NCBI RefSeq assembly: GCF_900215215.1
Contig: NZ_OBDR01000010.1
Span: 1-64,000 of the forward strand
Reading direction: 5' to 3'
Source of the DNA: Methanohalophilus euhalobius
GTDB taxonomy: Archaea; Halobacteriota; Methanosarcinia; Methanosarcinales; Methanosarcinaceae
DNA length: 64,000 bases
Position numbers and translations under genes: made by a program. Shown in pieces: positions 1 through 64,000 of this stretch; positions within the stretch are counted from its first letter, which is position 1, and each line of letters starts with the position of its first letter. The notes below the pieces were generated by a model that was not told the origin of the DNA, made no database searches, and saw only the letters and a list, made by a program, of their open reading frames with translations.

Positions 1-132
1 TTTTCGCTTGGAGTATTTACAACTATAGATTGGAAGATGGGATCTTCCAGCTACAGACATAGCTGTATCGATAAAGTTTAAGTAATCGCTTGACAAAATG
101 CATTCACCCCCTTTGTGTTTTTGTGGTCAAAA

Positions 133-206
133 TCACATTGGGGGCCTCTTCTTATAAAAATGATAATGTATTAGTGGAGGTTAGAGGAAAGGGTTTCTAC
201 AGAGCC
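133..206 (-). mobile_element. End of a mobile element or MITE, related to the one at 23.8 kb
   Basis: The stretch ends at 194-206 in TTTCTACAGAGCC, the exact complement of the GGCTCTGTAGAAA terminus at 23790. Reading inward on the minus strand both copies share CCCTTTCCTCTAA, CCACTAATACATTAT, ATAAGAA and CCCCAATGT, with small differences. Similarity continues weakly to about position 80. The other end of this copy is not recognisable and may lie before the window. No transposase is encoded here. Confidence 0.55.
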
Positions 207-374
207 GATATAATTTTTATTTATCCCTGTCTTAGTTACATTTACCAATACCTTTGGAGACAGATATAAATAACCCGTATCCTCTGGTTCTATGGCACTC
301 AATGTACACCATGTCGTCAATATAACCATCAAAATACACATTAACATCATTTCTGCCCCATCCAGTATTAATTA
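207..374. other. Intergenic region without a recognisable gene
   Basis: Together with 1-132 and 477-611 this AT-rich DNA holds no convincing reading frame. A short hairpin, GGAAGAT-GGG-ATCTTCC, lies at 33-49. I see no promoter or RNA gene that I can support. The region sits between a mobile-element end and a CRISPR-like repeat pair and looks like accessory DNA. Confidence 0.5.
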
Positions 375-476
375 GCAAAAACATCACTTTAGACCATGGG
401 ATTCAACCTCAAATGATGTAATCCAGTCCTGCCAGGCTCCGACGCAAAAACATCACTTTAGACCATGGGATTCAAC
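375..476. repeat. Two identical 33-bp direct repeats with one 36-bp spacer (CRISPR-like)
   Basis: A 33-bp sequence beginning GCAAAAACATCACTTTAG and ending CATGGGATTCAAC occurs at 375-407 and again without mismatch at 444-476. The 36 bp between them are unrelated unique sequence. Repeat and spacer sizes match a minimal CRISPR array, and the complementary strand begins GTTGAATCCCATGG, which resembles CRISPR repeats that start GTTKMAATCCC. No third copy is visible one period away on either side and no cas gene is in the window, so this may be a remnant, a solo unit or an unrelated duplication. Confidence 0.45.
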
Positions 477-611
477 ACCCAATGCAACCACATGCACGGT
501 TTGAAAACTCTCTTTTTGATTTCCTAATTATTAATCACAGAAAAGTTCCATTGAAAATTTACTAATGGTACATCATAATAATATTTCTTGTTAACATGGG
601 AACAAGAATCA

Positions 612-1619
612 TCACTTTCTACTTATTGCCAGCATCACCAATCCAACGATAAGCAGAATTGAAGTGAAGCCTGGTAGTTGGTTGTTTGCCCCCTTATCTT
701 GTTCTGTTGTTTCATTACCTACTATTACAGGATTTCCATCTTCATCAGATGTGCTTTTCTCTTCAACGATTGCTTCATCTAAAACAGCACGTTTCTCCCA
801 TCTAAACACCACAGGTACCCCAGTTATGCCAGCTTCCTGTTCAAAGTGACTGTCTATTGCTTGATAGACTTCATCAATTCCTGACTCATTTATTTTTTCA
901 GGGCTGTCCATATCCATGCCCACAAACAGATATCCATTTATGCTGACTCCGTAACCTGTTACAGGTCCGCCAAATTCAGCAGAAAATGGGCGAACTTCTC
1001 CGTCCATTGAATGGCCGAGTGAATCTATCCACCTTCTTTTTTCACTTTCTTGTTCAATTACGGGCATTGTCCCATAGACCGCTATAACAGATGGATCGTT
1101 TTTAGCATTTTCAAGGGTCTCCGGTCCATAGTCAAGAAGCGGTATATCTTCATCATCCTCTGTCCACATAAAAACCACTGGAATTTCATTGATTACTGCT
1201 TCCTGTTCGCAGTATTCATCTATTTTCAGGTATATCTCATCAATCTTTGACTCATTTATTTTTCCCTGATAAGAGGAACTCAAGTACACTTCCAGAAATT
1301 CACCAGCATTACCGATGGCATATACCGACGGATCAAATTCGACAAGCGATTTTTCGGTTGATATGGATAACCAGCATTTAGATACCGAATTATTCCATTC
1401 CTGATCAATTGTTTCGGGAAAAGTTCCCCTGCTGGCTATGAATAGCGGTTCGTCCTTATATTCTTCAAAATAGGAATTAGAACTATTCGAATCAGAGATT
1501 TCATCCGTATGTCCAGAATCATTTACCTCGTCATCAACTGCACTTGCTGAAACTATTGATAAGATAGAAATAAAGAACATCAGAATTACAATTTTGTAAA
1601 TTTGATTTTTTATAAGCAT
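612..1619 (-). CDS. Secreted, membrane-anchored protein with two copies of a protease-associated domain
   Basis: The 335-residue product starts with a signal peptide (about residues 1-28, ending near VSASA) and ends in PGFTSILLIVGLVMLAISRK. That tail is a PGF-type tripartite C-terminus with a membrane segment and basic end, as in archaeosortase substrates. Between them lie two copies (about 55-155 and 175-285) of a domain with the pattern G-x-x-P, an acidic middle part with GxxxV/I-x-GYLFV, and a closing VPVVFRW. The same domain forms the N-terminal part of the serine protease encoded just upstream at 1779-2879. Function is unknown. A role as inhibitor, chaperone or surface partner of the protease is my inference. 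Confidence 0.75.
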   Translation of the reverse strand: MLIKNQIYKIVILMFFISILSIVSASAVDDEVNDSGHTDEISDSNSSNSYFEEYKDEPLFIASRGTFPETIDQEWNNSVSKCWLSISTEKSLVEFDPSVYAIGNAGEFLEVYLSSSYQGKINESKIDEIYLKIDEYCEQEAVINEIPVVFMWTEDDEDIPLLDYGPETLENAKNDPSVIAVYGTMPVIEQESEKRRWIDSLGHSMDGEVRPFSAEFGGPVTGYGVSINGYLFVGMDMDSPEKINESGIDEVYQAIDSHFEQEAGITGVPVVFRWEKRAVLDEAIVEEKSTSDEDGNPVIVGNETTEQDKGANNQLPGFTSILLIVGLVMLAISRK

Positions 1620-1727
1620 TTTCTTCCACTCTTATATGCTTCATATGATTTATGCCAACAGTTTAATAATTATATGGACAATATATAAAACTATTTAACT
1701 TATATACGAATAAATCTAAAATATAAA

Positions 1728-1755
1728 AGCCAGATTATACGTCAATAATCTGGCT
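1728..1755 (-). terminator. Stem-loop after the serine protease gene
   Basis: A perfect 11-bp inverted repeat, AGCCAGATTAT and ATAATCTGGCT with a 6-bp loop, lies 24 bp beyond the protease stop codon. On the minus strand it is followed by an A/T-rich tract. It probably ends or stabilises the protease transcript. Confidence 0.55.
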
Positions 1756-1778
1756 AAACCACAGAATACATGATATTC

Positions 1779-2879
1779 TTACGTCAAAGGTTCTACATCC
1801 AAATCTAACTCAACTCCACTAATTGGTGAAAAAAGGGCGTTTGTAGCAGTACTGCCCCAATGTACACCAGAGATCATTACTTGATTTCCATATTTCTTAA
1901 AGATAGGTGCACCACTATCACCATTGTCGGAATCATAATCTGCAGAAAGTTGATCATAAAGAGTTCCAAAAACTGGGTGGTTTATTTCATCCCACTCTTC
2001 TTCGACATAGCCATATGTCCGGCCACTGGTAATTCCTGACATGTAGACTTTGCTGCCTAAGTTTGGATCGTAATAATTACGTACATCCCTAACATCATCA
2101 ACATCTTCATAATAGATATCATCTTCAACATTACTGGCTTCAACCCATGCAGCATCTGCAAAATGGCCCGTGATGTAAGTTACTTCACCCACTTTTCTGG
2201 TTGAACTGGGTTGATAAATGTCTCCTCCGACACTACCAGCTGTCATAGCAGAATGTCCAGATATTACAAACCCTTTTGTTCCAGTGCTGTTTTCTGCAGC
2301 AAATGATAACGTTGACTCATACCATGTGTTTGTTGCATTTTGGTATATTATCCTTATACCACCAATCATATCTGACCATTCATCGTCACGTTCATCAAGA
2401 TAAACTTCTTCTCCTTTTCTGAAAACTACCGGCACATTAGATATTTCTAATTTTTTTGCATTTGTATCCACAATACTGTAAAATTTATCAATTGTAGATT
2501 GGTCAATATCTCCCACTTCCTTATCAAATTCTACAAATATATATCCCCCATAGTTTACACCAAACCCTAACAGAGGACCACCACATTCTTTCATATAAGG
2601 ATGAAGTTCACTTCCAGAATTGTTAAGACTTTTTCTGAGAGTCGCCACCCATTCCACTTTTGTTTTATCATCTGTAAGCTCAGGTACTGCTCCCCTGCTC
2701 TCAATTACACTTGAATCTTTCTTCAGGGAATCAAATGTGTTTGCACCATACGCCGGGAAATAATATTCTTCTTCGAAAGAGTCATCATGGCTGGAATCAG
2801 ACGCTCCTGCCCACGCAAATCCAATGAGCATTATGCTTACAAGCAATATGCTCAAACTTATTTTTGTAATATTCTTCAT
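1779..2879 (-). CDS. Secreted trypsin-like (S1-type) serine protease with an N-terminal pro-like domain
   Basis: The product has 366 residues. A signal peptide (1-25, ending GFAWA) is followed by a domain of about 100 residues (55-160) shared with the neighbour at 612-1619. The C-terminal half is a chymotrypsin fold. The triad is visible as His in VISGHSAM, Asp in HFADAAWV and Ser in DNGDSGAPIF, followed by the substrate-pocket strand ISGVHWGS. The layout (signal, roughly 130-residue N-terminal domain, catalytic domain) resembles secreted S1 proteases made as zymogens, so the first domain may be a propeptide. This is inference. The acidic composition suits a salty environment. It is a single gene with its own terminator, 159 bp upstream of the partner gene and in the same direction. 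Confidence 0.8.
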   Translation of the reverse strand: MKNITKISLSILLVSIMLIGFAWAGASDSSHDDSFEEEYYFPAYGANTFDSLKKDSSVIESRGAVPELTDDKTKVEWVATLRKSLNNSGSELHPYMKECGGPLLGFGVNYGGYIFVEFDKEVGDIDQSTIDKFYSIVDTNAKKLEISNVPVVFRKGEEVYLDERDDEWSDMIGGIRIIYQNATNTWYESTLSFAAENSTGTKGFVISGHSAMTAGSVGGDIYQPSSTRKVGEVTYITGHFADAAWVEASNVEDDIYYEDVDDVRDVRNYYDPNLGSKVYMSGITSGRTYGYVEEEWDEINHPVFGTLYDQLSADYDSDNGDSGAPIFKKYGNQVMISGVHWGSTATNALFSPISGVELDLDVEPLT

Positions 2880-3299
2880 ATATTTACCTCATTTGTTCAA
2901 TTCTGCTCCCGAGGCAAAGTTACGCTTATATACTGTAAACAGCAAACTAGCTCTGCCTCCGGGCCGATGTGGAGTTCTGGTTGGTTAATATTCATCGGAA
3001 CCCCACATTGTAAGATCTCGTTCGACGTTAAACTATATATTACGTGTCATAATTCAATTAAACATGAGTGATTAATCTTCATCGCTTCGATTAACAACCA
3101 GAATTCCCGAAACGGCATCCCCTGAGAAATCAGAACTAGAGACAAAATATTAATCCTTTTCCAGCTTAAAATGAAATATACAGAATGACTATTGATTGCG
3201 AAAATTCAGTCTGTTAGAACAATAAAATTCAAACCCATAACTGCAAAAACAGACTCTCAACAAAATGACAGAAGAAAATTCCCTCTTCATTGTTGGCCC
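2880..3299. other. Intergenic region with imperfect inverted repeats
   Basis: No gene is supported in these 420 bp. TTCTGGTTGGTTAAT near 2980 is nearly complementary to ATTAACAACCAGAA near 3092, and ATGTGGAGTTC near 2970 is nearly complementary to GGAACCCCACAT near 3000. The nested repeats suggest a structured transcript or a small decayed mobile element. The left part must carry the promoter of the protease gene. Confidence 0.4.
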
Positions 3300-4064
3300 T
3301 TAAAATTGAAGCTTAATTCCAACAGGACAATGGTCCGAACCAGTCACTTCCCTAAAAATAGAAGCCTCGATTAAATTCGGCTCCATATCATCACTTACAA
3401 AAAAGTAGTCCAGCCTCCATCCCACATTACGATCCCTTGCCCTGGTTTTCAAATCCCACCAGGTATAATTACCATCATCTGAATTGAAAAGCCTGAAAGT
3501 ATCAATGAAACCATGAGAAAGGAACTTATCTATCCATTCCCTTTCAATTGGGAGAAACCCGGAATGGTTTTCATTTTGCTTTGGTCTTGCAATATCAACC
3601 GTTTTATGAGCCGTATTCAAATCCCCACAGACAACTATGGAATATCCCTTGTCTTTTAAGGCCTGTGCATAATTCAGGAGAGCCTCATAGAAATCCATTT
3701 TATACTGAAGCCGCTCATCTGAAGAATTACCATTGGGAAAGTAAATATTAAAAAGTACAAAATCATCATAAAAAGCGATTAAAATCCTTCCTTCATGGTC
3801 AAAACGGTTTATACCAAAGCCGTAACGAACCTCTTGTGGCTGGACCTTACTGTAAAGGGCAACCCCACTATAGCCTTTCCTTGCAGCAGCACTGAAATAA
3901 CTGTAATAACCATCTATGCGCCTGATATTTGGTGGGAGCTGGGAAGGGCGGGCTTTTGTCTCCTGCAAACACAGAATATCAGGTGATTCAGAATCCAACC
4001 ATTCCAAAAATCCTTTTTTAGCAACTGCCCGCAAACCATTGACATTCCAGGAAAGCAGTCGCAG
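3300..4064 (-). CDS. xth: Exodeoxyribonuclease III / AP endonuclease, apparent CTG start
   Basis: This is an exonuclease III family enzyme that cleaves DNA at abasic sites in base excision repair. Motifs seen are WNVNG near the N-terminus (metal-binding Asn), CLQETKA (catalytic Glu), [18 protein letters not shown] (Asp and Asn of the active site), WRLDYFFVS and [13 protein letters not shown] (catalytic Asp-His). The only TTG start (4034) would remove the conserved WNVNG. Upstream of it the frame is open to a TGA and contains no ATG, GTG or TTG. A CTG at 4064 lies 7 nt after a GAGGGGG ribosome site and gives [10 protein letters not shown], about 254 residues and the normal family length. It begins 2 nt after the TAA of modE, so translation is probably coupled within the orc1-modE-xth operon. 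Confidence 0.88.
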
Positions 4065-4066
4065 GT

Positions 4067-4606
4067 TTATTCCCCCTCATTTTTCACAGGAGAAATACCT
4101 ATATCGACAGCTCGAATAGTAGCAATCACTTCATCCCCCTCACCGACATCCAGATTTCCTAATTCCTTTTCCCTCAGTATAGAAGTTAATACTGCAGACT
4201 CAACTTCAATCTGAATCCTGGAGATTCCATCAGAAGATTCTACATTCCTGACCTTACAGGGAATATTATTGATCTCACCCTTATTTTCAGAGGATAATTC
4301 TTCCTACACCATCCTGTCAACATACTCACGATTTAGCTCATATTGATTTATCAGATCCCTTCCATACTCTGTAAGAAAAGTACCCTGCTCCTTACCTCCT
4401 CTTACAGTCCTTACAACATCGTGTCCGGTTCTTAAATTCATCTTCTTCAATATGTTCCAGGCATGTTTATAGGAGATCTGGAGCTTTTCACAGGCTTTTT
4501 TCAGGGATCTCTCTTCATCTATAGCCTTCAGGAGACGTACCTTACCGGCACCAATCACAGGTTTGCCTTCATGTGTCAGCCATACTTTTGTACGGGTTTC
4601 CAGAAT
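4067..4606 (-). CDS. modE: ModE-type molybdate regulator with in-frame TAG (candidate pyrrolysine) between HTH and TOBE domains
   Basis: The first part (before 4307) is a LysR-like ModE winged [23 protein letters not shown], then [20 protein letters not shown] and [19 protein letters not shown]. At 4304-4306 there is a TAG. The same frame then continues for 78 codons to a TAA and encodes a complete TOBE (molybdate-binding) domain: [55 protein letters not shown] plus TOBE is the normal ModE architecture, so the TAG interrupts one gene. In Methanosarcinaceae UAG can be decoded as pyrrolysine. The conserved N-terminus runs past the GTG at 4558. The likely start is ATT (4606) or CTG (4603), next to AGGGG and 1 nt after the orc1 stop. 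A truncated HTH-only protein is the alternative product. Confidence 0.75.
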
Positions 4607-4607
4607 A

Positions 4608-5723
4608 TCAACCCCTAATGCATTTTATTACATCATCTGCAGGATAATTCAGACGAATAATACGGGTTCTGCCCCGCATACCTTCACCTGAAAACGAAAC
4701 ATCCAGATAATGCGAATCTTTTAATTTATTCACCAAACTATAAAACCGGGTATATCCCAATTCATTATTGTCATTGAAAAGTTCATAAAGTTCGCCTGCT
4801 TTGATTCCATCATTTTCCGCCACAAGCCGCAAAATCTCTTTTTCATTATCTGAAAGGGATGATATGTTACGCCTCAGATGCAAAAGGCGTGACGATTCAT
4901 AGGCCTTATCCACATCATCCTCTGAAATGTTTTTGCTTGCCCTTTTTTCTGCATTCAGGCCTGATCTCTTGAGTAGATCGATACCAACACGCAGATCACC
5001 GGTCAAATCGACATAATTCACTATTTTCTCTCTGACTTGATCCGGGACTACTTCCGGATAGAAAGCCAGCTGGATTCGGGAAGAAATGATGTCTCCTATT
5101 TCGTCATAAGAATAAGGAGGAAATTCAATCTCTTCAGGCAGGAATACAGAACTCACCTTTGGATCAAACCTGTAAAGTTTTCCCGTATCACTTACAATCG
5201 CAATTACACCCATTTTCACACCGGGATACTGTTCATGGGCTCGTAGTATGGAATACATGATCTCATCGGCATGCCCGCCGTGGAATAAATAATTGATATC
5301 ATCCAGACACACCACCATTACCCTATCCTTTTCGATAAGTTTCAGGACAATTTTTTCAAAAAGTTTCCTGAAAGCTACTCCTGAAGACGGCGGGTCTATA
5401 TTGAAAAGTTTGCGATATATGCGTGAAACAACAGCAAAGCGGGTGGAATCCATCTGGCAATTGATCTTTACAAGGACCACATTCGAGGTGTGTGCTTCTA
5501 TTTCTTCAAAAACCTTCAATACAGCACTGGTTTTTCCGGTGCCGGGTGGACCATAAACAAGACAATTAATAGGTCTCATACCTTTTACTGCAGGCTTTAA
5601 GCTATAGATGAGAGATTGCAACTGAGAATCCCGGTGCATAAATTGTTCGGGGAGATAATCCAGTTCCAGTACGATGGGATCTCTGAAAATTGTCTCATCC
5701 CAGAGAAGCATATTATCTTTCAT
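4608..5723 (-). CDS. cdc6: Orc1/Cdc6 replication initiator
   Basis: This is an origin-binding AAA+ ATPase of archaeal DNA replication. It shows Walker [14 protein letters not shown] (about residue 60), Walker B VVCLDDINYL, sensor and lid sequence GDLRVGIDLLKRSGLNAE, and a C-terminal winged-helix domain (about 295-371). The ATG at 5723 is preceded by AGGAG and gives MKDNMLLWDETIF, matching typical N-termini. The open frame further upstream lacks family similarity. The gene is first in an operon with modE and xth, whose starts overlap or abut preceding stops. Its upstream region holds motifs repeated beyond the next gene (5782-5926 and 6668-6907), a possible origin of replication. Confidence 0.93.
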   Translation of the reverse strand: MKDNMLLWDETIFRDPIVLELDYLPEQFMHRDSQLQSLIYSLKPAVKGMRPINCLVYGPPGTGKTSAVLKVFEEIEAHTSNVVLVKINCQMDSTRFAVVSRIYRKLFNIDPPSSGVAFRKLFEKIVLKLIEKDRVMVVCLDDINYLFHGGHADEIMYSILRAHEQYPGVKMGVIAIVSDTGKLYRFDPKVSSVFLPEEIEFPPYSYDEIGDIISSRIQLAFYPEVVPDQVREKIVNYVDLTGDLRVGIDLLKRSGLNAEKRASKNISEDDVDKAYESSRLLHLRRNISSLSDNEKEILRLVAENDGIKAGELYELFNDNNELGYTRFYSLVNKLKDSHYLDVSFSGEGMRGRTRIIRLNYPADDVIKCIRG

Positions 5724-5781
5724 ATACCTGACTCCTAAACCTATTATCAAATTCCCCTGTAAATATAATAGCTTTTTTGCA

Positions 5782-5926
5782 GGGCAATTTGCGCTTTGTC
5801 CGAAAAATCGATTTGTCCGAAAATTACATTGAAAAGCTTGATGCATTCTAATGCAGATCACAAGCACATCGAGCTTACCCTAAAAGTCCCATACATTAGA
5901 GCTTAAAACATAACTTTGTAGTCAAA
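5782..5926. repeat. Left set of duplicated motifs near orc1, candidate origin or initiator sites
   Basis: Three motifs here recur in 6668-6907 on the other side of the 6080-6646 gene. GGGCAATTTG is at 5782-5791 and 6898-6907. A 33-bp unit beginning TTTGTCCGAAAAT and ending CTTGATGC at 5812-5844 matches 6801-6834 at about 28 positions. TTTGTAGTCAAA is at 5915-5926 and 6668-6679. A further TTTGTCCGAAAA copy starts at 5795. This is the upstream region of orc1, where archaeal initiators commonly bind. The sequence does not match the best-known origin recognition box, so initiator binding is inferred from location only. Confidence 0.5.
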
Positions 5927-6079
5927 TGTCATACATTGCGATCAAATTCGATGATTCAGTTCAAGAAAAGAACATCCACAAGATCCTTTTGTTAAATTTT
6001 TCCCAGTGGCCATTTTATTATAGATGTGATTCATATAATGATATACCAAATCATAATGGTGGATTGAGGGTAAGAACGG

Positions 6080-6646
6080 ATGAATAGAAAAGAAGGATTG
6101 CTAGTGTTATGTATTGGTATGGTATTGTGTCTATGTCTGACACCGTCAGCAATAGCTTCGACTGGAGAAGAAAACAACACCCCAGTCAAAGATGCTGCTC
6201 AATTAAAGATGGAAGAGTTGGAGGCTGAGTTGGGTGAAGAAGGAATGCAAGAAGTCCAGGAATATTTGGAACTACAGGCATCTTTGCCACATGTGGTAAA
6301 GGCATCTCCTTATTCATATATTGCCTTTGCTGCAACTGATGAGGAAAGTCAAATTGCATATATGACTGGAATAGATGAGTCTGATTTAACTGAAGAAGAA
6401 AAAGAAAAGCTAAAAGCAGAATTGCAAGATATCTGGGATAGGTATCCTGATGGTTTCAAAATTGAAGACAATGAGCCCTTAGAAGTGATTGCTGGAATAA
6501 TGGAGCAAAGATTCATTGAATCAGAAGAATCTAAAAGAGATGATTTAGATAAATCGGTGAGTAATGAGCATTCAAGTAGCCAGTTTCAATCCAATATAAC
6601 TTTGCTTAGTATACTTGTGACAAGCCTGCTTATAGTAACGATATGA
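6080..6646 (+). CDS. Small secreted protein of unknown function
   Basis: The 188-residue product starts after a GAGGGT ribosome site. It has a signal peptide (about 1-26, ending SAIAS), a very acidic, Glu-rich helical middle part (ELEAELGEEGMQEVQEYLEL and TEEEKEKLKAELQDIWDRYP) and a hydrophobic C-terminal segment (ITLLSILVTSLLIVTI). That suggests an exported protein anchored in the membrane. I do not recognise the family. It stands alone between two sets of repeated DNA motifs next to orc1. Confidence 0.65.
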   Translation: MNRKEGLLVLCIGMVLCLCLTPSAIASTGEENNTPVKDAAQLKMEELEAELGEEGMQEVQEYLELQASLPHVVKASPYSYIAFAATDEESQIAYMTGIDESDLTEEEKEKLKAELQDIWDRYPDGFKIEDNEPLEVIAGIMEQRFIESEESKRDDLDKSVSNEHSSSQFQSNITLLSILVTSLLIVTI

Positions 6647-6667
6647 TTCAGGCGACCTTAAAATAGA

Positions 6668-6907
6668 TTTGTAGTCAAAAAAGTACTTTATAATCAGATT
6701 CCAAATTTTGTAGGCAAGAGCACTTTATAGACAAGCCCGATTGTGGATGTAAGTTATTTTGCCAACAGGTGCGCAACATATTATTAATTGAACCAACCGC
6801 TTTGACCGAAAATCACTTTGAAAAATCTTGATACTTCTTGATGCAATTACACCACCATCCGTTTTGTCCGATAAATACCTTGTTTGTCGGACAAAACGGG
6901 CAATTTG
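6668..6907. repeat. Right set of duplicated motifs with a long palindrome, candidate origin
   Basis: This stretch repeats the three motifs found upstream of orc1. It also holds a perfect 13-bp inverted repeat, CCGTTTTGTCCGA at 6859-6871 and TCGGACAAAACGG at 6887-6899, around an A/T-rich 15-bp centre. TTTGTCCGA is the core of the motifs on both sides. The rest of 6647-6951 holds no gene. A TATA-like TTTATATA at 6915-6922 lies about 30 bp before the DUF134 start and is probably its promoter, so the palindrome could also be an operator for that regulator. Confidence 0.5.
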
Positions 6908-6951
6908 GAATCCTTTATATATTTGCTCACCTATGGGTGATTGGTTAACGT

Positions 6952-7257
6952 ATGAAATGCAGGAGAGGAAGACCAAAATGCCCCCGCAGGATACGGGCAG
7001 AGCCCAATATTATGTGCTTTAAACCCTGCGGCATACCAAGGTCTGAAGTTGAGGTAGTAGAACTCGCATTTGAGGAACTGGAGGCCATCCGGCTTGTGGA
7101 TGTGGATGAGCTGACACAGGAAGAAGCAGCCCTTGAGATGGGAATTTCCAGAAGGGCTTTCTGGGAAGAACTGAAAAATGCGAGGAAAAAAGTCGCCAGA
7201 GCTCTTGTTGAAGGGCAGGCCATAGATATCAAAGGTGGAAATTACACTACTGAATAA
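6952..7257 (+). CDS. DUF134 family DNA-binding protein
   Basis: The 101-residue product matches the DUF134 family of predicted regulators. It has the N-terminal [14 protein letters not shown], the [12 protein letters not shown] segment, [18 protein letters not shown] and a sigma-70 region 4-like helix-turn-helix ([20 protein letters not shown]). It lies directly before an Mrp-type iron-sulfur carrier with 14 bp between them, a pairing seen in other archaea and anaerobes. The family role is not established. Regulation of the following genes is inferred. The ATG is about 30 bp from a TATA-like box with no clear ribosome site, so the message may be leaderless. Confidence 0.85.
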
Positions 7258-7271
7258 ATGGAGTCATTAAA

Positions 7272-8105
7272 ATGAGTCAAAACATACAGTCAGCTGAAAG
7301 TCTGGTAAATTCCAAAGTTGAAGAGCCAAAACTCGTATCGAATCTGCGCGGAATAAAAAACAAGCTAATGGTAATGAGTGGCAAAGGCGGCGTAGGAAAA
7401 AGTACTGTTTCTGCAAATCTCGCTGCAGCCCTTGCCAGACGCGGGAAAAGGGTCGGGCTGCTTGACAGTGATATTCATGGACCAAGTATTCCCACAATGT
7501 TTGGAATTGCTGACAAGAGACCCGAAGTTGGAGAAAAGGGGATCCTGCCTGTACAGGTTGCCGATAACCTCAAGGTTATGTCCATAGGTTTACTGCTGGA
7601 CGATCCGGATTCCCCTGTTGTCTGGAGAGGGCCTGCCAAGATGGGAGCCATCAAGCAGTTTCTGGAAGAAGTTGACTGGGGAGTGCTGGACTACCTGATC
7701 ATAGACCTGCCTCCGGGCACAGGAGATGAACCATTGAGTATAGTACAGTTGCTGGGCAAGGTCGACGGTGCCATCATTGTCACAACTCCCCAGGATGTAG
7801 CACTTACAAGTGTAAGGAAATCCCTGAAATTTACAGAAATGCTGGAAGTACCCCTTATCGGAATGGTCGAAAACATGAGCGGTGTAATCTGCCCCCACTG
7901 CAATGAAGAAATACAGGTCTTTGGCGGTGAATCTGTAGAAAAGGCTGCAAAAGATTTCAACACCCCCATACTTGCTACATTGCCCATCGAACCCGATGTT
8001 TCATCATCAGGGGACAAAGGAGATGTATATGTCAATGATGACAAATCCATCTGGAAAGAAAAATTCGATTTAATCGTTAATTCTGTGGAGGAAAAGTTCA
8101 ACTAA
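7272..8105 (+). CDS. mrp: Mrp/NBP35-type Fe-S carrier ATPase
   Basis: This is a P-loop ATPase of the Mrp/NBP35 (ApbC) family, which binds and transfers [4Fe-4S] clusters in the cytoplasm. The 277 residues show a deviant Walker A, VMSGKGGVGKSTVSANLA (about 35-50), GLLDSDIHGPSIP, VVWRGPAKMGAIKQF, LIIDLPPGTGDE and the cluster-binding CxxC in VICPHCNEEIQVFGG (about 210). It follows the DUF134 regulator by 14 bp and precedes a DUF169 gene, so the three probably form one transcript. Confidence 0.92.
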   Translation: MSQNIQSAESLVNSKVEEPKLVSNLRGIKNKLMVMSGKGGVGKSTVSANLAAALARRGKRVGLLDSDIHGPSIPTMFGIADKRPEVGEKGILPVQVADNLKVMSIGLLLDDPDSPVVWRGPAKMGAIKQFLEEVDWGVLDYLIIDLPPGTGDEPLSIVQLLGKVDGAIIVTTPQDVALTSVRKSLKFTEMLEVPLIGMVENMSGVICPHCNEEIQVFGGESVEKAAKDFNTPILATLPIEPDVSSSGDKGDVYVNDDKSIWKEKFDLIVNSVEEKFN

Positions 8106-8139
8106 TCTTCCATTATATTTTAAGGGCAAGGGAATTTTT

Positions 8140-8838
8140 ATGGAAAATAAAGAGATAAGTGACAAACTCAAGGAAATACTGCAGCTAAGATACGAACCAG
8201 TAGCCGTGAAATTGGTAAAAAAGAGCGAAGATATTCCTGCAGACTTTAACCAACCCGAGAAGAAAACCCGTCATTGCCAGTCTATCATGAAAGCAAGGAC
8301 TGGCGAATGTCTTGTGATACCGGCAGATAAACATGCATGTGTGGTAGGTGGTTCCAGTCTGGGACTTTTAGAAACACCTGACAATGTAAGAAGCGGGGAA
8401 TTCCACTCCAAAATCGGCATGTTTGATACACCTGAAGCAGCTGCTAAGATGATAGAGGAGAGGGCAGAATTCGAAGAGTGTTCCATGCAGGCAACAGTAG
8501 TTTGTCCTCTTGAGAAGGCTGACTTTAAGCCCGATGTAGTGGTTCTGGTCGACCTTCCGGAGACCCTTTACTGGATCGTACCAGCGTTTACTTTTGAAAA
8601 GGGAGGGAGGGTAACCCTGAGCACAGCATCGTTCCAGGCCACCTGCGTAGATTCAACGATAATTCCCATCCAGACCGGCGATGTAAATTTTTCCATGGGA
8701 TGTTTCGGATGTCGCAGGACAACCGATATAGGCAGGGATGAAATGCTGGTGGGAATTCCAGGCCCAATTCTTGAAAATATAGTAGAGCATCTTGAAAAAC
8801 TCTATGAAAAGCCTATCAAGAAAGCCAGGGGATTGTAA
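8140..8838 (+). CDS. DUF169 family protein
   Basis: This 232-residue protein has the DUF169 pattern: an N-terminal YEPVAVKLVKK, RHCQSIMKARTGECLV, HACVVGGSSLGLLETP, and a C-terminal NFSMGCFGCRRTTDIGRDEM. Conserved cysteines (HCQ, GEC, CFGC) suggest metal or cluster binding, which fits its position behind an Mrp-type carrier. The family is common in methanogens and other anaerobes and its function is unknown. AAGGGAATTTTT precedes the ATG. The next gene starts at or just before its stop. Confidence 0.85.
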   Translation: MENKEISDKLKEILQLRYEPVAVKLVKKSEDIPADFNQPEKKTRHCQSIMKARTGECLVIPADKHACVVGGSSLGLLETPDNVRSGEFHSKIGMFDTPEAAAKMIEERAEFEECSMQATVVCPLEKADFKPDVVVLVDLPETLYWIVPAFTFEKGGRVTLSTASFQATCVDSTIIPIQTGDVNFSMGCFGCRRTTDIGRDEMLVGIPGPILENIVEHLEKLYEKPIKKARGL

Positions 8839-8839
8839 G

Positions 8840-9547
8840 ATTCAGACAAAGGAAACTAAATATAAAGATGCAGCAAGAAGAGGGCTTGATTGGCTGGATG
8901 AAAATCAGCCTGTGACCCTCAAGGAATATGCCAGAAGCACAACAGCCAGCTACCTCTGGGGCAGGGGATATACCCGTACAGCCACCCTCATAAAAGAGAT
9001 TCACAGGTCACAATCTTTCAGGGAAATTTGCAGAGGTGTATCGGCCCTTGCCACAATGGGGATTTACTATCCTGCATTCACCCATTATATCAAAACCAAA
9101 CAGAAAGGTGGCAATTTAGAAGATATATATGATAGAACTTATGCCCTGATTGCCCTTGCAGATCTCGAAGTGTCCTGCCCCGGCGAATGCCAGAAAATCA
9201 TAAAGGATTTTGATAGCACATGGGAACATCCCGGTACAATTGCATTGATCATAATTTGCCTCATGAAACAATCAAAACTGACAGGAACAGATCACACTGA
9301 TTTTATCCGGGAAAAATCCGACTGGTTATTGTCCCGGATGCAGGAAAACGGTGGCTGGAAGTTCATAGCAACCAGCAATCTTGTAATGCAGGCATTGATA
9401 ATGGCCGATCGCTCTGCTGAAATAGACCAATCTATCAGGTGGTTACTGAAAAAACAAAATGATAATGGTAGCTGGGGTAAAAATAACGGAGATATTACGG
9501 CTACTGCACAGTCATTGATTACTCTTGCTCTGTATCTCAATGCTTAA
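8840..9547 (+). CDS. Prenyltransferase/squalene oxidase-repeat protein
   Basis: The product is built of alpha-alpha repeats like those of terpene cyclases and protein prenyltransferase beta subunits. The C-terminal parts QENGGWKFIATSNLVMQAL and QNDNGSWGKNNGDITATAQS are QW-type repeats. I see no DxDD-type catalytic motif, so an enzymatic role is not shown. The start is uncertain. ATG at 8804 lies inside the preceding gene. An ATT at 8840 lies 7 nt after AGGGGA and directly after that gene's stop, giving a start near QTKETKYKDAARRGLDWL. I report the shorter form. It is probably cotranscribed with DUF169. Confidence 0.7.
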   Translation: MQTKETKYKDAARRGLDWLDENQPVTLKEYARSTTASYLWGRGYTRTATLIKEIHRSQSFREICRGVSALATMGIYYPAFTHYIKTKQKGGNLEDIYDRTYALIALADLEVSCPGECQKIIKDFDSTWEHPGTIALIIICLMKQSKLTGTDHTDFIREKSDWLLSRMQENGGWKFIATSNLVMQALIMADRSAEIDQSIRWLLKKQNDNGSWGKNNGDITATAQSLITLALYLNA

Positions 9548-9589
9548 AGCAGAAGGGCTAAAATACAAGCCATTTATAATATTGAAACC

Positions 9590-10030
9590 ATGAATGAAAA
9601 CAAAGAGAACATCATGAAATTCCATCCACAGAGCAATACCTACATTCTCCGGAAAAAATCCTATTTTGAGCAAAATGTAAGCCTGGATGGAAATCTCATT
9701 ACAGGACCCGATACTAATTTCTGGAAAAACCTGAAAGTTGCCGGCAACGTAGAACTGGGCAAGGGTACAGTTATCAGGGGAAGCCTACATGCAGAAGAAG
9801 TGATATTGGGCCCTGATTGCAGGGTTGACGGGGATATTCATGCCAGCAGGAATGCGACTCTGCTTGATCGTTGTACAATTGGTGGCCATGCCACTACAGA
9901 TGGCTGGATGAAAGTACGACCTGGTTGCAATCTAAAGTTTGTAAGGGCAAAAAAAGAACTGGAACTTGTTGGTAAAGTCAATGTTGAAAGTATAGAATCA
10001 GGCACGAAAGTAATCATACATTCTGAATGA
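9590..10030 (+). CDS. Bactofilin-like polymer-forming protein
   Basis: The 146-residue product has regularly spaced short beta-strands of a right-handed beta-helix: SLDGNLITGPDTNFWKNLKV, GNVELGKGTVIRGSLHAEEV, ILGPDCRVDGDIHASRNATL. This is the polymer-forming (bactofilin-like) pattern also found in acyltransferase-like hexapeptide proteins. It has no signal peptide or membrane segment. A second possible start is the Met at residue 9 (MKFHPQSN). It ends 1 bp before the convergent ABC ATPase gene. A structural or scaffold role is inferred from the fold. Confidence 0.7.
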   Translation: MNENKENIMKFHPQSNTYILRKKSYFEQNVSLDGNLITGPDTNFWKNLKVAGNVELGKGTVIRGSLHAEEVILGPDCRVDGDIHASRNATLLDRCTIGGHATTDGWMKVRPGCNLKFVRAKKELELVGKVNVESIESGTKVIIHSE

Positions 10031-10031
10031 A

Positions 10032-10787
10032 TTACTTATTTTCTTCAGCCAGCATATTCAACAGATTGTTACGCAGTTTATTTGCAGAGGTACTTGTCCT
10101 GTCCCTGGGCCGGGGCAGATCAACATCAATCATTTCCTTTATTCGCCCGGGTCGAGAGGTCATGACAGCAATCCTGTCGGAGAGATAAACTGCTTCATCC
10201 ACGCTGTGTGTTACAAAAAGAATTGTTATCTTTTTAGATTCCCATATCTGTAACAGTTCCTGCTGGAGTTTATTGCGTGTCTGGGCATCAAGGGATCCAA
10301 AAGGCTCATCCATAAGTAAAACCGCCGGATCATTTGCAAGGGCTCTGACAATAGCAATCCTTTGTCTCATTCCCCCTGAAAGTTCATAAGGATAACTATC
10401 CCTGAACTGCTCAAGGCCTACAAGCCTCAGATATTCTTCAGCAATCTTCCTGGATTCCTTCCTATCCATACCACTCATATCCAACCCAAATGTCACATTG
10501 TCCATGACCGTCCGCCAGGGAAACAGGGAATATTCCTGAAAGACCATTCCCCTGCGTGGGTCAGGAGAGGTTATCGTTTCGCCATCCAGCAGTATCCTGC
10601 CCGAATCCGCCCTGTCCAATCCGGCAACAATTCGCAAAAGGGTAGTTTTTCCGCAACCTGATGGACCAATGATACAGACAAACTCACCATCCTTCACCTC
10701 AAAATTGACATCCCTGAGAGCATCGGTAGCCTCTCCTTTATCCTTCTCAAAACTCTGCCCCACATTCTCAATCACAAGTCTGCCCAT
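10032..10787 (-). CDS. NitT/TauT-family ABC transporter ATPase
   Basis: This is the ATPase subunit of an importer of the nitrate/sulfonate/taurine type. It has Walker A GPSGCGKTTLLRI, Q-loop VFQEYSLFPW, signature LSGGMRQRIA, Walker B ALLMDEPFGSLD and switch His in VTHSVDEA. It is the last gene of a permease-ATPase pair, with the permease ending directly upstream. The substrate cannot be read from the sequence. Homologues carry sulfonates, taurine, nitrate, thiamin precursors or other small compounds. Confidence 0.9.
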   Translation of the reverse strand: MGRLVIENVGQSFEKDKGEATDALRDVNFEVKDGEFVCIIGPSGCGKTTLLRIVAGLDRADSGRILLDGETITSPDPRRGMVFQEYSLFPWRTVMDNVTFGLDMSGMDRKESRKIAEEYLRLVGLEQFRDSYPYELSGGMRQRIAIVRALANDPAVLLMDEPFGSLDAQTRNKLQQELLQIWESKKITILFVTHSVDEAVYLSDRIAVMTSRPGRIKEMIDVDLPRPRDRTSTSANKLRNNLLNMLAEENK

Positions 10788-11567
10788 TTAAACAACGACT
10801 CCTTTTCTCCATTTGAGCAATTTCCCGTCCACATACCAGCGGAAAATACGATCTATCAACAATCCCAAAAAGCCCAGAATAAGCATATAGACCAGCACGA
10901 AATCCATCTGGTGCAGATAATAATGCCACCAAATCTTGTATCCCAGACCGTTTTTACTGACACCGAACATCTCAGCTGCTACCAGACACATCCAGCCAAC
11001 ACCCATTGCGATTCGTATTCCAGAGGCTATGGAAGGAAGAGAATAGGGCAGAGCAACATGCCTGATAAGTGAGGTGCTCTTCATGCAACCAAGTACCTTG
11101 CCAGCTTCCACATAAACCCTTGATACACTCTTAAAACCCGCTACTGTATTAATTATTATAGGGAAAACTGCGCCCACAAAAACAACAAATCCGGCAGATT
11201 GGTGGGTCAGACCGAACCACACAATTGCAAAGGGAATCCATGCAAGAGGAGGAATAGGACGTACAATCTCGATTAAGGGGTCAGTAATCCTGTCCACTGT
11301 TTGGAACCATCCCATTGCAATACCTATGGGGATACCCACTATTAGTGCTGATATTATACCTATTCCAAAATGCAACAGGCTTATACCAATATCTGTAAAC
11401 AGAACACCCCTTTCAACTATGGTGATAAAGGAATAAACTACATCGGTAAAACTCGGAAGAATAAATGTGTTCCCTATAACAAAATCAGCTATCAGTTGCC
11501 ATATAATAATGGCTGTTACCAGGGAAATGATTTCTATGCCTTTTTTTGAAACCGGTTTGGTTTTCAT
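10788..11567 (-). CDS. NitT/TauT-family ABC transporter permease
   Basis: This 259-residue membrane protein has about six hydrophobic segments and the EAA loop GKVLGCMKSTSLIRHVALPY (about residues 155-175), which contacts the ATPase. RPIPPLAWIPFAIVWFG is typical of SsuC/TauC-like permeases. It lies between the substrate-binding protein and the ATPase genes. Its start is 83 bp after the binding-protein stop, so the three are likely one transcript. Confidence 0.9.
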   Translation of the reverse strand: MKTKPVSKKGIEIISLVTAIIIWQLIADFVIGNTFILPSFTDVVYSFITIVERGVLFTDIGISLLHFGIGIISALIVGIPIGIAMGWFQTVDRITDPLIEIVRPIPPLAWIPFAIVWFGLTHQSAGFVVFVGAVFPIIINTVAGFKSVSRVYVEAGKVLGCMKSTSLIRHVALPYSLPSIASGIRIAMGVGWMCLVAAEMFGVSKNGLGYKIWWHYYLHQMDFVLVYMLILGFLGLLIDRIFRWYVDGKLLKWRKGVVV

Positions 11568-11650
11568 AATTCCTCCGAAAAATGTGTGGAGATAGAAATC
11601 CCCACTTCCGGCGACCTATAATCAACAGGTCCTTAAAAAGTTTACTGTTT

Positions 11651-12655
11651 TTATTCAGCTGTAGCCTGCTCGTAGAAGCTCATGTCAAACATGTCTGCCC
11701 GAGTGAATTCTTCATTTACATAGCCAAGTTCATACTGGATCTGTGCATAGTCCACAGTGGATTCTGCAATAATAGTAGGATCAGCAATCAATTGACCATC
11801 CCAATCTTCCAGGGAAGCACGGATTACATCAACATCCCATCCCTGCCTGTCTGCATAGAGCTGTGCAACTTCATCCTGGTTTTCGTTACTGTATTCTGTA
11901 CCCTTTATATGGGTCTTTACAATCTCAGTCACCAGATCGGGATGATTGCGTATCAGGTCTCCGCTTACAACAACCACACAACAAACATGATCGGGAAGCA
12001 TTTCACCGGAATATACAACGGACCTGCCGTTGCCCTCCTCTGCAATCAGAGTAGGAGCTGGGTGTGGAAGGAATACTGCATCTACCTGTCCTGCAGATAT
12101 CGCAGAGATTGCATCACCGGGACCCATTGCTTTTATGTCAACGTCATTATCCGGATCAATACCATTATCTTTCAGCCAGTTACGCAGGATCGTATCCTGA
12201 ATTGTGCCCGGTGGGAAGGTTGCAATGTCTAAGCCTTTGAGATCATCAGGACCTTCATAGGTAATATCAGGACGCAGGACAAGATCGGACCCCTGGGAAT
12301 TCGCAGCTGCTACTATTTTGGCATCAAGGTCACTGGCCAGAGTTGCCACAAAAGGAGCCGCCCCTACATAGGCCACATCCAGATCTCCTGCAAGCATGGA
12401 TTGCATTTCAGGAGCGCCGGTCGGGAATTCATATTCTCTCACATTTTCCACACCATAGGGAGCAAGATCCTCTTCCCACCATCCCTTTTCCTTGGCGGTC
12501 ATATAGGCAAGCTGATGTGTACTCGGCTGGTATCCTATATTGAGAGTGCTCACATCAGGCACTTCTTCGGTGTCTTCCTGAGAAGTGCAACCTGCGAGAA
12601 AGACTCCGCCTGTTACCATAAGCATTAATATCAGTATTGTATTGATTCTTTTCAT
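11651..12655 (-). CDS. ABC transporter substrate-binding lipoprotein (SsuA/NMT1-like)
   Basis: The 334-residue product has a lipoprotein signal peptide ending in FLAGCTSQ. A periplasmic-binding fold of the SsuA/ThiY-like type follows: LNIGYQPSTHQLAYMTAKEK, MLAGDLDVAYVGAAPFVATL, GQVDAVFLPHPAP, SVVYSGEMLPDHVCCVVVVS. It captures the substrate outside the membrane for the permease-ATPase pair downstream. The GYQPSTHQ opening and a His-Pro in the binding cleft are typical of the family. They do not identify the substrate. Its promoter region contains a palindrome at 12691-12711. Confidence 0.9.
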   Translation of the reverse strand: MKRINTILILMLMVTGGVFLAGCTSQEDTEEVPDVSTLNIGYQPSTHQLAYMTAKEKGWWEEDLAPYGVENVREYEFPTGAPEMQSMLAGDLDVAYVGAAPFVATLASDLDAKIVAAANSQGSDLVLRPDITYEGPDDLKGLDIATFPPGTIQDTILRNWLKDNGIDPDNDVDIKAMGPGDAISAISAGQVDAVFLPHPAPTLIAEEGNGRSVVYSGEMLPDHVCCVVVVSGDLIRNHPDLVTEIVKTHIKGTEYSNENQDEVAQLYADRQGWDVDVIRASLEDWDGQLIADPTIIAESTVDYAQIQYELGYVNEEFTRADMFDMSFYEQATAE

Positions 12656-12690
12656 AAGTAACCTCCATATTATATTTTCAGTGACAATAT

Positions 12691-12711
12691 TACTATATAG
12701 CCAATATAGTA
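12691..12711. promoter_or_regulatory. Palindrome in the divergent promoter region, candidate operator
   Basis: TACTATAT-AGCCA-ATATAGTA is a perfect 8-bp inverted repeat with a 5-bp centre. It lies about 36 bp upstream of the binding-protein start, where the TATA box of that minus-strand transcript is expected. The divergent gene at 12828 encodes an HTH regulator, so repression by promoter overlap is plausible. It could also simply be an A/T-rich core promoter. Confidence 0.4.
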
Positions 12712-12827
12712 GATTGACAAAGAACCTTATTTATAACTTGCCTTTTTTCACAAGATAATATCCTAAAAGTATTAATAAGAGAGGATTTATAGCCTTTAAA
12801 AGACATTTATTTTCAGCAGGTGGAAAA

Positions 12828-13355
12828 ATGAGTATTGCAGACAAAGTTATCGAATCAGCATTTGAATCCGATGAAGCGTTCCAGCATACTTTATTGAAGG
12901 TCATCAAGGAGGACCTGGGTCTTACAGCGATAGAATTTTCCGAGCATTCCTCCATTCCACCAAGTACCCTTTACAAACTTATGTCCGGCAACCGGGAACC
13001 AAATTTACGCACGATGCGCCAGATCGTGAAAACCATAAAGAAACTCGAAGGCTATGAGGGCGGTGAATTCATAGCAGTAATAGCATCCCGTCCGGTACTG
13101 GATAACATTAAAGAGACAAAACGGAAAATTCACGGGAACCTGTGCACCATACGTGAATATGCGGCTACCTCCATGGAAGAAGCGATCATTGCGGCTGTGC
13201 GGGCTGAAAGGGAAGGGGCAAGGGCACTTGTTTGTGCACCTATCGTAAGCCCTACAGTGGAAAAAATCATCAAAATACCCGTATCCACCATTATGCCAAG
13301 GGATAGTCTTCTCGAGGCAATCGAGAATGTGGCACGAAAAATGGAAATGGAATAA
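12828..13355 (+). CDS. HTH (XRE-like) transcriptional regulator with C-terminal sensor-like domain
   Basis: The 175-residue product has a Cro/XRE helix-turn-helix at about residues 25-65 (LTAIEFSEHSSIPPSTLYKLMSGNREPNL). A C-terminal alpha/beta part follows with TSMEEAIIAAVRAEREGARA, LVCAPIVSPTV and VSTIMPRDSLLEAIENVARK, resembling the PrpR-type receptor fold found in small archaeal regulators. AGGTGG precedes the ATG. It is divergent from the ABC transporter operon, which is the obvious candidate target. The ligand is unknown. Confidence 0.8.
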   Translation: MSIADKVIESAFESDEAFQHTLLKVIKEDLGLTAIEFSEHSSIPPSTLYKLMSGNREPNLRTMRQIVKTIKKLEGYEGGEFIAVIASRPVLDNIKETKRKIHGNLCTIREYAATSMEEAIIAAVRAEREGARALVCAPIVSPTVEKIIKIPVSTIMPRDSLLEAIENVARKMEME

Positions 13356-13368
13356 AAAAAGAAAAGAA

Positions 13369-13388
13369 GAGCGCTTTTGTAAGCGCTC
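13369..13388. terminator. Bidirectional stem-loop between convergent genes
   Basis: GAGCGCTT-TTGT-AAGCGCTC is a perfect 8-bp stem with a 4-nt loop in the 44-bp gap between the regulator (plus strand) and the S-layer gene (minus strand). A run of A before it gives a T-rich tail on the minus strand. Confidence 0.6.
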
Positions 13389-13399
13389 ATATTCTGGCA

Positions 13400-16300
13400 T
13401 TACCTGCCCAGCATGGAACGCAGGGATTCTGCGATCTCAGCGAATTTGGCAGTTCCGCCTGTGGCAAATATGTAGGCTGCACCTCCACCAACTACAAGGA
13501 GAAGGCCACCAAGGACATACCATACAATACTTGTTCCCTCTTCCACATCCAGAGTTGTTGAAAGGCCGCCTGCCTTTACAAGATAGGTACCTGGCTCACC
13601 TGCAGTAGAGGTGAATTCAACGGTTGTGGAATTGTTCTGCTCAAGAGTGATTTCCTGACTGTCTGTCACATTATCATTGATCGATAACTCGACAGTGTAG
13701 GTGCCCTTTGCATTACCCGTGTTGGTCGAGTCAAGCATTACCGTGAATTCCTCACCGGCAGTGGCAGGTGAGGGTTCGATCCTCAGATTACTGAAGTCAA
13801 ATTTTGCTGCCAGTTCATTGACCTTGATGTTCAATTCTGCATCAAGGTAGCCATCCACCCTGGCTTCCAGCTTGTGGGTACCGGGCTCTTTGGGATTGTA
13901 GGTTATGGTGCCGTCCTCATCAGTCTTACCCAGGGATTGGCCGTCAAAGAATACCTCGGCATCCTCCAGTGGTTCTGAACCTATTGCCTTGACCACAGAG
14001 ATGGTTATCGGTGTACCCTCAAAGACTTCCTCCGGGGAAACTTCGATACTGATCTTTTTGCTTTCATCCTCAGGAGATATCACTTCAAAGTTCCCTTCTG
14101 ATGAAACATAACCTTCCTTTTGCGCTGTTGCAGTAAAGTTCCCGGCCTCATCAGCATCATACTCGAAAACACCTTCATCTGAGGTGGTTCCGACCTTTTC
14201 ACCATCAATTAGTATCGATGCATCCTTGATAGCTGCTCCACGGGAGGTTACTGTGAAAGTGATCTCCTCACCTTCGACAACGGTGGTTGGCTCGATATCA
14301 ATGTTCAGGGATTCATCGGGTTCGGTTTCCACTTCAACGAATGGGTAGTAACGGACAGTACTGCTGTCATCGGCAACCTTGAACTTGATCTCGCCCATGA
14401 TGTCGATGGTGCTGTCTTCATCAAGGTCTATGTCATCTTCATTTTCCAGAGTAATTGGATTCGTACTAGTGACTTCCATCTCCCCAAATGTATCGCCATC
14501 GTCGACTTCCAGGTAATCTTCGGATATCTGGAAGATACCTTCGACAAAGACTGCACTTGTTTCAGTACCGCTGAATACATTATTGAAATGGACAACGATT
14601 ATTGGGACATCGTCTTCACTGCCAAGATCTTTCTCATAAACATATTCATCGTTGGAAGATATTACACCCGAGTCAACTTCATCTCCATCCCGGGTCAGTT
14701 CAACCATTACTCTTTCACCATTAACATCAATTTCCCGGATATTAAGGGTATAACCTTCTTCCAGAATCAGGGAAGATCCGGTATAAACCGATTTTTCATC
14801 GTCCTCGTCTATCAGGACCTTTGAAAGCTGACCGTTGGACATTAGATCTGAATCATAGGTTTCATCTCCGAACTCACTTTCATTATAGCTGGCAAAATAT
14901 TTCTCGGCCATGAAACCTATTACATTATATTTACCCCAGTTATTGTGTTCAAACTCTACAGGTACAGGTTCAGCTTTATAAGTTAGATTTCCTTCATCAA
15001 TTGACCGTCCATCGTATTCCACAGTAAGAGATTCACTGCTTACCCCCTCATCTATGTCATAATAGAAACCTTCGAAGTTCAATGGAGTCCAGGTGAATCC
15101 CTGTTCTTCAGCAATGGTACCTCTGAGTTCATAGGTACCGGGTTCGGACATGTCGACAAAGGGTGCAAATCTCAATACATCACTATCGTCTGCTACTATG
15201 AATTTGAGTTTGCCCATGAGGTCAATAATGTCACCTTCTTCAAGGTTGATATCTCCTTCCTCATTTTTCATTTCTATTTCAGTCTTACTTACACTGGAAA
15301 TCGTCATCTCACCGTATTCATCGTCTTCGTCAATTTCCACATAGTCATCGGAAATCTGGAAAATACCGTCTATGGAAACAACATTTGTCTCAGTACCGCT
15401 GAATACGCTATCAATGTGTACTGCAATTAAGGGTACATCTTCCACACCTCCAAGGTCCTTTTCATAAACATAGGTTTCACCGGAGGAAAGGATTGCATCA
15501 TCTACCTCATCTCCATCTTTGGTCAGGCTCATCCATACGCTGTTCCCGTTTACGTCCACCTGCTGGATATTGAGGTTGTAACCTTCCTCAAGAGCCAGAG
15601 ATGACCCGGAGTAGATGGATTCGTCATCATCTATATCCAGAAGAACCTTTGCTAAGATGCCGTCTGACATCAGGCTGAGGTCGCTATCTACAATAGATGC
15701 AGATGTATTTTTATAACCAGCAAAATATCGCTCTGCCATGAAGCCTATGATCTGGTAATTGTCCCAGCCAGTGTACTCAAATTCCTTGGATATAGGCTCG
15801 GTACTATACACAAGGTCATTTTCCTTTATCTCACGACCATCGACATCAATCTCAATTGTCATTGACTCGGAAGTGTCGCCTGTGTCAAGGTCATAGTAGA
15901 AACCGGAGAAACTGCGGCCATCCCAGGTGTAAGTGGTGGATTGGTTTGCTTCTTCATCCCAGATACGGTTGCCCCATTCGTAAGTGGCGGAATGAGTCAT
16001 GGTAGTATTTGATACCTCGGTTTCGTTAACATTACCACTTGTATCAACAGTCTTTACTTCAATAGTATATTCTGTATCAGAATCCAAACCCGTTGCATTG
16101 TATTCTGAAACAGAATTACTCAAATTGGTAATATGCTCATCCTTAAGATCGATTACTGTATGATTAAAATCGTCATCTATAGGATTCTCCCATGTCCACT
16201 TTATCCAAGTACTTCCTATTTCAGCAGCGGATAGAGAAGATACTGGAGATGGAGGAGTTGTGTCAGAAGTTGTTGTAGCTGTTTGAGTTACCCCACTGGT

Positions 16301-17158
16301 ATTTACATTACCACTTTCGTCAACAGTTCTTATTTCAATTTCATATGTGGTATTTGGAAGTACCGACTCAGTATAGTTATATGAACTGTCAGGCTTTGAA
16401 ACATTTGCTTCCCAATTATCATCAATATATATTTCCGTGTGATCAAAGTCCTCGTCACCAGGATTTGTCCAGGACCATTCAATCCAGTATGCAGAAGTAG
16501 TATTGGTTAAATCACTGATACTGGCTGGTGGTGTTGTATCAGGATTAGTTGTTGTAGCTGTTTGAGTTACCCCACTGGTATTTACATTACCACTTTCGTC
16601 AACAGTTCTTATTTCAATTTCATATGTGGTATTTGGAAGTACCGACTCAGTATAGTTATATGAACTGTCAGGCTTTGAAACATTTGCTTCCCAATTATCA
16701 TCAATATATATTTCCGTGTGATCAAAGTCTTCGTCACCAGGATTTGTCCAGGACCATTCAATCCAGTTTGTAGAAGTAGTATTGGTTAAATCACTGATAC
16801 TGGCTGGCGGTGTTGTATCTGAATCAGTAGTTACAGTATCAGTAGTCGCAGTATCGTTTTCCCACGCAGAAAAATTCCCCCCATCATCTACAGCACGGGT
16901 TGAAATATCGTGAGATGTATCTGAAGCAAAGCCAGATGCATTATAATACTCAGTTGTCACATTATCTTCAAATGTTCCATCAATATACACAGAAACGTGA
17001 CTGAAATTTTCAGTAGGATTATCCCATGTCCAGTTTATCCAAATAGTTCCTGTATCAGACGCATTAAGATTACTAACACTTGAAATTGCAGATGCACTGC
17101 CACAAACAACTCCAAATATCAGTAAACTAGCTATAATTAATTTAAATCCGGTTTTCAT
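13400..17158 (-). CDS. Large S-layer-type surface protein with fibronectin-like repeats
   Basis: The 1252-residue product has a signal peptide (1-24, ending GSASA). Four Fn3-like repeats follow (about 25-395, pattern W-I-x-W-x-W-x-N-P and YEIEIRTVDESGNV). Then come two copies of the Methanosarcina S-layer duplication domain (about 400-690 and 690-960, each with GFYYD, VIGFMAE/IIGFMAE, SSLxLEEGY and FSGTET). Two carboxypeptidase-regulatory-like modules and a CARDB-like domain follow, and then a C-terminal membrane segment WYVLGGLLLVVGGGAAYIF. Sequence and N-glycosylation sequons (many N-x-T) fit a cell-envelope protein. AAAGGAG precedes the ATG. Only 21 bp separate it from thiL, so its promoter lies within or before thiL. 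The Fn3 extension is unusual compared with the two-domain S-layer protein of Methanosarcina. Confidence 0.88.
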   Translation of the reverse strand: MKTGFKLIIASLLIFGVVCGSASAISSVSNLNASDTGTIWINWTWDNPTENFSHVSVYIDGTFEDNVTTEYYNASGFASDTSHDISTRAVDDGGNFSAWENDTATTDTVTTDSDTTPPASISDLTNTTSTNWIEWSWTNPGDEDFDHTEIYIDDNWEANVSKPDSSYNYTESVLPNTTYEIEIRTVDESGNVNTSGVTQTATTTNPDTTPPASISDLTNTTSAYWIEWSWTNPGDEDFDHTEIYIDDNWEANVSKPDSSYNYTESVLPNTTYEIEIRTVDESGNVNTSGVTQTATTTSDTTPPSPVSSLSAAEIGSTWIKWTWENPIDDDFNHTVIDLKDEHITNLSNSVSEYNATGLDSDTEYTIEVKTVDTSGNVNETEVSNTTMTHSATYEWGNRIWDEEANQSTTYTWDGRSFSGFYYDLDTGDTSESMTIEIDVDGREIKENDLVYSTEPISKEFEYTGWDNYQIIGFMAERYFAGYKNTSASIVDSDLSLMSDGILAKVLLDIDDDESIYSGSSLALEEGYNLNIQQVDVNGNSVWMSLTKDGDEVDDAILSSGETYVYEKDLGGVEDVPLIAVHIDSVFSGTETNVVSIDGIFQISDDYVEIDEDDEYGEMTISSVSKTEIEMKNEEGDINLEEGDIIDLMGKLKFIVADDSDVLRFAPFVDMSEPGTYELRGTIAEEQGFTWTPLNFEGFYYDIDEGVSSESLTVEYDGRSIDEGNLTYKAEPVPVEFEHNNWGKYNVIGFMAEKYFASYNESEFGDETYDSDLMSNGQLSKVLIDEDDEKSVYTGSSLILEEGYTLNIREIDVNGERVMVELTRDGDEVDSGVISSNDEYVYEKDLGSEDDVPIIVVHFNNVFSGTETSAVFVEGIFQISEDYLEVDDGDTFGEMEVTSTNPITLENEDDIDLDEDSTIDIMGEIKFKVADDSSTVRYYPFVEVETEPDESLNIDIEPTTVVEGEEITFTVTSRGAAIKDASILIDGEKVGTTSDEGVFEYDADEAGNFTATAQKEGYVSSEGNFEVISPEDESKKISIEVSPEEVFEGTPITISVVKAIGSEPLEDAEVFFDGQSLGKTDEDGTITYNPKEPGTHKLEARVDGYLDAELNIKVNELAAKFDFSNLRIEPSPATAGEEFTVMLDSTNTGNAKGTYTVELSINDNVTDSQEITLEQNNSTTVEFTSTAGEPGTYLVKAGGLSTTLDVEEGTSIVWYVLGGLLLVVGGGAAYIFATGGTAKFAEIAESLRSMLGR
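16268..16818 (-). repeat. Near-identical 279-bp tandem duplication inside the S-layer gene
   Basis: The segment from 16268 is repeated with a period of 279 bp (93 codons) from 16547. Only a handful of substitutions separate the copies, for example TCCTCGTCACC against TCTTCGTCACC. Each unit encodes one Fn3-like domain. Near identity at DNA level, including silent positions, indicates a recent duplication or gene conversion. The flanking first and fourth Fn3 repeats are far more diverged. Confidence 0.9.
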
Positions 17159-17179
17159 ACCATAATCTCCTTTGTATAA

Positions 17180-18169
17180 TCATATCTGTTCAGATGCACC
17201 TATATGTAAATAGCCTTTTCGAGTAATAGCAAAGTTTGTCTTATCTTTGCCGATTAAGTTAATATCCGCATCAATGTCAACAGTTTCTCCTACAACAGTT
17301 AAATATGATTCGGTCTGTAATGCCTTGAAACTCTTCCTTGGAATCGTTACCAATAACTCGAAATCCCCGCCTGAATACAGCGCCAGTTCCAGGGCTTCTT
17401 GCTTGCTTGAAGCAATTTCAAACACACGCCTGTCTACTGGCAGCAATTCTTTCCTCAGGACAAACCCCACCTCGTTGACCGAAGCAAGATCATACAGCGA
17501 CAGTGCCAGCCCGTCACTGGTATCCATGGCAGAGGTCACAGCACCGCTTTTTGCAAGCATCCTGCCCTCGGCAATCCGGGGTACGGGTTCCAGAAGGGGT
17601 TTCATGAAATCGCTGTCAATATCCATATTTTTCAGATAGGCTTTCAGGGCTGCCCCGGCTGCCCCAAGGGTGCCGGTAACACATACCAGATCTCCCGGTT
17701 TTGCCCCTTTGCGGGTGAGAAGTTCTTCTTTGGAAACCCTGCCCAGAGCAGTTCCCGTGATGGTAAGTTCCTCATGGGAATCCACATCTCCTCCGATTAC
17801 CGAAGTTTCGCAGAATTCTGCACAATCCCGCATTCCCCGGGCAATTTCCCGGCTGTCCTCCAGAGACATGTTTTGGGGATAGCCCACCGCTGCAAGCAAA
17901 CCCAGAGGCTGGCCGCCCATTGCAGCAATATCACTGAAATTCACCGCAGCAGCCATCCAGCCGATCTGCCAGGGAGTCATTGTATCGGGAAAATCGGTCC
18001 TCTGGTGCAACATGTCCGTAGTAACTACAAGGTACTCCCCGCCAAATTCAAGGACCGCACAGTCATCATCCCCGGCAGGCACCTTTAATTCATCTTTCCC
18101 CCTGCCAAAAACTGAAGCCAGCTGTGCGATAAATGCGCGTTCATCAATATCCTTTATCCTTGATACCAT
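17180..18169 (-). CDS. thiL: Thiamine-monophosphate kinase
   Basis: ThiL phosphorylates thiamine monophosphate to the active diphosphate. The 329 residues show VPAGDDDCAVLEF (ATP/Mg binding), VVTTDMLHQRTDFP, GWMAAAVNFSDIAAMGG, TSVIGGDVDSHEELTITGTA, VTGTLGAAGAAL, SAMDTSDGLALSLYDLA and YSGGDFELLVT. The start at 18169 follows GGAGGT and gives MVSRIKDIDERAF. The frame upstream has no family similarity. It lies directly upstream of the S-layer gene. The thiazole-forming Thi4 is elsewhere in the window. Confidence 0.93.
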   Translation of the reverse strand: MVSRIKDIDERAFIAQLASVFGRGKDELKVPAGDDDCAVLEFGGEYLVVTTDMLHQRTDFPDTMTPWQIGWMAAAVNFSDIAAMGGQPLGLLAAVGYPQNMSLEDSREIARGMRDCAEFCETSVIGGDVDSHEELTITGTALGRVSKEELLTRKGAKPGDLVCVTGTLGAAGAALKAYLKNMDIDSDFMKPLLEPVPRIAEGRMLAKSGAVTSAMDTSDGLALSLYDLASVNEVGFVLRKELLPVDRRVFEIASSKQEALELALYSGGDFELLVTIPRKSFKALQTESYLTVVGETVDIDADINLIGKDKTNFAITRKGYLHIGASEQI

Positions 18170-18372
18170 CGAAACCTCCGGAAATATCCAGTGCCTGCTT
18201 TCGCATGATAGCAGCAATACGCATGTTGCGGTTTACGAAATCAGAAGGCATCGGAAAAAGCCAGAAAGCACGTCTGCAGATCAAGTACCTGCAGGACAGG
18301 CAATGATTCAGCAGGTATGCTTCTCACAACTATATCTTATAAAGGTACTGCCGACACATATAAAGAGGTTAC

Positions 18373-19191
18373 TTAAACTGCAGACTGATCTGAAGTTATT
18401 TTTTCAGTGCCATTTTTGCCTGTACGTATACAGACATTATTCAGGAAAGAAGTTGCAGCATAACCCAGAGATAAAAGTTCATCCCGGCTCAGGGGAGACA
18501 GATCCCTCAGGTTCCTGTCCATTGAATGTTCCGTTTCACCCTGCTGGATAAAATAGGCAACATCTCTGCCAGCACATTTAGCAATAGAAGAAGCAATCGA
18601 TTCAATATCCCCGGGACTATCCATAAAACCCGGCAGCACTGTTGTCCTTAATTCCTGCAAGAGTCCATTTTCCATAGCCAATTTTATGGAACGTTGCACA
18701 TTATTCACAGCATCTGCCGGTGAAATTGTCACAGAAGGATAGGAACCATAACCAATCATCCTGCCATAATCCTCGGCATTTTCAAGAGAGGCTTTGACAT
18801 CGATGAAAACACCATCAACCAATTCCTTTTCGAGAAGGTCTTCTAAAACATCAGCGTATACACCATTGGTATGTATCCCGACCAGAAGTCCCATATCCCG
18901 GGCCATTTGAGCGATTCCGGAAACTGCCTGCTCCTGTTGCAGGGGTTCTCCACCGGAAATTACTACAGAACTCACAAAGGGACGGGAAGTTTCCATTAAC
19001 TGTTTTATCTGGGAACTTTCGACCAGCTCATAACCATTCAAAATAGAATAATTCTGGCAGTAGGGACACCTGAAAGGACAATCCCTTAAAAAGAAAACTA
19101 CGGAAGCCTTGCCCGGCCAATCGAGGGTAGAAAGGGGGACATAGTCCCCGAAATTTACCTCGAAATCTTCAACGCATGTCTGCTGAGCCAT
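18373..19191 (-). CDS. nrdG: Anaerobic ribonucleotide reductase activating protein (radical SAM)
   Basis: This radical-SAM enzyme installs the glycyl radical on the class III reductase encoded upstream. The cluster motif is CPFRCPYC (CxxxCxxC), preceded by TLDWPGKASVVFFLRDCPF and followed by VVISGGEPLQQ and GIHTNGV. At 272 residues it is longer than bacterial NrdG and of the archaeal type with a fuller TIM-barrel. Its ATG overlaps the last codons of nrdD by 23 bp, so expression is coupled. Confidence 0.9.
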   Translation of the reverse strand: MAQQTCVEDFEVNFGDYVPLSTLDWPGKASVVFFLRDCPFRCPYCQNYSILNGYELVESSQIKQLMETSRPFVSSVVISGGEPLQQEQAVSGIAQMARDMGLLVGIHTNGVYADVLEDLLEKELVDGVFIDVKASLENAEDYGRMIGYGSYPSVTISPADAVNNVQRSIKLAMENGLLQELRTTVLPGFMDSPGDIESIASSIAKCAGRDVAYFIQQGETEHSMDRNLRDLSPLSRDELLSLGYAATSFLNNVCIRTGKNGTEKITSDQSAV

Positions 19192-21550
19192 ATCTCATCC
19201 TGTCCGCAAGTTCTTGTTTCTTGGCAGCATTCCATCCGCCTACAGACTGGATATAACCGGTAACCCTGGAAAGGTGCTCCACATTATCTGAATCACAATT
19301 CTCACAACTGTCCTGCAATCCGGACATCATATGAAAATCATTCATACAGACAGTCATATCCTTTGTAAAAGCAAAGTAACCGGTCTGGGTGTTGCGTGCA
19401 AGATGCATGGTAAAGTCTTTCAGTCCCTTTGCATCGGGAGAGCCTTCACCAAGCCAGATGTGCATGATATTACCCCCATCAACAATAGGGAAGAATACAT
19501 GCTCCACATTGATCCGCTCCATCAGGGACAGGTCTGCTCCCGGTGGTACATGTGTACCATTGGTGTAATACACAGGCAAATCGTGCGTTTCCTTGAGTCT
19601 GGAAATCGAAGCCTCCACATCTCCCTTGAGAACCGAAGCAGCCATTTCCCTGTACTCATCATGAAGCAGGTCTGAAACAGCGAATCTCTGACAGGTAGTT
19701 TCAGCAGGCGTCCGTGCAAGAGCTATCTCAATTCCATGTTCCTCTGAAATCTTGCGGGCATGCATTTCCATTTCTGTCATTGCCCTGACTGCAACCTTGA
19801 AAGCCTCTTTTGACTCATGCATCTGGGAGCCTGTATGGTACTGGACCATCTCATTGATACCCACCACACCGATGGTAAACACAAGACTATCCATATCAAC
19901 AGCAACAGCACCTTTCTTACCGGTAACCGGGTCTTTGGGTTGTTGTGTGGCAAAAGGCATCCTGCCGGATTCAATGATCGGGGTCATCCATTTGAGTTTG
20001 GTCTGGAATACCTCAATTGCCCTGTCCATCAACCCCTTAAGTCTTGAGAATAGTTCCTCATCATTACCCTGTGCCTTGTAGGCAGCCCTTGGGCAGTTCA
20101 GGGAAACAACCTGCCAGGAACCCATGGAAAAGTGTTTTCCGTCCTTGAAGTTGAGCTTTTCTTCAAATTCATCATCATCTTCTGCATTTGCCGAAAACTG
20201 ATAGGCACAGCACTGGTAACAGGAAATTCCTTCACCTGCACCCCTGTAAGGAGGAAGCTGGTTATCAAAGTAAGGAGTGCCAAACTTGGCGGTAAGTTCG
20301 AATGTCAGGTTATAAAGATCATCATAGGTCGGAAGTTCCGGATGGGCACGATTGAACATCTCATCCTCTTCCATGAAATCAGGCTCAATGGAAATCTCCG
20401 GTTTGGGGAAATTAAAGGGTTTACCCCAGTAATCACCTTCAAGCATGACATTCATAAGTGCCTGGAAGCCAAGGCGGACCTCTCTTTCATACTCACCATA
20501 AACCCTTACGTCACTACCATCCGAACCATCCCAGACACGTCCGCGATAGACTACAGGTTTATCTCTCCAGAGTTTGGGGACCCCGGGAGAAAGCTGTACG
20601 GAGGAAAAAACAAGCTGTCCTCCCCGGGCTACCATCATCTGAGTCATCTCATAAACGAACATCTGCATCAGCTGTTCGATCTCCTTGTAGGACTTACCCT
20701 CTAAAAAGGGCGCAAGGAACGTAAGGAAATTATAGAATCCCTGCCCTCCGGCAAAATTAGTCTGGGCACTACCCAGAGCTTTCACCGCATGAAGAACTGC
20801 AACTTCAGCTTTCATTGCCGGACCGGCAACACTGGCCTTGGCACCGGAACCATCCGGCATGAGTCCATAATAGAAGAAATATCTCAAATCCCAGTCCTGA
20901 CAGAAAGCCCGGGTTCCCATGTATTCCAGATCATGGATATGCAGATCACCATTCAGGTGAAGGTCGGAAAGTTTGGGTGGCAGAAGTAAAAGATACTGTT
21001 CCTTGGAGATTTTGTCGGCCTTCTTTTTGTGCGAGGTTTCCGCATTCTCCTGGAGATTGGCATTTTCCTTGGCTTCAAAGCCGGTACCCATATCGATCTC
21101 GCAGGCATCATAAACAGGAGTACCTACCCTGGTGGAAATATTACGCCATTCCACATCATTGTGCTCAATCAGGACCATATTAACAACTTCCCTGATGAGC
21201 GGGCCGGAGAGGAATCTGAGATTCATACTACGAATCCTTTTTTCCGTTTCCTTTGCTATACCAAAGGCCTCATCCCGGGTGATAGCCGGGATACCATGGA
21301 AACGTTCACTGAGAGAGGTTTCTTTCAGTAACTGGTTTACAACGATATTGCGGTCCCATTCAACCATGTGTCCGTCAGTGGTCCTGACTTTAGGCATTAT
21401 TGAAACAAAACTCCCGTCAAGAGTCTGCTGTCGTGGAGATGATTCGGAAGTAGTTTCAACAATACTGGAGGAAGGGATGGTGTCCTCAGGGACACCACTT
21501 ATATCGGTATTTTTCACTTTCTTTTCAATTTCTTCTGCCATAGAATCCAT
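19169..21550 (-). CDS. nrdD: Anaerobic (class III) ribonucleoside-triphosphate reductase
   Basis: NrdD reduces ribonucleoside triphosphates to deoxyribonucleotides without oxygen. The 793 residues have an N-terminal ATP-cone (about 50-150, VRTTDGHMVEWDRNIVVNQL). The barrel follows, with active-site segments NLQENAETSHKK, LHIHDLEYM, NFAGGQGFYNF, SCYQCCAYQFS and AETTCQRFAVSDL. The C-terminal zinc site is formed by cysteines in KDMTVCMND and DSCENCDSD, followed by the glycyl-radical loop RVTGYIQSVGGWN. GGGGG precedes the ATG. The redoxin gene is 13 bp upstream, in keeping with methanogen enzymes known to use an NrdH-type redoxin instead of formate as reductant. Confidence 0.95.
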   Translation of the reverse strand: MDSMAEEIEKKVKNTDISGVPEDTIPSSSIVETTSESSPRQQTLDGSFVSIMPKVRTTDGHMVEWDRNIVVNQLLKETSLSERFHGIPAITRDEAFGIAKETEKRIRSMNLRFLSGPLIREVVNMVLIEHNDVEWRNISTRVGTPVYDACEIDMGTGFEAKENANLQENAETSHKKKADKISKEQYLLLLPPKLSDLHLNGDLHIHDLEYMGTRAFCQDWDLRYFFYYGLMPDGSGAKASVAGPAMKAEVAVLHAVKALGSAQTNFAGGQGFYNFLTFLAPFLEGKSYKEIEQLMQMFVYEMTQMMVARGGQLVFSSVQLSPGVPKLWRDKPVVYRGRVWDGSDGSDVRVYGEYEREVRLGFQALMNVMLEGDYWGKPFNFPKPEISIEPDFMEEDEMFNRAHPELPTYDDLYNLTFELTAKFGTPYFDNQLPPYRGAGEGISCYQCCAYQFSANAEDDDEFEEKLNFKDGKHFSMGSWQVVSLNCPRAAYKAQGNDEELFSRLKGLMDRAIEVFQTKLKWMTPIIESGRMPFATQQPKDPVTGKKGAVAVDMDSLVFTIGVVGINEMVQYHTGSQMHESKEAFKVAVRAMTEMEMHARKISEEHGIEIALARTPAETTCQRFAVSDLLHDEYREMAASVLKGDVEASISRLKETHDLPVYYTNGTHVPPGADLSLMERINVEHVFFPIVDGGNIMHIWLGEGSPDAKGLKDFTMHLARNTQTGYFAFTKDMTVCMNDFHMMSGLQDSCENCDSDNVEHLSRVTGYIQSVGGWNAAKKQELADRMRYGSADMR

Positions 21551-21563
21551 ATTAAGCCCCCAT

Positions 21564-21818
21564 TTAATTTAGCAAATCCTGAAGGACATCCATATCCACA
21601 TCACTACCTTTGAATAAATTGTCAGATGTAAGGAATTCATCCCCTATCTGCAAGACAGGTGCTTCACTTGTAAAGACACCATTTATGCGCAGTTCTGTAA
21701 GTGCTTCCGCAGAAGTCATATCTGCTTCTTCAAACTGTACATTATTCTCTTTTAGCGTCGCTTTCAGACGGGCACATTTCGGGCAGACATCGGTGGTATA
21801 GATAATAATTTCAGACAT
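21564..21818 (-). CDS. nrdH: NrdH-type glutaredoxin-like protein
   Basis: The 84-residue thioredoxin-fold protein starts MSEIIIYTTDVCPKCARLK with a CPKC redox motif. It continues with FEEADMTSAEALTELRINGV and SEAPVLQIGDEFL (cis-Pro loop). The start at 21818 follows GGAG. It is the first gene of an operon with nrdD and nrdG and most likely delivers electrons to NrdD. In Methanosarcina a comparable redoxin is reduced by a ferredoxin-linked reductase. Confidence 0.9.
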   Translation of the reverse strand: MSEIIIYTTDVCPKCARLKATLKENNVQFEEADMTSAEALTELRINGVFTSEAPVLQIGDEFLTSDNLFKGSDVDMDVLQDLLN

Positions 21819-21839
21819 GATACTCCATCCTTGTAACAA

Positions 21840-22147
21840 TAAACACCATCAGGAGAGCCAAAGAAGATAGAAAGGAATCAACAATCATGAATCCGGTTTT
21901 GATTTCCCCTAAACGACTGGCTTCCCACAGTGAGTAGATACGAAATAGGATTCATTCATTTATAATGCTTTTTCAGCCTATGTCTGGATACACTAAAATG
22001 TGCCTGGTAACAAATGTGATATACAATAAAATAATCTAAATGTTCTGAATTTATTGCATTATCCGATCTGGTAACAAACAAATAAGAACGTTTCCAAAAG
22101 ATGTATAACCTAAACACCGATAATAGCAGTAACTTGAACCAATTGAG
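21840..22147. other. Divergent promoter region between redoxin and radB
   Basis: No gene is visible. CTGGTAACAAA occurs twice as a direct repeat (22003-22013 and about 22068-22078). TTTATAAT near 21959 and TATAACC near 22100 are TATA-like elements. The region must hold the promoters of the nrd operon and radB. The direct repeat might be a shared control site. Confidence 0.4.
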
Positions 22148-22825
22148 GTGTACAATATAACCGACTTACTTACATCAGGGTGCAAGCCCATAGATGAACT
22201 GCTTGGAGGTGGGTTCGAAGCAGGAATTGTGACCCAGATATATGGAGAATCCGGAAGCGGAAAGACAAACCTCTGCCTCCAGCTTGCAGTCCATTGTGTA
22301 AAGAATGAGAAAAAAGCAATTCTTGTTGATACTGAGGCAATCTCCCCGGAACGATTCAGTCAGATAGCAGGTGAAAATGCCAGGGAAATCGCCCAGAACA
22401 TAATCATCTACGAACCCCACAGTTTCGAGGAACAGTATTCTGCAATCCACGAGATAGAAAAAATAAGTGCCCAGAACATCGGACTTATAATTGTTGACTC
22501 AGCAACTGCTTATTACCGGTTTGGCCTTGAAGATGAAGAGAAAAGCATCCGCACCCGCAGAGAACTTGCCAATCAGATTGGCTATCTGCACGGCCTGGCC
22601 CGCAAGAGAGGAATTGTAGTTGTTATCACAAATCAGGTATACTCAGACATAGGAACCGGCAAACTGAAACCTGTGGGTGGCAGTACGGTCGAACACATGT
22701 CAAAAACCATAATCCAGCTTGAGCGTACAGGGGAGAATAAAAGAAAAGCCAACCTGCTCAAACATCGCTCCCGTCCGGAAGGATTGAGCAGGGAATTCAC
22801 AATAACCCAGGAAGGGCTGAAGTAA
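22148..22825 (+). CDS. radB: RadB recombinase paralogue
   Basis: This is a euryarchaeal RecA/RadA-family ATPase that assists homologous recombination. The 225 residues lack the N-terminal HhH domain of RadA and begin near LTSGCKPIDELLGGGFEAG. Walker A is IYGESGSGKTNLC and Walker B is IGLIIVDSATAYY. NQVYSDIGTGKLKPVGGSTV and HRSRPEGLSREFTI follow. The reported start is a GTG that overlaps a GAGGTG ribosome-like sequence, so the exact start is not settled. It converges with the KaiC-like gene. Confidence 0.93.
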   Translation: MYNITDLLTSGCKPIDELLGGGFEAGIVTQIYGESGSGKTNLCLQLAVHCVKNEKKAILVDTEAISPERFSQIAGENAREIAQNIIIYEPHSFEEQYSAIHEIEKISAQNIGLIIVDSATAYYRFGLEDEEKSIRTRRELANQIGYLHGLARKRGIVVVITNQVYSDIGTGKLKPVGGSTVEHMSKTIIQLERTGENKRKANLLKHRSRPEGLSREFTITQEGLK

Positions 22826-22836
22826 AATAAGAATAT

Positions 22837-23565
22837 TCATTCCAGATATGGAGACTGGGCAAGCACCGACATCCCATTATCCGAAATATTAAGTACACGC
22901 ACCTCATTGATTGTGCTCGACCCCCTCAGTTTCATAACAAAGATCGTACGCTGGAGATTATTACCCACCCTGACACGTTCCAGTTTGACAACTGAATCCG
23001 CACCATATTCCACCATCTCATCAAGACCAAACATCTTGCCAACTGAAATCACAGAAGTTACATCGCGGCTGCGCAGGACACCAAACACATCATCTATGAG
23101 GGTTCTCAGTTTGTAATTTGAATCTATGGCAAGGAATAGGGCTTCAATTGAATCAATGAATACCCTCTGAGGCTGCACATCATCTATTTTGCTTTCAATT
23201 AGTTTTTTGAAACTCTTAATAAGCTCTGAGGGTGCGATTTCCACACTTTTCTGGAGACGAAGCCCCGGCTCGGTGATATCCACAAAAGAAAGTAAGCCAT
23301 CATCCTCAAGTTTCTTAAAATCCCAGTCAAAGGATGCTTTCATTTCCCGAACAATGGATTTGGATTCTTCCGATGTGATTATACACATCACCTTCTCCCC
23401 GTTCTTTGCCCCTTCATAAATGAACTGAGATCCAAAAATTGTTTTACCGGTTCCTGATTTCCCGGAAACAACGTTTGCAGTACCTTTAAAGTACCCGCCT
23501 TTGAGCATCTCATCCAGTCCCTTAATACCAGTACTAACCCTTTCAGGAATTGTCGTCTCCTCCAT
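22837..23565 (-). CDS. KaiC-like RecA-superfamily ATPase
   Basis: The product, about 242 residues, is a single-domain KaiC-type ATPase (RAD55 group): VSTGIKGLDEMLKGGYFKGT, Walker A VVSGKSGTGKTIFGSQFI, ITSEESKSIVREM, Walker B RVFIDSIEALFLAI and SVGKMFGLDEMVEYGADSVV. Such proteins act in archaeal signalling, motility or chromosome functions, and the role here is unknown. The start at 23565 is preceded by AAGGTG. This start lies 13 bp beyond an IS200/IS605-like right end that occupies the gene's 5' region, so the element may supply or disturb its promoter. Confidence 0.85.
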   Translation of the reverse strand: MEETTIPERVSTGIKGLDEMLKGGYFKGTANVVSGKSGTGKTIFGSQFIYEGAKNGEKVMCIITSEESKSIVREMKASFDWDFKKLEDDGLLSFVDITEPGLRLQKSVEIAPSELIKSFKKLIESKIDDVQPQRVFIDSIEALFLAIDSNYKLRTLIDDVFGVLRSRDVTSVISVGKMFGLDEMVEYGADSVVKLERVRVGNNLQRTIFVMKLRGSSTINEVRVLNISDNGMSVLAQSPYLE

Positions 23566-23577
23566 TTGAAACACCTT

Positions 23578-23680
23578 GTGAACCACACCACACTTACGCA
23601 TGATGCTTCCTGCTTCATACCTTTTCCCAACGAAAAACAAGTCCGCAGGCTCTACCCGTAGTTCCTACGGTGCTTTAAAT
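23578..23680 (-). mobile_element. Orphan IS200/IS605 right end with omega-RNA-like fold (copy A)
   Basis: On the minus strand the order is AGCACCGTAGGAACTACGG (hairpin), GAGCCTG, GACTTGTTT, ATGAAGCAGGAAG, an 8-bp hairpin CATCATGC-GTAA-GTGTGGTG, and the terminus GGTTCAC. The same order occurs at 49013-49117. This resembles the 3' end of TnpB-carrying elements, where the right end is transcribed as guide RNA. The last hairpin pairs fully only if G-U pairs are allowed and only on the minus strand, so RNA structure is likely under selection. No tnpB lies nearby. The sequence after the terminus, the guide position in active elements, covers the ribosome site and ATG of the KaiC-like gene. Confidence 0.6.
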
Positions 23681-23789
23681 ATATTAAGCTTACTTGGTTA
23701 TCGTAAACTTATGCATTACATTATGTAATTAATATTTTTATACTTTTGGTACGCATTCATCCCCGTAGCTTACGCAAAGGGGTATTCTG

Positions 23790-24047
23790 GGCTCTGTAGA
23801 AAACCCTTTCCTCTAATTTCCACTAATACATTATTATTATTATTATTATTATTATTATAAGAAAAGGTCCCCAATGTAATTCTGGATAGACAAAATACAT
23901 TGGGGATGAATGTATTTTGTTCCAGATTTCCAATATGGAACTCTCATTAAATCTGTGATTTAATGGTATACCGTCGTAATATTACAGAAATATAGACAGG
24001 ACATATTCTATTTCAGTAATTATTCAAATGAGGATTTCTACAGAGCC
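23790..24047. mobile_element. 258-bp MITE-like element with 13-bp perfect terminal inverted repeats
   Basis: The ends are GGCTCTGTAGAAA at 23790-23802 and TTTCTACAGAGCC at 24035-24047. There is no coding capacity. Inside are an (ATT)n tract of about ten units at 23831-23861 and the internal near-palindrome CCCCAATGTAATT/ATACATTGGGG. A related end lies at 133-206 in the opposite orientation. The flanks GGTATTCTG and GGATTCCTG are similar but not identical, so a target duplication is uncertain. A transposase-bearing relative elsewhere in the genome would be expected. Confidence 0.65.
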
Positions 24048-24086
24048 GGATTCCTGATATAAAAATTCATGTATCTTTCCCGGAAT

Positions 24087-24461
24087 TTAACAAAAATCGC
24101 TTTCATAAGACGTATCAGGTTCTTCGACGACTTCAAGCAACACCTCACTGAAAAGCAATTTTTCCAGTGTACGCGTAACATAGCTGCGTAGCTGATGTTT
24201 ACTTATGTCCTCCCCAAGACGCAAGTCAGAATCAACCTGAACTCTCCACAGCGCCAACCGGAAATTTTCAGGGTCCTTTATGTCCATAGTATAGAATTTC
24301 TCCAGGAAAAACGGAAGAATAAAAGGATTATCCACAACTTCACACAATAAGAGATATTCTTCAGCTAAAGAATTTGTGATATTCAGGTCCTGTGTACCCA
24401 CAATAAGCCCTAATGTATCCAGAGAATAATCCTTGCCCTTAATATTGACACAATTTGTCAT
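24087..24461 (-). CDS. Uncharacterised small protein at the end of the cobamide operon
   Basis: The 124-residue product starts MTNCVNIKGKDYSLDTLG after GGAG, 13 bp behind the cobY stop codon. Residues 20-110 form an acidic, mainly helical sequence (LAEEYLLLCEVVDNPFILPF and RSYVTRTLEKLLFSEVLLEV), ending SYESDFC. It has no signal peptide or membrane segment. I do not recognise the family. Tight linkage to five cobamide genes suggests it is cotranscribed with them and might act in the same pathway. Confidence 0.7.
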   Translation of the reverse strand: MTNCVNIKGKDYSLDTLGLIVGTQDLNITNSLAEEYLLLCEVVDNPFILPFFLEKFYTMDIKDPENFRLALWRVQVDSDLRLGEDISKHQLRSYVTRTLEKLLFSEVLLEVVEEPDTSYESDFC

Positions 24462-24474
24462 AGAGAACTCCGAA

Positions 24475-25092
24475 TTATTTATTCTGTCTTTTTTCCAGAA
24501 TATCAGTGCAGCGCTGCAGGTCTTCTGCAGTATTGACATTCAGAGCTACTTCAGGGTCTTCCAGAAGATAATTATAATATTCCTGCTCCTCCCGGATTTT
24601 GCTTCCGTCAAGGATATTTATCCCAGTGGGGACTATGAGATTTCCACTCCAGTTGAAAACGGTATCCGGACGCAAACCTATCTTTTTACACAGGGAAAGG
24701 GGTATAAATACCGACATTGAAGGTTTTCCACACCTGTAATATTCCTCCACAATGGAATCGATACGACCGGCTGTTATCAGGGGCAGGTCGGACATGATTA
24801 CCATCAGGGGCTCTGCAACTTTAGCCTGCTCCACAGCATAAACCATATCTCCAACATAATTATCACCGGCAGTATCAATGGTTTTAACATTACCTCCATA
24901 ACAATTTTGTACAACTCTTTCTGTGTGAGGGGTAAAAGGAGACACTGTCACATAAACATCACCAATACTCTCAGATTCCTCCAGGGCATCCACAACATAA
25001 CATATCATGGGCTTACCCAGAAGATCTACACAGGGTTTCTCATCCATACCCAGACGTAAACCCTGTCCACCAGCCATTATAAAAGCATCCAT
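24475..25092 (-). CDS. cobY: Adenosylcobinamide-phosphate guanylyltransferase (archaeal type)
   Basis: CobY transfers GMP from GTP to adenosylcobinamide phosphate in nucleotide-loop assembly. It is the archaeal, non-homologous replacement for bacterial CobU. The 205 residues have the nucleotidyltransferase opening MDAFIMAGGQGLRLGMDEKP, then VDLLGKPMICYVVDALEES and VIMSDLPLITAGRIDSIVEE. It overlaps the 3' end of cobS by 16 bp and is part of the operon cobD-cbiB-cobZ-cobS-cobY. Confidence 0.93.
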   Translation of the reverse strand: MDAFIMAGGQGLRLGMDEKPCVDLLGKPMICYVVDALEESESIGDVYVTVSPFTPHTERVVQNCYGGNVKTIDTAGDNYVGDMVYAVEQAKVAEPLMVIMSDLPLITAGRIDSIVEEYYRCGKPSMSVFIPLSLCKKIGLRPDTVFNWSGNLIVPTGINILDGSKIREEQEYYNYLLEDPEVALNVNTAEDLQRCTDILEKRQNK

Positions 25093-25904
25093 GAAAGACC
25101 TCCGTAACCTGTATTGATGGCAAATAGCGCCATAGTAATGGCAATCAGGGAAGTAAGCCTGGCAATTTCATTGGCGGTTCCAATACAATCCCCGTTAACG
25201 CCACCAAAATGCCTGTTGGAAACATTGAGAACCCCGAAAGCCCCAAATATGGCTGCCACAAAACCTATCAGACCAATTAAACCCAACCCGAGAACAGATA
25301 CAATACCACCCATTATCAGGCCAGCCAGATATTTACCAACATCTGTTTTGTCGATCATCATGGAACCCAGGCCTTCATGGATCGATTTGCCAAAAGCTGC
25401 TATTGTGAGCATACCCTGTTTGGCACCGATTTCCGACACAAACAGTGACAGGGGCAAAAGTGTCCACTGTGGCAGCGATGAGATGGCCCCTGTCATGTAT
25501 ATCTGCTGCTGAAGAGAGGAAATACTGGCATAGAGCAAAATCAGGCCTATGACACAATATGCCACCCCGCCTATACCCAGCGACATATCCTTAAGGGCAC
25601 TGATCTTCTTTTCAAGAGAGCCGTGAGCCGTACACCCGTCACCAAAATCAGACAGCCCGTCCAGGTGATTGAGACCTGTCAGATAGTAAATAAAAACAAT
25701 AACCAGGGCTGCGGAAATATTGGCGGGAAAGACATACTCCACAATTCCTGTAAACATGCCAATCAAAAGACCCAGTATAATACCCGTAAAGACAAACAGG
25801 TAACTTCGTTTAACCAGCTCATCAAGGCCTTCCATAGTAATTCCCACGGGAATTGTCGATAAGAAACCAAAACCCGTCCTGGCTGCGAGTAGAAATCCGC
25901 TCAT
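25077..25904 (-). CDS. cobS: Adenosylcobinamide-GDP ribazoletransferase
   Basis: This membrane enzyme joins adenosylcobinamide-GDP with alpha-ribazole phosphate, the last assembly step of the cobamide. The 275 residues show RTGFGFLSTIPV near the N-terminus, YYLTGLNHLDGLSDFGDGCTAHGSLEKK (the Asp-rich CDP-alcohol transferase-like motif) and about six hydrophobic segments. Its start overlaps the cobZ stop (ATGA). Confidence 0.93.
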   Translation of the reverse strand: MSGFLLAARTGFGFLSTIPVGITMEGLDELVKRSYLFVFTGIILGLLIGMFTGIVEYVFPANISAALVIVFIYYLTGLNHLDGLSDFGDGCTAHGSLEKKISALKDMSLGIGGVAYCVIGLILLYASISSLQQQIYMTGAISSLPQWTLLPLSLFVSEIGAKQGMLTIAAFGKSIHEGLGSMMIDKTDVGKYLAGLIMGGIVSVLGLGLIGLIGFVAAIFGAFGVLNVSNRHFGGVNGDCIGTANEIARLTSLIAITMALFAINTGYGGLSWMLL

Positions 25905-26488
25905 CCGGCTATCACACCACCGCCATGTTTTTCGTCATCATCTTTATTTTTAGAAGTGTCAATCTCTGCCATTCCCCTGGTATACATATTGGCAGAAACT
26001 CCTCCGATAAGTCCACCGATGACATCATCCATGAAAGGACCGAGTTCTGCAAGTATACCCGGTTTTTGTTTGTCGAACCTGACAAACTCAAACATTCCCT
26101 TGTCCCCACTGATATATTTGGAAATGCTCATACCCAGTACCTCATCAGCTATCAGGAAGGTCAGATCCCTTTCATAGGAATCACGACTTATGTTAGGCAG
26201 TGTCCCATTGCGACCCTCTCTTTCAAGCAGGATACCGGAATAGATCAGCATGCAAAGGTTGGGATCAGAAATCGCAAGACGAAGTTCCCTTATAAAAAGG
26301 GCTTCTGCCTTTTCACGAGTCTCGATTCCCGGATGAGGTGTGTAAAGTCCCATTGAGGCTTCCACAAGTGCCTCTTCAGTAATACCCTCTTCCTTCAGGA
26401 TATCCATAATATCATAAATATAACCGGTATCAGCTTCTTCGGGCTGTTCTCCTTTTGTATTCCTGGATTCTACATCAGACAGTTTCAT
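25901..26488 (-). CDS. cobZ: Alpha-ribazole-5'-phosphate phosphatase CobZ
   Basis: CobZ is the archaeal replacement for CobC and dephosphorylates the cobamide precursor. It was described in Methanosarcina mazei. The 195 residues include YIYDIMDILKEEGITEEALV, an acidic middle part and a PgpA-like C-terminal segment LAELGPFMDDVIGGLIGGVS. The position between cbiB and cobS, with 4-bp overlaps on both sides, supports the assignment. Confidence 0.88.
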   Translation of the reverse strand: MKLSDVESRNTKGEQPEEADTGYIYDIMDILKEEGITEEALVEASMGLYTPHPGIETREKAEALFIRELRLAISDPNLCMLIYSGILLEREGRNGTLPNISRDSYERDLTFLIADEVLGMSISKYISGDKGMFEFVRFDKQKPGILAELGPFMDDVIGGLIGGVSANMYTRGMAEIDTSKNKDDDEKHGGGVIAG

Positions 26489-27504
26489 AGTATCACTTTG
26501 ACCAGATTACATAAATTTCCATAAAAAGTTTGTAAAAACATAATTACAAGTGAAAAGCACGCTATAGATATAAGAGCCGCTCCTTCTACAAGCCGGTTTG
26601 CCCTTTTAATAGATTCCGCATCCGGGAATGCAAGCCCCTCTCCCAGTACATAAACTCCCGGTTTTTCCAGCTTGACACCTACAGCCCCTGCCACTGCTGC
26701 CATTGGATATCCTGAATTTGGGGAATCCGGAACTTTGCAATAATTATTTGTACAGTAGCATGCGCCTGAAGGATCAAAAGACATATTTCTTGACAGAATG
26801 TTCAGGAAGAATGCAGTTACCCAGATGAAAAACAGGGAAATCCGGGCAGGAATCCAGTTAAGTACATCATCCAGTTTTGCCGAGAAGAAACCAACTTCCC
26901 TGTGTGCCTCATCCCGGTAGCCAACCATGGAATCAAGGGTACTTACAGCTTTAAAGGCATAAGCTGCTATCAGACCGAAGGGACCTGCTACAGAATAATA
27001 GAGCAGGGGAGAGAGAACAGAATCTACGTAATTCTCGGACACGGTTTCTATGGCAGCAGAAGATACATGGGAGTCACTAAGTTTGGAGGTGTCCCTGCTT
27101 ACATACATAGAAAGTTGTTTTCTGGCCTCCTCCAGGGCCCCAACTTCCAGAGTTGATGCAACTTCTTCTCCGGCAAATAACAATCTGCGAATTGAAAAAG
27201 TGCTTTTGAGGAAATAGGCTTCAATAACTATACCCACAAGTTCAGGAACCAGGGATTGATTCGACACTAAAAGTACAATATAGGCAAGAAGGGATGCAAA
27301 AAGAATGCATGAAATACCCATGAAAACACCATAGGTTTTTCTTCCCGATGAAGGAATGTGCTTTTTAAAAATGCCAATCAGTGTCCCGATCCAGACCACC
27401 GGGTGCAGGCGAGCCGGAGGTTCCCCAACTGCAAGATCAATTAACACAGCAAATAAAAGCACATAAATCATATGCATATAACCGGCAAAAATAAAATCCA
27501 TCAT
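26485..27504 (-). CDS. cbiB: Adenosylcobinamide-phosphate synthase
   Basis: CbiB attaches the aminopropanol phosphate side chain to adenosylcobyric acid. The 339-residue membrane protein shows DLAVGEPPARLHPVVWIGTL, KSTFSIRRLL, VSRDTSKLSDSHVSSAAIET, VSENYVDSVLSPLLYY and a closing AGAVGVKLEKPGVYVLGEGL. These are hallmarks of the CbiB/CobD (Pseudomonas nomenclature) family. It overlaps cobD and cobZ at its ends. Confidence 0.93.
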   Translation of the reverse strand: MMDFIFAGYMHMIYVLLFAVLIDLAVGEPPARLHPVVWIGTLIGIFKKHIPSSGRKTYGVFMGISCILFASLLAYIVLLVSNQSLVPELVGIVIEAYFLKSTFSIRRLLFAGEEVASTLEVGALEEARKQLSMYVSRDTSKLSDSHVSSAAIETVSENYVDSVLSPLLYYSVAGPFGLIAAYAFKAVSTLDSMVGYRDEAHREVGFFSAKLDDVLNWIPARISLFFIWVTAFFLNILSRNMSFDPSGACYCTNNYCKVPDSPNSGYPMAAVAGAVGVKLEKPGVYVLGEGLAFPDAESIKRANRLVEGAALISIACFSLVIMFLQTFYGNLCNLVKVIL

Positions 27505-28979
27505 AATAGGGGCTCCATTACCTCATCCCAGCCCTTTTTGAGTTTGTCTTCCATCTCTCCTTCACCTTTAAGGACATCAAGCAGTTTCTGGACAGTTGGT
27601 TTTTGGTGAACCAAGCCACATTTTTCACAACTCCACACCTTACCTCCGCTTGAGCGACAGACCCACCTGCCTCCTGTGCGCTCATCCCCACAGGGATAAA
27701 AGGGACAAAAGCAGAAAGTGCAATCCTGCCCTTTGAAATGGCAGGGATAATAGGGACATGCCCTGTTCGCACCAAGAGGCTTTACAGGTTCTTCGTCCAG
27801 TATCTGGTTAAGATTCTCCATGGCACTATCCCGGGCACTGTCAACTACAACTGTCCCTATAGCCTCCACAAGCCTATCAGTATCCTCTTTTGGCCTCACC
27901 GAAACCCTGATAAAATTACAGTCCATGGAATAAAAGTCGGAACAATCCCTTACAAGAAGACCCTTTTCAGCGAGTCTGTGAGTCAATTCAACCGAATCCA
28001 GGCTTGCAGCACTTATATCCACAAGGACAAAGGATGTATTACTTTCATGCGTTTTGAACCTGCGCACCTTGCCCAGGCGCTCCATAAGGTAGCGGCGGTT
28101 TTCCCGGACAAATTGCCTTGAGGCAGTTAGATAATCATTCACAATATCAGAAGGCATATTCAATAAGGATATAGCGACTGCTTCATCCATTGGCCCTATA
28201 TTGCAGCAATTGCGTACCCTATTCAGAATCATTGCAAACTTCTCATTAGTAATACTAAAAGCAATTCCTGCTCCGGGAAGCGAAAAGGTATCTTTCAGAG
28301 AGCGTATCACTAAAAGATTGTTAAAAGAAGGAACTTCATCTGCCAAAGTTGCAGATACGTCCGTTAGGTCTAACAGACTTTCATCAACCACCAGCAGGGT
28401 AGAATGGTCATTACAGCGTTGCAGAAGAGAAATTAAATCAGTTTTTGAATAAAGCTGGCCTGAAAGATTATCCGGGTTAGTGAGCATGATTATTTTTGCT
28501 TTGGTAAGCAAAGCTGAAGATATGTTTTTTAAGTCGTCCTCAAAAACATAGTTCACTTCCCCACCACTGATTATACAATGTTTTTCATCGGCCGGATTCT
28601 GAGACCTGTTCAGAAGAACGGTATCGCCGGTTTCAATTACCGAGGAAAATACCATGCGTATTACATCTTCAACTCCCAGAGCAGGAACAATATTATCAGC
28701 AGCAATATTATTTCCAAAATATTCGGCAGCACTTGACCTTAATTCTGAATATTCATTATCGGGGAATTGGGAATACATGGATTCCACACGGGAAAAAATA
28801 TCCTCCAGGCAGAGGTTGTAATCCGGGTGATCAAAGGGACTGCCCAGAGGATTGGATGTTGAACTAAAATCAATTATAGCTGTTTCACTAATACCTTTTT
28901 CCAGAGCAATTCTGTGCCCATCTTCTAAAGGTTTCCTGATTGATTCAATTTCTTTTTTCCATAATCCCTTATCAGACAC
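27501..28979 (-). CDS. cobD: CobD-type threonine-phosphate decarboxylase with Cys-rich C-terminal domain (operon copy)
   Basis: The 492-residue protein joins a PLP-dependent CobD decarboxylase (about 1-385) to a cysteine-rich domain (about 400-490: CPYYPCHFKGQDCTFCFCPF, then WSCEKCGLVH). In Methanosarcina mazei the corresponding protein is reported to act as both L-threonine kinase and decarboxylase, making the aminopropanol phosphate linker. The PLP lysine is in VIRSLKDTFSLPG. Compared with the second copy at 52186-53706, several conserved spots deviate: NPDNLSG instead of NPNNPTG, VDES instead of VDEA, and LGVEDVIR instead of GNGSSEIIR. It may be less active or altered in specificity. Confidence 0.88.
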   Translation of the reverse strand: MSDKGLWKKEIESIRKPLEDGHRIALEKGISETAIIDFSSTSNPLGSPFDHPDYNLCLEDIFSRVESMYSQFPDNEYSELRSSAAEYFGNNIAADNIVPALGVEDVIRMVFSSVIETGDTVLLNRSQNPADEKHCIISGGEVNYVFEDDLKNISSALLTKAKIIMLTNPDNLSGQLYSKTDLISLLQRCNDHSTLLVVDESLLDLTDVSATLADEVPSFNNLLVIRSLKDTFSLPGAGIAFSITNEKFAMILNRVRNCCNIGPMDEAVAISLLNMPSDIVNDYLTASRQFVRENRRYLMERLGKVRRFKTHESNTSFVLVDISAASLDSVELTHRLAEKGLLVRDCSDFYSMDCNFIRVSVRPKEDTDRLVEAIGTVVVDSARDSAMENLNQILDEEPVKPLGANRACPYYPCHFKGQDCTFCFCPFYPCGDERTGGRWVCRSSGGKVWSCEKCGLVHQKPTVQKLLDVLKGEGEMEDKLKKGWDEVMEPLL

Positions 28980-29100
28980 GTTAATCGAAATAAACTAATG
29001 AATAGAACCTATATTAAATTAATCAAATTGAGTTTCCTATGCTTCAGAATAATTAGTCCTGAAACATCATGAAAAATAAAAAAGATTAATCTACCCTTGA

Positions 29101-29853
29101 TCATTTTCTGGCAAAGGTTAGATAACCGGTGTGGCCCACCCTTGATGGTGCGGGTCTTGTGCCTCTTTCGGATACAGATAACTCTCTTTCCAGACATTCA
29201 AGAGTATTTAAACTGTAAAATCCTGCCTTCACTGCTTCCAGGTATACGGCTTTTGCCTGTTCAATGAAAGGTGAATAAACAACAAGGAAACCTCCGGCAA
29301 GCAGGTTGGAGCAGGCATACCTGACAGATTCTGCCGAATCTTTAATATCAAGTACTATAACATCGAAAAAATCACTGCCCTGCTTCATCACATCCACAAT
29401 ATCCCCGCAGCGAACTTCCACATTGGAAAGGCCGGCCATGGACAAATTGGCCCGGGCATTCTTCACAAAATCCTCACGTATCTCATAGCTGATCACTTCC
29501 TTTGCTACAGAACCCAGATAAATTGCAAGCACACCGCTGCCCGTACCGGCTTCGAGAATCCTGTCAGAAGAATTGATACCTGCATGGGAAATAATCTGGC
29601 CCACATCCTTGGGCATGATAGGTGCCCCCGTGCGTTTTGCAAGTCTGAACATATCCGGAGCCCGGGGCCTGATGACAGAGAATTGCTGACCCATATGGGA
29701 CACAATGGTGCCGCCGGGTTTTATATCCAGCAAGTCGGCCGTTTCAACAATACCAAATTCACAGTGGAACTGTTTACCCGAAACTGTGGTCAGATATTCC
29801 CGGAATTTGTCTTTATGACGGGTGCGCAAAAGCACCGTTTCATTTTCTTTCAT
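29101..29853 (-). CDS. trmI: tRNA (adenine-57/58-N1) methyltransferase
   Basis: TrmI methylates N1 of adenines 57 and 58 in the T-loop of tRNA. The 250 residues show PKDVGQIISHAGINSSDRIL, SAM motif I ILEAGTGSGVLAIYLG, VISYEIREDFVKNARANL and motif IV FDVIVLDIKDSAE. The C-terminus RVGHTGYLTFARK is typical. GAGGTG precedes the start. It is 9 bp downstream of the HD-hydrolase gene and probably cotranscribed with it. Confidence 0.92.
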   Translation of the reverse strand: MKENETVLLRTRHKDKFREYLTTVSGKQFHCEFGIVETADLLDIKPGGTIVSHMGQQFSVIRPRAPDMFRLAKRTGAPIMPKDVGQIISHAGINSSDRILEAGTGSGVLAIYLGSVAKEVISYEIREDFVKNARANLSMAGLSNVEVRCGDIVDVMKQGSDFFDVIVLDIKDSAESVRYACSNLLAGGFLVVYSPFIEQAKAVYLEAVKAGFYSLNTLECLERELSVSERGTRPAPSRVGHTGYLTFARK

Positions 29854-29862
29854 ACATGCACC

Positions 29863-31686
29863 TCAGGGTTGTTGATAACGGCGGGCAGGAATCGTTACAA
29901 TATCCCGGGGTATAGAGTGTTTATCCTGCCGGAGAATTTTTGTAAGCTCTCTGAATTCAGGGCCGTAGGCTTCTGAAAGTTGTTTTCCATATTTAACTCC
30001 GTGCATCGTCAGGACATACTCATAGCGCTGGTGGAACCTGTTATTCTTTTCATAATAACGCAGGTCTTCATCCACAATACCCATTGCCACGAGCAGCTGG
30101 ATGTTCTCAAAAACCCTGTTGCTGTAAGGAAAACCATAGTCCCAATGGAATTCATAATCAAAGAGGTTACGAAGGCTGACATCTTCACTGAACCGCTGGA
30201 CCATGCGATATATCCAGGTTATATTACGTAAACGGGGAATTGAGACAAAGCCATCTTCCTCTTTCCAGAAGATGGAATTAACGGTATAGAACAACAATAT
30301 CAGCCCCTCTATCGGTAGGTAATTTTCCTGACGTATAAATCTCAGCAACTGAGGAGACAGGGTGTCAACAGTATGGCCTACAACATCCTTGAGCTGTGCA
30401 GCTTCTGGGCATCCTACACCATCAATCGGAGAAAAAACAACCAGTGACAGTTGCCTGGAAATCGCCCTGACCAGACCGTTTGCAAGGGCAGATTCATCGT
30501 AAAAGAAACTATCCTCACCGTTCACAACAACCCTTGTACTGCGAGGCACACCGCTGGCAACACTCAAATCTACAAAAACGTCCCCAATTCTCTTTTCAAG
30601 CTGCTCCTCGAACATCTTCTTGGCCACACCATGCCGGGCTATTGTAGACAGGGCCATGCGGGTTGCCGGGTTGAGGGTTTTCTGGTTAAATCGCACAATA
30701 GGGTCACAGATATTTCCCGCAAGGACTGAACTGATAAGATGTTGTGCCTGATCGTTGCCATATGTTTTTATGAAATAAAGCAAGTCAGCATCATTATATT
30801 CAGTGAAAAACAAACCCACCTGTTTATTCACAGATTCTGCATCCTTCTTTTCCCCGAATATAGCCAGAGCATTTTCAAGAGATCGCAATAACATAATCCT
30901 GGCAGACTGGGTATGAGGATGATGCACTATAGCATTATAGTGATGTGCACGAGCTATGAGCATTGATTCAGCAACCGTCAATGTCATATCTTCATCATAA
31001 CTGCAACCATCCTTTTTGCCCAGTACGATATTGCCATTGCGGATGCTCAGGTTCTGTATTATCTGGTCCACGTCTATTAAACCCAGGGATATACCGGTGT
31101 GATACGAATCACGAAGCAAAAAATCGATCCGGTCCGCATCTATGTCACCGGATATTAACTGTCCCAGATAGGGCTTTTCCAGAAAAGAGGATTTACCTGT
31201 TGCCATGAGGGCGATTTGATCGAAAAAATCCACAGGATCCTGACCCAGCTCTTCCTCAACTATTCTCGCAATATTACCGTTGTTTGCAAAACAATTTCTT
31301 ATGACATATTCACTGAAAGCTTCGTGGTTTTCCCTAATTATACCACCATATTGTGGCTTAATATCAGGATTGCGTTTTAGGACATCTTCCACGGCATGAG
31401 AATATGCAGAGTGACCTACATCGTGCAAAAGACCTGCAACCTCTACTTTCATTTTATCCTCTTGCGGCAGAGACAGGGCATCGGCCATCAGGGATGCCAT
31501 ATGCATGGTACCCAGACTATGTTCAAACCTGCTGTGCTTCGCACCCGGATAAACGATATCAACAAGACCGAGCTGCTGTATGGAACGTAACCTCTGCACC
31601 TGAGGAGTTTCCACCAGTTCCTTTTGGAGAGGAGTCAACAGGATAGTTTTATGCACAGGATCATGAATCGCCCTTGAACTGACCAT
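29863..31686 (-). CDS. HD-superfamily phosphohydrolase (SAMHD1/dGTPase-like)
   Basis: The 607-residue protein begins RAIHDPVHKTILLTPLQKEL. It carries the metal-binding pattern HSRFEHSLGTMHMA, LLHDVGHSAYSHAVED and SGDIDADRIDFLLRDSYHTG at about residues 55-200, as in SAMHD1-like triphosphohydrolases. The long C-terminal part (about 300-600) is family-typical and not assigned. A role in nucleotide turnover or signalling is likely. The substrate is not evident. It precedes trmI by 9 bp. Confidence 0.88.
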   Translation of the reverse strand: MVSSRAIHDPVHKTILLTPLQKELVETPQVQRLRSIQQLGLVDIVYPGAKHSRFEHSLGTMHMASLMADALSLPQEDKMKVEVAGLLHDVGHSAYSHAVEDVLKRNPDIKPQYGGIIRENHEAFSEYVIRNCFANNGNIARIVEEELGQDPVDFFDQIALMATGKSSFLEKPYLGQLISGDIDADRIDFLLRDSYHTGISLGLIDVDQIIQNLSIRNGNIVLGKKDGCSYDEDMTLTVAESMLIARAHHYNAIVHHPHTQSARIMLLRSLENALAIFGEKKDAESVNKQVGLFFTEYNDADLLYFIKTYGNDQAQHLISSVLAGNICDPIVRFNQKTLNPATRMALSTIARHGVAKKMFEEQLEKRIGDVFVDLSVASGVPRSTRVVVNGEDSFFYDESALANGLVRAISRQLSLVVFSPIDGVGCPEAAQLKDVVGHTVDTLSPQLLRFIRQENYLPIEGLILLFYTVNSIFWKEEDGFVSIPRLRNITWIYRMVQRFSEDVSLRNLFDYEFHWDYGFPYSNRVFENIQLLVAMGIVDEDLRYYEKNNRFHQRYEYVLTMHGVKYGKQLSEAYGPEFRELTKILRQDKHSIPRDIVTIPARRYQQP

Positions 31687-31769
31687 GGATGTGTATTTAG
31701 GTGGAAGATATATATAAAGGTGTAAAATATCTCAACCAGACTTAATTAATTATCACCAGAGAGAAAATA

Positions 31770-32789
31770 ATGAGAACAATTCAATGGAATGCTGAGAATT
31801 CTACCGTGAGAATGATCGATCAAACCCTGTTGCCTGTCGAATACAGGGAGATCGAATGTGAAAATCTGGCCCAGCTGTGTGAAGCAATCAAATCATTGCG
31901 GGTCAGGGGAGCACCCGCATTGGCAGCAGCAGGTGCCTATGGTATTGCCCTTGCCAGCAAACTCAGCAGTGCAAATGACATGGAAAGCCTCCTGAAAGAT
32001 CTCAAAAATGCCGCACGGATCATCCTGGCAACCCGACCCACAGCTATAAACCTGGGATGGGGAGTAAACCGGGTGGTCAAAGCAGTCTCTGAAGCCTACG
32101 ACACTGAAGGCATACGGAACATAGCTCTCAACGAAGCACAGGCCATTGCAGATGAAGATGTGCAGATCAACAAAACTCTCGGCAAACATGGTGCTTCCCT
32201 GCTGGAAGATGGGGATACCGTAATGACCCACTGTAATGCCGGCAGACTGGCCTGTGTGGACTGGGGCACAGCCCTGGGAGTGGTACGCTCCGCTGTGGAA
32301 CAGGGAAAAGACATCAATGTGATCGCATGTGAGACCCGGCCTTTGAACCAGGGAGGCCGGCTTACGACCTGGGAGTTGATGCAGGACAATATCCCGGTCA
32401 AACTAATCTCGGACTCCATGAGTGGTTATGTAATGCGCCACGAGCTTGTGGACAAAGTAGTCGTCGGGGCAGACCGTATTACAGAAGATGCTGTATTCAA
32501 CAAGATCGGGACCTACAACCATGCGATAGTGGCCATGGAACACGAAATTCCTTTTTATGTAGCAGCTCCTGCCTCAACATTTGATTTCAAGGGATGGGAA
32601 GGTAGTGTGAAGATAGAAGAGCGAGATCCTGATGAATTGCGCTACATGCAGGGAGTACAGATAGCACCTGAAGATGTACCGGTAATCAATCCTGCTTTTG
32701 ACAGCACACCGATGGAATATATTGAGGCGATAATTACAGAAAAAGGAATCTTCAGGCCACCGTTTTTGATAGATGAAGTAAGAACATGA
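31770..32789 (+). CDS. mtnA: Methylthioribose-1-phosphate isomerase family protein
   Basis: This isomerase converts methylthioribose 1-phosphate to the ribulose form, or a related sugar phosphate, in methionine salvage and nucleoside recycling. The 339 residues contain TIQWNAENSTVRMIDQTLLP, IKSLRVRGAPALAAAGAYGI, MTHCNAGRLACVDWGTALGV (catalytic Cys), ACETRPLNQGGRLTTWEL and VVVGADRITEDAVFNKIGTY (catalytic Asp). The N-terminus and spacing fit MtnA better than the archaeal ribose-1,5-bisphosphate isomerase. It is divergent from the HD gene. Confidence 0.9.
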   Translation: MRTIQWNAENSTVRMIDQTLLPVEYREIECENLAQLCEAIKSLRVRGAPALAAAGAYGIALASKLSSANDMESLLKDLKNAARIILATRPTAINLGWGVNRVVKAVSEAYDTEGIRNIALNEAQAIADEDVQINKTLGKHGASLLEDGDTVMTHCNAGRLACVDWGTALGVVRSAVEQGKDINVIACETRPLNQGGRLTTWELMQDNIPVKLISDSMSGYVMRHELVDKVVVGADRITEDAVFNKIGTYNHAIVAMEHEIPFYVAAPASTFDFKGWEGSVKIEERDPDELRYMQGVQIAPEDVPVINPAFDSTPMEYIEAIITEKGIFRPPFLIDEVRT

Positions 32790-32858
32790 GGGCGCAAGCT
32801 TTTAAAGTATAAAATACAATCAGGGTACAAGTAAACAAAAGGAAAGAGCTGGAAGAAT

Positions 32859-33032
32859 ATGGGAAAAAAGAAACAGAGTAACAACGGATTGATGTCTTCT
32901 GCCGGCCTTATGAGATATTATGAAGAGGACAAAAGGGCAATCCACCTGGACCCCAAAGCAGTTATGGTCTTTGGATTGCTTTGTGGATTTGCTGTTATTC
33001 TATTAAGCGCCAGTTATGGCACCTGGCCATAA
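32859..33032 (+). CDS. secG: Sec61-beta (SecG-like) translocon subunit
   Basis: This 57-residue protein is the small tail-anchored subunit of the SecYE translocon in archaea. It starts MGKKKQSNNGLMSSAGLMRY, carries YYEEDKRAIHLDPKAVMVF and ends in a single membrane segment GLLCGFAVILLSASYG. This is the canonical archaeal form (lysine-rich start, GLMSSAGLMRYYEE, one helix). It lies 69 bp behind mtnA and converges with the SRP19 gene. Confidence 0.93.
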   Translation: MGKKKQSNNGLMSSAGLMRYYEEDKRAIHLDPKAVMVFGLLCGFAVILLSASYGTWP

Positions 33033-33055
33033 AATGTAATCCATTATAAAGAAAA

Positions 33056-33070
33056 AGGGCATTCAGCCCT
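33056..33070 (-). terminator. Stem-loop at the end of the SRP19 gene
   Basis: On the minus strand AGGGC-TGAAT-GCCCT is followed by TTTTTCTTT. The loop contains the TGA stop of SRP19, and the T-rich tail suits termination of that transcript. It may also act on the convergent Sec61-beta transcript. Confidence 0.5.
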
Positions 33071-33350
33071 GTCTATCTTTTTTAATCGTTTTAGAGATCT
33101 GCCTTGCCGTGGTAGTTCTGGGTTCGTTCTTATCCACAAGGATGCGTCCACTTTTCTCCCACCAGGAACGCGGATAAGCTTTATCTTTTTGAACCTCTGG
33201 ATTAAGATCCAGAGACGCAGCTGCCTTTTCCATTTCTTCCAGACTCGGCTCCTTTACTGAACTTTTGCGAGATATAATCCTTCCTTCATTCCTGCTTTTG
33301 GAACGATCTATGGAAGCCGGCCAGATTACAAGCCTGCCTTCATCTTTCAT
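33063..33350 (-). CDS. srp19: Signal recognition particle 19-kDa protein
   Basis: SRP19 binds 7S RNA and helps to assemble the signal recognition particle. The product of about 95 residues begins MKDEGRLVIWPASIDRSKSR, then RIISRKSSVKEPSLEEMEKA and YPRSWWEKSGRILV, matching the family along its length. The start at 33350 is chosen by similarity. No strong ribosome site is present, and a Met two codons earlier (MLMKDEG) is possible. The basic C-terminus is typical. Sec61-beta, another secretion component, is its convergent neighbour. Confidence 0.92.
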   Translation of the reverse strand: MKDEGRLVIWPASIDRSKSRNEGRIISRKSSVKEPSLEEMEKAAASLDLNPEVQKDKAYPRSWWEKSGRILVDKNEPRTTTARQISKTIKKDRQG

Positions 33351-33463
33351 TAGCATGATCCATAGATTGGAATTCATTAAATATAATTCTTGGTGATAGA
33401 CCACCTCAGATAAACCTAAAATAGTAAAGTGGCATCTAGTATAGCAAGTAGGAGAGTTTACAA

Positions 33464-34810
33464 ATGGGCCTGTTCGGAACCAACGGAGTACGTGGAATAG
33501 CTAATGAATTCATCACACCTAAATTTGCAATCGACCTTTCCAGAAGTATGGGAACCCATCTTGGAGAAGGTAAAACCGTAGCTATCGGAAGAGATACGCG
33601 CATCTCAGGAGAGATGCTAAAAGCAGCTGCAATATCCGGTTTACTTTCAGCGGGCATAAGAGTAATCGACATTGGAACCTGCCCAACCCCGTCTGTCCAG
33701 TATTATGTGCGCGACCATGCAGATGCCGGGATTGTTATTACTGCATCCCACAACCCGCGGGAATACAATGGCATAAAACTTATAGACGCAGATGGCACCG
33801 AGTTTTCCAGGGAAGGGGAGAAAAAGATCGAAAATATCTACAATACCGGCGAATTCCACACTGCTAACTGGAACCTGACAGGCGAACTGAACAGGGATTA
33901 TAATGCCAATGATTACTACATCAATGGAATAATTTCATCGGTCAATTCCACAGAGATCAGAGCAAAACGGTTCCGGGTGGCCATAGATACAGGATGTGGT
34001 GCAGGTTCTCTTACACTACCCCTCTTGTTGCGTAAACTGGGATGCGAGGTCATTACTATCAACGCCCAACCGGATGGTACTTTCCCCTGGAGAAATCCCG
34101 AGCCAACCCCCGATGTACTTGGAGAACTCAGGGATATTGTCAAAAACTACGATGCTGACCTGGGAGTTGCCCAGGACGGTGATGCAGACAGAGCAGTCTT
34201 CTTTGATGAAAATGGTACATTTATTGATGAAGAAATACTGCTTTCCATGATGGCAAAATATGTGATATCGGGTAAAAAAGGCCCACTCGTAACACCGGTA
34301 AGTTCATCCCGGCGCATGCTGGACATTGCAGAAAAAACAGGCGTGGAACTTCACTGGACAGCCGTAGGATCCATTAATGTAGCACGCAGAATGATGGAAA
34401 TAGACGCTGTTTTTGGCGGAGAGGGGAATGGAGGGCTTATTTTCCCCGAACACCAGTATTGCAGGGATGGAGCCATGGCATGTGCCAAATTACTTGACAT
34501 AATGGCAACGGGAGTAAAACCATCAGAGATGGCCGGAAATGTTCCGGAATACCACAATGCCAAAACAAAGGTGAAATGTGGTGATCTGAAAAAGACACTT
34601 GAAAATGTAACCAGTCGTGTACAGGGAGAAGGAATTGAGATTGATACCACTGATGGTTTCAAGATATGGTATGAAGACGGGTGGCTACTGATACGCCCTT
34701 CAGGCACCGAACCAATTGTCAGGATATTTGCCGAAGCCAAAACTGAGCAAAAGGCAAACGAACTGCTGGAAAGAGGGAATAAAATAGTACTGGATTCAAT
34801 TCAGGAGTGA
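33464..34810 (+). CDS. glmM: Phosphoglucosamine mutase
   Basis: This alpha-D-phosphohexomutase, of the archaeal GlmM type, converts glucosamine 6-phosphate to the 1-phosphate for amino-sugar nucleotides used in surface glycans. The 448 residues carry all signatures: LFGTNGVRGIANE, ITASHNPREYNGIKL (phosphoserine), AQDGDADRAVFFDENG (metal loop), GGEGNGGLIFPE (sugar specificity) and LIRPSGTEPIVRIFAEA (phosphate binding). EGNGG fits glucosamine or mannose substrates, so a phosphomannomutase role is not excluded. TAGGAGAG precedes the ATG. It converges with DUF99. Confidence 0.92.
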   Translation: MGLFGTNGVRGIANEFITPKFAIDLSRSMGTHLGEGKTVAIGRDTRISGEMLKAAAISGLLSAGIRVIDIGTCPTPSVQYYVRDHADAGIVITASHNPREYNGIKLIDADGTEFSREGEKKIENIYNTGEFHTANWNLTGELNRDYNANDYYINGIISSVNSTEIRAKRFRVAIDTGCGAGSLTLPLLLRKLGCEVITINAQPDGTFPWRNPEPTPDVLGELRDIVKNYDADLGVAQDGDADRAVFFDENGTFIDEEILLSMMAKYVISGKKGPLVTPVSSSRRMLDIAEKTGVELHWTAVGSINVARRMMEIDAVFGGEGNGGLIFPEHQYCRDGAMACAKLLDIMATGVKPSEMAGNVPEYHNAKTKVKCGDLKKTLENVTSRVQGEGIEIDTTDGFKIWYEDGWLLIRPSGTEPIVRIFAEAKTEQKANELLERGNKIVLDSIQE

Positions 34811-34813
34811 ACA

Positions 34814-35386
34814 TCAGGGTTTGCCGCAGGATTCCCCGCAAATAATACCTGTGGCAATGAGATGTGCAACCCTCAAAGGCTCAGGAATATTGCTACGGGT
34901 AGCACTTAACTGGACTATCTTGGTGGCGGAAATTTCATCGATGCCTGCACACTGGATGTAAACCGGTGTATGGGAATGTGAAGTTACCACACGGGATATC
35001 CTGCCTGCTTTTTTTATTATTCCAAACCTGTCATCCGGATAATCCAGGTGAGACAGGGCTTTTTTCATGTTCTCAAAATCAGGCATCGAGCGCATCAGCA
35101 CAATCACACCCATTCCTGTAGATTCGTTTAAGCGCACGATGTCAATCGGATTGAAACCGCCGTATGTGACTCCATCCAGCATTATCACACGCACCTGATT
35201 TTTGTGTTTGCTGGCTGAGATCATCTCTATTAATGAATCGGTAGCATCCATACCATCCCTGGTAATGTAGGTGGATAACACGCCGTCAAGCCACATTCCC
35301 CCTCTGAAAAAAGTCCCTACCACAAGTATACGGTCACTTACCAGCGCTGAATCATCAATACCCAGAATCCTTATTTCCGGTTTTAT
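34814..35386 (-). CDS. DUF99 family protein, apparent ATA start
   Basis: The 190-residue archaeal family member has unknown function, with an RNase H/endonuclease V-like fold suggested for the family. The conserved N-terminus is KPEIRILGIDDSALVSDR, with the paired Asp that may bind metal. ILVVGTFFRGGMWLDGVL and VIMLDGVTYGGFNPIDI follow. The only GTG start (35323) removes the IDDS motif. Between an upstream TAA and that motif the frame has no ATG, GTG, TTG or CTG. An ATA at 35386 falls exactly where relatives have Met. No ribosome site precedes it. The PAN terminator lies just upstream. Confidence 0.83.
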   Translation of the reverse strand: MKPEIRILGIDDSALVSDRILVVGTFFRGGMWLDGVLSTYITRDGMDATDSLIEMISASKHKNQVRVIMLDGVTYGGFNPIDIVRLNESTGMGVIVLMRSMPDFENMKKALSHLDYPDDRFGIIKKAGRISRVVTSHSHTPVYIQCAGIDEISATKIVQLSATRSNIPEPLRVAHLIATGIICGESCGKP

Positions 35387-35401
35387 ATGAAAAAAAGAAA
35401 A

Positions 35402-35411
35402 GGGTATACCC
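35402..35411 (-). terminator. Palindrome and T-tract after the PAN gene
   Basis: GGGTATACCC is a perfect palindrome immediately behind the PAN stop codon. On the minus strand it is followed by TTTTCTTTTTTTC. It most likely terminates the PAN transcript before DUF99 begins. Confidence 0.55.
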
Positions 35412-35416
35412 CCTTT

Positions 35417-36706
35417 TTAAACAAACATTGAGCCCGGATGCTCATTAACCTGAGGTTGCCTGGGCTTTAGGACCTTATCGATGGCATCCATAAAGTCAGC
35501 CATTGCCACACTATCACGATCATTGCGTACAGCAAACATACCTGCCTCGGTAGTCAGTGCATGCAGATCCGCACCACTTGTATTTTCTGTAAGAGTGGCA
35601 AGTTTGTCAAAATCCACATCCCGGGCAAGGGAAAGCCCTCTGGAATGAATCTTAAGTATCAAACTACGTGCTTCTTTATCCGGCATCGGAACCTCGACCA
35701 TCCTATCAAAGCGACCCGGACGGATTATGGCAGGATCCAGGATATCCACCCTGTTGGTGGCTGCAATTATGCGAATATCACCCCGGTTCTCAAATCCATC
35801 CATCTCCGCAAGAAGTTGCATGAGGGTGCGCTGCACTTCCCTGTCAGCACCGTTGGTATCACTCAGCCGGGCTGCTGCAATGGCATCGAGCTCATCTATG
35901 AAAATAATGCTGGGAGCCTTCTTTCTTGCCATATCGAAAACTTCTCTGACCAGCCGGGAACCTTCACCAATGTACTTTTGCACAAGTTCCGAGCCCACAA
36001 CACGGATAAAAGTTGCGTCAGTACGATGGGCTACCGCTTTTGCCATCATCGTTTTACCGGTACCCGGGGGCCCGTGCAGGAGCACACCTTTAGGAGGTTC
36101 CACACCCACACGTTCAAAAGATTCGGGTTTAATGAGCGGTAGTTCGACACATTCGATAATATCCTGGATCTGATTATCCAATCCACCGATATCTTCATAA
36201 CTTATATCCTGGGATTCCAGGACTTCCATTGCTGAAACTTCCGGTTCTTCTGTCGAGGGAAGAACATCCACTATGGAAAGGGTCTGCTGATTCAGGGCAA
36301 CCCTGACACCGGCAACCAATTTGGATTCATCTATGTACTGGGAAACTCCCACCATGAACTGGGGGCCCGAACTGCTGCGTATCAATACTTTATTGGAATC
36401 AATGACATCAATGATATTTGCCACGATCAAAGGAACAGTCTTAAGCCTGTTAATCTCAGAGCGAAGTTTGCGAACTTCTCGCTCATACTTCACTTTCTGG
36501 GATTCAACATTCTTTTTTTCAGATTCAATCTGGTCGCACTGCTCTTTAAGTTTGCTGTTGCGGGATTCAAGTTGTTTCATCCTGTCCAGAAGGTACTTTG
36601 AAAAATCTTCGTCTCCTTCAGAACCCATATAATCATATTCTACATCGGACATATTTTTAAATCCGTAATTTCCCTGATTTACCGTATCATCGCTGGTTTC
36701 GTTCAT
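35417..36706 (-). CDS. pan: Proteasome-activating nucleotidase
   Basis: PAN is the hexameric AAA ATPase that unfolds substrates and opens the 20S proteasome gate. The 429 residues include an N-terminal coiled coil (about 35-85, [20 protein letters not shown]), an OB domain ([20 protein letters not shown]), Walker [18 protein letters not shown], pore loop [12 protein letters not shown], Walker [16 protein letters not shown], and an arginine finger near [14 protein letters not shown]. The last residues MFV occupy the place of the HbYX gate-opening motif, with Phe instead of Tyr. GGAG lies 5 nt before the ATG at 36706. The long open frame upstream is not part of the protein. Confidence 0.95.
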
Positions 36707-36791
36707 ATAGCTCCGAATAATATTTAAGTCCATAGGTATATAGCACTTTCGAAAAGAGGCATGGCAGCTTCCATGCAAGAGATGATTTTTT

Positions 36792-37274
36792 ATGCAGTGT
36801 GAAATATGTGGTGCAGAGATAAAAGGGGAGCCTTTTAAGATAAATGTCGAGGGAAGCGAACTCAACGCCTGCAACCGATGTTCACAATACGGAACATCAG
36901 TAAGCACCCGGAAACCGGTATCCAGAAAAAACGCTCCTGTGCGGCAGGGGATTAAAAACAGTTCAAAACCCAAAAAGAACCCGGTAACTGCTCCTACAGA
37001 AGAACTCATAGACGAATACGAACAAACCATAAGAGAGGCCAGGGAAGCAAAGGGCCTTACCCAGGAAGAACTTGCTTCCAAGATAAAGGAAAAAGCATCC
37101 CTGATCAAAAAGATCGAGAAGGGAGACATCGTACCTGAAGATTCGGTACGTACAAAGCTTGAACATACCCTTGATATCGAACTCACCGAAAAAGTGGGAG
37201 AAAACGACTGGGATACAAATACCCTGAACAGGGGCACTACTCTTGGCGATATAGTAACCATCAAGAAAAAATGA
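36792..37274 (+). CDS. mbf1: Multiprotein-bridging factor 1 homologue (aMBF1)
   Basis: The 160-residue archaeal MBF1 has an N-terminal zinc ribbon ([15 protein letters not shown], then CNRCSQYG), a basic linker, and a Cro-type HTH at about 85-140 ([20 protein letters not shown] and [20 protein letters not shown]). Archaeal MBF1 associates with ribosomes and may link transcription to translation. It is divergent from pan and followed after 9 bp by proC. Confidence 0.93.
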
Positions 37275-37283
37275 AGTGATATT

Positions 37284-38099
37284 ATGCACCTCGAAAACAA
37301 GAAAGTCGGTATAATAGGGACCGGCAAGATGGGGCAAAGCCTGCTTAGAGGTATAATACGTGCAGGAAAAGCAAAGCCTGCAAATATCTATGCCAGCGAT
37401 GTTTATGAACCTGCACTGCAAGCACTTAAAAGTGAACTTGGAATTAACGTATCAACAAATAATTTTGATACAGTGGATAATTCAGACCTCATCATTCTTG
37501 CGGTCAAGCCCCAGATACTGCGCAATGTACTGAGAGGTTTTGCAGACCATATCAACGAACACAAACTCATAATATCAATTGCAGCAGGAGTTCCTGCATC
37601 CACTATTGAAGAGGAGTTGCATGAAGATACAAGAGTAATTCGTGTGATGCCAAACATTGCCGCAACCGTCGGTGAAGCGGCCTCTGCAGTCAGTACGGGG
37701 AAAAATGCATCCGCAGAAGATGCTGAGATTGCAATGGAAATATTTTCAAGCGTGGGTTCTGCTGCCCTTGTTCCTGAACATCTCATGGATGCTGTTACAG
37801 GAGTTTCCGGGAGCGGTCCCGCATATATTTTCCCCGTAATAGAGGCCATGGCGGACGGTGGTGTGCTTGAAGGGCTTGACAGGGAAAGTGCACAAAAACT
37901 GGCAGCCCAGACAGTACTGGGCGCAGCAAAGATGGTCCTTGAAACAAAAAAACATCCAGCAGAGCTCAAGGACATGGTGACCTCTCCTGCAGGGACAACC
38001 ATTCATGGTGTTCATGCACTTGAGAAAAACGGAGTAAGGGCGGCTTTCACAGATGCAGTGATGGCTTCTGCAAAACGCTCCCGTGAAATGGGGAAATAA
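37284..38099 (+). CDS. proC: Pyrroline-5-carboxylate reductase
   Basis: ProC carries out the last step of proline synthesis with NAD(P)H. The 271 residues show the Rossmann motif [85 protein letters not shown] and [18 protein letters not shown]. It follows aMBF1 after 9 bp and may be cotranscribed. In a halophile proline supply could matter for osmotic balance, but this is inference. Confidence 0.93.
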
Positions 38100-38182
38100 T
38101 TCCCCTACCTTTCCTGAAACGATACAAAAATTGATATAGTTGTATGATTTAATTAATTACAAAGCCTTCAACGGGGGTTTGT

Positions 38183-38524
38183 ATGAAATCCTTTGCGGTA
38201 ATCAGGGGAGAAGACAAAAACAAAGTCAGGATTGCGCTGCACGATTTGCAGCAATACGGGAGCATGAAGTTCAGCTCCTGTCCAAAACGTATCGAACCAA
38301 ACTATGCAGACACTCTTCTTGTAAGGGTTGTGGGAGTACCCTTGCGTTCAAATTGTAAGTTTGCAGCACTTGTGGGTCTGGAAAATAATGCCGGCTCTGC
38401 GATAAACAAACTGAGGAAAATACATCCACCAGCCCATATTGTAATAATAAGTCCCAGGCACGATGCTTATGAAGAGTTAATGGATAATTCTGAAATCTAT
38501 CCTGAATTCGAAATAAATAATTGA
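38183..38524 (+). CDS. Methanogen conserved protein, DUF356-like
   Basis: The 113-residue protein starts MKSFAVIRGEDKNKVRIALH and contains PKRIEPNYADTLLVRVVGVP, AALVGLENNAGSAINKLRKI and HPPAHIVIISPRH. The closing HPPAH-hydrophobic-ISPRH pattern and length recall the DUF356 family known mainly from methanogens. Its function is not known. It has its own promoter region (TTTAATTAATTA upstream) and lies before a convergent tRNA gene. Confidence 0.7.
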   Translation: MKSFAVIRGEDKNKVRIALHDLQQYGSMKFSSCPKRIEPNYADTLLVRVVGVPLRSNCKFAALVGLENNAGSAINKLRKIHPPAHIVIISPRHDAYEELMDNSEIYPEFEINN

Positions 38525-38576
38525 TACCTTAAAAAAATCATTGAAAAATAAGTTTTCCTGCGAAAATTAAAGAATA

Positions 38577-38651
38577 TGGGGCCGGGACCGAGAATCGAAC
38601 TCAGATCGTAGCCTCCACAGGGCTACAGGATAACCGCTACCCTACCCCGGC
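38577..38651 (-). tRNA. tRNA-His (GTG anticodon)
   Basis: The complement folds into a cloverleaf. The acceptor stem GCCGGGG pairs with TCCCGGC (one G-U). The anticodon stem TAGCC/GGCTA holds loop CTGTGGA with anticodon GTG. The T stem is CTGAG/CTCGG with TTCGATT. Discriminator C73 and an encoded CCA end follow, both expected for archaeal tRNA-His. The base before position 1 is T, so the G-1 identity nucleotide is not encoded and must be added or exchanged after transcription. No intron is seen. Confidence 0.95.
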
Positions 38652-38718
38652 ATATTGAGAATGTCCTACGCGAGGACATCCTATAGATGTATTTCTGTTA
38701 GATAAACTTTTCTCCAGA

Positions 38719-39495
38719 TCAGTCTTTCAGACGGGAAATTGCAAGCTGTGCTGCCTTTTCACCTGAGAGAAGCATTCCTCCAAAAACAGGACCCATCCGG
38801 GGAGAACCTGCAACGGCATTGGCAGCCATACCTGTAACTATCAGACCGGGATAAACTTCCCGGGTATTTTTCATTACAAGACGCTCACCGGTATCAGCCC
38901 ACATTGGTTTTTCACCCACTACCTCCTTGCCACCAAAAGCTCCGGGAATCTTGCGCTGCACAGTATTGCATACAGTAGCCTCATGGCCGGTTCCGTCAAG
39001 TACCAGGCGAGAACGGATTGTGAGAGGATCAACATGAAGACGGGCTATTTCAACTGCTGTCCAGTTAATAACAAGCCCGCATACCTCATCGTTATCCCGT
39101 ATCATAACATCTTCAAAACTTACCAGATTGAATATTTCAACCCCGGCAGAAACCGCTGCACTTATGAGTTTACCCACAGTACCAACCGAGTTTGCCACAT
39201 AGTAGCCTTCTTCATACTCATGATAAGGCACATCAAAATCATCAAGGATCCTGCGCGCTTCTTCCTGGACCACAATACGCGGGAACATCATGCCACCGCC
39301 CCACATACCGCCTCCTACAGATAGTTTCTTCTCAAAAAGCACAGTCTTTAATCCTGCTTCTGCAAGATAACGTGCAGCAACAAGGTTTGCCGGGCCTCCA
39401 CCCACAAGGGCCACATCAACATCAGTATAGTCCAGAAAAACATTGGTAAATTCTTCAACTATCGCTCGGGTAATAATTCTCTCATCAAGTTCCAT
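38719..39495 (-). CDS. thi4: Thiazole synthase Thi4 (ribose 1,5-bisphosphate/sulfide type)
   Basis: Thi4 makes the thiazole part of thiamine from NAD and glycine. The 258 residues show an N-terminal DVALVGGGPANLVAARYLAE dinucleotide motif, EKKLSVGGGMWGGGMMFPRI, VLDGTGHEA and the C-terminal GMAANAVAGSPRMGPVFGGM. At the position of the sulfur-donating Cys of yeast Thi4 the sequence is ARLHVDPL, with His. This matches methanogen enzymes that use free sulfide and iron and turn over repeatedly. ThiL at 17180 acts later in the pathway. Confidence 0.93.
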   Translation of the reverse strand: MELDERIITRAIVEEFTNVFLDYTDVDVALVGGGPANLVAARYLAEAGLKTVLFEKKLSVGGGMWGGGMMFPRIVVQEEARRILDDFDVPYHEYEEGYYVANSVGTVGKLISAAVSAGVEIFNLVSFEDVMIRDNDEVCGLVINWTAVEIARLHVDPLTIRSRLVLDGTGHEATVCNTVQRKIPGAFGGKEVVGEKPMWADTGERLVMKNTREVYPGLIVTGMAANAVAGSPRMGPVFGGMLLSGEKAAQLAISRLKD

Positions 39496-39732
39496 GGATC
39501 TGCCTCAAATGCTGCTAATTCTCTCATTTGATAGGCCACATATATATTAAAACTATTGGGATACAGAAAGAACAAGACCACTGTGTATGAAATATATTGA
39601 AATATCCTTGCAAAAAGTGCCAGATATTTATTGAAAAGAGATTAGATACAGAGGCTATATTGTAATGAATGCAAGAGTAAAGCCCTTGAAAAAAGCATTT
39701 TATCCACCGTTGGAATCCCCAAATAATTGGAA

Positions 39733-40098
39733 TCAATTTTCGACATAAGATGAGACGGTTTGTTGGAAATCATGTATGTCGATTGGTTTGGATATATAAC
39801 CCGCACATCCTGCATCAATAAATTTCTTATCATCGCCCCTCATTGCATGTGCTGTCAATGCAACCACAGGTGTATCTTTTGCATTTTCAATCTCTTTGAA
39901 TTTCTCCAGAACTTCAAGCCCATCCATTTTGGGCAGCTGCATATCAAGTAAGATGAGATCAAAAGTATTTTTCTCTGCAACTTCAAGGGCCTGTGAACCG
40001 TCTTCTGCCTGCATTACCTCATATCCATAAGACTCAAGCAAATCCACTGTAAGTTCCATGTTCATTGGGTTGTCTTCAACTACCAGAATTGTGGCCAT
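39733..40098 (-). CDS. Stand-alone response regulator receiver domain
   Basis: The 121-residue protein is a single CheY-like receiver: ILVVEDNPMNMELTVDLL (acidic pocket), phosphoacceptor Asp in FDLILLDMQLPKMDGLEVLE, Thr in VVALTAHAMRGDDKK and Lys in GYISKPID. It has no output domain. It lies 213 bp downstream of a hybrid histidine kinase on the same strand and is its probable partner. Confidence 0.92.
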   Translation of the reverse strand: MATILVVEDNPMNMELTVDLLESYGYEVMQAEDGSQALEVAEKNTFDLILLDMQLPKMDGLEVLEKFKEIENAKDTPVVALTAHAMRGDDKKFIDAGCAGYISKPIDIHDFQQTVSSYVEN

Positions 40099-40311
40099 TC
40101 TTTAAACCTCCAAATATGATTTGATAATTATCGGTATAAGTTCTTTCCCGGAAAATACCTGACTGTTTTGGTCACAGCTTAAATTGCAAGGCTGTCTTAT
40201 AGTATATTTTCACATATATATAGTAATAGCATACAACTTAGAATTAGGACCATTTATGCAAAAACAGGCATGTGAATGACCAAAATTAATTCATATAACC
40301 CACAAATAAAA

Positions 40312-43300
40312 TTAATCATTGCTAGCAGAACCACCATGGTTTCTCCTGGAATCAAGATGTTTTATTATTTCAATCAGATGAGTGCGAGTAAAAGCGCCTT
40401 TCTGGAGAATTGAAACTACATTACCTTCAAAAACACCTTTATTTTCCATATCCCTGGCAGTATGGATAATTATAGGGATATCTGCAGTATTACTGTTTCC
40501 TCTCAAAGCTGCCATAACGTCAAATCCACTTGTAACTGGCATCATCAGGTCCAGGATAATAAGGTCTGGAGAATAGGAAAATGTTTTATCGATGGCTTCC
40601 TGGCCACCATAGGCAGGTATCACATTATATCCTTCAATACCAAGGGAGGACCTGAGCATTTCTACTGCAGATGGATCATCGTCCACAACCAGTATTGAGG
40701 AAGAAGAACCGGAGGAGCCCCCGAAACCATCCAATACCGTCAATAATCTTTCCCTATCAATGGGCTTGGGAATATAAGCAGATATATCATACTCTTTTTT
40801 AATTGCATTGGCATTAAGGACAGAAACTATAATTACAGGAATGCCGGCAGTATCAGAACTTTTTTTCAGTCTGGCTAAAACGTCCCACCCATTCACCCCG
40901 GGCATCATGATGTCAAGCAATATCGCAAAGGGTTTTACAACATCCACATAACGGGATACAAGATACCCACGAGAAAGAGGCAATGCCCTGTAGCCGGCAT
41001 TGACAACAGTTGAAACAAGTAAATTACGTGATGAATAGTCATCCTCTACTACCATTACAATAGGTTCATTATTGCTGGAATTCAGAGGTTTTTCCAAAAG
41101 AGGAAAAGGATCAATATCAGTGTTTTCAGGAGCCTGTGGGTTAGAATCAATAACATATTCGCCTTCCCTGGTTTCTTCAGGATTACCTTCACAGGAAACC
41201 TGACTTAAAGGAATCGTAAAGGTAAAGGTGCTGCCTTCTCCCTTTTTGCTTGTCACCCATACATCCCCGCCATGCATATTCACAAATTTTTTTACAAGAG
41301 ACAAACCAAGACCTGTCCCTTCATAATTGCGTGAAGAAGATGTATCTTCCTGGGTAAAGGCATCGAATAAAGTATCCTGGGCCTTTTCAGATATCCCTAC
41401 TCCGGTATCTGATACCGAAACCTGCAATACATCGTTTTCCACATGGGAAAGTAAACGCACCCTTCCCCCTTCGGGTGTAAATTTTATTGCATTGCTGAGG
41501 AGATTGTAAAGTATCTGCTTGAATTTGCCCTTATCGGCACATATCTCTTCAGAGTAATTATGTTCAACTGAAAGAGAAAGAGATTTCTTATTTCCAAGAG
41601 GCATAACTAGTTCCATCACTTCTTTGGAAGCCTCAGTTAAAGAGAAAGCCTCACATTCAAGCTCCATCTTACCGGCTTCCACTTTTGACAGGTCAAGGAT
41701 ATCATTAATCAGATTTAGCAGGTGTTTCCCGCTTTTGGCAATATTGGACACATATTTCTTCTGTGGATCATTGAGATCCCCCCTTACTTCTTCCAGCAGG
41801 ATATCTGAAAATCCAATCACCGAATTTAAAGGTGTTCTCAGTTCATGGCTCATATTTGCCAGAAATTCACTCTTGGACCTGTTTGCCTGTTCTGCAGCCA
41901 TTTTTGCATGGTTGAGAGCCTCTTCTATATTTTTTCGCTCAGTCATGTTGTATAGTACACCCACGATCACAAGATTCCCATTGGATTTTTCAAGTGGAAG
42001 AAGGGTTTCTTCAACCTGGTAACCTCCTATACTAAATTCAAACCTGCGAGTTTCACCATCAAGAGCAGCATACAGATGAGGAAGAAGGGTATCAAGAATA
42101 TCTTTGGAAAGGACCTCTTCAGGTAGCTTACCTATGAAATCTTTTTTATTGAAATTGAGTTTATCAAGCATTTTACCCCCTATTGAAATATATCTCAAAT
42201 CGCTGTCATGCAGAACAACTATTCCATTGGGAAAATTGGAAATGATCAATTCAAGCTGTTTATCGCGTTCCTTCTTTTCCTGTTCTGCACGGTCCCTCTG
42301 ATCGATTTCTACCTGTAAACGACGATTCTTATTGTTAACAGCCTGACTGGCCCCTGCAAGAGTAACTGTTGTGATACCCATTAAAAGAAAAACATACCAA
42401 TACTGATTAATCACATCGGAAAGAGCGACTTCACCATAGTTTTCATACGGCCCCAATCTTAATTCCTTCATACATTCGTGGACCGGTCCATAATCCAGGG
42501 GAACTGTCCACCCTCCATAACCGCCCCTCAGGGCCGCTTTTGAAAAGCGGGGCAATTGGAGTAAATTTGAAAGCATCTTTTCAGCAACATCCTCGGATAC
42601 ATGAGAGGTGCGGGAAAATGCCCACTGCGGATATAGACGAGTGCTGTGCTTCTGTAAGAAAGAAGAATCAAAATTATCTCCCTCATGTAAACCAGGAGAA
42701 TGATCCACGTTCAAGCACTTGATATCAACAAAAGAAATCTTGCCTTCCTTTTTCATCGATTCAAGGATCCCGGTACTAACGATCCCCACATCAACCTCCC
42801 CGGAAAGCACTGCTTCTACCACTTTGTCCTCTGTACCCCCATAAGTGACATCCATGGCATCTATATCCAATCCTGCATCATTAAATTCTCTCGCAGCCAT
42901 CCACCAACCCCCAAAGGAATGTTCGTTAACTGCCATTACCGATAAACTTTCAACGTCATTAAGAGAATTCACATCGATCCTGTCGTTTTTAGTGAAGATG
43001 ACTGAACCAAAGACAGTGTATGAGCGGCCTCCCCAGGATTCTTTCAAAGTTGCTATTCTCTGTACATTGTGATCGACTTCCAGCTCAACATATACCAAAG
43101 GGTTTGTGATAAGGAAATCAATTTGTTCATTAGCTACTTCAGAAGTCATCTGTCCAAAATCCATGGGGACAAGCACTACATCTTTTTCCGGGAAACCGGC
43201 ATCCAGATAATCTATAGTAGGACCCCATCTCTCCATTGCAGCTTCATCTCCCCTGTTTGCAAGCACTCCTATCCTGAGAGGGTCGCCGGAAGCAGAAACT

Positions 43301-43371
43301 ACAATACTGCAAGTCAAAATAATAAATAATACAGTGATAGACATACATAGATACCTGGATATGGGTTTCAT
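40312..43371 (-). CDS. Hybrid histidine kinase with PhnD-like extracytoplasmic sensor and two receiver domains
   Basis: The product is about 1019 residues long. A signal or membrane segment is followed by a PhnD-type substrate-binding domain (about 25-310: DPLRIGVLANRGDEAAMERW, VPMDFGQMTSEVANEQIDFL, VLSGEVDVGIVSTG). Then come one membrane helix (YWYVFLLMGITTVTLAGAS), a PAS domain, HisKA with [20 protein letters not shown], a HATPase ([37 protein letters not shown]) and two receivers (ILLDIMMPGVNGWDVL and LIILDLMMPVTSGFDVM). It should sense an external oxyanion or organophosphorus-like ligand. The ligand is unknown. The ATG at 43371 is chosen because the signal peptide follows. The HisKA region is nearly identical to that of the broken kinase at 50.4-52.2 kb. 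Confidence 0.92.
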   Translation of the reverse strand: MKPISRYLCMSITVLFIILTCSIVVSASGDPLRIGVLANRGDEAAMERWGPTIDYLDAGFPEKDVVLVPMDFGQMTSEVANEQIDFLITNPLVYVELEVDHNVQRIATLKESWGGRSYTVFGSVIFTKNDRIDVNSLNDVESLSVMAVNEHSFGGWWMAAREFNDAGLDIDAMDVTYGGTEDKVVEAVLSGEVDVGIVSTGILESMKKEGKISFVDIKCLNVDHSPGLHEGDNFDSSFLQKHSTRLYPQWAFSRTSHVSEDVAEKMLSNLLQLPRFSKAALRGGYGGWTVPLDYGPVHECMKELRLGPYENYGEVALSDVINQYWYVFLLMGITTVTLAGASQAVNNKNRRLQVEIDQRDRAEQEKKERDKQLELIISNFPNGIVVLHDSDLRYISIGGKMLDKLNFNKKDFIGKLPEEVLSKDILDTLLPHLYAALDGETRRFEFSIGGYQVEETLLPLEKSNGNLVIVGVLYNMTERKNIEEALNHAKMAAEQANRSKSEFLANMSHELRTPLNSVIGFSDILLEEVRGDLNDPQKKYVSNIAKSGKHLLNLINDILDLSKVEAGKMELECEAFSLTEASKEVMELVMPLGNKKSLSLSVEHNYSEEICADKGKFKQILYNLLSNAIKFTPEGGRVRLLSHVENDVLQVSVSDTGVGISEKAQDTLFDAFTQEDTSSSRNYEGTGLGLSLVKKFVNMHGGDVWVTSKKGEGSTFTFTIPLSQVSCEGNPEETREGEYVIDSNPQAPENTDIDPFPLLEKPLNSSNNEPIVMVVEDDYSSRNLLVSTVVNAGYRALPLSRGYLVSRYVDVVKPFAILLDIMMPGVNGWDVLARLKKSSDTAGIPVIIVSVLNANAIKKEYDISAYIPKPIDRERLLTVLDGFGGSSGSSSSILVVDDDPSAVEMLRSSLGIEGYNVIPAYGGQEAIDKTFSYSPDLIILDLMMPVTSGFDVMAALRGNSNTADIPIIIHTARDMENKGVFEGNVVSILQKGAFTRTHLIEIIKHLDSRRNHGGSASND

Positions 43372-43608
43372 GGGTAAATATATAGAAAAATTATCTGATA
43401 TAAATATAACCAAATAAATTAGTATACGAAGACAGAGAATACATATAAGTTCACCCATCTAATCAATATAAAGCAGTAATAATACATCCGAAAGTAGCAG
43501 AAAGTTATTACTTTCTCCAACCGGCTATCTAAAATTTAATTTTACAGGAAAATCTTATGGATAAACTTTAATACTGCAACACGACCCATATGACCTAAAG
43601 GAGAAAAT

Positions 43609-44712
43609 ATGGCAAGATCCGCACAACGTCCCAGTCTGAAAAAAATACCCCAGGAAGCAATCGAGGCAAAAGAAGCTACTGCAGAAATTGTAATTTTGCA
43701 ACCTATTGGTTATCCCCTCTGTGGAATTATTGAAGAATATCCACGCATCGAAGAACCCGAACTTTTCGAATGTTATGCGAGAATGCAATGGAATGGTTAC
43801 ATTGCCCGAAAAAACGATTTCCTCTTTGATCACCGAATGTTCCCTGATTTTGCGTACAGAATCCAGGAAGTAAGGCCCGAAGCTACAATAATAGGCCAAT
43901 CCACAACAATTGTAGTAAATCAGGAAGAGAAAGAAAAAATGGATATTGAATATCCCGTGGAAATTGCATTTGATGATATCGTCGGACAGATTAAAGCAAA
44001 ACGCAAATGCAAGCTTATCGAGAGATATCTGGAAGAGCCCGAAAGGTTTGGCAAATGGGCACCCCGCAACATCCTGTTCCATGGACCAGCAGGTACAGGA
44101 AAAACCATGGTCGCAAAAGCCCTTGCAAATAAAACTGATGTGGCATTCCTTCCGGTCAAAGCCACACAACTTATAGGAGAATTTGTAGGAGAAGGCTCCC
44201 GGCAGATACATCAGTTGTATGAAAGAGCCGGTGAACTTGCACCCAGCATCATTTTCATAGATGAACTGGATGCCATTGCCCTTGACAGGCGATACCAGGA
44301 ACTCAGGGGCGATGTAGCCGAGATCGTCAACGCCCTGCTCACCGAAATGGACGGAATCAGCCAGAGAGAAGGGGTATGCACCATCTGTGCCACAAACAGG
44401 ACAGCAGTACTCGACGGGGCAGTAAGGAGCCGTTTTGAAGAGGAGATCGAGTTTGTACTTCCTGGCAAAGAGGAAAGAAAAGAAATAATCGAACTCAATC
44501 TACAGACATTCCCCATAGAAGCTGAAGTTAACCTGAGCGAACTTGCAAAACTGACCAACGGCCTTTCAGGAAGAGACATTGTGGAAAAAGTCCTCAAAAG
44601 TGCCCTTCACCATGCAATAATGGACGACATGGAAAAAGTTGAAGCACATTATTTTGAAAAAGCTGCGTCCGGGTTGCAGAAAAAAGAAACCAATACCCAC
44701 CTTTACGCCTGA
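43609..44712 (+). CDS. AAA family ATPase related to CDC48/26S regulatory subunits
   Basis: The 367-residue protein has an N-terminal part of about 115 residues without known domain and a single AAA module: IAFDDIVGQIKAKRKCKLIE, Walker A FHGPAGTGKTMVAKALAN, LIGEFVGEGSRQIHQLYERA, Walker [41 protein letters not shown] and a C-terminal lid. Methanogens carry such proteins beside PAN. The substrate is unknown. AAAGGAG precedes the ATG, and the 87-residue gene 14 bp downstream is probably cotranscribed. Confidence 0.88.
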   Translation: MARSAQRPSLKKIPQEAIEAKEATAEIVILQPIGYPLCGIIEEYPRIEEPELFECYARMQWNGYIARKNDFLFDHRMFPDFAYRIQEVRPEATIIGQSTTIVVNQEEKEKMDIEYPVEIAFDDIVGQIKAKRKCKLIERYLEEPERFGKWAPRNILFHGPAGTGKTMVAKALANKTDVAFLPVKATQLIGEFVGEGSRQIHQLYERAGELAPSIIFIDELDAIALDRRYQELRGDVAEIVNALLTEMDGISQREGVCTICATNRTAVLDGAVRSRFEEEIEFVLPGKEERKEIIELNLQTFPIEAEVNLSELAKLTNGLSGRDIVEKVLKSALHHAIMDDMEKVEAHYFEKAASGLQKKETNTHLYA

Positions 44713-44726
44713 GAAGAGGTGACAAA

Positions 44727-44990
44727 ATGACAGAAATAAAAGAATCAGACAGGTTCGAGTGCAAAGTTGTCAACATAATAAACAACCTGAAATGGAAAGG
44801 AGTAATGGTCAAAGAAATAAAAAGTGGAGGGAATGTTTATTTTGCCCGCACTGATCCAAAAAGGGATTTGAAACCTGGGGATACCCTCTACCTGGGAGTC
44901 AGAGAATTACCCAGCCAGATGGAAGAGATGCAGGCCGAAGTTACCCTTTACGACAAAAATGATGAGAAAATCGATTGGACCTTCATTTAA
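44727..44990 (+). CDS. Small conserved-looking protein downstream of the AAA ATPase
   Basis: The 87-residue product starts MTEIKESDRFECKVVNIINN after AGGTG and includes GNVYFARTDPKRDLKPGDTL. The beta-rich sequence with a KPGD turn suggests a small OB- or TRAM-like barrel, but I do not recognise a family. It follows the AAA ATPase by 14 bp and converges with the RNase Z gene. An adaptor role for the ATPase is speculative. Confidence 0.6.
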   Translation: MTEIKESDRFECKVVNIINNLKWKGVMVKEIKSGGNVYFARTDPKRDLKPGDTLYLGVRELPSQMEEMQAEVTLYDKNDEKIDWTFI

Positions 44991-45011
44991 AGGCACATGA
45001 GTGCTCCCTTA

Positions 45012-45926
45012 TTATTTCCCATAGGGAACTTCAAATTCCACTAGGTCCTCTGCCACACAGGTATTTTCGAAAACTTCTTTTGCCTCCTCCAGAAGCACTG
45101 AAGAATCGTCAGTATACCTCGAGCTGATATGGGTCAGGATAAGCCGCTGTACCTCTGCTTTTTGTGCCACATCTGCGGCCTCTTTTGCTGTAGAATGCAG
45201 TGATTCACGGGCCCAATCCACTTTTTCCTGTGCAAGTGTCCCATCATGAATTAATACATCAGCGTTTTTACTTGCTCTAATAATTGCCTCGCATGGACGG
45301 GTATCACCGGTATAGATGAGTTTACGCCCCCTGCGGCAGGGACCTATCACTTCATTAGGATGGACTAACCTGCCATTTACTTCCACCGATTCCCCTTTCT
45401 GGAGACAGGAATAAAGTGGGCCTACAGGCACACCCAGCTCTTCAGCACGACGGCGGTCAAATCTACCGGGGCGTTCATTTTCTACAAGAGCATAGGCAAG
45501 AGAAGGAACACTGTGCTCACTTGCAATTGCATTAATCACATAACCTTCCCGGTGGACAGTGTCCCCGGCTTCGAGAGGTACTGCTTTGATTTCAAAATTC
45601 AATCGGCAGTAGCCAAGTAGTGATACCAATTTTACAAATTGTTCCACCCAGGCAGGACCATATATAGTCAGTGGAGCATCCCTGTCGTGGAAAGAAAGAG
45701 TTTGCAAAAGGCCGGGAATTCCCAGCACATGATCTGCATGAAAATGTGTAATGAATATAGAAGAAAGGGACATCATGCCAGTCCTGGCACGCATCATTTG
45801 CTGCTGGGTACCCTCCCCGCAGTCAAAAAGGAGCAACTCCCCTTCCCTGTTGACCAGGATGGAAGAGGGATTTCTGTTCACAGTTGGGAGAGCTCCCCCG
45901 GTACCAAGGAACACTACACGAAGCAT
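45012..45926 (-). CDS. rnz: Ribonuclease Z (tRNA 3'-end processing)
   Basis: RNase Z removes 3' trailers from tRNA precursors. The product of about 304 residues opens MLRVVFLGTGGALPTVNRNP and carries the metallo-beta-lactamase motif FITHFHADHVLGIPGLLQTL, IYGPAWVEQFVK, the GRKLIYTGDTRPCEAI Asp and the LILTHISSRY His. The start at 45926 is chosen by similarity. No ribosome site is seen, so the message may be leaderless. It is divergent from rps8e. Confidence 0.94.
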   Translation of the reverse strand: MLRVVFLGTGGALPTVNRNPSSILVNREGELLLFDCGEGTQQQMMRARTGMMSLSSIFITHFHADHVLGIPGLLQTLSFHDRDAPLTIYGPAWVEQFVKLVSLLGYCRLNFEIKAVPLEAGDTVHREGYVINAIASEHSVPSLAYALVENERPGRFDRRRAEELGVPVGPLYSCLQKGESVEVNGRLVHPNEVIGPCRRGRKLIYTGDTRPCEAIIRASKNADVLIHDGTLAQEKVDWARESLHSTAKEAADVAQKAEVQRLILTHISSRYTDDSSVLLEEAKEVFENTCVAEDLVEFEVPYGK

Positions 45927-46078
45927 AATAAATATCATAAGTAAAAGCATTATTTATGATTATCCAAGCTCGTGAGTAGTCTATATTCGAAAGGTTCATA
46001 TACAATATTACAATTAATGAGCTCTCCTAATAGCAAAGCTTAGTATTATACTTAAATCACAAAACAGAGGTTCCAATC

Positions 46079-46456
46079 ATGATATCCCAGGGAAGATCAA
46101 AGAGAACGGCCACAGCTGCCAAGAGAAAAACAGCACGCGGAAAAAGGAAATACGAAATCGGCAGTGAACCTGCAGAAACACATGTCGCAGAAACCAGAAG
46201 AAAACCCGTAAAAACAAGGGGCGGCTCCCACAAAGTAAAACTCCTTCAGGAAAAAATTGCCAATGTCACCGATCCCTCTACCGGCAAGACAGCAGCAGTC
46301 ACAATAGAGAATGTTACCGACAACGAAGCCAACGAGCACTACGTCAGGCGTAACATACTCACAAAAGGCAGCATCATCAAGACCGAACTTGGAGATGCCA
46401 GGATAACCAGTCGTCCGGGTCAGGATGGCGTTGTCAACGCAATTCTTACAAAATAA
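46079..46456 (+). CDS. rps8e: Ribosomal protein S8e
   Basis: This 125-residue protein of the small ribosomal subunit starts [20 protein letters not shown] and contains [20 protein letters not shown] and [19 protein letters not shown], which match the archaeal S8e pattern. The opening differs slightly from the usual WQGRS. It is followed after 27 bp by an Lrp-type regulator. Confidence 0.94.
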
Positions 46457-46483
46457 ACAAAAAATACAGGTGGCTCAAAGAGC

Positions 46484-46975
46484 ATGGACAGGAAAACAAG
46501 GGATATATTGGAGATTCTGGAAAATGATGCCAGGTCAAGCCTTGAGGACATTTCCGCCCTTGTTGACATGACTCCGGAAGAAGTCCAGAAGCGAATCCAT
46601 CAGCTTGAAAAAGCAAAGATAATCCGCAAATATAAAACAGTGATTGACTGGGAACTTGCTGGAGAAGATTATGTCTATGCAATCATTGAACTGAAGGTAA
46701 CACTGGAACGCAAACAGGGATACCAGCGTATCGCAGAAAGACTGTACCGTTTCCCCGAAGTGCGTTCTGTCAGACTGCTTTCAGGAGAACATGACATAAC
46801 CCTTACGGTCCGTGGCAAATCCATGAAGCAGGTCGCTTTTTTTGTTGCAGAAAAGATAGCCACCCTGGAACAGGTGCATAATACTGCCACCCATTTCGTA
46901 CTCAAGACATACAAAGAAGACGGGTTGATTATGGAAGAGCCCGAACATGTAAAACGTCTGCCGGTTTCCCCCTAA
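46484..46975 (+). CDS. Lrp/AsnC family transcriptional regulator
   Basis: The 163-residue protein has an N-terminal winged HTH (TRDILEILENDARSSLEDIS, then EEVQKRIHQLEKAKIIRKYK) and a C-terminal RAM ligand-binding domain (YVYAIIELKVTLERKQGYQR, VRSVRLLSGEHDITLTVRGK). AGGTGG precedes the ATG. The aminotransferase downstream begins 14 bp after its stop, so the regulator probably controls or senses an amino acid related to that enzyme. Confidence 0.92.
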   Translation: MDRKTRDILEILENDARSSLEDISALVDMTPEEVQKRIHQLEKAKIIRKYKTVIDWELAGEDYVYAIIELKVTLERKQGYQRIAERLYRFPEVRSVRLLSGEHDITLTVRGKSMKQVAFFVAEKIATLEQVHNTATHFVLKTYKEDGLIMEEPEHVKRLPVSP

Positions 46976-46989
46976 AGGAGGTATGAGAA

Positions 46990-48156
46990 CTGACAGACAC
47001 TTCACGCTTTGTAGCCAGTTATCTGGATAGAGTACCCCCTTCGGGGATCCGCCGATTTTTTGACATGGTCTCCAACAATGAGGATATAATATCCCTCGGA
47101 GTTGGAGAACCCGATTATATTACTCCCTGGCACATCCGGGAAGCCTGCATTCATTCACTGGAACAGGGAGAAACATCCTATACATCCAACTATGGACTTG
47201 TAGAACTCAGGGATGAAATATCCAGGACCTATACCCAGAAACACGGATTATACTATGACCTTACATCCGAAATACTGGTGACATCGGGAGTAAGTGAGGC
47301 ACTGGACCTGGCGGTGCGTGCTATCACCGATCCGGGTGATGAGATTATAATTGTGGAGCCCTCTTACGTTGCCTATGCACCTGCAATCATTTTTGCAGGA
47401 GGAAACCCGGTTGCCGTACAAACATTCAGGGAAGACAAATTCAAACTTACCTCCGAAAACCTGAAAAAAGCGATCACTCCAAAAACCAAAGCTATCCTGC
47501 TCAATTATCCAAACAACCCCACCGGAGCAGTGATGGATAAAAAGGAACTGGAACCCATCGCAGATATTGTGGAAGAACACGATATAATGGTCATCTCGGA
47601 TGAAGTCTATGAAAGGATGACCTATGACACACAGCATACATGTTTTGCCTCCCTGGATGGCATGAGGCAACGCACCATAGTCCTCAATGGCTTTTCCAAG
47701 GCATATTCGATGACCGGATTTAGAATGGCCTATGCACTTGCCCCTGCACCGGTGTTAGCAGCCATGATGCGCATACACCAGTATAGCATGCTTTGTGCCC
47801 CGATAACCGCACAGGTAGGAGCGATAGAGGCCCTCAAGAACGGTGAAGAAGAAGTGGAGAAAATGGTCAATGAATATAACCGGCGTCGCAGACTTATTGT
47901 CAAAGGGTTCAATAATATCGGCCTGGACTGCTTCAACCCGGGAGGAGCTTTTTACGCATTCCCATCTGTTGCATCCACAGGCCTGACATCGGAACAATTT
48001 GCCGAAAGACTGCTTGAACAGCAACAGGTTGTCACCATACCAGGAGATGTGTTCGGCAGGGCAGGAAATGGATATCTCAGATGTGCCTATGCGGCCTCCA
48101 GGGAAAACATCAAGGAAGCTCTTGAGAGAATCGAGACTTTCATATCAGACATCTAA
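46990..48156 (+). CDS. Class I/II PLP-dependent aminotransferase, CTG start
   Basis: The 388-residue enzyme resembles archaeal aspartate or aromatic aminotransferases: SGIRRFFDMVSNNEDIISLG, VGEPDYITPWHIREA, NYPNNPTGAVMD, VISDEVYERMTYD and the PLP lysine in LNGFSKAYSMTGFRM, with a closing YLRCAYAASRENIKEALERI. The ATG at 47065 would remove the conserved TSRFVASYLDRVPPSGIRRF. This frame is closed by TGA at 46984. The only start between is CTG at 46990, 7 nt behind a perfect GGAGGT. It is cotranscribed with the Lrp gene. The exact amino-acid substrate is not shown. Confidence 0.9.
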   Translation: MTDTSRFVASYLDRVPPSGIRRFFDMVSNNEDIISLGVGEPDYITPWHIREACIHSLEQGETSYTSNYGLVELRDEISRTYTQKHGLYYDLTSEILVTSGVSEALDLAVRAITDPGDEIIIVEPSYVAYAPAIIFAGGNPVAVQTFREDKFKLTSENLKKAITPKTKAILLNYPNNPTGAVMDKKELEPIADIVEEHDIMVISDEVYERMTYDTQHTCFASLDGMRQRTIVLNGFSKAYSMTGFRMAYALAPAPVLAAMMRIHQYSMLCAPITAQVGAIEALKNGEEEVEKMVNEYNRRRRLIVKGFNNIGLDCFNPGGAFYAFPSVASTGLTSEQFAERLLEQQQVVTIPGDVFGRAGNGYLRCAYAASRENIKEALERIETFISDI

Positions 48157-48188
48157 AACCAATTCCGTAAAGCAATTGTAAAGGAAAA

Positions 48189-48965
48189 TCACTTCCCATC
48201 GCTTTTCTTATCCTTCACGTAAATCAACCGGTTATTGCTGGAATTATCCGCCCGGACCTCATCGATATCAAAAAGGTCTATTGCCCGGAAAATGTCCCAC
48301 ATTTTTTTGTAACCATAATTACGAGGATCAAAATCCGGCTGTTTCTGCACAAGATTGCTGCCCACATTGCCCAGGAAGGCCCAGCCACTTTCTTCAGCTG
48401 AATCTTCTACAGCATCCCTTAGCATTTTAACTAGCTTGCTGTCACCTTTGAGGCGGTTGGTATCCCATTTTCCCTGGGCCTGCATTGGTGACTCAGAGAC
48501 TGTGCCTACTACATCTTCCTCTTTACGCAGGTTTTCCGTATATATGAACTTGTCACAAGCCGCAATAAAGGGTTTTGGAGTCTTGATTTCTCCGAAACCG
48601 TAGACTTTGCGACCTGATTCCCTGATCCGGGATGAAAGGCGTGTGAAATCACTGTCACTAGAAACAATACAGAAACCATCCAGGGGCTCGGAATAAAGCA
48701 AATCCATCGCATCGATAATAAGGGAACTATCGGTAGCATTTTTCCCGTAAGTATAGCTGAATTGCTGTATCGGCTGGATGGAGTGTTCCAGGAGATTGTC
48801 CTTCCAGTTTTTAAGGTTGGGACGCGTCCAGTCACCATAAATCCTTTTTACACTTGCAATCCCGTATTTGGCTATTTCCGAAAAAAGTCCCTCCACTATG
48901 GAAGGTTGTGCATTGTCAGCATCGATAAGTACTGCCAGTTTCTTCTGTGCTGCATCGGTCTCCAT
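48189..48965 (-). CDS. NYN-domain putative RNase with C-terminal OST-HTH/LOTUS-like domain
   Basis: The 258-residue protein has a NYN (PIN-like) domain with acidic metal-binding residues: KLAVLIDADNAQPSIVEGLF, SSLIIDAMDLLYSE and CIVSSDSDFTRLSSRIRESG. A C-terminal OST-HTH-like segment follows (KLVKMLRDAVEDSAEESGWA, DFDPRNYGYKKMWDIFRAID). This LabA/Limkain-b1-type architecture is associated with RNA binding or cleavage. The target is unknown. It converges with the aminotransferase. Confidence 0.9.
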   Translation of the reverse strand: METDAAQKKLAVLIDADNAQPSIVEGLFSEIAKYGIASVKRIYGDWTRPNLKNWKDNLLEHSIQPIQQFSYTYGKNATDSSLIIDAMDLLYSEPLDGFCIVSSDSDFTRLSSRIRESGRKVYGFGEIKTPKPFIAACDKFIYTENLRKEEDVVGTVSESPMQAQGKWDTNRLKGDSKLVKMLRDAVEDSAEESGWAFLGNVGSNLVQKQPDFDPRNYGYKKMWDIFRAIDLFDIDEVRADNSSNNRLIYVKDKKSDGK

Positions 48966-49012
48966 TAATATTCCCCAAAAAGATAGTGCAAAATCCAGAG
49001 CACATCGATCTA

Positions 49013-49117
49013 GTGAACTACACCTGAGCTAAAGACTCAGGTGCTTCCTGCTTCATACTTTTTCCCAAAGGAAACAAGTCCACAGGCTCTCCCCGTAGTT
49101 CCTACGGTGCTTCAAAT
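49013..49117 (-). mobile_element. Orphan IS200/IS605 right end with omega-RNA-like fold (copy B)
   Basis: On the minus strand this shows the same series as copy A at 23.6 kb: AGCACCGTAGGAACTACGG hairpin, GAGCCTG, GACTTGTTTCC, GTATGAAGCAGGAAG, hairpin CACCTGAG-TCTTTAG-CTCAGGTG and terminus TAGTTCAC. The first hairpin is CCGTAG/CTACGG and the last has 8 perfect pairs. No TnpA or TnpB gene adjoins. It fills the space between the NYN gene and the TrmB-type regulator, starting about 20 bp beyond the stop codon of that regulator. It may be a solo element, a PATE-like non-autonomous element or a domesticated RNA. Confidence 0.6.
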
Positions 49118-49138
49118 ACCTATCAAATTCTGCTTAGG

Positions 49139-49522
49139 TTATGGCATTTCGTCCCCTACAAGTTCCTTGTCAATTTTATTGATAAGATGGCTGACTTTAT
49201 CATACCACTGGTCTACACTTTCCTGAAGCATTCGCCTGACCTCTGCCGGATTTACGGCCACATATTCATAAAAATAGCCACCTACATCAATGGTATGGGT
49301 TTCCCTGTAAACAAGCCCACAGGAGATCAGGTTCTGGAGAGAACGATAAGCTGTACTGCGTTCACGGCCCAGATGCTTTCCGAGTTTTTCGGCTGTCAGA
49401 GGGCCATTGGAAAGCAGTATTTTGTAAGCCTTTAGATCCAAATCCTTTAAACCCAGAATACACTTGGCAACATCATCGCATTCACAATTAGCTTTGAGCA
49501 TTTCCGAAATTGAACCCATCAT
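49139..49522 (-). CDS. TrmB-type HTH transcriptional regulator
   Basis: The product of about 127 residues has a winged HTH: LDLKAYKILLSNGPLTAEKL, then GKHLGRERSTAYRSLQNLIS and CGLVYRETHTIDVGGYFYEY. The C-terminal helix suggests dimerisation (ESVDQWYDKVSHLINKIDKE). CAGGTGA precedes the ATG at 49522. An N-terminal cysteine group (NCECDDVAKC) could bind a metal or sense redox state. It is divergent from the archaeosine-related gene. Confidence 0.85.
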   Translation of the reverse strand: MMGSISEMLKANCECDDVAKCILGLKDLDLKAYKILLSNGPLTAEKLGKHLGRERSTAYRSLQNLISCGLVYRETHTIDVGGYFYEYVAVNPAEVRRMLQESVDQWYDKVSHLINKIDKELVGDEMP

Positions 49523-49628
49523 TTTAAATTTCACCTGAAGCTCTATAAAAAAAAGCTGCACAGATTGTACAAAACCATACTAATCAAATCGTTAATTATA
49601 TATATAGTTTTTCAGCAACGGTAGTCCA

Positions 49629-50312
49629 GTGCCCACTATAATACCAGAAAATGAAAGGTCAGATGAACCGCTTGATACAGAGCGATTAATTTATCATCCG
49701 GACATGATACGTGCCAATGAGTGGGTCCTCAATGAATATGAGGCACCTACACGCAAATTCTGCATATTCGTCCCCTGTTCTATGAGGAAACCCTATCATA
49801 CGAGTCCATCCCACAGGATGTATGACAGGATCATTTTTGACCTGCTAAAGCCCGAAGATGTCCATATAGTAGTTTTTGGAACCTGTGGCGTAACTCCACG
49901 GGAAATCGATAATGAATATCCTTTTACAGATTATAAATTCATGATGGGAAAATGCAATGTGGCAAAGATCAAGCGGGATTTTATAAGTATGGAAAGCAAA
50001 AGACTTGCAACATACCTCGAGAAGACCCGTGACAACTATAGCCACAGGATAGCCTATTGCACAGGTGACTTCAGGAAGGCGATGCTCAGGGGTCTTGAAA
50101 AAACAGATATTGAAGTAGAAATCGCCCCCCGACAAGAAACAATGGAGGAACACATCCGCCCCAACAAGAGATTCATTTATGGAAGCTTGAGCCAGAAAGG
50201 ATATCTTCAGGACCTCTCCGATGCAATCACCGATAAATTGGGGATTGAAAGAAGGGTTGTGGGTATTGATCCCGAGTTTTCAGAAAACGATAATGACTGG
50301 TATCTTTTGTGA
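49629..50312 (+). CDS. DUF5591 protein related to archaeosine synthase ArcS
   Basis: The 227-residue protein matches the catalytic DUF5591 domain of ArcS, which acts in conversion of preQ0 to archaeosine in tRNA: FCIFVPCSMRKPYHTSPSHR, FGTCGVTPREIDNEYPFTDY, MGKCNVAKIKRDFISMES and HRIAYCTGDFRKAMLRGLE. The PCSxxKPYxxSxSH signature holds the active-site Cys and His. It lacks the PUA and TGT-like parts of full ArcS, so it is a stand-alone core and probably works with a separate tRNA-binding protein. The reported GTG start has only a weak ribosome site. Confidence 0.82.
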   Translation: MPTIIPENERSDEPLDTERLIYHPDMIRANEWVLNEYEAPTRKFCIFVPCSMRKPYHTSPSHRMYDRIIFDLLKPEDVHIVVFGTCGVTPREIDNEYPFTDYKFMMGKCNVAKIKRDFISMESKRLATYLEKTRDNYSHRIAYCTGDFRKAMLRGLEKTDIEVEIAPRQETMEEHIRPNKRFIYGSLSQKGYLQDLSDAITDKLGIERRVVGIDPEFSENDNDWYLL

Positions 50313-50356
50313 ACAAGAGCAAACATGCAAAGTCAGTTGTTCCCTCACACCTATAA

Positions 50357-52166
50357 AATATACGCAAAGAGCAATCCACAGATGCCATAATATATACTAC
50401 TCCTGATTTTACAATCAATTTTGTGAACCGAACTGCAGAAGAGATGTTCGGATGACCTTGCCTGAAATAAAAGGCAAATCAATAACGATCCTCCATGAGC
50501 AAGAGCTGACCTCGGAACAGAAAAAAGAAATGTTCTCAAACCTCTATTCAGGAAAGCCTCATGATATTGAAGATGCCAGTAAACGCAAGGATGGAAGCAC
50601 GTTCTGTTGCCAGATTAAAATATCACCTCTTTTTACAGAAAAATCCAGAATATACGGACACCTGGGAATAATAAGGGACATCACTGAAGAAAAACAGAAT
50701 GAAGACAGTTTGGTAAAAGAAATCGACCTTTTAACCGGCCTAATCGGCACTGCCAGAGTGATTGTGGCTGTTCTTGACAGAGAGGGAAAAATAATATATT
50801 ATAATCCCCACATGGAAAAACTTTCCGGCTACAAGCTAAAGGAAGTAAAAGGAGAAGATTGGTTTTCCAGATTCATACCTGACAGAGAAAGGGGAAATAT
50901 CAAATCCGTATTCAAAAAGGCGATTTGCAGTCACTCTACTGAAGGCAATATCAACCCTATTGTCACAAAAGAAGGCAATGAAATCATTGTCGATTGGTAT
51001 GACACGACACTAAAAGATGATGAGGGAGAAGTAACCGGCCTTCTTGCCATCGGAAATGACATTACACAAAGAGTCGAAGTTGAAGAAAAGTTAAAGACAA
51101 TATATGAAAACATGCCCGGCGGCATCCTGATGATAGGTCAGGATTACATTATAAAAGATGTAAACTACCGTACATGTGAGATTACAGGTTATAAAAAAGA
51201 AGAACTCGTCGGACAACTATGTGATATCGTTTGCCCCAAGGGATCCGCCTCAAAAAAATGCCCCATATGGGAGGAGGGGGAGGAAGGATTCAGAGGAATG
51301 GATACCGCAATAAAGTGCAAAAACGGAATAAAAAACCCATATTGAAAAATGCACAGGAAATTACCATAAAAGGGGATACATACATTCTGGAACTGTTTCA
51401 GGACATATCGGAACGCAAAAATGCCGAAGAAAATGCCATCGAAGCAAAAAAGGCTGCAGAAGAAGCGAACCAGGCCAAGAGTGAATTTCTGGCAAATATG
51501 AGTCATGAATTGAGAACACCTTTGAATTCGGTGATTGGATTTTCCGATATCCTGCTGGAAGAAGTAAAAGGTGAACTCAATGATCCCCAGAAGAAATATG
51601 TGTCCAACATTGCCAGAAGTGGCAAACATCTGCTAAGTCTGATTAATGATATTCTTGATCTTTCAAAGATAGAGGCAGGACAAAAACAACTTGAATACAG
51701 TAGTTTTGAGCTGCATGAAGCATTGGATGAGATCAGTAAATTAACCAAACCCCTAATCTCCAAAAAGAATATAGGCCTGCAAATGGAGTTACCTTCTGAA
51801 GATATCAGGGTTTATGCCGACAGGAAAAAGTTCAAACAGATTATGTACAACCTGCTGAGCAATGCAGCCAAGTTCACCCCGGATAAAGGAACAATTACAA
51901 TTATTGCCAATCAAGAAAAGGACAAATTGAAAGTTGCAGTCTCGGACACCGGCATAGGCATACCCGAGAGCGAGCAGGCTACAATTTTTGAACCTTTCCA
52001 GCAGGTCAAATCCTCCAAATCCAGTGAACATAAGGGCACCGGACTGGGACTTTCCCTTGTCAGGGAACTGGTGGAAATGCACGGCGGACAGGTCAGACTG
52101 AAAAGTGAGGTTGGTAAGGGAAGTACATTTTCCTTCACTATCCCGGATAAACCGACTACGAATTGA
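50357..52166 (+). pseudogene. PAS histidine kinase broken by two -1 frame changes
   Basis: Reading across three segments gives one kinase: PAS (STDAIIYTTPDFTINFVNRT, then after a shift MTLPEIKGKSI), two further PAS domains (VIVAVLDREGKIIYYNPHME and GGILMIGQDYIIKDVNYRT), HisKA ([20 protein letters not shown]) and HATPase ([26 protein letters not shown]). The first break is at TTCGGATGACC near 50450, where one A seems missing. The second is at the six-A run 51330-51335, where a -1 shift restores [11 protein letters not shown]. No start codon is visible before the first PAS. The second site reads A AAA AAC in frame, a classic slippery sequence, so programmed shifting is a weak alternative to decay. 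Confidence 0.75.
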
Positions 52167-52185
52167 TAATTAAAGATTATATAAA

Positions 52186-53706
52186 TTATAAGCTGATATC
52201 TATCACTTCATCCCAGGCTTTTTTGAGGCTGATCTCAGTACCACCATCCTCCATGAGAATGTTAAGCATCCTGTGTACAACATCCGAATTATGGACAAGT
52301 ACACAATCTTCACAGCTCCAGACCCTGCTACCTGTAGTGCTATCTATCCATTTGCCCCCGGTGCGCGTATCTTCACACGGGTAGAAGGGGCAGAAACAGA
52401 AAGTACAGTCCTGGCCTTCGAAATGACAGGGATAGTATTCACAGGTATTGCGACTTGAAGAACAGCCGGATGAGACGCCTTTTATGGTTTCTTTCAGTTT
52501 TTCCTCAGCATAATCCTTACCGGATTCTGTAAGGACCTCTCCGATAGTATGGATCAGTATATCCGTTTCTTCAGGAGGCCGGACGGCAAGACGGATGAAA
52601 TCGTTTTTCATCAGCGGGAAAGAACTGCAATCCCTTATAAGTACACCATGTCTTGCAAGCCTTTTCGTGAGTTCTACAGAATCCATAAGGAGCTCGGAGA
52701 TATCCACAAGTATATAATTTACAGAACTTGAATGAGGATGGAAACCGTAGATATCACTCAGCCGATCTATAAGATAATCCCTGTATTCTGTTATCTTCTG
52801 GCGGGACACATTCAGGTATGCTGACTCCATACCGCCCTCCATCCCCATCAGGGAACATCCCACCTCTTCGGCAAGAGAGCCCATATTCCAGGGCAGACGG
52901 GCAGTATTCAATTTTTCAGCCATTGTCTCAGATGCGACACCAAATCCCATACGTATACCCGGTAGTGCAAATGATTTGGTAAGGGACCTCATTACGAAAA
53001 CATGATCATTAGAGACGGCAACATCAACGACAGTACTTGATATATCGGATAGTTCAATAAAAGCTTCATCAACAAAAAGCAGGGTATCTGTTTCTGCACA
53101 AAGTCCTGCAAGGCGCAGGATATCTTCCCTTGCCAGCAACTTACCTGTAGGATTGTTGGGATTGCAAACAAAAAGGACACGTGCCGATTCCAGGGCATCC
53201 TCAGAGATGGAAAACAGGGATTCTACCGGATAATACACAATTTTTGCCCCTGCCACCCTGCATTGCTGCTCATATTCAGCAAAGGTGGGCTGGGGAATCA
53301 TTACCTCATCCCCTTCATTGAGAATACAACCGGCGACAAGCCTGATGATTTCCGACGAACCATTACCGGGGACAATGTTAACAGCATCTGCACCCCCTCC
53401 TACAAAAAAGGCAGCTGCAGCTCTGTATTCAAGATAGCGATTATCAGGATATTGGCCCATTTTTTCAAAGGAAGTGGCAAACAAATCCTGCAGGTCCATA
53501 TCCCATTCAGGATTATCAAAAGGGCTGCCCAGAGGATTCAAACTGGCACTAAAATCCACTATATCGGAGAGGGGAATGGAATACTGCTGTGAGGTCTTCC
53601 GGATAAGTCCGCCATGGGTTGAAGGAATTAACTCAAGTATATTTTCTTTGAAGGGGAGCATATGTTTATCATCTGCCGGCTTTAATTGGTGTTTTTCAAG
53701 ATGCAT
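52186..53706 (-). CDS. cobD: Second CobD-type threonine-phosphate decarboxylase with Cys-rich C-terminal domain
   Basis: This 506-residue paralogue of the 27501-28979 protein has the canonical aminotransferase-fold motifs: PGNGSSEIIRLVAGC, VCNPNNPTGKLLAREDI, LLFVDEAFIELSD and the PLP lysine in VMRSLTKSFALPGIRMGFG. The cysteine-rich tail is CEYYPCHFEGQDCTFCFCPF and VWSCEDCVLVH. It lies outside the cobamide operon, converging with the broken kinase. Because its catalytic motifs are more standard than those of the operon copy, it may be the main L-threonine phosphate decarboxylase. Confidence 0.88.
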   Translation of the reverse strand: MHLEKHQLKPADDKHMLPFKENILELIPSTHGGLIRKTSQQYSIPLSDIVDFSASLNPLGSPFDNPEWDMDLQDLFATSFEKMGQYPDNRYLEYRAAAAFFVGGGADAVNIVPGNGSSEIIRLVAGCILNEGDEVMIPQPTFAEYEQQCRVAGAKIVYYPVESLFSISEDALESARVLFVCNPNNPTGKLLAREDILRLAGLCAETDTLLFVDEAFIELSDISSTVVDVAVSNDHVFVMRSLTKSFALPGIRMGFGVASETMAEKLNTARLPWNMGSLAEEVGCSLMGMEGGMESAYLNVSRQKITEYRDYLIDRLSDIYGFHPHSSSVNYILVDISELLMDSVELTKRLARHGVLIRDCSSFPLMKNDFIRLAVRPPEETDILIHTIGEVLTESGKDYAEEKLKETIKGVSSGCSSSRNTCEYYPCHFEGQDCTFCFCPFYPCEDTRTGGKWIDSTTGSRVWSCEDCVLVHNSDVVHRMLNILMEDGGTEISLKKAWDEVIDISL

Positions 53707-53763
53707 GAAGTTATATAAAGCAATTTTTAGCAGCGAACTTATTATTAATATAATTTATGATAT

Positions 53764-54414
53764 GGGCACTGTTCAGTAAAAGCATCTTTCCCATTGATAA
53801 TGGTATATGAATTTAGATTTTGATGATTTCTGATGTAATTATGATAAGCGATAAACATTTGTATTCAGTTATTAATATGCTGAACAAGTCCCTCTTTATG
53901 TGGGAAAGATTTATCGAACATCTTAATCCTCCTTTTAAATGATTTGAACCATCGCTCGATATAATTTCTGATACCCCCGGATATTACAGTTCTCTTAATC
54001 CCGGGTTTCTCTATAACAGTGTACCATGGCCCCCATCCACAACTGCCCTCTTTGGTATGCCGCGTATAAGAACCAGTACTGGCTTGCAAACTGTACTTTC
54101 AAACTACTATGGTATCTGGTAATTTACCAGCACAAGGCTGTACGCACCAGCCGAATTTCTGTACCCGGTAATGTACTCCCCTGTAACTTATCGATTCACC
54201 AAAATATGATAATAGTTCTGAGGTTTTCCTCAAACTTAAGTCCCTGCTGGTACACAAGTATGGATAATGCTATGGCTTTTAGATCCCTTCTTTTCCTTTG
54301 CACGTAAGATTTAATATCTACCGGCATTAAATCTAATAATGCATTCTGTTCCATTTTCATCCCCTTTAAATGGGGTATGAATCCCCCTATTTATTTCTTA
54401 ACTGAACAATGCCC
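53764..54414 (-). mobile_element. Decayed IS6-like insertion sequence
   Basis: Imperfect terminal inverted repeats GGGCACTGTTCAGTAAAA (53764) and the complement of CTTAACTGAACAATGCCC (ending 54414) match at 15 of 18 positions and delimit 651 bp. Inside, on the minus strand, are broken transposase pieces: an N-terminal part from 54360 (MEQNALLDLMPVDIKSYVQR) and a C-terminal part at 53865-54089 ending RNYIERWFKSFKRRIKMFDK, which is typical of IS6-family DDE transposases. The middle of the catalytic core is missing and stops interrupt the rest. No target duplication is seen at the ends. It accounts for the whole gap between cobD and the deoxyhypusine synthase gene. Confidence 0.78.
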
Positions 54415-54482
54415 ACACAAAGGCCGAACAACTTTTTAAGTGAATAAGAACATGAATTGTATCCTAAAAGTCGTGATATACA

Positions 54483-55433
54483 ATGGTTCAGGTAAAGGAT
54501 CTCCACTGGAAAAAAGACATGAGGGTGTCAGAACTCGTTAATTCCTATGAGAATGTGGGTTTTCAGAGCGTAGAACTATATCGGGCATCCGAAGTAATCG
54601 TCAAGATGAAAAAGGATTCAGCACAGGTTTTCCTTACGTTTACCTCTAACATGGTTACTTCCGGGCTGAGAGGATTTTTTGCCCAGCTAATTGAATTGGG
54701 AATTGCAGATGTGCTTGTTACAACAGTCGGGGGCCTTGAAGAAGATATAATGAAGGCTACCGGGGAAGTTTTCTCCATCGGCAACTTCAATACAGACGAT
54801 GTGGAACTCCATGAGAGAGGAATAAACAGAGTAGGGAATCTCCTGATCCAGAATCAAAGTTACATGAATTTCGAGGATATGATCACAGATATTCTCAGGA
54901 AACTTTACGCTAAGCAAAACCGATGGTCTGTATCAGAGATGCTGCGGGAAATCGGCCTGCTTTTGGATGACCAAAACTCAATCCTTTACCAGGCAGCAAA
55001 GAATAATGTGCCTGTTTTCTGTCCCGCCATAACCGATGGTGCCTTCGGATTCCACCTGTTTCTTTTCCAGCAGGAAAACCCGGATTTCATAGTTGATGTC
55101 GTGAAAGATTTCGGCAACATCCTCCTTACCACCAGCTATGATGACAGGAAAGGAGTGATCGCCCTGGGTGGTTCAATATCCAAACACCATGCAATCCTGG
55201 CTACATTGCTCAACGGAGGGGCGGAATACGCTGTATACATGACCACGGCCCACCGCACTTCAGGGAGCATGTCCGGTGCCAATACAAGTGAAGCAAAATC
55301 CTGGGGCAAAGTTAAGGACGAAAGTGATATTGCCACGGTTATCGGTGATGTAAGCATAACCTTCCCCATGGCAATGACAAGGGCACTGGATGAACTATAC
55401 GAAGAAGGATTACTGAATATAGAAAATAAATAA
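54483..55433 (+). CDS. dys: Deoxyhypusine synthase family protein
   Basis: Deoxyhypusine synthase transfers an aminobutyl group from a polyamine to a lysine of aIF5A. The 316 residues show LTFTSNMVTSGLRGFFAQLI, DVLVTTVGGLEEDIMKATG, NVPVFCPAITDGAFGFHLF, the catalytic-lysine region VIALGGSISKHHAILATLLN and a C-terminal MSGANTSEAKSWGKVKDESD. Lysine is retained in SKHH, in line with an active enzyme, although the surrounding sequence differs from the eukaryotic GGGxxKHH. It is followed after 13 bp by a PLP decarboxylase gene with in-frame TAG, and a pyruvoyl arginine decarboxylase is convergent. Together these form a polyamine/hypusine group. Confidence 0.9.
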   Translation: MVQVKDLHWKKDMRVSELVNSYENVGFQSVELYRASEVIVKMKKDSAQVFLTFTSNMVTSGLRGFFAQLIELGIADVLVTTVGGLEEDIMKATGEVFSIGNFNTDDVELHERGINRVGNLLIQNQSYMNFEDMITDILRKLYAKQNRWSVSEMLREIGLLLDDQNSILYQAAKNNVPVFCPAITDGAFGFHLFLFQQENPDFIVDVVKDFGNILLTTSYDDRKGVIALGGSISKHHAILATLLNGGAEYAVYMTTAHRTSGSMSGANTSEAKSWGKVKDESDIATVIGDVSITFPMAMTRALDELYEEGLLNIENK

Positions 55434-55446
55434 AGAGATTTATAAA

Positions 55447-56490
55447 ATGACTGTCCCTGATCCCAAATTCATTCTTTCAAAAAAAGTTATTATGCAGCAG
55501 TATAATCTGGTGGAGGATATAGCTGACATTGTCTCATACAGTTCCAAGACGAACCCCAAAGTCACCTCCGTACTTGAAGAGATGACGGATTGTCTTTTCA
55601 GCGTCCATATGGAAAACGAGCTGAAACATATACGAGACCTATCCAGGACGGTATTTCTGGCACAGGGGTGGAGCAGTGCCTAGGCAAAGGAACTCTATGA
55701 CAGGGGTATTCGCAATTTCATTCTGGACAACGAGCACGACCTGGACGTCCTGCTTGCAACCCTTAAGAACACCAACCGCAAGGTCAACCTTATGCTCAGG
55801 CTCAAACTGCGGGAAAATTCCATCCGTACCGAACGCTATTTTGTCTTTGGTATGCCTTCTGCGACCATAAACCGACGTATTGGCGAACTGATGGATAACC
55901 CTAATATTGGTAAACTTGGCATCCATTTCCACAGGAAGACCCAGAACGTAAGCGAATGGAAACTGCAGCGTGATATTGAGGATGTAATCAGTCCTGAAAC
56001 ACTGGATGCCATCGATATTCTCAATATCGGAGGTGGCTTGCCTTCGGTTTATGCCAACAGTAATGTCGATGTCATCGGAGGTATTTTCAAAAGAATTACA
56101 GATTTCAGGAAATGGTTGCATGACAGGGACATATCCCTCATGATTGAACCCGGCAGGTATATCGCCGCACCTGCAGGCAAACTGGAAACCCGTGTGATGG
56201 CGGTTTATGAGGACAATGTCATCGTGAATGCTTCCGTATACAACAGTGATATGGATGCAATCCTGGTACCTGTAAAACTGCGTGTGGAGAATGAGGTCAG
56301 CAGTAATGAAGGAGAAGCCTATGTGATCAAGGGTTGTACACCCTGTTCAATGGATCTGTTCAGATACCGTGTTTATCTCGAAAAGAGGCCGCAAATTGGC
56401 GACCCGATTACCTTCATAAATGCCGGGGCCTATAATTTCAGGTCTGATTTCTGCGATCTGGAAGAAATCACCACAGAACTTACTGATTGA
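55447..56490 (+). CDS. Fold-III PLP decarboxylase with in-frame TAG (candidate pyrrolysine at residue 79)
   Basis: Reading through TAG at 55681-55683 gives one 347-residue protein of the ornithine/diaminopimelate/carboxynorspermidine decarboxylase type. Before the TAG are the PLP lysine motif VSYSSKTNPKVTSVLEE and HIRDLSRTVFLAQGWSSA. After it, in the same frame, come AKELYDRGIRNFILDNEHDL, LGIHFHRKTQ, LNIGGGLPSVYANSN, EPGRYIAAPAGKLETRV and the active-site VIKGCTPCSMD, with a normal TGA end. Codon choice and frame are undisturbed on both sides, which argues against decay. Position behind deoxyhypusine synthase suggests a polyamine or hypusine-related substrate. Without suppression only a 78-residue fragment would form. 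Confidence 0.82.
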
Positions 56491-56491
56491 G

Positions 56492-57034
56492 TTACTCCAC
56501 AAATACCATAGCAGCCACAACGGTTGTCCAGAGGCCGCTCCTGTCGCCTTTGGCAGTCTGGCAGATGTGGGAAGGATTGATAATATGACCGCTGGCCCTG
56601 TAGAGCTGTTCCCTTTCCTGCCAGGCAGAATCAGCATCGAATTCAATGCCCAGGGTGGTTGCGAGCATTGTGGCAGCAATATCCTCTGCATACATCCCTG
56701 CGGAATTCTCATCTTCCCCGAAGGAATGATGTTCTGAAATGTATCCATAATTATTCTCATTCACAGGTACCGCCGTTCCTACTGCCGAAGCTATCAGACG
56801 ATGAGCTTCATTGGTCTGGTTGCGAGCAAGTACCGAATAGACGATTTCCCCGGGACTGAGATATTCAAGACCCTCCTCCTTTGGAATTATCCTGCAACCC
56901 GGTGGAAGAATACTGGAAACACTCACAAGATTATATTTTTCAATACCCGCATCCCTTAACGCAAGTTCAAAGGAAGCCAGTTTATCCCGATGGACACCTG
57001 TTCCCTTTGTGAGGAACGCTCTGGAAGGAATCAT
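56492..57034 (-). CDS. pdaD: Pyruvoyl-dependent arginine decarboxylase
   Basis: PvlArgDC makes agmatine from arginine, the first step of archaeal polyamine synthesis. The proenzyme of about 180 residues contains FLTKGTGVHRDKLASFELAL, the self-cleavage site LVSVSSILPPGC, where Ser becomes the pyruvoyl group, GLEYLSPGEIVYSVLARNQT, and NNYGYISEHHSFGEDENSAG. The start at 57034 matches family N-termini (MIPSRAFLTKG). A TATA-like TTTATTTATCAATA lies about 35 bp upstream, so the message may be nearly leaderless. It converges with the decarboxylase gene, one base apart. Confidence 0.94.
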   Translation of the reverse strand: MIPSRAFLTKGTGVHRDKLASFELALRDAGIEKYNLVSVSSILPPGCRIIPKEEGLEYLSPGEIVYSVLARNQTNEAHRLIASAVGTAVPVNENNYGYISEHHSFGEDENSAGMYAEDIAATMLATTLGIEFDADSAWQEREQLYRASGHIINPSHICQTAKGDRSGLWTTVVAAMVFVE

Positions 57035-57159
57035 GGCTGTCCGATAGAGCCTTATTGATAAATAAATTTCGATACCTACAGATATTGACTTAAAACATGA
57101 CACCTTTAAAAAGCATATAATCATAGAATTTTTAAATAAAATCATTATCGGTGAACATA

Positions 57160-58743
57160 ATGGCAGAAATCACACACTGGGCAGATGTTGTTGCTGAAGA
57201 AACCCTGGAAAGGGGAAACACACACCTCGTTGCCACCGGTATCACCCCCTCCGGTCACATCCATGTCGGAAACATGCGGGAGGTTGTGACAGCCGATGCT
57301 GCATATCGTGCATTACTGGATAAGGATGCAAACGCAGAACTGATCTACATTGCAGACACCTACGATCCTCTGAGAAAGGTCTATCCGTTTTTGGATGAAA
57401 GTTATGAGGAACATGTGGGTAAACCTCTCTCCGAGATTCCCTGTCCCTGTGGAGAATGCAAGAATTATGCAGATCATTTCCTGCAACCTTTCCTGAATTC
57501 CCTGCACCGGCTGGGAATCAAACCTGAAGTATACCTGGCAGATGAAATGTACAAATCAGGCAGGTATAACGAGGCTATAAAAACTGCCCTGAAAAAGAGG
57601 GATGAGATTGCAGCCATCCTGAAAGAGGTTTCAGGAAAGGAACCTACTGATGACTGGAATCCTTTCAACCCGATCTGCATGCAGTGTGGAAAGATCAATA
57701 CCACAAAGGTTACGGGTTTCGATGAAAGGGAAGAAACAGTGGATTACACCTGTTCCTGCGGCCACCGCGGCACTGTACCCATCCAGGGCGGCGGAAAACT
57801 TACCTGGCGTGTGGATTGGCCTGCTCGCTGGCAGATCCTCGGCGTGACTGTGGAACCTTTCGGCAAGGACCACGCCTCGAGGGGCGGCTCCTATGACACC
57901 GGCAAACGTATCGCCCGGGATATCTTTGGCTGCGAACCCCCACATCCTATCGTCTATGAATGGATCATGCTGGGTAATGAAGGGGCGATGTCCTCATCCA
58001 CCGGCGTGGTCGTATCCATTGCGGACATGCTCAAGGTCGTACCTCCTGAGGTCCTGAGATATCTGATCATCCGAACCAAGCCCGAAAAACACATCCGTTT
58101 TGACCCTGCACAGCCGCTGCTCACTCTTGTGGACCAGTATGAGAAACTCCATCATACAGGAGGCAACTCCGAATATGACAGGCGTGTAAAGGAACTTTCC
58201 CATGCAAGCAGCCTGTGCCATACTGACATCCCTTTCAAACACATGACTACCATCCACCAGGTAGCTCACGGAGATTTCAACAGAATATTGAAAATCGTAG
58301 AGCGAGCGGGTTACGATACCAAAAATACGGAATGCATAAAACAGCTCGCTGATAATGTGGGCAACTGGCTTGATATGTACGCTCCTCCATTCGCAAAATT
58401 CAGTGTTCAGGAAAAACTGCCCGAACTTGCAGCCACCCTTTCTGACAAACAACGAGCATTCCTGACAACCCTTGCCGATGCTCTGGAAGAAAGCGCAGAA
58501 CTTGATGGATCTGATTATCACAATCTTGTCTATTCCGCAAAGGAAGAAGACGGCAGGCTGCACAGGGAGATGGAGAAAGTACTTGGTGAAGAATTTGCTA
58601 TAGGCCCGAAGGATCTGTTCAAAGCCCTCTACATATCCCTGCTGGGCCAGGCTTCCGGTCCGAAAGCAGGGTGGTTTTTGTCCTCACTGGAAAAGGAATT
58701 CCTGATCAGGCGATTCAGGGAAGCCGCCGCGTACAGGCCCTGA
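57160..58743 (+). CDS. lysS: Class I lysyl-tRNA synthetase
   Basis: This is the archaeal class I LysRS, which charges tRNA-Lys. The 527 residues show the HIGH-like [17 protein letters not shown], a zinc-ribbon-like insert with [12 protein letters not shown] and [52 protein letters not shown] and the KMSKS-like [12 protein letters not shown]. The C-terminal anticodon part runs to about 527. Methanosarcinaceae carry this enzyme together with PylRS. No pyl gene is in the window. GGTGA precedes the ATG at 57160. A GTG nine bases earlier is possible. The methyltransferase gene begins 1 bp after its stop. Confidence 0.95.
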
Positions 58744-58744
58744 T

Positions 58745-59383
58745 ATGGCCTGCGAACACTTCAGCGCCTGGGATGAGGAGTTCCGTCATGTCCGGTGGGC
58801 GGGACCCCTGGATATAGCCTCCCTGCAGGAGGAACTTGAAGGGGGCGAACTTATTCTGGATGCCGGCTGCGGCCACGGCAGGTATGCCATCTCCCTCTCG
58901 CGTGAATATATAGTGGCGGGCTGTGATGTCTCCCAGCGTGGCCTTTTGAGATTGCGGGAAAAGGCAGAATTGCCGTTATGCAGGGCAAGCATTACAGACC
59001 TTCCTTTCCCTGAGAACTCTTTTGACGTGGTACTGTGCCAGGGGGTACTCCAGCACCTGTTTGAGGCGGAAAGAAAACAGGCCGCAAACCAGATTATGCA
59101 AGTACTGAAACCGGGAGGAAAACTTATCTTCGAGGCTTTTGGCAGGGAGGATATGCGCTATGGAGGAGATGCCGTGGAGCAGCATACATTCCGGCGCAAA
59201 AACGGAATTATATACCACTATTTCATTATGGAAGAATTAGAGGATCTTTTTGATAAACTGGATATCAGTAAAAAAGAAAACAGAATGAATAAAAAGATAT
59301 TCAGAGGCGAAGAATACACCCGCCATTCGATTTTCCTGGTGGCCCGCAAACCTTCAGAAGAATATGCCGAGCTGGTTGAGTAG
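58745..59383 (+). CDS. Class I SAM-dependent methyltransferase, TAG stop with TAA three codons later
   Basis: The 212-residue protein has SAM motif I LILDAGCGHGRYAISLSREY, VAGCDVSQRGLLRLREK, motif IV FDVVLCQGVLQHL and VLKPGGKLIFEAFGREDMRY. The substrate is unknown. It starts 1 bp behind lysS and is probably translated from the same message. The gene ends in TAG (59381-59383), the only TAG stop found in the window. Readthrough would add pyrrolysine plus three residues before TAA. Its end overlaps the convergent BofA-like gene by 30 bp. Confidence 0.88.
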   Translation: MACEHFSAWDEEFRHVRWAGPLDIASLQEELEGGELILDAGCGHGRYAISLSREYIVAGCDVSQRGLLRLREKAELPLCRASITDLPFPENSFDVVLCQGVLQHLFEAERKQAANQIMQVLKPGGKLIFEAFGREDMRYGGDAVEQHTFRRKNGIIYHYFIMEELEDLFDKLDISKKENRMNKKIFRGEEYTRHSIFLVARKPSEEYAELVE

Positions 59384-59602
59384 AATTACCAGTAAGGCCC
59401 CGATTGGCCCGCCAATAGCACATGTCAGGATTACCACAGCCGAGTAAGCTATACCCAATCCGAAAAGGATGTTTGCTCCCACGATTATGGCAAGGCCGAG
59501 AATGGTGTTTACTATGAGGCTTTTTACGGTCTTGAGAGTCTTATAGATCATAAGGGCTACAATAATAGCTACAAGAACGAGAATTATTTCTGATCCTACC
59601 AT
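59354..59602 (-). CDS. BofA-like small membrane protein
   Basis: The 82-residue protein consists mostly of three hydrophobic segments (GSEIILVLVAIIVALMIYKT, IVNTILGLAIIVGANILFGL, AIGGPIGALLVILLNQLGIF). This is the pattern of the pro-sigma-K processing inhibitor BofA family, which in archaea has no known role. The last 30 bp overlap the convergent methyltransferase gene. Confidence 0.82.
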   Translation of the reverse strand: MVGSEIILVLVAIIVALMIYKTLKTVKSLIVNTILGLAIIVGANILFGLGIAYSAVVILTCAIGGPIGALLVILLNQLGIFF

Positions 59603-59679
59603 ACACGAAACTATGCAGCATAATTATATATTTGTTTCCAATGCAGGGGATTGTCTTTCATCCACGCTGGACTGGAAGG

Positions 59680-60117
59680 TCATTCCACCTGATCTTCACC
59701 GCTCACAAAGTCCAAAAACGACCGGATGAGGGCTTCGAGATCTTTTTCTTCACGGTAGGCATCCAGGAGGATCAGGTGGTTGGTGTTTCCCAGCAGCATT
59801 GCAGAAACTGTTGAACCCTCGCGGTAAACACATTGTACCGGAATACCGAGGTTCAGGGCAGAGCATACCTCATATCCAACACCTGTGGAGGCAAGAGAAA
59901 CCTCCGCAACCATGCAGTCACAGCCATCAAGCAGATGCATATCCCTTTCAAAAATTTCGGATTCAGACATGCCTGCTTCGTTTTCTTCAACATGTGGATC
60001 AGCCACGTGCAGACTGGCCACATCGTGTCCTTCGTTTTCTATAATCTGTACCATTTGCTGATAAATCGGGAGGTTTTGCCTGCCTCCCCTGATAGAACCT
60101 GATAGGAATACTTTCAT
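59680..60117 (-). CDS. Nucleoside 2-deoxyribosyltransferase / DNPH1-like hydrolase
   Basis: The 145-residue protein starts MKVFLSGSIRGGRQNLPIYQ and contains SESEIFERDMHLLDGCDCMV, EVSLASTGVGYEVCSALNLG and MLLGNTNHLILLDAYR. These match 2'-deoxynucleoside 5'-phosphate N-hydrolases, which clean up or recycle deoxynucleotides. The nucleophile is expected to be the Glu in the STGVGYE segment. Its ATG overlaps the stop of the U32 peptidase gene, so the two are read from one transcript. Confidence 0.88.
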   Translation of the reverse strand: MKVFLSGSIRGGRQNLPIYQQMVQIIENEGHDVASLHVADPHVEENEAGMSESEIFERDMHLLDGCDCMVAEVSLASTGVGYEVCSALNLGIPVQCVYREGSTVSAMLLGNTNHLILLDAYREEKDLEALIRSFLDFVSGEDQVE

Positions 60118-62510
60118 AGTACACCCCGATAGAAGTGACCAGTGGTATATTTTTTGCCTGCACGCATTTTCTTTGTAGTCGCCCTGCCATCCAGAACCTG
60201 CCTGTACAGGCCAACCAGACTGCCGATATCACCCGGTGATTCCCAGCGGGCTTCAATACGTATAGCAGAAACCCCTGTGGCAATCACGTCCTCCAGGTAA
60301 TCAAGCATGCTCAATCCCCGGGAGTTAAGCAGGTGCATCCGGCAGTGTTCATCCGTTTTCAGGGGAAATGAATAGCCTTTCCTGTCGACCAGGACACTTT
60401 CCACCTTGTGACAGGAATCCGAACATCTAGAAGTGTGTGAAAGGGGGCAATATTCTGAGACCATTACCTCGAAGTTGCCTTCCGCGATGCATTCCAGACT
60501 GCTGCAACCGTCAGCTACCTGACCGAGTTCATCCAGAGTCAGTTCCACAGATGCAGTGACCCTTCGGGCCCCGAGGTTTTTCAGGAAACTACAGGAATGA
60601 TGGTTGAAAACATTAAGCGGGGAGTCGATAACAAAAGGAATTTTCTTATCCGATGCCAGCCCGATCATCCCCATGTTGGCCACAAGCAGCCCACCGCATT
60701 CCCGTGCTTCTTCCAGCAGCCAGAAAAGATCTTTCATTTCCCCGTTTTTAATGATTCGCGGGGTGGAAAGATAAAGAGATGTTCCGTAACTCTGGCATTG
60801 TTCCTTAACTATAGCAATTTCATCAACCGAAGGCATGGGCAGTCCTGCGAAATATATCACATCTGCACCGGCAGCCACAGCAGCTTTTGCATCTTCAACC
60901 GAAGATACAGCCACACAGAGCAAGGGGGTTGTATTGGATGCAGCACTACTATCCACCGACTCAAGGGAAGGTTTGCTGCATTCCCGATGATATTGTTCAG
61001 TTCGTTTTTTTCGCAGAAGGTCCACAGCATCAGTGCGCAGCTCATTCAGTACACCGACAGGAACGAAAATCCCTTCATCCATTTCTATAGATATAGAGGA
61101 GGGAACAAAAGCCGTATTACCCAGTTTTGCCAGCTGTTTGCGCAACTGTTTTTCAGAGGCTGCTTTTCCTTTGGCCGCCTCGACCACATAGTCAGAATGC
61201 AGGGATATGGAATTGTAATCCCTATCCTTCACTGACAGACTTAGAGGATGACCAAAACGTGCTTCCAGATGCATAACGACCGGAATTTTACGTTGTGGTG
61301 CAGGAGAGGTATAGGTCTGTTGCAACTGTTTTATCTGGCGGCTGTCAAGGGTACGGTAAAGGATATCCCCCTCCCGCAGGCGTCCGGAGAAAGGAATCTC
61401 TATCGTATCCCCGGCTGATGCGCTCTTTTCCTGCCTGCCTGCCCGATAGATCACACCTATTTTCTCACCGTCACCTGCTTTTGAAACAATCCCGTCGCCT
61501 ACAGCCAGGTCTTCCTCAAGGAAAACTACAGCACGATCCATGTACCTGCCCATTTCCACAATTGTCCCAATGGGAATGCCTCGATTACCTGGTGAGACGG
61601 CACCCATCATGTCCCGGGTACTTCCTTCAAGATAGGCTGAGGTGAACCCCCGATTGAAAAGTTGTTCAAGATAACGTATCTCTGATTCGGCCACATGGAA
61701 CTTTGTGGGGTCTGCAAAATAACGGTCGATAAGCTTGCGATAGATGGAAACCACACCCCCTACATATTCGGGTCTTTTCATCCTGCCCTCTATTTTGAAA
61801 GAATCCACACCCGCTGCTACCAGCTCCGGAATCAGACGGGCTGCACACAGGTCTTTGGGACTTAGCAGGTAGCCTGCTGCAACAATTTCATTATCACAAC
61901 TAAGCGAATACTGCCTGCGACAGGGCTGGGCGCAGTAGCCTCTATTGCCGCTCCTTCCCCCAATCATGCTACTCATAAGACACTGCCCGGAATACGAGAT
62001 ACAGAGAGCTCCGTGCACGAAAACCTCGAGTTCCATATCCGTGTTATCATTCAGGGCAGCAATCTCTTCCAGACTCATCTCGCGGGAAAGGACCACACGT
62101 TTTATCCCGTATTGTTCCAGCAATTTCACTGACTCAGTGTTGTGTACTGTCATCTGGGTACTGGCATGAACGGGTAGTTGGGGGAGGTGGCTACGGCAGG
62201 CGGCAAGCAGGCCGACATCCTGTACGATGACAGCATCCACGCCCATATTGCATAATTCAGTCAAAAAATCAATTGCCTGCGAAAATTCACTGTCCTTTAT
62301 CAGGGTATTTACGGTCACATAGATCCTGACCCCGTAAAGATGGGTATAATCAATCGCTTCTTCGAGATTGTTAGCCGGGAAATTATCTGCATAACCACGT
62401 GCACTGAAGGCCGAACCTCCGAAATAGACTGCATCAGCCCCGTTCTGAACCGCAGCCACCAGAGAATTGTAGTCGCCTGCAGGAGCAAGAAGTTCTGGTT
62501 TTTTATTCAT
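60114..62510 (-). CDS. Peptidase U32 / RlhA-type protein with DUF3656
   Basis: The 798-residue protein has the U32 core: LAPAGDYNSLVAAVQNGADA, VYFGGSAFSARGYADNF, HGALCISYSGQCLMSSMIGG, RSGNRGYCAQPCRRQYSL and DSFKIEGRMKRPEYVGGVV. A long middle region and a second U32-like half follow (AAVAAGADVIYFAGLPMPSV, VMVSEYCPLSHTSRCSDSC). Conserved cysteines (QPC, GQC, CPLSH, CSDSC) may hold an Fe-S cluster. The double-length DUF3656 form resembles bacterial RlhA, which hydroxylates 23S rRNA, so RNA modification is more likely than proteolysis. It overlaps the DNPH1-like gene by 4 bp. Confidence 0.88.
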   Translation of the reverse strand: MNKKPELLAPAGDYNSLVAAVQNGADAVYFGGSAFSARGYADNFPANNLEEAIDYTHLYGVRIYVTVNTLIKDSEFSQAIDFLTELCNMGVDAVIVQDVGLLAACRSHLPQLPVHASTQMTVHNTESVKLLEQYGIKRVVLSREMSLEEIAALNDNTDMELEVFVHGALCISYSGQCLMSSMIGGRSGNRGYCAQPCRRQYSLSCDNEIVAAGYLLSPKDLCAARLIPELVAAGVDSFKIEGRMKRPEYVGGVVSIYRKLIDRYFADPTKFHVAESEIRYLEQLFNRGFTSAYLEGSTRDMMGAVSPGNRGIPIGTIVEMGRYMDRAVVFLEEDLAVGDGIVSKAGDGEKIGVIYRAGRQEKSASAGDTIEIPFSGRLREGDILYRTLDSRQIKQLQQTYTSPAPQRKIPVVMHLEARFGHPLSLSVKDRDYNSISLHSDYVVEAAKGKAASEKQLRKQLAKLGNTAFVPSSISIEMDEGIFVPVGVLNELRTDAVDLLRKKRTEQYHRECSKPSLESVDSSAASNTTPLLCVAVSSVEDAKAAVAAGADVIYFAGLPMPSVDEIAIVKEQCQSYGTSLYLSTPRIIKNGEMKDLFWLLEEARECGGLLVANMGMIGLASDKKIPFVIDSPLNVFNHHSCSFLKNLGARRVTASVELTLDELGQVADGCSSLECIAEGNFEVMVSEYCPLSHTSRCSDSCHKVESVLVDRKGYSFPLKTDEHCRMHLLNSRGLSMLDYLEDVIATGVSAIRIEARWESPGDIGSLVGLYRQVLDGRATTKKMRAGKKYTTGHFYRGVL

Positions 62511-62579
62511 TGTCTGATGTGCATATGAACGGGCGATATATAAAAGCTGCCGGGTAAAAAAGAAAAGAGGGAAAGCAGT

Positions 62580-62822
62580 TCAATCCTGCTTCCTGACAAT
62601 ATAGTGTATTACAATGTACAGGGCTACTAAAAGAACAACGAGGTTATAAGCGGCCCTGAATATCGGCACATACTGGTATTCAAACCATGTACGGATAATA
62701 TTTTCCAGGGCAAAATATAGCCTGAATACCGATAGCAGAATCAAAAGCATCAGTATTGCAAAACTCGCCTGTCTGAAATAGTACACCAGGTCTTTCCTGT
62801 TATCAGTAATTTCCTCACTCAT
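62580..62822 (-). CDS. Small two-helix membrane protein
   Basis: The 80-residue product has two hydrophobic stretches (FAILMLLILLSVFRLYFAL and AAYNLVVLLVALYIVIHYIV), an acidic start and a basic end (RKQD). The family is not recognised. Its start overlaps the 3' end of the preceding lipoprotein-like gene by 8 bp, so it is probably cotranslated and works with that envelope protein. A T-rich tract on the minus strand at 62555-62575 may end the transcript. Confidence 0.75.
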   Translation of the reverse strand: MSEEITDNRKDLVYYFRQASFAILMLLILLSVFRLYFALENIIRTWFEYQYVPIFRAAYNLVVLLVALYIVIHYIVRKQD

Positions 62823-63801
62823 CCTTATTCCTCCTTGCCACGAAATACACCATACAAAGCATCATCAAAGCACCAAATATTTCAAAACCAGGTGTACCTG
62901 GCTCCTCAGTCGGATATTCTGATGCTGATTCTTCTTCCACGGGAGCCTCACCGAATCCCTCCACAACGAAATCCCCGGAATCGATATTCTTTGTCTGCAA
63001 CCGCTTGTCCTTATCGATTTCCTTCTCAGGATTCAGCTGGACATAATCCACTCCCTGCCTGACAATGGTGTCATCTTCCCAGAGAATTACCTCCACTGCG
63101 TAATTGTAATTGTCAGGGACACTAAGATTGACCGAGCGGATCACAGTTTCATCCGGTTCAAACGTACCAGTATCAGTCCACGCCTTATCAGCAATCAGGC
63201 TGGCATCCATTTCCCTGGCTTTGACCAGCATCCGGTAATTTTCATTTTCACCAACCCCCTCGTTTGTGAGATAGATATCATTCTGGATTAGCACTTTTTT
63301 CTCAGCAACTTCCCTTATCATGAAATCCATTTCACTGATTTCAACACCCGGAGTTTCCAGACTTCCCTGCAAATCCTCAATATTATTCAGAGTGATCTGT
63401 CTGCCTGATTTCCGGGAGCCATCCTCAAAAACCAGTGCAACCACACGGTAACCATCCTTTTTAGGAAGGTTTACGGGTACAGTGACCTTCCGTGTGGATT
63501 CAGCAGGAATATTGCCAATGGGATTTTCTTTTTCTATTTCAAGCAGCCCGGTACGGGTACTATAAGCCTTCAGGACCAGGGTCGTATTATTATTGCTGGC
63601 AGTCTCCCCATAATTTTCAACATACATCGTGACATTGAGATCGACAAAAGCACTCCTGACATCCTTTGCCATGACGTCAATATTGATTATTTGCAACTGG
63701 CTTTCCTCTTCAAAAGAGCGAAGACAGCCACTTGTTGATACAAGGGATATCATCACCAGCAACAAACAGAACAACTTCGCTGCACTCTTTATATTTTTCA
63801 C
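62815..63801 (-). CDS. Cell-surface protein with lipobox and PGF-type C-terminus (DUF7490-like)
   Basis: The product of about 328 residues starts at a GTG behind TGGGTG. It has a signal segment with a lipobox-like STSGCLRS, two beta-sandwich domains built on N-terminal LQIINIDVMAKDVRSAFVDL and VEISEMDFMIREVAEKKVLI, and an acidic linker. The tail TPGFEIFGALMMLCMVYFVARRNK is a PGF-type sorting signal. Having both a lipobox and a sorting tail is unusual and one may be inactive. A start 10 codons earlier (TTG or ATG-like at 63831) is possible. It is exported and probably anchored in the envelope. Its partner is the small membrane protein downstream. Confidence 0.82.
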   Translation of the reverse strand: MKNIKSAAKLFCLLLVMISLVSTSGCLRSFEEESQLQIINIDVMAKDVRSAFVDLNVTMYVENYGETASNNNTTLVLKAYSTRTGLLEIEKENPIGNIPAESTRKVTVPVNLPKKDGYRVVALVFEDGSRKSGRQITLNNIEDLQGSLETPGVEISEMDFMIREVAEKKVLIQNDIYLTNEGVGENENYRMLVKAREMDASLIADKAWTDTGTFEPDETVIRSVNLSVPDNYNYAVEVILWEDDTIVRQGVDYVQLNPEKEIDKDKRLQTKNIDSGDFVVEGFGEAPVEEESASEYPTEEPGTPGFEIFGALMMLCMVYFVARRNKDE

Positions 63802-63860
63802 AATGATGCACCCAAGAGTAAATAGGTTCACGACTATATAATATTTATTAGAGATTGTTT

Positions 63861-64000
63861 TGAACTACTCCACGCTTATGCATGGAGATTCCCACGAGTT
63901 GTTATATCATTCATTGGATGTATTTGGGATACATCAAATGTCAATAACCCTGTTTGTCGTAGATTATGAGCAAAATGCTCATAGCCTGTCCAAACGGCAT
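63861..64000 (-). mobile_element. IS200/IS605-like right end at the window edge (copy C)
   Basis: On the minus strand GGGAAT is followed by the hairpin CTCCATGC-ATAA-GCGTGGAG (8 pairs, one G-U) and then TAGTTCAA, the same terminal design as copies A and B. Upstream on that strand are ATGAGCA-TTTT-GCTCAT at about 63967-63983 and a GATGTATCCCAAATACATC stem at about 63917-63935, giving a strongly structured transcript. No tnpB reading frame is visible before the window ends. It may lie beyond. The sequence at the guide position falls in the promoter region of the surface-protein gene. Confidence 0.5.

What the first reader, a model, noticed from the sequence alone, without database searches (positions are those of the whole stretch)
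4067..4606. In-frame UAG exactly at the HTH-TOBE junction of a ModE regulator
The HTH half ends in TAG and the same frame continues for 78 codons as an intact TOBE domain. HTH plus TOBE is the normal ModE layout. In a family that decodes UAG as pyrrolysine, the cell could make two products: an HTH-only protein when UAG terminates and a molybdate-responsive protein when UAG is read. That would link molybdenum gene control to pyrrolysine supply, and thus to methylamine growth. The switch is inference. The frame continuity is seen directly.
Basis: partly seen in the sequence, partly recalled or inferred. Interest (0 to 1): 0.85.

Follow-up and report, generated by a model that had tools for sequence, protein, structure and literature searches.

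The report
Pyrrolysine codon inside a ModE gene
A gene-control protein of a salt-loving methane-making archaeon (Methanohalophilus) carries a 'stop' codon where its relatives have glutamate, most likely because this organism reads that codon as the rare amino acid pyrrolysine throughout its genome; it is one of a dozen or more such genes, not evidence of a special molybdenum switch.

Summary
On the minus strand of a Methanohalophilus genome, a ModE-type frame (4603..4067) is split by one TAG (4306-4304), followed by 78 open codons and a TAA. Five congeners have an unbroken ModE with GAG (Glu) at that codon, so this is a single G-to-T change in one species.

Reading the UAG as pyrrolysine is likely: tRNA-Pyl(CUA), PylS and TAG-bearing mtmB are present. 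A ModE-specific switch is not supported. TAG ends only about 1.3% of ORFs of 150 aa or more. It also interrupts UvrB, aconitase, RuBisCO III, PPK2, a GNAT and others, mostly where congeners have sense codons. A distant congener has its own TAG at a different ModE site, inside the DNA-binding half, where an HTH-only product would be useless. The 'intact, molybdate-responsive TOBE' is also doubtful: the whole main clade has lost the SARN and KST motifs, scores 14-25 bits (55-63 elsewhere) and evolves under weak constraint. No downstream RNA structure and no usable start for the TOBE half were found.

Best reading: near-neutral Glu-to-Pyl drift in a genome that nearly freed TAG from termination, leaving some HTH-only by-product. 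New member of a known kind.

The parts
4608..5723 (-). cdc6/orc1-type replication initiator gene directly upstream; its TGA (4610-4608) lies 4 bases before the ModE CTG
   Evidence: the ATG at 5723 is inferred
4307..4603 (-). ModE DNA-binding (HTH) half, 99 codons if started at CTG 4603; strongly conserved
   Evidence: pairwise dN/dS 0.00-0.14 between species
4304..4306 (-). in-frame TAG (codon 107 of the 185-codon open frame); GAG (Glu) in five congeners
4070..4303 (-). TOBE-like half, 78 codons; degenerate in the whole main clade (SARN and KST motifs lost)
   Evidence: pairwise dN/dS 0.27-0.79
4067..4069 (-). TAA stop of the read-through frame
3300..4064 (-). exonuclease III-like (xth) gene; first codon probably CTG 4064-4062, two bases after the ModE TAA

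Best explanation
This is a ModE-family regulator gene in which a Glu codon (GAG) became TAG by one substitution in one Methanohalophilus species. Shown: the codon, the continuing frame, the Glu in relatives, the pyrrolysine machinery, the rarity of TAG as a gene end, and TAG inside other conserved genes. Inferred: Pyl-tRNA competes well with the release factor at UAG genome-wide, so most ribosomes insert pyrrolysine at the end of the linker helix and make the full-length protein, while a fraction stop and leave an HTH-only by-product. The change persists because the site is permissive, TAG is hardly needed as a stop, and the TOBE half was already weakly constrained. No ModE-specific regulation need be assumed.
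For: GAG in 5 of 5 main-clade congeners with unbroken 185-188-codon frames. tRNA-Pyl(CUA) at C7:4310, PylS at C7:4970, two mtmB with TAG. In 1.85 Mb of this genome TAG ends 18 of 1393 ORFs of 150 aa or more, against 731 TGA and 644 TAA. Coding continues in frame past 8 of 57 TAGs but past only 19 of 1681 TAA/TGA stops (Fisher p = 1e-6; 9e-5 without mtmB). Pfam domains lie across or on both sides of the TAG in aconitase, RuBisCO, PPK2, an epimerase, Fe-ADH, a GNAT and a decarboxylase. UvrB and aconitase have CAG (Gln) at the site in main-clade congeners, and UvrB here has 1 nonsynonymous against 10 synonymous unique changes, so that gene is not decaying and its sequence is not error-rich. RuBisCO, PPK2 and a winged-helix regulator are TAG-free in the congeners found. 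A GNAT keeps its TAG in all six main-clade species. G002 has an independent TAG elsewhere in ModE. Literature: M. mahii citrate synthase has an amber codon presumed read as Pyl (PMC3017947); UAG serves as both sense and stop in pyl archaea, with 20-30% read-through in a reporter without special context (PMC2933860); neutral gain of Pyl in Thg1 (cited in PMC3639795 and PMC2933860).
Against: No peptide or ribosome data. A few TAA/TGA codons also interrupt conserved genes here: within about 185,000 aligned residues roughly 4 clean TAG, 2 TAA and 1 TGA, so part of the TAG set may be decaying genes. pylB and a few other genes end in TAG, so termination at UAG probably still happens. TOBE dN/dS is too noisy to show that the frame after the TAG is under selection in this species.
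Confidence: 0.75

Rival explanations
1. Regulatory switch: UAG decoding makes an HTH-only or a full-length ModE according to pyrrolysine supply, coupling molybdenum genes to methylamine growth.
For: The codon lies near the end of the linker helix; the HTH half is strongly conserved and could act alone. Acetohalobium decodes UAG as Pyl only on trimethylamine (Prat 2012, cited in PMC8211752).
Against: Not conserved in any congener; many unrelated genes carry TAG; the TOBE half lacks the SARN/KST motifs clade-wide; the G002 TAG lies just before the wing of the HTH, so there a stop would give no working HTH protein; no downstream structure (z 0.50). Methanohalophilus is strictly methylotrophic (PMC3017947).
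Confidence: 0.05
2. TAG terminates. The TOBE half is dispensable debris and the species keeps an HTH-only (99 aa) repressor; the gene is on the way to losing its sensor.
For: TOBE is degenerate and weakly constrained in the whole clade (dN/dS 0.27-0.79); HTH is conserved; the few changes after the TAG in this species (3 nonsynonymous, 2 synonymous) do not show constraint.
Against: The frame stays open with the highest downstream coding score among the eight internal TAGs found by composition; TAG is tolerated in genes whose C-terminal part is needed, such as UvrB and aconitase.
Confidence: 0.15
3. Sequencing or assembly error at one base.
For: One draft genome (27 contigs); no reads available; one genome per species only.
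Against: UvrB of the same assembly shows 1 nonsynonymous against 10 synonymous unique changes, which does not fit an error-rich assembly; the TAG class is specifically enriched.
Confidence: 0.04

Closest known systems
Pyrrolysine in tRNA-His guanylyltransferase (Thg1) of Methanosarcina acetivorans (Heinemann et al. 2009, cited in PMC2933860 and PMC3639795)
   Same: A single-species TAG in a housekeeping gene of a Pyl-decoding archaeon, absent in relatives; read as Pyl, dispensable, explained by neutral evolution
   Different: Thg1 was shown experimentally; ModE is inferred from sequence only and its downstream domain is already degenerate
Amber codon in citrate synthase of Methanohalophilus mahii (PMC3017947)
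   Same: Same genus; in-frame TAG in a non-methylamine gene; authors inferred pyrrolysine
   Different: Different gene and species
Methylamine methyltransferases MtmB, MtbB, MttB
   Same: In-frame TAG read as pyrrolysine by the same machinery
   Different: There the Pyl is conserved and catalytic; in ModE it replaces Glu in one species
ModE of Escherichia coli (PDB 1b9m, 1o7l)
   Same: Winged HTH followed by TOBE/Mop region; profile match E 1e-15
   Different: E. coli has two TOBE repeats and the SARN motif; here there is one, without SARN/KST, and with a TAG before it

Membership tests
ModE molybdate-responsive regulator | ModE-type N-terminal winged HTH | tested here: met
   TIGR00637 E 3e-18 (65.6 bits, below the 98.5 cut-off of that model); PDB ModE profile match
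ModE molybdate-responsive regulator | TOBE/Mop domain over the curated cut-off | tested here: inconclusive
   PF03459 19.5 bits (21.3) against 22.3; congeners 13.7-25.0; other lineages 54.6-63.4
ModE molybdate-responsive regulator | SARN and KST oxyanion-binding motifs of the TOBE domain (role of these residues from general knowledge of E. coli ModE) | tested here: not met
   EINN or ETNN and RAV in all six main-clade species; S/TARN and KST in all 14 others of the alignment
ModE molybdate-responsive regulator | Binds molybdate and regulates mod genes | not testable with these tools
   Needs protein
Pyrrolysine-containing protein (neutral type) | Host has tRNA-Pyl, PylS and pyl genes | tested here: met
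   (pylT, pylS and pylB at C7; the adjacent ORF fits pylC by position only)
Pyrrolysine-containing protein (neutral type) | Frame continues past TAG as conserved protein; relatives have a sense codon | tested here: met
Pyrrolysine-containing protein (neutral type) | Pyl residue detected in the protein | not testable with these tools
   Needs mass spectrometry
Programmed read-through switch | Conservation of the stop codon across species | tested here: not met
   GAG in five of five main-clade congeners
Programmed read-through switch | Stimulatory RNA element after the stop | tested here: not met
   103-nt fold z-score 0.50; no Rfam match

The most novel reading that the evidence does not exclude
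In this species TAG is in practice a sense codon for pyrrolysine across the proteome, including UvrB, aconitase, RuBisCO III and ModE, so that ambiguous decoding gives each such gene two products and ties their levels to pyrrolysine supply; ModE is one output of this genome-wide coupling.
Probability: 0.25. Interest if true: 0.7.

Novelty: new member of a known kind. Interest (0 to 1): 0.4.

Why it matters
It adds a transcription factor, and with it DNA-repair and central-carbon enzymes, to the proteins likely to carry pyrrolysine, and it shows a genus in which TAG has nearly stopped being a stop signal. That gives a cultivable place to measure how a codon drifts from ambiguous to reassigned. 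For annotation, such genes should not be called pseudogenes. For the ModE claim it is a caution: in such genomes an in-frame TAG is expected background, not evidence of regulation.

Tried and rejected
A blastp screen of TAG read-through ORFs against G003 was swamped by antisense shadow frames and was not used. A first coding-score threshold was too strict and was replaced. The cdc6 comparison was out of frame and is ignored. A separate TOBE start was considered and rejected: the only ATG/GTG/TTG codons after the TAG are GTG 166 and GTG 180, too near the end. A PYLIS-like structure was not found. The AlphaFold model has low confidence outside the HTH (mean pLDDT 68.5) and was used only for secondary structure.

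Full report
What is there. The window lies in a Methanohalophilus genome (G000:C10); the nearest named relatives by ModE are M. profundi (91%) and Methanohalophilus sp. RSK (86%). On the minus strand, between a cdc6-type gene and an exonuclease III-like gene, an open frame runs 4624..4067 with one TAG at 4306-4304. The likely start is CTG 4603, at the position where many other genera have ATG. The part before the TAG is a ModE-type HTH, and the 78 codons after it are TOBE-like. The TAA at 4069-4067 is followed at once by the probable CTG start of xth.

Relatives. Across 60 genomes, ModE is uninterrupted in nearly all. Five close congeners have GAG at the codon. So relatives encode Glu, and the TAG is a single-base change in this species. 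The more distant congener G002 has a TAG in ModE at another place, INERLG[TAG]DVVRT, where G005 has Glu. A stop there would cut the winged helix itself.

State of the two halves. HTH dN/dS between congeners is 0.00-0.14; TOBE dN/dS is 0.27-0.79 in all pairs, with G000 not unusual. The alignment shows why: the six main-clade proteins have a 4-residue deletion and EINN or ETNN in place of S/TARN, and RAV in place of KST, while all 14 other sequences keep both motifs. Their TOBE scores are 13.7-25.0 bits, against 54.6-63.4 in four others. From general knowledge of E. coli ModE these motifs carry oxyanion ligands, so the loss of molybdate sensing in the clade is a reasonable inference, and it predates the TAG.

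How TAG is used in this genome. tRNA-Pyl(CUA), PylS and two mtmB with TAG are present. In 1.85 Mb, TAG ends 18 of 1393 ORFs of 150 aa or more; published pyl archaea are below 6% (PMC9723677). Coding continues past 8 of 57 TAGs but only 19 of 1681 TAA/TGA stops. Interrupted genes include aconitase, UvrB, RuBisCO III, PPK2, a GNAT, an epimerase, Fe-ADH, Cas3 and a PLP-dependent decarboxylase in this window; in several of them a Pfam domain lies across the TAG. UvrB and aconitase have CAG at the site in main-clade congeners; RuBisCO, PPK2 and a winged-helix regulator carry no TAG in the congeners found. The GNAT keeps its TAG in all six main-clade species, with the exact flanking peptide. UvrB in this species shows 1 nonsynonymous and 10 synonymous unique changes, so neither decay nor sequencing error is apparent there. 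As a control, a few TAA/TGA codons also interrupt conserved genes, so not every internal TAG need be a sense codon.

Mechanism. The most likely course is that Pyl-tRNA outcompetes the release factor at many UAGs without special context; a reporter in M. acetivorans showed 20-30% (PMC2933860). ModE then carries Pyl for Glu near the end of the linker helix (low confidence there), with some HTH-only by-product. No downstream RNA structure or known RNA family was found. Steps not shown: actual read-through, its efficiency, and any effect on gene control. If UAG stops many ribosomes, xth, whose start abuts the ModE TAA, could be translated less; this is inference.

Comparison. The pattern matches the neutral gain of Pyl in Thg1 of M. 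acetivorans and the amber codon in M. mahii citrate synthase (PMC2933860, PMC3017947, PMC3639795). A 2025 report of archaea that read all TAG codons as pyrrolysine is recalled from memory and was not found in the library; if it includes this genus, the genome-wide part is already known.

Verdict. Observation confirmed. Pyrrolysine reading is likely (about 0.75). A dedicated Mo-Pyl switch is unlikely (about 0.05).

Noticed in passing
G000:C18:219529-220077: GNAT acetyltransferase with an in-frame TAG conserved in all six main-clade Methanohalophilus species, same flanking peptide GA[TAG]QVYW; a candidate conserved non-methyltransferase pyrrolysine protein.
   Followed up: partly
window 55447-56490 (TAG 55681-55683): PLP-dependent decarboxylase-like gene with TAG where G003 has CAG (Gln); domain spans the codon.
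   Followed up: partly
G000:C21:21278-23254 and G000:C11:14984-17770: UvrB and aconitase each with one in-frame TAG, CAG in main-clade congeners.
   Followed up: yes
L013 (G002 ModE): Independent TAG in ModE of a distant congener at a different Glu position, inside the winged helix.
   Followed up: partly
G000:C7:5689-6750: pylB ends in TAG here and in G003, with a 39-codon in-frame extension running into the next gene; TAG-ended pylB is known in other genera (PMC2933860).
   Followed up: partly
window 4601-4603 and 4062-4064: modE and xth both appear to start with CTG; the modE CTG is in all six main-clade species.
   Followed up: partly
G000:C17:77254-79026: Histidine kinase gene interrupted by both a TAA and a TAG relative to G003; probably decaying.
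   Followed up: no
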